Shown piece after piece: positions 1 to 23,494 of a stretch of DNA of 23,494 nt. This DNA is from Novosphingobium sp. 9U (GTDB lineage Bacteria > Pseudomonadota > Alphaproteobacteria > Sphingomonadales > Sphingomonadaceae). The notes beneath the pieces were generated by a model. It had not been told where the DNA came from. It made no database searches and worked only from the letters and a program-made list of their open reading frames with translations. Position numbers and translations under genes: made by a program. The first letter of the stretch is position 1. Every line of letters begins with the position of its first letter. Location of the stretch: the NCBI RefSeq assembly GCF_902506425.1, contig NZ_LR732524.1, positions 1-23,494 on the forward strand, read 5' to 3'.

Positions 1-548
1 GGCAGGGACAACCCGAGGTGCTGTCGGAGCTTCGAGCTCGATAGACTGAATGGGACCCGGCCAGCGGACAACATCAGGGCCAGCGGCCATCATACGCCGC
101 GCCAACAGGCCGGACAGATGACCGCACTCCGACAGATCCGACCATCATCTCAATTTACCCCCTTGCAGCGCAGGGGCCATCCACAGATGACAGCACCCTC
201 GAGGGGCGTCGATGCCGTCGCTTTCACTCCAGACATTCAGCGTGCTCTAGGCGGGCAGGCGGCTACCTGCTCCTGCTGATATTTCGACCGCGGCGGGTAA
301 ATCCCAACAATCCTTGGGCAAGATGAACAAGTGGCAGGTTGTGGGAAGCGTCCGAGTGCCACTGAATGTCGCGTTGTGGGTCGAGGCCAAACCGCCGTGA
401 AGCAGCATGCCTGGGCCGTCATGAAAGCGGCACGGCGGCTCACGCCCACAATCCCGCGCAGCGATGAGTTGACCGAGGCTAGTGACCTGCCGGTCCTTCT
501 GCACCTTATCCGTTCGACTTCCGCTGGCTCGCCAGCTAAGATTCGATC
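1..548. other. Intergenic stretch, no supported gene
   Basis: No reading frame here has convincing coding character. The only recognisable element is one copy of the dispersed repeat at 323-384. The remaining sequence may contain the decayed end of a gene lying outside the window, but I cannot identify one. Confidence 0.5.
323..384 (+). repeat. Dispersed ~60-bp intergenic repeat, copy 1
   Basis: It begins with ATGAAC followed by GTGGCAG, contains TTGTGGGAAGC in the middle and ends with GAATGTCGCGTTGTGGGTC. It is one of the best preserved copies of the family found ten times in this window, always on this strand. Confidence 0.75.
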
Positions 549-746
549 ATGGGTAGCGTGCACAAATTTCAGCGTCCGCCGAAGAACGAGCAGCAGTTTA
601 AGGGCTATCGGCCGATTCCGCGAAGTGGACCTAGGCGCGGGAAATTAGCGAGTTGGCAGCTGCGCGGTTGGCAGAAGACCTCAATCGCCTGGTCGGCGCT
701 TGTGCTCCTTGCTGTCGGCCTGTGGGTTATCGGCAAGTTACTGTAG
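549..746 (+). CDS. Small single-pass membrane protein, hypothetical
   Basis: This 65-residue protein has a basic, Pro-rich N-terminal half (KFQRPPKN near residues 6-13, then Arg and Lys clusters to about residue 45). A hydrophobic helix at about residues 46-62 is followed by a short Lys-Leu-Leu tail. The arrangement suggests a tail-anchored inner-membrane protein with its basic part in the cytoplasm. I recall similar small proteins with an N-terminal RPPKN-type motif in sphingomonads, but no function is known to me. The ATG lacks a clear Shine-Dalgarno sequence, so the start is not strongly supported. It stands alone, flanked by dispersed repeats at 323-384 and 847-904. It could be a chance frame, but the amphipathic-basic plus helix pattern argues for a real gene. 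Confidence 0.55.
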   Translation: MGSVHKFQRPPKNEQQFKGYRPIPRSGPRRGKLASWQLRGWQKTSIAWSALVLLAVGLWVIGKLL

Positions 747-846
747 CGGCAATGCCGCTCGCGCCGGCTTGAAGGCATCCAGAACACACGATCTCTCCCG
801 TTCATTGCTCGTTGCATGCCGCCTCCAATCTGCTCGGCAAAGCTGC

Positions 847-904
847 ATGAGCGGTAGCTGGTGGGAAGCGCGCTAGCGCCGCTGAGTGGCGGGTTGTGGG
901 TCCG
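847..904 (+). repeat. Dispersed ~60-bp intergenic repeat, copy 2
   Basis: It carries GGTGGGAAGCGCGC followed by GCTGAGTGGCGGGTTGTGGGTC, matching both halves of the family pattern on the same strand as the other copies. Confidence 0.75.
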
Positions 905-1137
905 CAGGATCGCGGGGGGCAGGTTGTCTACGTTTTGGCCGCCGATGACGACCCAAGCGGCCAATGTAGGCTCTGTTTACGGCACTGAGCGCGCCGGAAG
1001 AAGCCGCACATAAACTCTTGTGGATCGGAGCGCGGCTACAGCTTGCCGCTGTCGCACTGCAAGCCGCCGGCTCTGCAGCTGCACACATCAGAAAGAACTT
1101 TCCTACAGGAAACCAAAACGGTTAGGAGGGGGCAGAG

Positions 1138-1142
1138 AGGAG
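1138..1142 (+). promoter_or_regulatory. Shine-Dalgarno site of the 30-codon gene
   Basis: A full AGGAG lies seven bases before the ATG at 1150. It is the main reason for calling such a short gene. Confidence 0.5.
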
Positions 1143-1149
1143 TCGCCCG

Positions 1150-1242
1150 ATGATGACCATGGTTCCTGCCTACCTTGTTGCCCTATCTACGCTAGTCACC
1201 AGCATCTCCGCCTTGGTTTGGTCGTTTCGACGCAAGCCATGA
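1150..1242 (+). CDS. 30-residue single-helix membrane microprotein
   Basis: This short reading frame begins at the first of two adjacent ATG codons and ends at TGA 1240-1242. A hydrophobic segment spans about residues 5-24 and is followed by a positively charged tail (Phe-Arg-Arg-Lys-Pro). That fits a bitopic inner-membrane peptide with its C-terminus in the cytoplasm. The AGGAG site seven bases upstream is unusually good compared with most genes in the window. Possible roles include a type I toxin-like peptide or a small membrane regulator, but nothing in the sequence chooses between them. No antisense RNA promoter was identified. It lies between repeat copies 2 and 3. Confidence 0.4.
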   Translation: MMTMVPAYLVALSTLVTSISALVWSFRRKP

Positions 1243-1722
1243 CTCGGATCGGAGGCCAGAGCGGGCGGTTCCGTGCAGCTACATGGCGTTGCAAAAGCGG
1301 AAACCCAGTTTCGCGTTCTTCGCACCTTCAGCATTTCGTTACGTCAGCATAAGAGATGAGCCATTCAGGCATCCTCTCCCAAACTTTGTCAGGGCTGGTC
1401 TTCGGATCGGCCCTTCCTTTCACTCACACAAGCCTAGATGTTCCGCGGCCGAGGCTTGCAAGTTGAACTGCAACCGCTCCTTGGAACGCGCGAGCGGCCG
1501 GTTATGTTGACCGCAGCTCGGGCCGGACCTGAACGAACGGGCGAAGTTGGGGAGCCGACATGTGGTCCTGAGTGACCGCTTGTGGGTCCTCGGATCGACA
1601 TGTGCGTCGAGACCTCACCTCCAGAATTCCAAACGTACCGCACGTAAGAAGGCCAGGATAGACACCGGCCGGCCGCGCCGCTGAGCCAGATGGGCGCCGC
1701 GTTCTCACCGCGATCCGAAAGG
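1243..1722. other. Intergenic stretch with one repeat copy
   Basis: Only dispersed repeat copy 3 (1529-1588) is recognised. The 3' end of the HEPN/LprI gene follows on the minus strand. Confidence 0.5.
1529..1588 (+). repeat. Dispersed ~60-bp intergenic repeat, copy 3
   Basis: It reads TGAACGAACGG, then AAGTTGGGGAGC, and ends in GAGTGACCGCTTGTGGGTC, the best preserved 3' half in the window. Confidence 0.75.
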
Positions 1723-2664
1723 TCACATGTCACCTTCCTCGCGATCGCGGTACCACTTGAGCAGTTCGACGCGCTCGCGGGTAAGCTTCTCGACCTCGGA
1801 ACTGTAAAGCAGCGGCGCAATGCTGCCGTGGCCAGGGCGCTTTATTCCAGATCGGTACTCAGCCTGCCTATCACGATAGGCCTCCCATGCCGCTTGACTA
1901 GCTCTAAGGCCCTCGTCCTTTCCGTCAGGATCGAGAGCTACGAGGATCCCGACGAGCTCGTCGTTCACCTTCGCCGCATCCGCCGCCGCCGCGGCGTTCA
2001 TCTCGATCTGAGTGATTGGGTAGTCGCCATACAGGAGGGTGTTGAATGCCTCGTCGGCCGCGTTCACGAATTGCGATGTTGACAGGATATATGCGTCGAG
2101 GGCCCCGGCCTCGACTTCCTGCTGCTCCGGCAGCTCATGCACGAAGATGTGCCGTTGCTCGAACAGTCCGGCGAGAATCGTACGGACCTTATCGGGGTTG
2201 GGCATAATCGGTTCCGACGGCCTATCCCCTATCCTCAAGGCCGAGCGGTCCACCACACCCTGAAGATGGGCGAAGAGCGGCGTGTCCATCAGCCTTGAAA
2301 AGACGCGATCGATGTCACCGACGTTGTTGACAGGCAGCTCGTGCGACACGAGCTCACCGAACGACACTTCTCTGCCGACCAGTGCCCGCGCGAACGCAAA
2401 GTCGATCTTGAGCGTGCCCTTGACCAAATCCGCGCCGCGCGTTGCGTAGGGATCCCCGGCGTCGATTATCCGAGCGGCCCACTCCCGCGTGAAGACCTCG
2501 AGGATCGTCACGAGCCTGATCACGATGAACTGATGCGGAGCCCGGAAGGCGGCGCCATTCCAGCCGTCCACGAGCGCCGTGATCTCGCTCATTCCCCGCG
2601 AGTGGCCGAGCCCTTTGCCGCGCATGCGGACGCCCGCGATCTCGGCCAGCTTGTCCCGTGCCAT
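1723..2664 (-). CDS. HEPN-like protein with C-terminal LprI-type (DUF1311) domain
   Basis: The protein has 313 residues from the ATG at 2664. The N-terminal two thirds are helical and contain R171-HIFV-H176, an Rx4H motif inside a helix. This is the signature of HEPN domains, many of which are RNases in toxin-antitoxin, CRISPR and abortive-infection systems. The last ~90 residues resemble the lysozyme-inhibitor LprI/DUF1311 fold: a Q-A-A-W-x-x-Y-R-D stretch, a GHGS turn and a final helix starting LTRERVELL. The usual LprI cysteines are absent (Cys after the Y-R-D position is replaced) and no signal peptide is seen, so it should be cytoplasmic. Internal starts at 2625 or 2592 are possible. A divergent membrane-protein gene begins at 3188. 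The HEPN call rests on motif and helix pattern only and is moderate. Confidence 0.7.
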   Translation of the reverse strand: MARDKLAEIAGVRMRGKGLGHSRGMSEITALVDGWNGAAFRAPHQFIVIRLVTILEVFTREWAARIIDAGDPYATRGADLVKGTLKIDFAFARALVGREVSFGELVSHELPVNNVGDIDRVFSRLMDTPLFAHLQGVVDRSALRIGDRPSEPIMPNPDKVRTILAGLFEQRHIFVHELPEQQEVEAGALDAYILSTSQFVNAADEAFNTLLYGDYPITQIEMNAAAAADAAKVNDELVGILVALDPDGKDEGLRASQAAWEAYRDRQAEYRSGIKRPGHGSIAPLLYSSEVEKLTRERVELLKWYRDREEGDM

Positions 2665-3187
2665 TCCCTCAAGGTAGTGCCCGTTGCCTCAAGGCACCAA
2701 CCGGATTTTTTCATCCAATGCGTCGACTGACGCCCGGCGCGTAGCTTCTGCTGGAAACTGATGAACGATGTCCGATGTTGAGAAGCGCGCGAGAAGGCAT
2801 GAACGTCCGACACTGGGTCAGGCTCAAGGAAAGCAGAGCCGGCAGCTCGCGACCAATCCTTGCCGTTCGCCGCAGCGGACGCGGGTGTCTGCTCTTAGCG
2901 AGAGCGGCCGTCCAAGTTCGATGGATCGGACCATCAGCAGAGCGCCTGACGCCGGCCATTCAAGCGAGGGGTAGTCGGCCAGACTTCAACGCTCCCCTCG
3001 ATCGTCGGCGAGAAAATCGAGACTGTTGCGCAGTGCGGAGCCGAAATCTTTGCCCAGCCCGGTCACGGCTCTTCGTGCGCTGAGAGCGAGACCATTTCGG
3101 AGGGCGGCGTGACCTTTGTATACGCCGGGGATGCCCGGAGCTGCTATCTTCGTCCACAAGAGCCTGTGAAAGCAGCCTGGGGGGCTT
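2665..3187. other. Divergent intergenic region
   Basis: This region separates the minus-strand HEPN-like gene from the plus-strand membrane-protein gene. It contains dispersed repeat copy 4 (2761-2820). Promoters for both genes presumably lie here, but no convincing -35/-10 pair stands out. Confidence 0.5.
2761..2820 (+). repeat. Dispersed ~60-bp intergenic repeat, copy 4 (diverged)
   Basis: It starts with ATGAACGATG, has GTTGAGAAGCGCGCGAGAAG in the middle, and ends in TGAACGTCCGACACTGGGTC. The order and spacing match the other copies. Confidence 0.65.
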
Positions 3188-3769
3188 ATGCAGCAGCGGC
3201 GATCAACGCGAGGATCTGTGTTCGAAGCGCTTTTTGTTTGGGCAAGGCCGAAGGCGTTGCCGCCTGCCCTCGAGGTCGCGAGTGAACTGGAAGCAGATGA
3301 TGTCCAGACTGCGGACGCAGCGCCATTGGTCCTCGCATCGCGGCGGAGCGATGATCTGAAGGCAGAGTATCTGCTGGTCCAGAACCAGTACGAGGCGTTC
3401 GACCAGCGCGCGCTCTCTATGAAGGCTTTGGCGACGCCGCTGCTCGGGGCCGGGATTGTCGCTGGGATAAAGGATCCGAGTTCCGCAATTCTTTGGGCGA
3501 CGATCCTGGTCGCCGCATCGTTGTGGTTGCTCGAGGGCATCTGGAAGGGTTTCCAGAAGAACCTCGCCTATCGTGTCGAGAAGCTGGAGCGCTGGTATCG
3601 GGGCGAGGAGCCTGGGGACATGGTGCCATTTCAAGTCTATAGTGAGTGGAATGCGGTACCCACGTCGATGCGTATCTACTATGTCGCGACGCGGATGTGG
3701 GCGCCCTTCGTGGCACTTCCCTATCTCGTGGTCATCGCGATTAGCAGCGTTGCGATCTGGCGCGGCTGA
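3188..3769 (+). CDS. Three-helix membrane protein, hypothetical
   Basis: This 193-residue protein has hydrophobic segments at about residues 79-94, 100-118 and 172-191. Between the second and third is a soluble loop with aromatic and acidic residues (EKLERWYRGEEP near 131-142). A conserved-looking stretch, LKAEYLLVQNQYEAFDQRAL, lies just before the first helix. The form (an amphipathic EY-x-Q-x-x-Y-x-x-F helix followed by paired helices) is like small uncharacterised bacterial membrane proteins, some with SLATT-like topology. I cannot place it in a named family. The ATG follows a run of seven G residues three bases upstream, which can pair with the ribosome. It is divergent from the HEPN-like gene; a joint role in defence is possible but only inferred. 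Confidence 0.7.
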   Translation: MQQRRSTRGSVFEALFVWARPKALPPALEVASELEADDVQTADAAPLVLASRRSDDLKAEYLLVQNQYEAFDQRALSMKALATPLLGAGIVAGIKDPSSAILWATILVAASLWLLEGIWKGFQKNLAYRVEKLERWYRGEEPGDMVPFQVYSEWNAVPTSMRIYYVATRMWAPFVALPYLVVIAISSVAIWRG

Positions 3770-3809
3770 GGTCATTTCACATTCGGTGAACGAAGACAGA
3801 GATGCTCGC

Positions 3810-4340
3810 TTAAGACTCGCTGAAATGCCCCGCATAAAGCGGCAAGGCGCCCTTCAGCCGATCCGCCTGCATGCTCTTGCCGTCGATCTGAAACTCGCGG
3901 CCGCCGATCCGGATGTTGACTTTCTGCAGGTGGATATTCGGCCCGATCTTCGCGTAGCTGGACCAAGGCGTGTCCTTCCAGGCGTCGGCAGTGGGAGTCA
4001 GTGACACGAATACCTGGGCGTTACGGAAATCCTGTACGGAGGCGATGACGCCGCTCGTGTCGATGTCCCCGACACTGATGGCGCGATCCGTAACCGTGAT
4101 CTCCAGGCGGGTCGGATAATAGGTTACGACCACTGCGTCGTGTCACCGCATGCCGTGCAGGAGAACTCGGTAGTCACTGCTAAAGGGTTGCTCGCTGCGC
4201 GCCAGCCGGCTGGCGGCATCGGCCTTGGCACTAAGGGCAAACAGATCGACGCGGGTCTGCAGGCTGGCGAGCAAGAGCGGCGTCATGCCCACGACATTCG
4301 TGGGGTAGAAGGTCGATTTTTCGCCGAACCTCAGCCAGCT
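3810..4340 (-). pseudogene. Truncated gene remnant with in-frame TGA, unknown family
   Basis: A single minus-strand frame runs from the edge of the IS1182 element (about 4340) to a stop at 3810. It is interrupted only by TGA at 4143-4145. The part before the stop reads like genuine protein (FYPTNVVGMTPLLLASLQTR, ending LLHGMR). The frame resumes directly with HDAVVVTYYPTRLEI and ends LPLYAGHFSES. A Gly or Arg codon mutated to TGA explains this most simply. Alternatively a first gene ends at the TGA and a second starts at GTG 4133 (107 residues), with only a weak GGTGA before it. Either way the 5' end is missing where the insertion element begins. No signal peptide or known motif is visible and I do not recognise the family. 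Confidence 0.55.
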
Positions 4341-4342
4341 AC

Positions 4343-5722
4343 GTGAGCGATCGGGGCGAGCGCCGAGTGGCGCAGGAGGCCTTGTTCTACGAGTTCAGCC
4401 TGGATCGACACGTTCCGGCCGATCATCTGCTGCGGGCAATCGACCGGTTCGTGATCCTGTCGGGCATGCGCAAGCACCTGCGCGGCCTTTACAGCGCGAT
4501 CGGTCGCCCTTCGATCGACCCTGAGCTGATGCTGCGGATGCTGATCGTGGGATACTGCTTCGGCATCAGGTCGGAGCGCCGCCTGTGCGAGGAGGTGCAC
4601 CTCAACCTGGCTTACTGCTGGTTCTGCCGTCTGGGGCTCGACGGCGACGTGCCGGATCACTCGACCTTTTCGAAGAACCGGCATGGGCGCTTTCGTGAGA
4701 GTGATCTGTTCCGCCAGTTGTTCGAGGCCACTGTGCGGCGTTGCATTGAGCAAGGACTGGTCGGCGCCGACGCATTCGCTGTCGATGCCAGCCTGATCCG
4801 CGCCGAGGCCAACCGGCAGACCTATGTTGAGGGTACGCAGGGTCTTGGCGCTGTTCCGGCAGGGCGTGCCGTCGAGGAGTACCTCGCCGTACTCGACGAT
4901 GCCGCTTTCGGCGGCGCAACTCCGGTCGAGCCCAAGCGGGTTTCGCCGGTCGATCCTGCGGCCCGCTATACCCAGGCGCACGGCGGCCGCGCCGATTTCT
5001 GCTACGCCACCAACTACCTGATCGACGTCGACAATGCGGTGATCGTGGATGTCGAGGCAAGCACGGCGGTGCGCCAGGACGAGGTGACCGCCGCCAAACG
5101 GATCATCGAGCGGGCCGCCGATCGCCATGGCCTATGGCCCCGCAAGCTGATCGGCGACACCGGCTATGGCTCTGCCGGCATGCTCGCCTGGCTCGTCCAC
5201 GAACGTGGCATCGAGCCGCACGTGCCCGTCTTCGACAAGTCCGCCCGGAGTGATGGTGCGTTCGAGCGCAGCGACTTCACCTTCGATCACGAGGATGACA
5301 GCTATATCTGCCCGGCTGGCAAGCGACTTCGTCCGCGCAACCGCAACTTCGCCTCGCCGCGCCCGAAAGTCGATCAGGACGGCTTCATTCGCTACCGAGC
5401 CCGGCAGCAGGACTGCACCAGTTGCGCCCTCAAGCCGCAATGCACACCCATCCTGCCGGCGCGCAAGGTCACGCGCGCGATCCATGAGGGCGCCCGAGAT
5501 CTGGCACGCTCCCTATCGCAAGAGGACGAATGGGTAGCCTCACGCCGCGAGCGCAAGACGGTCGAGATGCTGTTTGCCCACCTCAAGCGCATCAGGCGGC
5601 TCGATCGGCTGCGATTACGCGGACCCAATGGCGCCAGAGACGAATTCCACCTCGCCGCAGCCGCCCAGAACCTGCGCGAGCTCGCAAAGATCAGCATCGC
5701 CAGGCAGATGGCGATGGCATGA
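4343..5722 (+). CDS. IS1182-family DDE transposase
   Basis: This 459-residue transposase is near full length for the family. It has the expected N-terminal block (ALFYEFSLDRHVPADHLLR, then IGRPSIDPELMLRMLIVGY), a DDE catalytic triad at about D148 (FAVDAS), D272 (IGDTGYGS) and E408 (VEMLFAHLKR), and a Cys cluster (C-x2-C-x5-C near residues 358-367). It performs cut-and-paste transposition. The start is GTG at 4343, without a clear ribosome site. Family members usually begin M-(M)-G-x-R-x-V-x-Q-E-A, so the extra Ser-Asp-Arg here may derive from flanking DNA after loss of the element's left end. All catalytic residues are intact, but without a left end it may no longer move itself. Confidence 0.92.
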   Translation: MSDRGERRVAQEALFYEFSLDRHVPADHLLRAIDRFVILSGMRKHLRGLYSAIGRPSIDPELMLRMLIVGYCFGIRSERRLCEEVHLNLAYCWFCRLGLDGDVPDHSTFSKNRHGRFRESDLFRQLFEATVRRCIEQGLVGADAFAVDASLIRAEANRQTYVEGTQGLGAVPAGRAVEEYLAVLDDAAFGGATPVEPKRVSPVDPAARYTQAHGGRADFCYATNYLIDVDNAVIVDVEASTAVRQDEVTAAKRIIERAADRHGLWPRKLIGDTGYGSAGMLAWLVHERGIEPHVPVFDKSARSDGAFERSDFTFDHEDDSYICPAGKRLRPRNRNFASPRPKVDQDGFIRYRARQQDCTSCALKPQCTPILPARKVTRAIHEGARDLARSLSQEDEWVASRRERKTVEMLFAHLKRIRRLDRLRLRGPNGARDEFHLAAAAQNLRELAKISIARQMAMA

Positions 5723-5810
5723 GGTCTGGCGACTCTGCTCGGCCATCTCGATCAGCACTCTTCGCTCCGCGGAGAAGGCGACTTTTTCAACGGCATCTCC
5801 CAATGTCAGT
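4343..5810 (+). mobile_element. IS1182-family insertion sequence, probably lacking its left end
   Basis: The element consists of one transposase gene plus about 90 bp to its right. The right end probably lies near GACTTTTTCAACGGCATC (5780-5797), a form typical of ends in this family. No inverted copy of that sequence is found in the 200 bp left of the transposase, where protein-like sequence of a different gene runs right up to the start codon. The boundaries are therefore approximate, and a left-end deletion is inferred. Confidence 0.65.
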
Positions 5811-5875
5811 CGCTCTTTAAATTACCGGTGGCTGCCCCTCAGGCGCGAAGCGCGTGGTGAAAGAGGTTGATTGTC

Positions 5876-6058
5876 CACATAACGGAGTTCACGATGCTGA
5901 CGATGGAGCCGGGGCCCGACATCGCGCTCTATCACGACCGGCAGATCGCGATCCTCGAGCGCCGCGACTGGGCCGACTGGCTCGACCCCTCGGTCCCGGC
6001 AAAGTCGATCTTGCGGCCGCTGCCGGCAGGGAGCCTCGACGTCGTCCGGGTCGGGTGA
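5876..6058 (+). pseudogene. C-terminal fragment of an SRAP (YedK/HMCES-like) gene
   Basis: About 60 codons survive, reading EFTMLTMEPGPD, then YHDRQIAIL and LDPSVPAKSILRPLPAGSL. This is the C-terminal part of SOS-response-associated peptidase family proteins, including the conserved His in the ALYHDRQ segment that corresponds to the active-site His of the family. Intact SRAP proteins are roughly 200-250 residues. They cover abasic sites in single-stranded DNA through an N-terminal Cys2, and here that Cys and the first three quarters of the protein are gone. The fragment starts where IS1182 sequence ends, so the insertion, or a later deletion from it, removed the 5' part. It should be non-functional. 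Confidence 0.75.
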
Positions 6059-6449
6059 TCGCGCGCGCGATATCTGTTCATGAGCAACGAGAGTTTCGAA
6101 CGTTCATGACGAGCGACTCGCCGGGGCAGATCTGGCTTCCGAAGAAACGGGACGCCCTTAAAGCCTCCTCGTGCCGGTGCGCCGATAGTCAAAAAAGGTG
6201 GATCGATCGCGCCCGGTAGCTCTACGTAACCTCAATTGTCCGGCGCGCTTCACCATCAGACCCGACACCGTAAACCCCAATAAAATAGATTATAATTCGA
6301 AACACGCCATTTCGGATGAATAATGTTCGGCGCATGGCGCGCTCTGAGACTCTTATTCGCCAAGATAATCGCTCGTCGGGCGCTTGACCTGGAAGTGCCG
6401 CTACGTCACCATCTCCCGCTCTTGGGGGAATTGCGCGTGGCGAGGGGGT
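6059..6449. other. Upstream region of the envelope gene cluster
   Basis: There is no gene here. Around 6270-6340 the sequence becomes markedly AT-rich compared with its surroundings and includes a perfect TATAAT at 6291-6296. This is the likely promoter zone for the operon that follows. Confidence 0.5.
6291..6296 (+). promoter_or_regulatory. Candidate -10 element
   Basis: TATAAT sits inside the most AT-rich patch of the window, about 150 bp before the first gene of the 6450-10379 cluster. No good -35 hexamer lies at the usual distance, so the call is tentative. Confidence 0.3.
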
Positions 6450-7724
6450 ATGCCTAAAGTCGCGGTAGCTGCCGCTGCCATTGCAGCCGGCAACAATATA
6501 TGGGCTGGACCGCCCAATACGGTCAGCACCTGGATCGTGCTGCTGTCGTTCAATCTCCCGATTCTTGGCGTTCTTGCGACAGTCCCCTTTTCACGGCGGC
6601 TCGGCGATGTCCTGAAAGACAAAAGTCCGGATGCCATGGGCATGGTCAGCTATAGCCGGGTGACCGGTGCGCTCGGTGCCGTGATACTGACGGCGTTTTT
6701 CTGGGCGATCGGCAATGTCGTCCTGATGGACGCGCTCGGCGACCGCGGTAACATCGTCCAGTTGCTCGATGCCGCCGGGCGATTCTTCCTCGTGGGATCG
6801 GCGCTGTTCCTACCTTATGCCTTCAATCAGTTGCGGTCGATATTCCCATGGGCCGCAGGGACCAACGCGGCCCTGATCGCGTCGGCGGACGCGACAGCAC
6901 AGCACACCCCGGCCGAGCTGGTCATCGCCAATCTTTCCTCGATCCCCGATGCCGAGCTGGAGGCAGCGATCGTCGGGATCCAGGCGCAGGTGAGCGGTGA
7001 GTTCGCCAAAGAATGGGGCATATCGGCGAAATTGATCTGCCGCAGGGTCGATCCCGGCGTTCCGGCAGCCGGCCCGGCGGCCGCCGCGACCATCTACCTT
7101 GGCGACAAGGCGCACGATCCGCATGCAGGCCAGCAGACATTGGCGGGCTATCATACACAGACCCAGGGCGAAGCAGCGTCGGGGTTCGTCTATCTCGACG
7201 TTTGTCGGCAGTATAAGGCCGACTGGACGGTGATGCTGTCGCACGAGGTGCTCGAGCTGCTCGCCGATCCGACTGCGGTGATGAAGCTGGATGGTCCGCA
7301 TCCGCGGGGCCCCACCGTGACGGTCCAATATGCGCAGGAAGTCTGCGACGCCGTTCAGGCCGACATCTATCTGTCGAAGGGCGTGAAGGTCTGCAATTTC
7401 GTCCATCGGGCGTTCTTCGGCCTGCCGGGGGGATCGCCCACGCTCAATCATCTGGGCCGACCCCAGGAAAGGTTCGGACCGCGGCCCGGCGGCTATGTGA
7501 CATGGTTCGACGACGCGGGAGGCCATGAACACTGGTCTGACGAGACTCCGCAAGTGCAGATGGCGGCCCGGCTCCGCAACCTAGACCTTCGGCGCAACGG
7601 CCGCCGTTTCGGCCGGCTTCCCGCCGCTTTGCAACCAACCGTTCCGGCCAAGCCCAAAGGCGTTGCGGAGCAGCTGATCAGCCGGCTGCGCCCCGGCAAA
7701 ACACCCCGAAACCCTGATCCATAG
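6450..7724 (+). CDS. Membrane-anchored protein with HExxE putative metallopeptidase domain
   Basis: Counted from ATG 6450 the product has 424 residues. Three hydrophobic segments lie at about 24-46, 71-94 and 108-130 and should anchor it in the inner membrane. The C-terminal ~270 residues match an uncharacterised bacterial domain in which a peptide-like substrate cleft is suggested by S-H265-E266-V-L-E269-LLADP. This is an HExxE in place of the classical HExxH zinc site. It is followed by QEVCDAVQADIY, then a F-V-H-x-x-F segment and a GGYVTWFDDAGG stretch. H265, E269 and a later Asp or His could bind zinc, but activity is not shown. The start is uncertain: ATG 6450 has GAGGGGG directly before it, and a TTG at 6384 would add 22 residues. 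Its stop overlaps the ribosome site of the next gene, so the two are probably translated together. Confidence 0.8.
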   Translation: MPKVAVAAAAIAAGNNIWAGPPNTVSTWIVLLSFNLPILGVLATVPFSRRLGDVLKDKSPDAMGMVSYSRVTGALGAVILTAFFWAIGNVVLMDALGDRGNIVQLLDAAGRFFLVGSALFLPYAFNQLRSIFPWAAGTNAALIASADATAQHTPAELVIANLSSIPDAELEAAIVGIQAQVSGEFAKEWGISAKLICRRVDPGVPAAGPAAAATIYLGDKAHDPHAGQQTLAGYHTQTQGEAASGFVYLDVCRQYKADWTVMLSHEVLELLADPTAVMKLDGPHPRGPTVTVQYAQEVCDAVQADIYLSKGVKVCNFVHRAFFGLPGGSPTLNHLGRPQERFGPRPGGYVTWFDDAGGHEHWSDETPQVQMAARLRNLDLRRNGRRFGRLPAALQPTVPAKPKGVAEQLISRLRPGKTPRNPDP

Positions 7725-7727
7725 GAG
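7723..7727 (+). promoter_or_regulatory. Shine-Dalgarno site overlapping the upstream stop codon
   Basis: AGGAG shares its first bases with the TAG ending the metallopeptidase-like gene and lies seven bases before ATG 7735. It fixes the start of the lipoprotein gene and implies translational coupling. Confidence 0.6.
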
Positions 7728-7734
7728 ATTGGCC

Positions 7735-9429
7735 ATGATGCGCGTGCCCATGATCGTTCTGCTGTCCATGCTCGCGACCGGCTGTGCATCCAGCATCAAG
7801 GTGTCGCATCTCGACACCAGCATCAGTCCCACGAAGGGTGTGCCGTGGAACCTGGCGATGACGCAGTACAGCATCACAATCACGCGCGAGATCAAATCGT
7901 GCGACAATGCCCTCAACGGCAGCGTGACGGTTGCGGCCACGGCAGGAAAAACTCTCGATCGCGACCAGCAATATGCGCTCTATTCAAGCGGGGTCTGGGC
8001 GACCAGCGACATCACCTCGACCTTGGCGGCCGACGGCACGAGCACCGGGCTCAACGCCCATTCCGAAGATCAGACGGGACAGGTGATCGCCAATATCGCG
8101 ACCACCATCGCCAAGGGGGCGATCAGTATGGGCGCCGCGCCGGGCGTCCATTTCACCTGCTCGGACAAGGTGCAAAAGGCGCTCGACGCACTGCATCCAG
8201 TGGGCAAGGACGAACTGAGCGATGTCGTCGACAAAGAGACGGCGGATGTGGCTGCCGCAACGACGGTCGTCACGCAGCTGACGACAGCGCTCGGTTCGGA
8301 CAAGGCGAACAAGGCTCCATTGCTCAAGGCCTATACCGCGCTGAATGCCAAACAGGCTCTTCTGACGACCGATCAGGCGCGGCTGGCGGCGTTCACCAAG
8401 CTGGTGACCCACGTCCAGAAGGTCGACTGGCCGCCCAAAGGCGACGTCGCCCAGACGACCGCGCCGTTCAAGCTTCCTCAGGATGTGCTGGACAAATGGA
8501 TCACATGGGTCGTTCCGGCCGGACAGAAGCCCGGCACGGTCGATACGGCCGCGTTCGATGTCCACCTGGCCATCTATGCCCGCGCGGACGATGGCGGCTG
8601 GGCGGTGCCGACGGTTGCGCCCGCAACCGCGGATACCGAGGTCGGCGTTCCCGTGCGGCTGCCGCGCGTCGGCCGGGTCGTCGCATGCACCGTTAAAGCG
8701 TGCGATGCCACGCTGCCAGTCGGCTGGACGCCGACCGATGAAGCGAAGCTGGTGATCGCACCCGATGTCGCCGTGCTGCAACTCGGACGGCTCTACACCG
8801 TCCCTTGCGCGGGAGGCACGTTCAAGTCGGAGGCGTGCGTCATCGCGATCGACGCCAACGGCATACCCACATCGGCCCAGGTCTCGGAGAAGGTGGCGGC
8901 GGCCGCCGCGGCCACCGGCTCCCTTGCCTCTGTCGCGACGACCGCAGCCGATCTGCCAGGGCAGATCGCCGCGGCACGATTGGCGCGGACGAAGGCGCAG
9001 GCCGACCAGCTGACCGCGGAAAACACATTGGCCGCCGCAAGAGCGGGCGCGCCGACTGCGGCGGAGACGGCCGCTGCCAATGCCCAGCTCGCTTATATCA
9101 ATGCGATGAACGGCGTTACCGCCGCGCAGGCCGCGGCGCCGACCGCGCAGGCGACGGCGCAAGCCAACGCGCAGCTCTCCTATCTCACGGCGGCGAACAA
9201 CCTGGCCACGGCGCAGGCCAATGCGCAGACGGCAGGTCCGGCAGGTCAGGCGGCCGCACAGACCGCGCTGACCAACCAGCAGACAGCACAAGCCAGCGCT
9301 GAAGCTCTGGCTGGCGTAACGCCCCAGATCAGCGCCTTGACGGCACAGACGTCGCTGCTCAACGCCCAGGCCGCGCAGATCAATGCACAGGTCGCATTGA
9401 ACAAGGCGCAAGCCGCCCTGCAACCCTAG
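7735..9429 (+). CDS. Large lipoprotein with Ala/Gln-rich repeats
   Basis: This 564-residue protein has a signal peptide (hydrophobic core MIVLLSML) ending in a lipobox, A-T-G-C, with the lipidated Cys at about residue 17. It should be an outer-membrane or periplasmic lipoprotein. The middle (about 20-380) is a soluble region I do not recognise, with several Cys residues that could form disulfides. From about residue 400 it becomes a long Ala/Gln/Thr-rich helical region with near-repeats of about 30 residues. The clearest repeated core is AxANAQLxYxxAxN, seen twice (around residues 440 and 475) with weaker versions after it. Such a region can form a coiled coil spanning the periplasm. ATG 7735 was chosen for its AGGAG seven bases upstream. 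It lies between an HExxE membrane protein and a multipass protein, so it probably works with both. Confidence 0.82.
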   Translation: MMRVPMIVLLSMLATGCASSIKVSHLDTSISPTKGVPWNLAMTQYSITITREIKSCDNALNGSVTVAATAGKTLDRDQQYALYSSGVWATSDITSTLAADGTSTGLNAHSEDQTGQVIANIATTIAKGAISMGAAPGVHFTCSDKVQKALDALHPVGKDELSDVVDKETADVAAATTVVTQLTTALGSDKANKAPLLKAYTALNAKQALLTTDQARLAAFTKLVTHVQKVDWPPKGDVAQTTAPFKLPQDVLDKWITWVVPAGQKPGTVDTAAFDVHLAIYARADDGGWAVPTVAPATADTEVGVPVRLPRVGRVVACTVKACDATLPVGWTPTDEAKLVIAPDVAVLQLGRLYTVPCAGGTFKSEACVIAIDANGIPTSAQVSEKVAAAAAATGSLASVATTAADLPGQIAAARLARTKAQADQLTAENTLAAARAGAPTAAETAAANAQLAYINAMNGVTAAQAAAPTAQATAQANAQLSYLTAANNLATAQANAQTAGPAGQAAAQTALTNQQTAQASAEALAGVTPQISALTAQTSLLNAQAAQINAQVALNKAQAALQP

Positions 9430-9512
9430 CCACGCATCGGCGCACTCGGACGTTGGGCGGGTCGGGAGGATCGACAAAGGGCGGTGCCCGATCGACGGGA
9501 ATGAAGGCGACC

Positions 9513-10379
9513 ATGGACGAGCTGTTTCGGCAAATTCCCTCGCTGCTGGCCCAAGGTTTCACGTTCATCGTGATCGCGCCGCTTTTCTGGTGGAAGGCGG
9601 ACGATCTGGTCTCCAAGGACGCCAGAGAGGAACTGGTCAAAGCGGTCTCTGGCGGCGCGACAGCCGATACTCGCCAGGCGCTCGACGGTCTTCGCGACAT
9701 GCTCGACGCATATCTGCCCTGGCGGAAGGCCATTTCGACCTATTTGATCCGCGTCCTCCTCATATCGTTTTTGAGCACGCTCTCGGTCGGGATCATCTAC
9801 TTTTCCAAGACCGGAGGCTTCTGGATCCAGTTCACGTCCGGCGAGCAGGCGCGGAACAATTTTCTGTCGCAGCTGCTGCTCGACGGCTTCCTCAAGATCT
9901 TTCTCGTCAACGCCATCGGGCTGCTGCCGCACAGCTACTATGTCGGCCGCCTGACCAGCAGCGGCGCCATCGCCTGTCTCGGTTATCTGGCCTTCGACAT
10001 CGTCACGCGCGAAATTCTCTTCATCGCGCTGAGCGCTGTCATCTGGGTCGGGTTTGCCTTTGCGTTCGGGTCGTTCGCAGGGAGCGCGCAGATGGCCTTC
10101 GAGGCATTGCTCCCGACGTTCGTCAACGCCGGCTATTTCCGCAACCTGACGAGCGTCTATGTCTACGCGGTCGCAGCGTCGTCCCTGCCGCTCCTGATCG
10201 GCGTTCTCGCTCGCGTGCTGGGGATTACACCGACCAGTCGGCGGATCGTCAAGGTGTTGCTGTTCGTGCTGCCCTGGAAGGAAAAGCCCGTGCGGTCTCT
10301 CGCCTTGCTCGCCGCGGTCCTGATGACGCTGTTCGCGATGCTCGGCTCGGCGCTGCTTTCGCCATTGTCGCATGGGTGA
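9513..10379 (+). CDS. Multipass inner-membrane protein, hypothetical
   Basis: The product has 288 residues from ATG 9513 and about seven hydrophobic segments. They start near TFIVIAPLFWW, TYLIRVLLISFLSTLS, FLKIFLVNAIGLLP, AIACLGYLAF, ILFIALSAVIWVGFAFAF, VYVYAVAASSLPLLIGVL and SLALLAAVLMTLFAML. No transporter motif or catalytic residue pattern is recognised. ATG 9513 has GAAGG five bases upstream; ATG 9501 would add four residues and has a poorer site. It is the third gene of a co-directional set with the HExxE membrane protein and the lipoprotein, about 80 bp after the latter, which suggests a common envelope complex. It ends 65 bp from the convergent EEP-family pseudogene. Confidence 0.8.
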   Translation: MDELFRQIPSLLAQGFTFIVIAPLFWWKADDLVSKDAREELVKAVSGGATADTRQALDGLRDMLDAYLPWRKAISTYLIRVLLISFLSTLSVGIIYFSKTGGFWIQFTSGEQARNNFLSQLLLDGFLKIFLVNAIGLLPHSYYVGRLTSSGAIACLGYLAFDIVTREILFIALSAVIWVGFAFAFGSFAGSAQMAFEALLPTFVNAGYFRNLTSVYVYAVAASSLPLLIGVLARVLGITPTSRRIVKVLLFVLPWKEKPVRSLALLAAVLMTLFAMLGSALLSPLSHG

Positions 10380-10444
10380 CGCGACACGACGCGAGGCCCG
10401 TCCGAAGGCGAGATCCCGCGCTGCCGCTCGACGGAATCCACGAT

Positions 10445-11376
10445 CTAACGGTTGAGGATGACCGCGATCGGACAGTGATCGGATAATGCTTCTCGCCGCC
10501 CGCATAGCGGGTCTCGGTGGAGGCGACGAGGTCGGCCCCGGCGCGCCGGTCGAGGACGTTGTAATCGATGAAGCTGTCAAAGCGCGGGTCTCAGCCGGGG
10601 AGCGTGCCCATGTCGGCGAGGCGCAGGCTTGCGTTGGCAGGCTGGCCGTCGTCGAGTTCCGACCAGAAAGGATCGCCGGGCACGGCGAGGCGGCGGTTCC
10701 AGTCGCCGAGCACCGCAAATCGTATCGGGCCGCTGGCTGCCGCATCGATCCAGGCCTCGATCGCGGGCAACTGCTGGAGAAGGGCCGGGCAGGCCCTGTT
10801 CTCGGTGCCCTCGAAGCAACCCGATTTCAGGTGGACGCCGCGCAGCCTGATCGGCCCGTGCCCTGCGGCCCGCAGGGTGATATCAATCCCCGAGCGCAGT
10901 TGCGGGTTTCCTACCTCCAGCGAGGTCACATCGGGATGCCGCTCGAAAGCGAGCCCCTTGCGGATGGCGAAGCCGACCGCCTGCCGGATGAAGAGCTTGT
11001 CGGGATGGCGACCGCCGCAGGTCCCACTCACGGCGCCGGGCCGGTTCTCCATGACGATGCTGTAGCGCGCCGGATCGACGACGCGAGCCGCCGCCGCCGG
11101 ATTCTCGGCTTCCTGGAAGGCGACGACATCAGCGTCGAGGCTGTCCGCGATCCGCCGCATCGCCTGATAATCCTTGGGCCGGCGCGGCTCGCAGCCGGCA
11201 CCATCCTTTTCGGCGAGGAATTCGAGGTTCCAGCTGGCCAGCCTGAGCGGCCGGGCGGAAGCGGAGTGCCGGGCAGGGGTGGCGCTGTCGGGGCCAGGGC
11301 GTGGACTCGAGGTGCAGGCGGCGAGGGCGGCAAGGAAAAGGGAAAGGGCGAGATGCGTGATTGGGCGGAAGGTCAT
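10445..11376 (-). pseudogene. EEP-family nuclease/phosphatase lipoprotein gene with a nonsense codon and a frameshift
   Basis: The gene starts at ATG 11376 (AAGG three bases before it) with a lipoprotein signal peptide ending L-A-A-C, lipidated at Cys21. It then shows endonuclease/exonuclease/phosphatase signatures: LASWNLEFL, VVAFQEAEN, LRGVHLKSGCF and VLGDWNRRL. Translation stops at TGA 10591-10593. The same frame continues with DPRFDSFIDYNVLDRRAG, clearly the next part of the domain, and the final SDHCPIAVILNR with its catalytic Asp-His appears in another frame ending at TAG 10445-10447. A one-base loss near 10484 explains the second break. By analogy with relatives the TGA probably replaced a Cys codon. 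As it stands the product lacks the catalytic C-terminal His and should be inactive, unless both lesions are sequencing errors. Confidence 0.85.
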
Positions 11377-12008
11377 CTCCCTTGTGGCGCTGGGAGGGTC
11401 GGCGATCAATCGCGCGCCTTATCGATCGGTCGCGAGGCCGGCGTTATGCCAGGGAGGCGCGCCACTGCCGACGTCCGGCCGATCGTGATAATGAAGCAGG
11501 TCTGGCACCGAGCCAGCGCAGATCCGCCTACGCAGCCGGCGTTCGAGACCGCGAGGGCTACGGTTCATGACTGGGTCGTGCCATCAGGACGTCGAGGGTT
11601 CGCGGCATATCGTCGAACGGTTCGGTCGTGAGTTGAACGCCGTTACTTCGCCGAACATTTTCCAGCACCGGTCACTGCGTTCTGTACCCGAACAAGGATG
11701 CTTCAGCCGTGATCGGACGACAGAGATGGGGCGTCCCCCGGTGCGATGTTCGGTCACGGCAGCACCCGACCCAAGACCTGTCGTTCAACCGGTCGCCGGG
11801 GAATGGCAGGAAAGTCCCACTTTACGTCGTACCGCCCGGCGGAGCTGGTCTCCCGGATGAGGGCAGGGGCCCACGTGAACAAATGGCAGAAGTTGAGGAG
11901 CAAAAGAGAGCCTCCGAATGGCCGCTTATGGGTCTGCTCGAAACAGCCGCAGGGGAGGGCGGCTATCCCTCGTTCCCGCTCCACAGCGGCCTGGCCCACG
12001 AGAGGACG
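11377..12008. other. Intergenic stretch between two minus-strand genes
   Basis: No convincing coding sequence lies here. Dispersed repeat copy 5 (11875-11935) is the only element recognised. Confidence 0.5.
11875..11935 (+). repeat. Dispersed ~60-bp intergenic repeat, copy 5
   Basis: It reads GTGAACAAATGGCAGAAGTT, later CGAATGGCCGCTTATGGGTC. Both halves match the family, with a variable middle. Confidence 0.72.
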
Positions 12009-12482
12009 TCACTTGCCCTTTGATCCTAGAAGAGCATCACGGAGCCGCACCATGGTCTTGAAGTGGCGATCACCTTGTGCAGAGTGCTCAATCAACATGT
12101 CCTGTTGGCTGAGTTCGGTTTTGACCGGTGAGGGTTGGGCTGGCACCATGCCAGGTGGAGCAGGCGGCGGCGGCGGTGGCGGTGGCAAGGAGCACTCGTA
12201 GACCGTTCTAGCGTCTTTAGCCGCACGATCAGCGACAGCCTGCTTGTAGTCAGCGTATAACTCGGTTCTGCGCAGAGATTGTAGGAATGCACGATCTCGA
12301 TTGGCCCGAGCCAGCACGTAGCTTTGAACCACTTCCGGAGCACAGTGCGGGACGACGAACATCTGATAATCTTCGACTGCCTCGCGAAAGGCCGCGCGCG
12401 TCTCAGGGTTCATCGCAGGTCGCGCTGCAACTTGTTGGGAGAGCAACAAAGCCGTGAGCACGGCCAGGAGATCATGACGCAC
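12009..12482 (-). CDS. Secreted Pro-rich protein, hypothetical
   Basis: This 157-residue protein has a Sec signal peptide, with hydrophobic core LLAVLTALLL and a likely cut after AA20 (Q-V-A-A before R-P). The mature part is helical up to about residue 97 and has two Cys residues, C47 and C97, that could pair in the periplasm. Eight consecutive Pro residues follow at 100-107 and then a PAQPSP segment. This looks like a flexible linker to a final helical tail of about 40 residues. The start is GTG at 12482, supported by AGGAG six bases upstream. I do not recognise the family. It stands between two genes on other strands and is probably transcribed alone. Confidence 0.72.
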   Translation of the reverse strand: MRHDLLAVLTALLLSQQVAARPAMNPETRAAFREAVEDYQMFVVPHCAPEVVQSYVLARANRDRAFLQSLRRTELYADYKQAVADRAAKDARTVYECSLPPPPPPPPAPPGMVPAQPSPVKTELSQQDMLIEHSAQGDRHFKTMVRLRDALLGSKGK

Positions 12483-12488
12483 TTAAAG

Positions 12489-12493
12489 CTCCT
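12489..12493 (-). promoter_or_regulatory. Shine-Dalgarno site for a GTG start
   Basis: AGGAG on the minus strand lies six bases before the GTG at 12482. It is the reason for preferring this non-ATG start. Confidence 0.6.
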
Positions 12494-12587
12494 ATAAGGC
12501 CCATTCTAACGTCCTATCATCCGAGCGCCGGCTTTCCACCATCTTCAGCCAAAAGCTGGTCGGCAGGAGCCGCCCCAGCTTCCGCTG

Positions 12588-12616
12588 TTGACATGAGCGA
12601 TACACAATTTTGTGAA
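12588..12616 (+). promoter_or_regulatory. Candidate promoter of the META-domain gene
   Basis: A perfect TTGACA at 12588-12593 is followed, 17 bases later, by TGTGAA at 12611-12616, which fits a -10 box only weakly. Transcription would start about 30 bases before ATG 12651, which fits the preferred start. Confidence 0.35.
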
Positions 12617-12650
12617 ACGTCGGCCTCTGAACTGCGGGAAAGCAAGCGCT

Positions 12651-13106
12651 ATGTTGACCCGATTGTTGGCGCTGGGAATCGCTACCCCACTTGCTCAGCT
12701 TCCCGCGCAGGCGGCCCGACACGTGGGAGGAAGAAGCAACGATCAGATTTCTGGCAGCACATGGGAGGTGGTCAGTGTTGGCAACCAGCCGGCTCCTCGC
12801 CGGTCCAAAGCACCTGCCGCCACCCTACTTATGGGTGGGGACGGGGCTATAGCAGGCACATGGGAGTGCAACGGCGGCAGCTCAGCCTATGTCCGCTGGA
12901 CGAAGGCGGGCGGATTCATGGGCACTGGCGGCCCCATCATATTTACCGCAATGGGCTGTTCGGAACGGGACAGGACCGACTTTGCCGGAAGCTTCTGGCG
13001 TCTGATGGGCAAAGCCCAACGATGGGAACGGTCGGGTAAGCTGCTTACCATCCGCGCAAGCGACGGAAGCGTTGCACGTTTGCGGCTGATATCCCAACGG
13101 CACTGA
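12651..13106 (+). CDS. Exported META (HslJ-like) domain protein
   Basis: From ATG 12651 the product has 151 residues. It has a signal peptide (TRLLALGIATPLAQLPAQAA) and a META domain similar to HslJ: STWEVVSVGNQPA at the start, AGTWECNGGSS, an FTAMGCSERD turn, a helix near FAGSFWRLM and LLTIRASDG at the end. In this family the G-x-x-CN and T-x-x-x-C positions are conserved and both Cys residues are present. META proteins are small envelope beta proteins, some linked to heat or novobiocin tolerance; the exact role here is unknown. A GTG at 12612 would add 13 residues before the signal peptide and is less likely. A candidate promoter lies just upstream. Confidence 0.75.
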   Translation: MLTRLLALGIATPLAQLPAQAARHVGGRSNDQISGSTWEVVSVGNQPAPRRSKAPAATLLMGGDGAIAGTWECNGGSSAYVRWTKAGGFMGTGGPIIFTAMGCSERDRTDFAGSFWRLMGKAQRWERSGKLLTIRASDGSVARLRLISQRH

Positions 13107-13127
13107 CCAGAACGGCACACCCGCTGC

Positions 13128-13155
13128 GAGCGGCCAGTCCGCTCTCCACCCTTTT
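13128..13155 (+). terminator. Weak candidate terminator after the META-domain gene
   Basis: GAGCGG (13128-13133) and CCGCTC (13139-13144) form a perfect six-pair stem with a five-base loop. A CCCTTTTG stretch follows a few bases later. The U tract is short and displaced, so the call is weak. Confidence 0.3.
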
Positions 13156-13206
13156 GCATGGCTGGACGAGAGGGTCGGCTCGGCCAATGCGGTCGGTCGT
13201 TCAGAG

Positions 13207-13266
13207 ATGAATGGAAGGAAGAAGTTGGGAAGCGGGCAGGGCGGTCTGAATGTCCATCTGTGGGTC
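13207..13266 (+). repeat. Dispersed ~60-bp intergenic repeat, copy 6
   Basis: It starts ATGAATGGAAGGAAGAAG, contains GTTGGGAAGCGGGC and ends CTGAATGTCCATCTGTGGGT. Confidence 0.75.
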
Positions 13267-13449
13267 CGTGCAGCCCAGGGCGGACCGGAAGCTCGCGCCA
13301 GCGCCCCTTTGGGCCTCGGGTTGAGCTGGGCCTGATCGGGCGAAGCTTGTGATTAGCGCCGTGATCGCTCATCGATCGACCACTTGGCGCCCGCGATAAG
13401 GCGGTTGTTTACCGGCGCGGTATATTGCCCCCGGCGAATCGCTGGCATC

Positions 13450-13926
13450 GTGCCGCTGCGGAAGGCTGCTGGTCACTTGTTGGGGATTAAAGATCAACGA
13501 GGCTTTGGAACGGTGCCGCTCGTCTTCAGCGTGGCGGCTCTGAGCATGGCAACTTTGGTGACCGTTGATACGGTCCAGGCGTTCCAATTGAAAGGCCAGT
13601 TACAGGCGATCGCCGGCGCGGCTGCAAAACGGGCGCACTCGACGGGCGGTAGCGCCACGGCTGATGCCTACCTCGCGAGGGAGGTCGCGCAAACAGCCCA
13701 AGTGCCAACCGAGGATGTAGTCGTAAGCCGAATTCTCCGGTGCGACGGCGATCCGGAGCCATCATTGAGTGCAACTTGCCGTTACGGGCAACGAACCAGC
13801 CGCTCCGTCACCGTCGAGATTAGAGGCACATTCCACCCTTTATTTGGCAAGCTACTGCCGAGGACCAGGTGGTTTTCGGACGCGGGATTCCCTCTCGTCG
13901 TCACGGCCTCGGCGCCGTCGATCTGA
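13450..13926 (+). CDS. TadE/TadG-like pseudopilin-type protein
   Basis: The protein has a basic N-terminus (LRKAAGHLLGIKDQRGFG), one long hydrophobic helix (about residues 20-45) and an alternating helix rich in Ala (LQAIAGAAAKRAH), followed by a beta-rich C-terminal part with a possible C-x-C disulfide pair. This is the plan of TadE/TadG-like minor pilins of tight-adherence systems. The conserved Glu following the processing Gly (G-x-x-x-V-E) is replaced by Pro (GFGTVP), so processing and assembly like a true pilin are doubtful. No tad genes are nearby. The start is uncertain: GTG 13450 is used, TTG 13384 is possible, and neither has a good ribosome site. Confidence 0.55.
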   Translation: MPLRKAAGHLLGIKDQRGFGTVPLVFSVAALSMATLVTVDTVQAFQLKGQLQAIAGAAAKRAHSTGGSATADAYLAREVAQTAQVPTEDVVVSRILRCDGDPEPSLSATCRYGQRTSRSVTVEIRGTFHPLFGKLLPRTRWFSDAGFPLVVTASAPSI

Positions 13927-14015
13927 TGCGGGGACGACGGAAAACCGCCTGTTGGCGGAGCATGCCGTAGGGGCCAATCATATAGGTCGTTCGGAAAGGC
14001 AGCACCTCACCTACT

Positions 14016-14255
14016 TCAGCCAGCGCCGAGCATCCACGCCTCAAATGCTTGCAAATCAACAAAAGTGGGCGGCTCCAAGATCGAGCAATCGCGGAAGAGA
14101 GCTTCGACGAACCATCGCCCTTCGGCCTCGTCGTGGATGGAACTGAGCCGCGAAAGGACGGCAACCAGGCGTCCATGTCGAAAGGCTAGCATCCCGTCAT
14201 TGTCCGGGGCGTCTGTGTCAAGACGAGCTTCCTGGTACACGAAGGCCATTGTCAT
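14016..14255 (-). CDS. Small conserved protein coupled to a Crp/Fnr regulator
   Basis: This 79-residue protein has a regular beta-alpha pattern: AFVYQEARLD, then LAFRHGRLVAVLSRLS, EGRWFVEALFRDC and a final helix. It lacks a signal peptide or membrane helix, so it is cytoplasmic. Its ATG overlaps the TGA of the upstream regulator gene (ATGA), which means the two are translated as a pair. I recall similar small proteins in sphingomonads without a known role. The pairing suggests it is either controlled by, or modulates, the regulator. Confidence 0.75.
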   Translation of the reverse strand: MTMAFVYQEARLDTDAPDNDGMLAFRHGRLVAVLSRLSSIHDEAEGRWFVEALFRDCSILEPPTFVDLQAFEAWMLGAG

Positions 14256-14983
14256 ACTGCCGCGTGCAAATAGGCGGGGTCGAAGTCAGCGACCTGGCAC
14301 ATCAGCCGCCAGTTTGCGATCTCCACATGGCGCTTGTCTCGGCTGATCACGCCCTCGCGTTCAAGCTCGAACAAGGTCCGGTTGACGTGCACCGTCGTCA
14401 AGCCTGTAGCGTCCGCGATCTGCTGTTGGCTCATCGGAAGCTCAAAGCGCTCTGTCGAGCCAAGCCCCGCCGCCTGCCGACGGGCAGCAAACTCGCATAG
14501 CATGTGCGCGATGCGTGCTTTTGCGTCTCGCCTTCCAACGTTGAGGACCCACTCTCGAAAGATCGAAGAATCGATCAGTGCATCTCGCCAAAGCGCTTCG
14601 TTGATTACCGGATTTGCGAGAGCAAGCCGTTTGATCTCCGCTGCGGGCACCCAGGCTACCGTCGCGCTTGAGATGGTCTGCACATTATGATCCGCGCGCG
14701 GCAGCACCACGTGCTGCAGATCAAGGATGTCGCCGGGGATGTGGAAAGAAACGATTTGGCGGCCGCCACTGCTGGTTGTCTTATGCCGGCAGGCGTAGCC
14801 ATTCAGCAGAATACAGCAGTCAACCGGAACCTGCCCCTCGCGCACGAGGTAGTGACCGGGCAGCACGTCGGTCCTCTTGAATGGCAGCGACTGGATGGCA
14901 TCGCGTTCCGCCGGTCCGAGCTGCACCAGACGTTCCAGCTTGCGGATCACTCTCCCGAACGGCGCATCTGGGCTGATCGACAT
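14252..14983 (-). CDS. Crp/Fnr-family transcriptional regulator
   Basis: This 243-residue cytoplasmic regulator has an N-terminal cyclic-nucleotide-binding-like beta barrel (about residues 20-120, with VLPGHYLVREGQ and GGRQIVSFHIPGDILDL). A long dimer helix (about 125-155) and a C-terminal Crp-type winged helix follow; the recognition region reads SQQQIADATGLTTVHVNRTL. No Fnr-type N-terminal Cys cluster is present, so it should not sense oxygen through an iron-sulfur cluster, and the cAMP-binding residues of Crp are not conserved. The ligand, if any, is unknown. The start at 14983 has GAGGAG two bases upstream. The gene overlaps the 79-residue gene by four bases. Confidence 0.9.
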   Translation of the reverse strand: MSISPDAPFGRVIRKLERLVQLGPAERDAIQSLPFKRTDVLPGHYLVREGQVPVDCCILLNGYACRHKTTSSGGRQIVSFHIPGDILDLQHVVLPRADHNVQTISSATVAWVPAAEIKRLALANPVINEALWRDALIDSSIFREWVLNVGRRDAKARIAHMLCEFAARRQAAGLGSTERFELPMSQQQIADATGLTTVHVNRTLFELEREGVISRDKRHVEIANWRLMCQVADFDPAYLHAAV

Positions 14984-15290
14984 CGCTCCTCACCTTGAAC
15001 TGCGTCGATGACAAATGCCGTCAAGCTCGAATGGTTTCACGACAGTGACGCGCGGACCGAATAGGTTGTTGTCTCCAAGAGCTGCGATGAACAGATGGCA
15101 GCTTGTGGGCAGGCCTGATTTCCGATGGGGGGCCGGTTAGGGTGGCTCGGCCGCGGGGCTGCCGGGCGGGCTACGCCGCCGAGTTAGCCGTTCAGCTTTC
15201 ACGGCCGCCTGGACGGGTGCGTCTCCGCGGATCGACGATCGCATCGAACGGCCCAGATCGCGGGGCACCGGAAAGATCGAGCTCGCGGTA
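14984..15290. other. Intergenic stretch between two minus-strand genes
   Basis: It contains the degenerate repeat copy 7 (15087-15147) and presumably the promoter of the Crp/Fnr gene. No terminator for the Grx-MauE gene was recognised. Confidence 0.5.
15087..15147 (+). repeat. Dispersed intergenic repeat, copy 7 (5' half conserved)
   Basis: ATGAACAGATGGCAGCTTGT and the following GGGCAGGC match the family. The 3' half is degenerate, retaining only CCGATGGGGGGCCGG and GTTAGGGT. Confidence 0.55.
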
Positions 15291-16067
15291 CTAGAGGTGC
15301 GCGACACTCACCAGGCCGAGCGCTGCTACCCCCATCCAGACCGACATAGCGATCATCATCAGGTTCTCGGTCAGAGACAGGAAGCCTAGCGGCACGTTGC
15401 TGGAGCCACCCACGCATGCGCACTTCAGTTCACGCCTGTCGATGTAGACGGCCTTGATGACGGACACGGCCCCAACGGTCCCGATCAACAGCGCGACGGG
15501 CACTGACACACTTGTCAACACGCCCGCGATCATCAGCACGCCGGCAAGCCCTTCTGCGAAGGGGTAGATGTACGAGTACGGCACCCAGCGCTTCGCCAGG
15601 AGGTCGTAGTTGAGGAACATCGTCGCGAAACTTTCGACGTTCTGGAGCTTGAGCAACGCCAGCACTGCTATGCTGAAGCCGATGAACCACTCGCCCGCGC
15701 GCACTGTGAACGGCGTGCCGTAGACGGCTTGGCTCGCCGCGAGCGCCATAAGCGCTGTCATGGCGAACAGGGCCACGACGGGCTTGTACGTCGTCGCCTT
15801 CGGGTCTGCGACGCTCTTCCCGAAATGGCGGCGCAGGTCGGCGTAACCGCCGATCCGCTTGCCAGCGATAAAGGTCTGCGGCGTGGTCTTGACCCCGTGT
15901 TTGGCCTTGAAGTTGTCCGTTTCTTCGCGCGTAGTCAGCCACCTGTCATCGACGGTGTAGCCTTGCCGTTGCAGCAGATCCTTTGCCTTCAAGCCAAATG
16001 GGCAGACGTGCTTATCCATGACCATCCGGTACAGGGTGGCACGGCGGGGTTCGGCGATCGCGGACAT
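15291..16067 (-). CDS. Glutaredoxin-MauE/DoxX-like fusion membrane protein
   Basis: From ATG 16067 the product has 258 residues. The first ~85 form a glutaredoxin-like domain with the active site reduced to one cysteine, C22-P-F-G. It then has TTPQTFIAGKRIGGYADLRRHFG, the cis-Pro and glutathione-binding region. The remaining residues hold four or five helices of the MauE/DoxX type, ending with a C216-A-C218-VGG-SSNVPLGF signature typical of redox-linked MauE-like proteins. It probably moves reducing power or thiol chemistry across the inner membrane. The frame is open to GTG 16109, but the MerR-type -10 box lies at 16108-16113, so transcription starts inside that region and ATG 16067 is preferred. 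The gene is divergent from a MerR-family gene and is very likely activated by it. Confidence 0.88.
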   Translation of the reverse strand: MSAIAEPRRATLYRMVMDKHVCPFGLKAKDLLQRQGYTVDDRWLTTREETDNFKAKHGVKTTPQTFIAGKRIGGYADLRRHFGKSVADPKATTYKPVVALFAMTALMALAASQAVYGTPFTVRAGEWFIGFSIAVLALLKLQNVESFATMFLNYDLLAKRWVPYSYIYPFAEGLAGVLMIAGVLTSVSVPVALLIGTVGAVSVIKAVYIDRRELKCACVGGSSNVPLGFLSLTENLMMIAMSVWMGVAALGLVSVAHL

Positions 16068-16107
16068 GAGCAGCAGCTTTCGGCTGGTATCGGACGGGCT
16101 GCGACCC

Positions 16108-16138
16108 ACATAGGGTCTGTACCATGGTACGGAGTCAA
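16108..16138 (-). promoter_or_regulatory. MerR-type promoter/operator with a 19-bp spacer
   Basis: On the minus strand TTGACT (16138-16133) and CTATGT (16113-16108) are separated by 19 bp, the over-long spacer that MerR regulators untwist to activate. The spacer centre contains the perfect palindrome GTACCATGGTAC (16119-16130), which is GTAC-N4-GTAC, the same core as mercury-resistance operators. Transcription runs toward the Grx-MauE gene, and the regulator gene starts at 16141 on the other strand. Confidence 0.85.
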
Positions 16139-16140
16139 GG

Positions 16141-16560
16141 GTGCAAAGTCGAACAATTGCAGGGTTGGCGCGCGAGGCAGATGTCAGCGTCGAAACCGTG
16201 CGCTACTATCAGCGCCGCGGGCTGCTGAAGACTCCGGAACGGCCGGGAAGTTCGGGGCAGAACGGAGGCGTTCGCCGGTACGGCGACGAAGATGTACGGC
16301 GATTGCGCTTCATTCGTTCGGCGCAGGCGGCAGGGTTCACGTTGGAGCAGATCGGCGAATTGCTCGCGCTCGACGCTACCCACGATCGATCCAGGGCACT
16401 GGAGCTGGCGAGGGAACGACTTGCTGCGCTCGACGCGAAGATCGAAGAGCTGGAGAAGGCCCGCGCGGCACTGCGACGGCTCGCGCGCGAGTGTAGCAGC
16501 GGTTCTGACGATTCCTGCCCTATCCTCGCGTCGTTCGATGACAGCAGCAAGTCCGTCTAG
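16141..16560 (+). CDS. MerR-family regulator lacking one mercury ligand
   Basis: This 139-residue regulator is close in length and layout to mercury MerR. The winged helix covers about residues 5-60 (IAGLAREADVSVETVRYYQR, then VRRYGDEDVRRLRFI). A long dimer helix covers 80-115 and a C-terminal metal loop reads EC118-SSGSDDS-C126-PIL. Mercury MerR binds Hg(II) with C82, C117 and C126; here the last two are kept, but position 82 is Asp (T-H81-D82). Hg specificity is therefore doubtful; another thiophilic metal or oxidant may be sensed. GTG 16141 is chosen because GGAG lies six bases before it, inside the operator. The gene is divergent from the Grx-MauE gene and should repress itself and activate that gene through the operator between them. 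Confidence 0.88.
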   Translation: MQSRTIAGLAREADVSVETVRYYQRRGLLKTPERPGSSGQNGGVRRYGDEDVRRLRFIRSAQAAGFTLEQIGELLALDATHDRSRALELARERLAALDAKIEELEKARAALRRLARECSSGSDDSCPILASFDDSSKSV

Positions 16561-16704
16561 GGTGACGCGACCGCAGTGCGAGCTTTTCCTTTGACCATAG
16601 TCCCGACAAGGCGGCTACTCTGACTGCCGCCCGGAAGCGAACACACCGCGCTCACCCGCTTCCAGGCGGCTCAACCGATCTGGCGGAGGCAGCAGATAAA
16701 TGAC

Positions 16705-16765
16705 GTGAACGAGTGACCGCAGTTGGGAAGCAAGAAGGGGCCTCCGAACGGCTGCACTTGGGTCT
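16705..16765 (+). repeat. Dispersed ~60-bp intergenic repeat, copy 8
   Basis: It reads GTGAACGAGTGACCGCAGTT, continues with GGGAAGCAAG and ends CGAACGGCTGCACTTGGGTC. It resembles copy 5 most closely in its middle part (GGGCCTCCGAA and GAGCCTCCGAA). Confidence 0.7.
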
Positions 16766-16993
16766 CGGTCAAACTAGGTGCTTCGCTGCACGCCTGGAAG
16801 GCTGGGGTGTGGCCGGGGGCCGAGCGGCACAAAGGATGATAAGTGACTAACCTCCTGGGTCAGAACCTTGAACTTTCATCTGCCAGGCAGTTCGGCATAT
16901 GATGCGGTACTAACACTTGCTCGCGTTAGACATGTTGGCCAGGATGTTGGCGGAGAATAGTTATTGTGTCATTCTATGATGACCGCTGAGCGC

Positions 16994-16998
16994 AGGAG
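16994..16998 (+). promoter_or_regulatory. Shine-Dalgarno site for a TTG start
   Basis: AGGAG lies six bases before TTG 17005 and is the main support for this rare start codon. Confidence 0.55.
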
Positions 16999-17004
16999 AG
17001 CGCC

Positions 17005-18000
17005 TTGGATGTTCTCGATGGTATCCTCTCGTCATTGAAGCTGAACGGCGGCGTGGTCTTCGACGCACGATCCACGGGTGATTGGTGTGTGGTCTCGCAG
17101 TTCAAACCTGAGCACTGCGCGCCTTTCTTCGCCATTCCGGGTGAAATCATCTCCTACCATTTCGTTCGAAAAGGTCGTGTTTTCGCACAATTACCTGGTC
17201 AAGCCGCGGCGGAGGTCAGCGAGGGGTCGCTCATCCTGTTCCCCCGCAACGAGGCACACCTACTCTTCACCGCACCGGGCTTGGAGCCGACCGACATGGC
17301 CGAGTATGTCGGACCAGGCGCGAACGGTGCCGTCAACAGCATCGTCATGGACTTCGGAGGAGATCCGACGCAGCTCTATTGTGGATGGCTTGGTGTTCCC
17401 ACCGGTGCTCATCCGCTCCTCGCGGCCCTCCCGTCGATGTTGCTGGTCAGCTGCGACACCTTTGCGGTGGACTGGATCGCAAGCTCGCTCAGCATCGCCG
17501 CTCGGGAGTGGCGGAACAGTCCGGCCACCGTCGCCAAGATTTCGGAGCTTCTGTTCGCGCAGGCAGTCAAGCGCTACGAGCAAGATGCGCCGGATGGCAG
17601 CTGGCTGGCTGCTCTGCGCGACCCGATTATGGCGAAAGCGCTCGCCGCCATCCACATGCACTATGGCCAGGATTTGAGCCTCGACGCGCTTGCCAAGGAG
17701 GCGGGCGTTTCGCGCACGATACTGGGAGAACGCTTCATCGCCATGCTTGGCGAGCCGCCCATGCGCTATTGCGCGCGATGGCGCATGCAGGTGGCCGCCA
17801 ACCATCTGCTTGAGGACGAGAACACAACTGCAATCGTCGCGCACAGAGTGGGATTCGGTTCCGAAGCTGCCTTCAGCCGGGCATTCAAGCGTCACTTCGG
17901 CGAGCCTCCCGCCGCCTGGAGACGCAGAATGGAGGAGGATGCCAGGTCTCTGGCCCAGGGTGAACACAAGGTCCGGGAGCTTGATCATCATTTCCGGTAG
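17005..18000 (+). CDS. AraC-family transcriptional activator with cupin sensor domain
   Basis: The product has 331 residues. Its N-terminal ~190 residues match the cupin_6 type sensor found in AraC proteins (CAPFFAIPGEIISYHFVRKG, then EVSEGSLILFPRNEAHLL). The C-terminal ~110 residues carry the two helix-turn-helix units, with LSLDALAKEAGVSRTILGER in the first and IVAHRVGFGSEAAFSRAFKR in the second. It ends with the FGEPPAAWRRR motif typical of the class. It should bind DNA as a dimer after sensing a small molecule. The TTG start is supported by AGGAG six bases upstream. The methyltransferase gene follows 68 bp later on the same strand and is the likely target, with the TPR gene after it. Confidence 0.92.
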   Translation: MDVLDGILSSLKLNGGVVFDARSTGDWCVVSQFKPEHCAPFFAIPGEIISYHFVRKGRVFAQLPGQAAAEVSEGSLILFPRNEAHLLFTAPGLEPTDMAEYVGPGANGAVNSIVMDFGGDPTQLYCGWLGVPTGAHPLLAALPSMLLVSCDTFAVDWIASSLSIAAREWRNSPATVAKISELLFAQAVKRYEQDAPDGSWLAALRDPIMAKALAAIHMHYGQDLSLDALAKEAGVSRTILGERFIAMLGEPPMRYCARWRMQVAANHLLEDENTTAIVAHRVGFGSEAAFSRAFKRHFGEPPAAWRRRMEEDARSLAQGEHKVRELDHHFR

Positions 18001-18068
18001 CGCGGTCATATCTCTTCACTGGGCTGCGCAGTAGGCACCCGCGCCATCCAAATCATTGGAGCACCACT

Positions 18069-18893
18069 ATGTCTGTCCTCACCGTGAATCCGAACAAAGC
18101 TCTCTGGGAGAAGGGAGATTTCACGCGTCTCGCCGAAACGATGCGGGACAGCGGTGAGGAGCTTGTCCGTCAGCTCGGCATAGGACCCGGAATGAAGGTT
18201 CTTGATCTGGGATGCGGCGATGGAACGACCGCACTACCTGCAGCCCGGGCCGGAGCGGACGTTCTTGGCGTCGACATCGCGGCCAATCTGGTCGCCGCCG
18301 GCAATGCGCGTGCGCGCGCTGCCGGTTTGATGCAGCTACGTTTTGAAGAGGGCGATGCGTCCGCCCTCCACGGCGTCGCCGATCAAAGCTTCGACTTAGT
18401 CCTGAGCATGTTCGGCGCGATGTTCGCTCCCCGCCCGTTCGACACTGCCAGCGAGATGGTGCGCGTGACCCGACCCGGCGGCCGCATCGTCATGGGGAAC
18501 TGGATTCCGGGGGACCCGACCCTCATCGCGAGCATCCTCGGCATTTGCGCCAGCTACTTGCCCAAGCCGGCTCCCGGCTTCGTAAGTCCGGTAAGCTGGG
18601 GACTTAAGGAGAACGTGCAGGAGCGCTTCCAAGCGGCCGGCATCCTTCCGGAAGCCATCACCTGTCAGCGGTCGAGCTACACCTTCCGCTATCCCGGCTC
18701 GCCTGCCGCATTCCTAGCCCTGTTCCGCGAGTATTACGGACCCACGATGAACGCCTTCGAGGCAGCCCGGGGCCAAGGTCGCGAGGCCGAGCTGCAAGAG
18801 AAACTGGCTGCGTTGTTTGACGCCCAGAACCGCGGCGGTCCGACCCGCACCGAGGTAAGCGCCACATATCTGCGCGTTACGGTCCAATGCTAG
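18069..18893 (+). CDS. Class I SAM-dependent methyltransferase
   Basis: This 274-residue cytoplasmic enzyme has a Rossmann-type methyltransferase fold. Motif I is VLDLGCGDG at 44-52, motif II is GADVLGVDIA with its acidic residue binding the ribose of SAM, and later motifs read GDASAL and FDLVLSMFGAMFAPRP. It belongs to the broad UbiE/Methyltransf_11 group and its substrate cannot be told from the sequence. The ATG has GGAG seven to eight bases upstream. It follows an AraC-family gene and precedes a secreted TPR gene, so control by the AraC protein is the simplest reading. Confidence 0.93.
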   Translation: MSVLTVNPNKALWEKGDFTRLAETMRDSGEELVRQLGIGPGMKVLDLGCGDGTTALPAARAGADVLGVDIAANLVAAGNARARAAGLMQLRFEEGDASALHGVADQSFDLVLSMFGAMFAPRPFDTASEMVRVTRPGGRIVMGNWIPGDPTLIASILGICASYLPKPAPGFVSPVSWGLKENVQERFQAAGILPEAITCQRSSYTFRYPGSPAAFLALFREYYGPTMNAFEAARGQGREAELQEKLAALFDAQNRGGPTRTEVSATYLRVTVQC

Positions 18894-18982
18894 GGCTTAC
18901 CCTAGTGGCTGGCGAACGGGGGAGGGCGGGTGCTCTCACTCCAGGCCCGACGGTCCGATCTTCGTCGTGGCCGGCGCGATCG

Positions 18983-20752
18983 ATGGGGCGTCTGTTCAGG
19001 ACTGCGATGTTGGTGAGCGCCGGAGGTTTGCTCGCCAGCTTCTCCCCGCCGGCAATTTTTTCCTCTTCGCTCCTTTCTGCGCTCGACCCGGACCAGGGCG
19101 GTGTGCTCTGCGGTCCGCGGCAGATGGCGCGGCCTCTCTCCAGGCATATTCTCGTGGCATCTGCTGCTGCGGCGACGCCGATCAGCCGGTACAAGGCGAT
19201 GCCGTTGTTCAAGGATCTCACCGGTTCCCGCTTTCCCGCGAGTACGCGTAACATTCTGGCCCGCCGCTACATGAGCCAAGGCCTTCTACTTACATACGGG
19301 TTCAACCACACGGGCGCGGTGCGGTCATTTCGCGAGGCACAGCGTCTGGACCCCGAGTGCGCGGCGTGCTGGTGGGGCGAAGCGGTCGCGCTTGGGCCCA
19401 ACATCAACGCGCCCATGGACGAGCGCGATCGCGGCGCCGCGCTCAACGCAGTGGACCGGGCGATGTCGTTGCGGGACCGAGCTACGCCGCTTGAACGCGC
19501 GCTGATCGAGGCTGTAGCGCTACGCTACTCGCGCGATGCCCAGAGCGATCGCGCTGCGCTGGACCGAGCCTATGCCGATGCGATGCTGGCCGTTGCCCGT
19601 CGTTTTCCGCTCGACGACGATGTCGCCGTGCTGGCCGCCGAAGCGGTCATGGATACAAGTCCATGGAACTATTGGGAAAGCGACAAGCTGACTCCCGTTG
19701 GGCGGATCGGCGATGCAGTGGCTCTCGTCGAGGCGGTGCTCTCGCGCAATCCCGATCACCCGCAAGCTGCCCACCTCTACATCCACCTGATGGAAGCCAG
19801 CGATCCGCGCCGGGCCGAAGCGGCCGCTGACCGGCTTACGCGGACCAGGCCGGCAACCGCGGGGCACCTCGTCCACATGCCGGGGCACATCTACTACGGG
19901 CGAGGACGCTACGCGGATGCGATCAAGGTGAACGTGGCTGCCGCACGCGCGGATGAGGCTTACCTGCGCAAGACCGACGACCACAGCCTGGTGCGCTACG
20001 GCTACTATCCGCACAACGTCCATTTCATTGTGACCTCGGCACAGATGGCGGGAGACATGCGCACCGCCATCCGCGAGAGCCGTCGTCTGAGGACCATCCT
20101 GGACCCGGCAACGTCGGCCCGCATTGCCTGGATCCAGGCGATCGACGCCGCGCCATACCTTGCCATGGCTCAGTTCGCGCGGGCGCAGGACATCCTTGCG
20201 CTTCCGACGGCCGATCCGCGGCTCCCCTATGCCGTGGGGATGCGGCACTATGCGCGAGCGATCGCTCACGCGCAGAACAAGGATCGCACCTCCTTCGAAG
20301 CGGAGTTGGCGGCGATCGTTGCACTGAAGCGCTCCGGCCGCTTAGCGACCATGGTAGAGCAGGGTGTCCCTGCGCTCGACCTACTCTCGCTGGCGGAAGC
20401 CGTGGCGCGCGGGCGCTTTGCGGTGCACGAAGGACGGTACGATCATGCGATCGTACGCTTTCGGGACGCGGCCCTGATCGAGAGCCGTCTGCCCTACAAC
20501 GAACCTCCCTACTGGTCCTATCCTGTGCAGCAGTCTCTTGGCGCAGCGCTGTTCCTCGCGGGCCGCTTTGAAGAGGCGAATCAGGCTTTCCGGGCCACGC
20601 TCGTAAGGGCTCCGCATAATGGCTGGGCGCTGTATGGGCTGTCCCGCAGCGAAGCCGCAGCAGGACACAGAGCCGAGGCGGCTGCAGCGCATAGATCCTT
20701 CGCTAAGACTTGGATCGGAGATAGGTCGTGGCTTAGCATGGAACGGCTCTGA
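18983..20752 (+). CDS. Exported TPR-repeat protein, hypothetical
   Basis: From ATG 18983 the product has 589 residues. It starts with a signal-like segment (RLFRTAMLVSAGGLLASF), then a Pro/Ser-rich linker. The conserved body begins at YMSQGLLLTYGFNHTGAVRSF and continues with PECAACWWGEAVALGPNIN, NPDHPQAAHLYIHLMEAS and AGHLVHMPGHIYYGRGRYAD. This is a widespread TPR family of unknown role with conserved His residues in the last two segments. C-terminal TPR units follow (PYWSYPVQQSLGAALFLAGR, NGWALYGLSRSEAA). It is probably periplasmic and scaffolds other proteins. A longer start at ATG 18887 overlaps the methyltransferase stop but places a non-secretory stretch first. It is likely co-transcribed with the methyltransferase gene. 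Confidence 0.85.
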   Translation: MGRLFRTAMLVSAGGLLASFSPPAIFSSSLLSALDPDQGGVLCGPRQMARPLSRHILVASAAAATPISRYKAMPLFKDLTGSRFPASTRNILARRYMSQGLLLTYGFNHTGAVRSFREAQRLDPECAACWWGEAVALGPNINAPMDERDRGAALNAVDRAMSLRDRATPLERALIEAVALRYSRDAQSDRAALDRAYADAMLAVARRFPLDDDVAVLAAEAVMDTSPWNYWESDKLTPVGRIGDAVALVEAVLSRNPDHPQAAHLYIHLMEASDPRRAEAAADRLTRTRPATAGHLVHMPGHIYYGRGRYADAIKVNVAAARADEAYLRKTDDHSLVRYGYYPHNVHFIVTSAQMAGDMRTAIRESRRLRTILDPATSARIAWIQAIDAAPYLAMAQFARAQDILALPTADPRLPYAVGMRHYARAIAHAQNKDRTSFEAELAAIVALKRSGRLATMVEQGVPALDLLSLAEAVARGRFAVHEGRYDHAIVRFRDAALIESRLPYNEPPYWSYPVQQSLGAALFLAGRFEEANQAFRATLVRAPHNGWALYGLSRSEAAAGHRAEAAAAHRSFAKTWIGDRSWLSMERL

Positions 20753-21242
20753 TCACGCGCGGCTCTGCTACGTCCGCAGACGAGCGGCGAGCGTTCGACT
20801 GGCGGTAGCTGATCGCTGGAGGCAGGCGGTCCAGCAACCTCGGCGCCAAAGGGTGACGGGCCTGGTCCAGCAGGCGGAAGCCATCGAGCGACTTCTACGA
20901 CCCGCTCTGGCTTTCGATGCAAGGGCGTACTGCCCAGCGTAGATCGTGTCGCCGGCATCTGAGCGACCACTAGCGGGGATCGGGAGGAGCTCACCAAGTT
21001 GTCGCTCAGTTCCACTCGCACGGCCTCATGCAAGGGTTGTGTATGCGCTGACAAACATCGAGTTTCAGGAGGCACACGAATAGCGTGACATCAGGAGGCT
21101 GCCATCGCTTGCCCACTCAGATCAATTCGTCCGGGCTGCTGAGAGAACGGCGGAAAGTAGCCCTCAGGTGCCATGAACGGGTGCCAAATGTTGGAAGGCC
21201 GTCGAGTGCCGCTGAGTGACCGGTTCTGGGTTCGTGGGGCTC
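20753..21242. other. Intergenic stretch between the TPR gene and the IS3 remnant
   Basis: No gene is supported. Dispersed repeat copy 9 (21173-21234) abuts the end of the IS3 remnant. No clear terminator for the TPR gene was seen. Confidence 0.5.
21173..21234 (+). repeat. Dispersed ~60-bp intergenic repeat, copy 9
   Basis: It reads ATGAACGGGTGCCAAATGTT, contains GTCGAGTGCCGCTGAGTGAC and ends CGGTTCTGGGTTCG. It lies directly beside the IS3-type end. Confidence 0.7.
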
Positions 21243-21805
21243 ATCGGCCCCCACCGAGTGGTCCGGTTTGATTGTAAGTGCAATGTTGCTTCCGGCGCCA
21301 TGGCCGGTCGCAGGTGGAGCGAAGCGGAACCAGAGGGCGGCCATGGCGGCGTTGCCGTTTCCGGGGCCGGGGGCCGATAGCCGAGCGAGCTATGCGGCCT
21401 GACGGTGTTGTAGTGCCGCCGCCAGGCTTCGATCAGGATACGGGCTTCTGCCGGCGTGTAGAAGATCTCGCCGTTGAGCAGCTCGTCGCGCATGAGCCGT
21501 TGAAGGACTCGCAGTAGCCATTTTCCCACGGGCTACCCGGCGTGATGTAGAGCGTCTTCACGCCGGTCCTGGCCAGCCATTGCTGGACGGCCGTGGCGAT
21601 AAATTCGGGGCCATTGTCTGACCGTATGTGCGCCGGCGGGCCGCGCGTGACGAACAGCTCGGCCAGGGCCGCCAGTACGTCCTCGCTCCTGAGCCGCCGT
21701 GCCACCGGCAGGGCCAGGCACTCCTGGCTGGCCTCGTCTATGATCGACAGGATGCGGAACTTGCGGCCATCGTGGGTGCGGCCCTCGACGAAATCGCCGT
21801 CGCTT
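21243..21805 (-). mobile_element. IS3-family remnant with only the OrfB 3' half
   Basis: Only the end of an IS3-type element is left. It lacks OrfA, the first half of OrfB and the left terminus; the other end is placed near GGCCCCCACCGAGTGGTCC (about 21247-21265), judged by appearance only. At 21805 the element is cut by unrelated sequence. Confidence 0.6.
21260..21802 (-). pseudogene. IS3-family transposase OrfB, truncated and frameshifted
   Basis: The minus strand encodes the rve/integrase-core half of OrfB. It starts without an initiation codon at GDFVEGRTHDGRKFRILSII, then reads IRSDNGPEF, SPWENGYCESFNG and, in another frame, RDELLNGEIFYTPAEARILI and RRHYNTVRPHSSLGYRPPAP. The second Asp (S-D-N-G) and the Glu (W-E-N-G-Y-x-E) of the DDE triad are visible. 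The first Asp is at or just before the truncation point. The frame changes near 21495-21510, between CESFNG and RDELLNGE. With a missing 5' half and a frameshift the gene is dead. Confidence 0.82.
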
Positions 21806-21889
21806 GTACAGGACTACATCACCGAAACCGGCGACATGTACGTTGATGTGTTCGATCGCAACGTGTGCATCAACTTCCCCTATTTCTGA
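21806..21889 (+). pseudogene. Short 3' gene fragment next to the IS3 remnant
   Basis: Directly at the IS3 truncation point the plus strand reads LVQDYITETGDMYVDVFDRN, then VCINFPYF and a stop. The composition (Asp, Tyr, Val and Phe in alternating beta-like order) is protein-like and differs from the GC-rich chance frames around it. It is probably the last 27 codons of a gene whose 5' part was replaced by the element. I do not recognise the family. Confidence 0.35.
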
Positions 21890-22404
21890 TAAGAGTAGTC
21901 TGGAAATTTTTTGGACTTTATTCGAGCATGAACCGTGGGGCGGGGTAGCCGCAATTCCCGTGCGGCAGCGGCAATACTTTCGTATGGCTTACCATCGGCC
22001 AAAATCGGTCGCCTGATGTCTCGTCGAGAGTCTAAGCGCTGCCCCTCGTCCTCGTACCAGTAGCCAACGATCCCCTGCATTATCTTCCGCCTGATGGTGC
22101 TGGTGTCGGTGTTTAGCTGCGCCGCCGCCGCTTTCATCGTAGATTATCGCACTCCCGCAATGACGACCGGCCGGCCGTCCAATCGTGTTGAGCGCCCAGC
22201 TTGAGGCTTTCTCGGACCTCCAAAGGCGTAACTGGCGACCGCCCGCTTAATCCTGCTGCGTACCGTGTCTGGGGTAACGCCTAGCTCGCGTGCAGCTTCC
22301 AAGATCGACGAGAACACGCGGCCTTCAGCATGAACCTCCCGTATGCGAGGGTGAGCGGTCGGCAACTGAGCTGCGCCTGTGGAAGGAGTATCCGGTTCAC
22401 TCAT
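21880..22404 (-). pseudogene. Triple NUMOD1-like repeat DNA-binding protein gene split by TAA
   Basis: One frame runs from ATG 22404 to 21880 with a single stop, TAA at 22144-22146. Three repeats of about 38 residues can be aligned: HAEGRVFSSILEAARELGVT (first), VVIAGVR-stop-STMKAAAAQL (second) and LADGKPYESIAAAARELRLP (third). Each continues with a TVRSRI, TIRRKI or TVHARI helix and ends in an aromatic pair. They resemble NUMOD1-like helix-turn-helix modules, which bind DNA in homing endonucleases and phage proteins. The stop falls exactly where the other repeats have Phe or Tyr, so a Tyr codon (TAC or TAT) probably became TAA. Without it the protein would have 172 residues. ATG 22404 has AGGCGG six bases upstream. 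An internal ATG at 22135-22137 could allow a separate C-terminal product of 85 residues. Confidence 0.68.
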
Positions 22405-22517
22405 AGCCTGCCGCCTACAAAAACTTTGTCGATCGTGAAAGGACCACCCTATGTCCACTTATCGCATGATCAAGGCAGTTGACGGTCCAACCGGCCTAAC
22501 GCTTCTTCAATGAAGTT

Positions 22518-22709
22518 TTGCAAATCTATCCGCTCATTGCCGAGATCGGCCTGCCCGGGCTCAACGGCCGCCAGCTCGCCGACGCGGCTAAAGAGCTGCG
22601 GCCGGATCTAAAGATCCTGTTTATGACCGGCCATGCCGAGAACGTCCCGGTATCCCTCGCAGCAGCTTTGATGCGAAGAGGGACAAAGCTTTCCCTCGGT
22701 CCGGTCTAA
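22518..22709 (+). pseudogene. Response-regulator receiver domain fragment
   Basis: About 45 codons match the middle of a CheY-like receiver domain: EIGLPGLNGRQLADAA, then LRPDLKILFMTGHAEN. The usual T-D-I-G-L-P-G phosphorylation site reads A-E-I-G-L-P-G, so the phosphoacceptor Asp is Glu. The start of the domain and the Lys-containing end (K-P-F) are missing; after AENVP the frame no longer matches. Such receivers are often the C-terminal part of hybrid histidine kinases in these bacteria. The fragment has no good start codon or ribosome site. Confidence 0.6.
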
Positions 22710-22743
22710 GCCTCTTCAACATTCGAACGCGCATGGTGGAAAG

Positions 22744-22784
22744 ATGAACGGATGACCGAAGCGGGCGAGTAGAAATGTGGGTCT
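22744..22784 (+). repeat. Dispersed intergenic repeat, copy 10 (shortened)
   Basis: ATGAACGGATGACC, GAAGCGGGCGAGTAGAAATG and GTGGGTCT keep the family order, but about 20 bases of the middle are missing. Confidence 0.55.
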
Positions 22785-22891
22785 GGACGGCCGCAACTCG
22801 GTCGGTGCAGCATGTCGCCTCGGGCCGGCCCGCAAGCGATCGCGATGAGTCTTTAACCTTTTCGCTGCATGTTGCACCGGTGAGGGTGCAT

Positions 22892-23152
22892 ATGAGCAAG
22901 AGCAGCGAGTTCGAGCGTTTAGATGATGCGTTCTGCAATGGACGACTTGCAGGCTTAGATCGCCGCAGCACGGTGGCTGCCTGCCCGTTCAATCATGTTC
23001 GATCCTCATTCCGTTCCGCTTGGCTAAACGGCTTCGCCGTCGGCCGGATAGAAGGTGACATGCCGTTCCCTTCGGCCGCAGGCGGTGTCGGCCAAGGCGT
23101 ACCCCCTGGCTATCGCATCGGCGGACATCCTGAAGGCCTTGCAAAGTACTGA
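22892..23152 (+). CDS. Ribosome modulation factor (RMF)-like protein
   Basis: From ATG 22892 the product has 86 residues. Its first 55 match the RMF family: an AFCNGRLAGLD helix (compare A-x-x-x-G-x-x-A-G in RMF), C31-P32-F33, then R41-S-A-W44-L-N-G47-F in the second helix. In E. coli RMF binds the 30S subunit and helps form inactive 100S dimers in stationary phase; whether this homologue does the same is inferred. A tail of about 30 residues, rich in Gly and Pro, is extra compared with the 55-residue E. coli protein. GAGGG lies about six bases upstream of the ATG. CrpP-like proteins share this fold, so a different role remains possible. Confidence 0.7.
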   Translation: MSKSSEFERLDDAFCNGRLAGLDRRSTVAACPFNHVRSSFRSAWLNGFAVGRIEGDMPFPSAAGGVGQGVPPGYRIGGHPEGLAKY

Positions 23153-23494
23153 GAGGCGTTTGCAAGGGGCGCCCTAACTGCCGGGGTAGCGTGGAGCGCC
23201 CTCAGTACGTTGATCCCTGAATGGCAGCACGCGCGAGCTCAGACGTGACCTCGGATGTGATCGTTACGAGCCCCAGCACTCAGATGTCGAGCGTCTCGTC
23301 CGCCTCTAGCGCCGTTTCCAAGTCGCTCGCCCGGAGCTGACATGGAATTTCGCATGGCTGATAGTTACAAGAATGTGCGAGACCCACATAGAGGACTTCG
23401 ATCTCGCTACCGGAATGTTCAGGCAAAGCAGCAGACCAGGTGTTAGCGCCTTGGTTGCGTCCCGACCGCAGAAGGTGCGAGTTAGTGCGATCGG
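23153..23494. other. Right-end stretch, no supported gene
   Basis: No gene can be supported here. A 34-codon frame from ATG 23341 has GGAG five bases upstream but shows no recognisable protein features. Confidence 0.45.

Follow-up and report, generated by a model that had tools for sequence, protein, structure and literature searches.

Enzymes with the motif HEXXE in place of HEXXH are represented by the CLCA-type zinc metalloproteases; an excerpt of one report assigns HEXXE to CLCA1, a zinc metalloprotease (PMC6851300). The domain encoded by the first gene of the locus described here, which we call g1, shares this replacement, but it lacks the VWA and other CLCA domains and gave no match to these enzymes in Pfam or among solved structures. 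The HExxH zincins (thermolysin-like or metzincin-like) resemble it in a His-Glu pair that, judging from the alignment, falls in a predicted helix preceded by strand-like stretches. They differ in that the second His is a Glu in 97/97 g1 relatives, so that g1 does not carry the zincin motif; none of 38 members of the domain matched a zincin family in Pfam. Four bacterial or phage-contig members of the Phi_1/EXORDIUM family (PF04674) have the residues Y/WH...HExxE...ExxD in the same order as the g1 domain, and an excerpt of one study describes the EXO proteins as resembling no protein whose function is known (PMC2661892). Finally, the RoxA-like di-haem cytochromes (PF21419) are comparable to the product of the second gene, g2, in being exported, lipoprotein-like partners of an HExxE domain; their sequence, however, is unrelated to g2 and they are absent from the genome of the window.

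The window is the whole stretch of DNA that was analyzed (23,494 nucleotides). The sequence-only reading placed three co-directional genes in it, and the list of open reading frames bears this out directly (Table 1). The third gene, g3, could start at 9453 (TTG) or at 9501 or 9513 (ATG); with its 288 residues, the database protein corresponds to the start at 9513, 83 bases past the g2 stop. Translational coupling of g1 and g2, which had also been claimed, may exist because a GGAG begins on the last base of the g1 stop codon (7722-7724) and the ATG of g2 follows 10 bases after g1; the two genes do not overlap. Upstream of the three genes lies a transposase open reading frame with DUF772 and DDE domains in Pfam (4343-5722). 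Elsewhere the window encodes a protein whose C-terminal domain is LprI (lysozyme inhibitor; 1723-2664, minus strand) and a glutaredoxin domain fused to a MauE domain (15291-16067, minus strand).

Table 1. Coordinates of the three genes and of the parts of their products
Feature	Position in window	Strand	Details
g1, membrane module and HExxE domain	6450..7724	+	ORF, 424 aa, ATG at 6450; 98 homologues besides itself
g1 membrane module	6528..6834	+	helix 1 residues ~27-46, helix 2 ~72-94, weak helix 3 ~111-127
g1 HExxE domain	6924..7610	+	residues ~159-387; alignments A1, A4, A5
g1 H235 codon	7152..7154	+	candidate active-site His; 97/97 and 88/88 relatives
g1 HExxE motif codons H265-E269	7242..7256	+	H265 and E269 97/97; E266 96/97
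g1 single codons	H265 7242-7244, E266 7245-7247, E269 7254-7256	+	
g1 ExxD motif codons E297-D300	7338..7349	+	E297 and D300 97/97 each
g2 lipoprotein	7735..9429	+	ORF, 564 aa, ATG at 7735; 58 homologues besides itself; linked to g1
g2 parts			body residues ~18-390; Ala/Gln-rich tail 391-564
g3 multipass membrane protein	9513..10379	+	ORF, 288 aa; neighbour; two other homologues; hydropathy scan

The proteins of the three genes found no convincing relative in Pfam, NCBIfam or PHROGs; the best of the weak matches were g3 to TIGR03068 (E 0.064, under the cut-off of that model) and g1 to phrog_28052 (E 0.14). A wider PHROGs search with g1, g2, g3, three relatives and ten viral members gave only matches at E 0.037 or weaker, and no PADLOC family matched g1, g2, g3 or the relative P0010 at E up to 0.01. 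Profiles of the g1 domain fared alike among solved structures, with three chance-level matches for alignment A1 (best E 0.28) and no match for A5, while the 38 domain members produced four single weak matches in Pfam (best E 0.013). The earlier statement that no described system has this set thus holds within the Pfam, NCBIfam, PHROGs, PADLOC and solved-structure searches.

A pattern-free search, in which the 8000 candidates with the most shared words were scored, yielded a g1 family of 99 proteins including g1 itself. Seventy of these (P0001-P0070) are full length with 361-429 residues; the others (P0071-P0099) mostly have 240-320 residues and lack the membrane part. The conservation of the domain is directly established: H235, H265, E269, E297 and D300 are invariant in the 97 aligned relatives (alignment A4), and E266, a Lys in P0012, and C299 are each kept in 96/97. 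H235, H265, E266, E269, E297 and D300 are also kept in 88/88 diverse sequences, a set from which 13 loci (window copies, membrane-module-only loci and near-duplicates) had been removed, and in all 38 sequences of alignment A5. The patterns used to fetch the loci included part of HExxE or CD; H235 and E297 lie outside these patterns. The HExxE motif read from the letters of g1 is therefore confirmed, with a conservation far above chance that indicates very strong selection. Judged by sequence, the domain is a widespread, undescribed family with a putative metal site and with no Pfam, PHROG or solved-structure relative.

Genomes near the window rarely contain it. The g1 model matched 3/296 genomes of the window's order, namely the window's own, one with the domain only and one with the membrane module only; in a sample of the class it matched 1/385, the window's own. 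In the order of genome G966 it matched 8/250: the domain is present in six and the membrane module alone in two, and no match is full length.

By analogy with the HEXXE of CLCA1, a metal would probably be bound by H265, E269 and E297 (or D300), E266 would serve as general base and H235 would assist on the substrate side. We consider it somewhat probable that the domain is a metal-dependent hydrolase; that it is a peptidase in particular is less probable and is put forward with reserve. The explanation that we favour as a whole, although we hold it tentatively and at a little short of even confidence, is that the membrane-anchored g1 acts as a metallohydrolase, most probably as a peptidase, and works with g2, and that g3 is incidental. 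One relative speaks against a metallohydrolase, the Lys of P0012 at the position of E266. The same protein, without the putative general base, would fit a domain that is non-catalytic, with a structural metal, and acts as a scaffold or sensor recruiting g2 or other exported partners, as would the finding that the domain is fused to or lies beside several unrelated enzymes (see below). We regard such a scaffold as unlikely, since E266 is otherwise kept to a degree beyond the need of a purely structural site.

The compartment of the domain bears on what g1 may act on. A simple hydropathy scan of the window protein returned only two helices. Among the 70 full-length relatives the best 17-residue stretch scored at least 1.6 in 100% for segment 1, 93% for segment 2 and 54% for segment 3. 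Of the three membrane helices first proposed, the third is weak by both measures. Lys plus Arg per protein in these relatives averaged 0.17 in the N terminus, 3.93 in loop 1, 1.19 in loop 2 and 1.81 after segment 3; the corresponding values for Asp plus Glu were 0.39, 3.27, 1.86 and 0.37. A hydrophobic N terminus occurs in 3/84 stand-alone HExxE loci, in which starts were guessed and near-duplicates counted, and is lacking in the other 81. The loop charges and the rarity of signal peptides suggest that the HExxE domain is cytosolic, as would follow from three crossing helices with these charges; if the weak segment 3 does not cross, the domain would face outside. Envelope proteolysis, the function once suggested for the cluster, becomes doubtful because the loop charges and the missing hydrophobic N termini both indicate a cytosolic domain. 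In the reading that we prefer, the membrane module would tether g1 to the inner membrane, with the domain probably in the cytosol.

The membrane module also stands alone, in three loci (L033, L038 and L108). In L108 (1207-2426) it adjoins an Rv2525c-like, glycoside-hydrolase-like gene. In L038 (4983-5375; Ensifer adhaerens pCasidaAB) it is followed by a 992-aa gene with no Pfam match, and the stretch also contains the DISARM genes DrmA and DrmB as well as a gene with a weak resemblance to ThsA. A known defence system was considered and set aside: PADLOC had no match for g1-g3, and the position of the L038 module near DrmA/DrmB may be chance.

The linkage of g1 and g2 recurs in other genomes. 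Seventeen of the 57 other g2 homologues sit on contigs whose size equals exactly that of a contig with a g1 homologue, so that common location is here deduced from equal size in bases, the contigs themselves being unread. With the window's own pair the count is 18/58, and all g1 partners are full length, none stand-alone. When the sizes were shifted by 1-20 either way, 6 matches occurred in 40 offsets (0.15 expected). Neighbouring locus tags for g1 and g2 are found in Ralstonia solanacearum (LBW59_24315/24320) and Massilia sp. GER05 (ACL58G_29435/29440). P0012, with its Lys at E266, still matches a g2 homologue in contig size.

The two other homologues of g3, by comparison, come from contigs 1706 and 10522 bases long, which are in neither the g1 nor the g2 list; the 1706-base contig is so small that linkage could not show on it. 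The check for conserved co-occurrence therefore separates the set: g1 and g2 recur as a pair, whereas membership of g3 is not supported. Three genes as one recurring unit were rejected because the g3 homologues are not on the listed g1 or g2 contigs. That all three nevertheless form one envelope module, as the same strand, the short gaps and a simple scan that showed no terminator-like site on the plus strand from 6000 to 10700 might suggest, is quite improbable given that g3 has just these two unlinked homologues. It would rather be a chance neighbour or have been added locally.

That g1 and g2 are a true functional pair we consider likely. In the favoured explanation g1 would act together with the co-transcribed g2. 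The latter may serve g1 as a substrate or as a partner in processing; alternatively, the two proteins may form a relay with g2 at its envelope end. Two points argue against a partnership. With the domain in the cytosol and the lipoprotein exported, the two would occupy different compartments, and g2 was not found in ten genomes that hold other g1 relatives (0/10) or in the genomes examined from the order of G966 (0/250).

The assignment of g2 as a lipoprotein proved sound: it has the lipobox MLATGC with Cys17, and a lipobox-like sequence is present in 51 of the 54 homologues that start with Met. Its tail (37% Ala, 13% Gln) is long, as first described, but a single unbroken helix spanning the periplasm is doubtful because Pro and Gly split the tail into stretches of at most 33 residues. 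Comparison of g2 with solved structures gave only weak coiled-coil-like matches (best E 0.016). The family counts 59 proteins including that of the window. In a sample of the phylum, g2 was found in 3/329 genomes including the window's own; the other two copies are partial, that of G956 with internal stops. Fourteen pattern matches to g2 in viral contigs were not confirmed. An origin of g1-g2 from plasmids or GenBank phages was also considered and is unsupported by the searches made with one homologue of each: the g2 homologue P0126 had no match among plasmids, and the g1 homologue P0018 had none among GenBank phages and matched plasmids only in part, in 3 records.

Other genomic contexts of the domain point in more than one direction. 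It forms a fusion with a phosphoesterase (PF04185) at L102 (1501-3720) and with DUF7379 (PF24096) at L103 (3-2274, minus strand), whose sequence we take to resemble an alpha/beta hydrolase. These fusions are no particular pointer to a peptidase. In four Caulobacterales loci (L002, L003, L004 and L010) the domain gene is preceded by a RoxA-like di-haem gene, with a P450 between the two in L003; in L002 a SOUL gene follows downstream. Each of the four RoxA-like genes has two CxxCH motifs and encodes a lipoprotein-like N terminus. Their genomes contain one RoxA-like match each, at that very locus, and the window's genome contains none; in 14 control genomes the RoxA-like profile gave one match, below the cut-off. 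This context comes from four genomes that were found via the HExxE gene and is a small sample.

These neighbours and both fusions would fit a metal-dependent hydrolase that acts on lipids or small molecules, in lipid or oxidised-lipid metabolism. A SOUL-like gene, recognised by eye, also adjoins the domain gene in L032, and RoxA-like PA2077/PA2078 oxygenate fatty acids according to an excerpt of one study (PMC4496055). We nonetheless find a lipid substrate unlikely, as no such neighbours surround g1-g2 in the window and most HExxE loci have other neighbours. Two contexts are no proof of function.

The HExxE domain is also encoded at 61 IMG/VR loci (near-duplicates included; "viral" is the label of the collection), and we flag it here as a common gene of uncultivated phages. 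It might then be a phage accessory factor for lysis or anti-defence that bacteria adopted, with g1-g2 as a domesticated form. Neighbours with M15 and CHAP domains would agree with this, as would the gene order of L077, which by eye reads holin-like, lipoprotein, HExxE, M15-like. Tad6, Tad2-like and Acb2/Tad1, families of Thoeris/CBASS inhibitors, occur as one viral-locus neighbour each (L040-L100, alignment A3); the Tad2-like neighbour is presumably L089:6789-7118, going by its motif. Several results speak against such a factor, which we rate as rather unlikely. GenBank phages gave no match for three queries (one bacterial full-length and two viral); the commonest shared neighbour family is found in only 6/54 non-duplicate viral loci (seven loci dropped). 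A scan of 122 of the 188 listed neighbour genes revealed no PHROG or Pfam family in more than two among the best 25 of 96 and of 44 families. Furthermore, the chromosomal surroundings are conserved in one Burkholderiales lineage (L011, L014 and L015).

In 8/36 phage cases the gene immediately upstream is a small lipobox gene, versus 9/443 distant genes (p 7e-6), where distant means at least four genes away and the upstream position was picked after inspecting the sequences; counting up to two genes on each side gives 10/166 (p 0.017). These counts, and that of small genes, used gene calls from a simple custom script and left out genes longer than 250 aa and four near-duplicate loci in addition to the seven dropped earlier. 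A lysis role via small membrane neighbours was rejected, as these are not enriched near the domain gene (20/166 near versus 57/443 far). Exported partners recur with the HExxE domain, namely g2, the RoxA-like proteins and the small phage lipoproteins.

Phi_1 was chosen for comparison as a family with a similar motif. The Phi_1 Pfam model matched 1/14 genomes and 2/100 genomes, one of them the same. Four bacterial or phage-contig Phi_1 sequences (L110, L111, L112 and L114; L113 was excluded as a fragment) contain Y/WH, HExxE, T-D and ExxD in that order. Alignment of A5 with three Phi_1 sequences by hhalign gave a score of 28.6 (probability 10%, P 0.003, 26 columns), and 40 column shuffles of this comparison reached a maximum of 22.25 and a mean of 13.95. 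When aligned less strictly, H235 pairs with the His of WH and E297 with the Glu of ExxD. The pattern Y/WH...HExxE...ExxD occurred in 96/4863 frames, all in loci of one or other of the two families, and missed 9 family loci. None of the 38 domain members matched the Phi_1 model at E up to 1, the other Pfam searches gave no Phi_1 match either, and Phi_1 had no relative among solved structures by sequence. Phi_1 members appear secreted, in contrast to the stand-alone HExxE relatives described above. On this motif-level evidence, with weak support from the profiles, common descent of the HExxE domain and Phi_1 is likely.

Among the papers searched, none joins EXORDIUM and HEXXE; in the excerpt of one, EXORDIUM and metalloprotease stand as unrelated words. 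The broader idea, which we present as doubtful, is an unnamed metallohydrolase superfamily with an H...HExxE...ExxD site that would extend over phages, bacteria and EXORDIUM/Phi_1, with the locus in the window as a membrane-tethered branch repeatedly paired with a lipoprotein. If this is true, EXORDIUM would descend from, or be, a metalloenzyme, and if the Phi_1 link holds, this plant growth family gains a testable biochemical hypothesis. Our analysis adds a widespread domain family with a near-invariant putative metal site and one recurring two-gene arrangement. A Phi_1/EXORDIUM-like protein is also encoded on viral contigs (L114 and L115).
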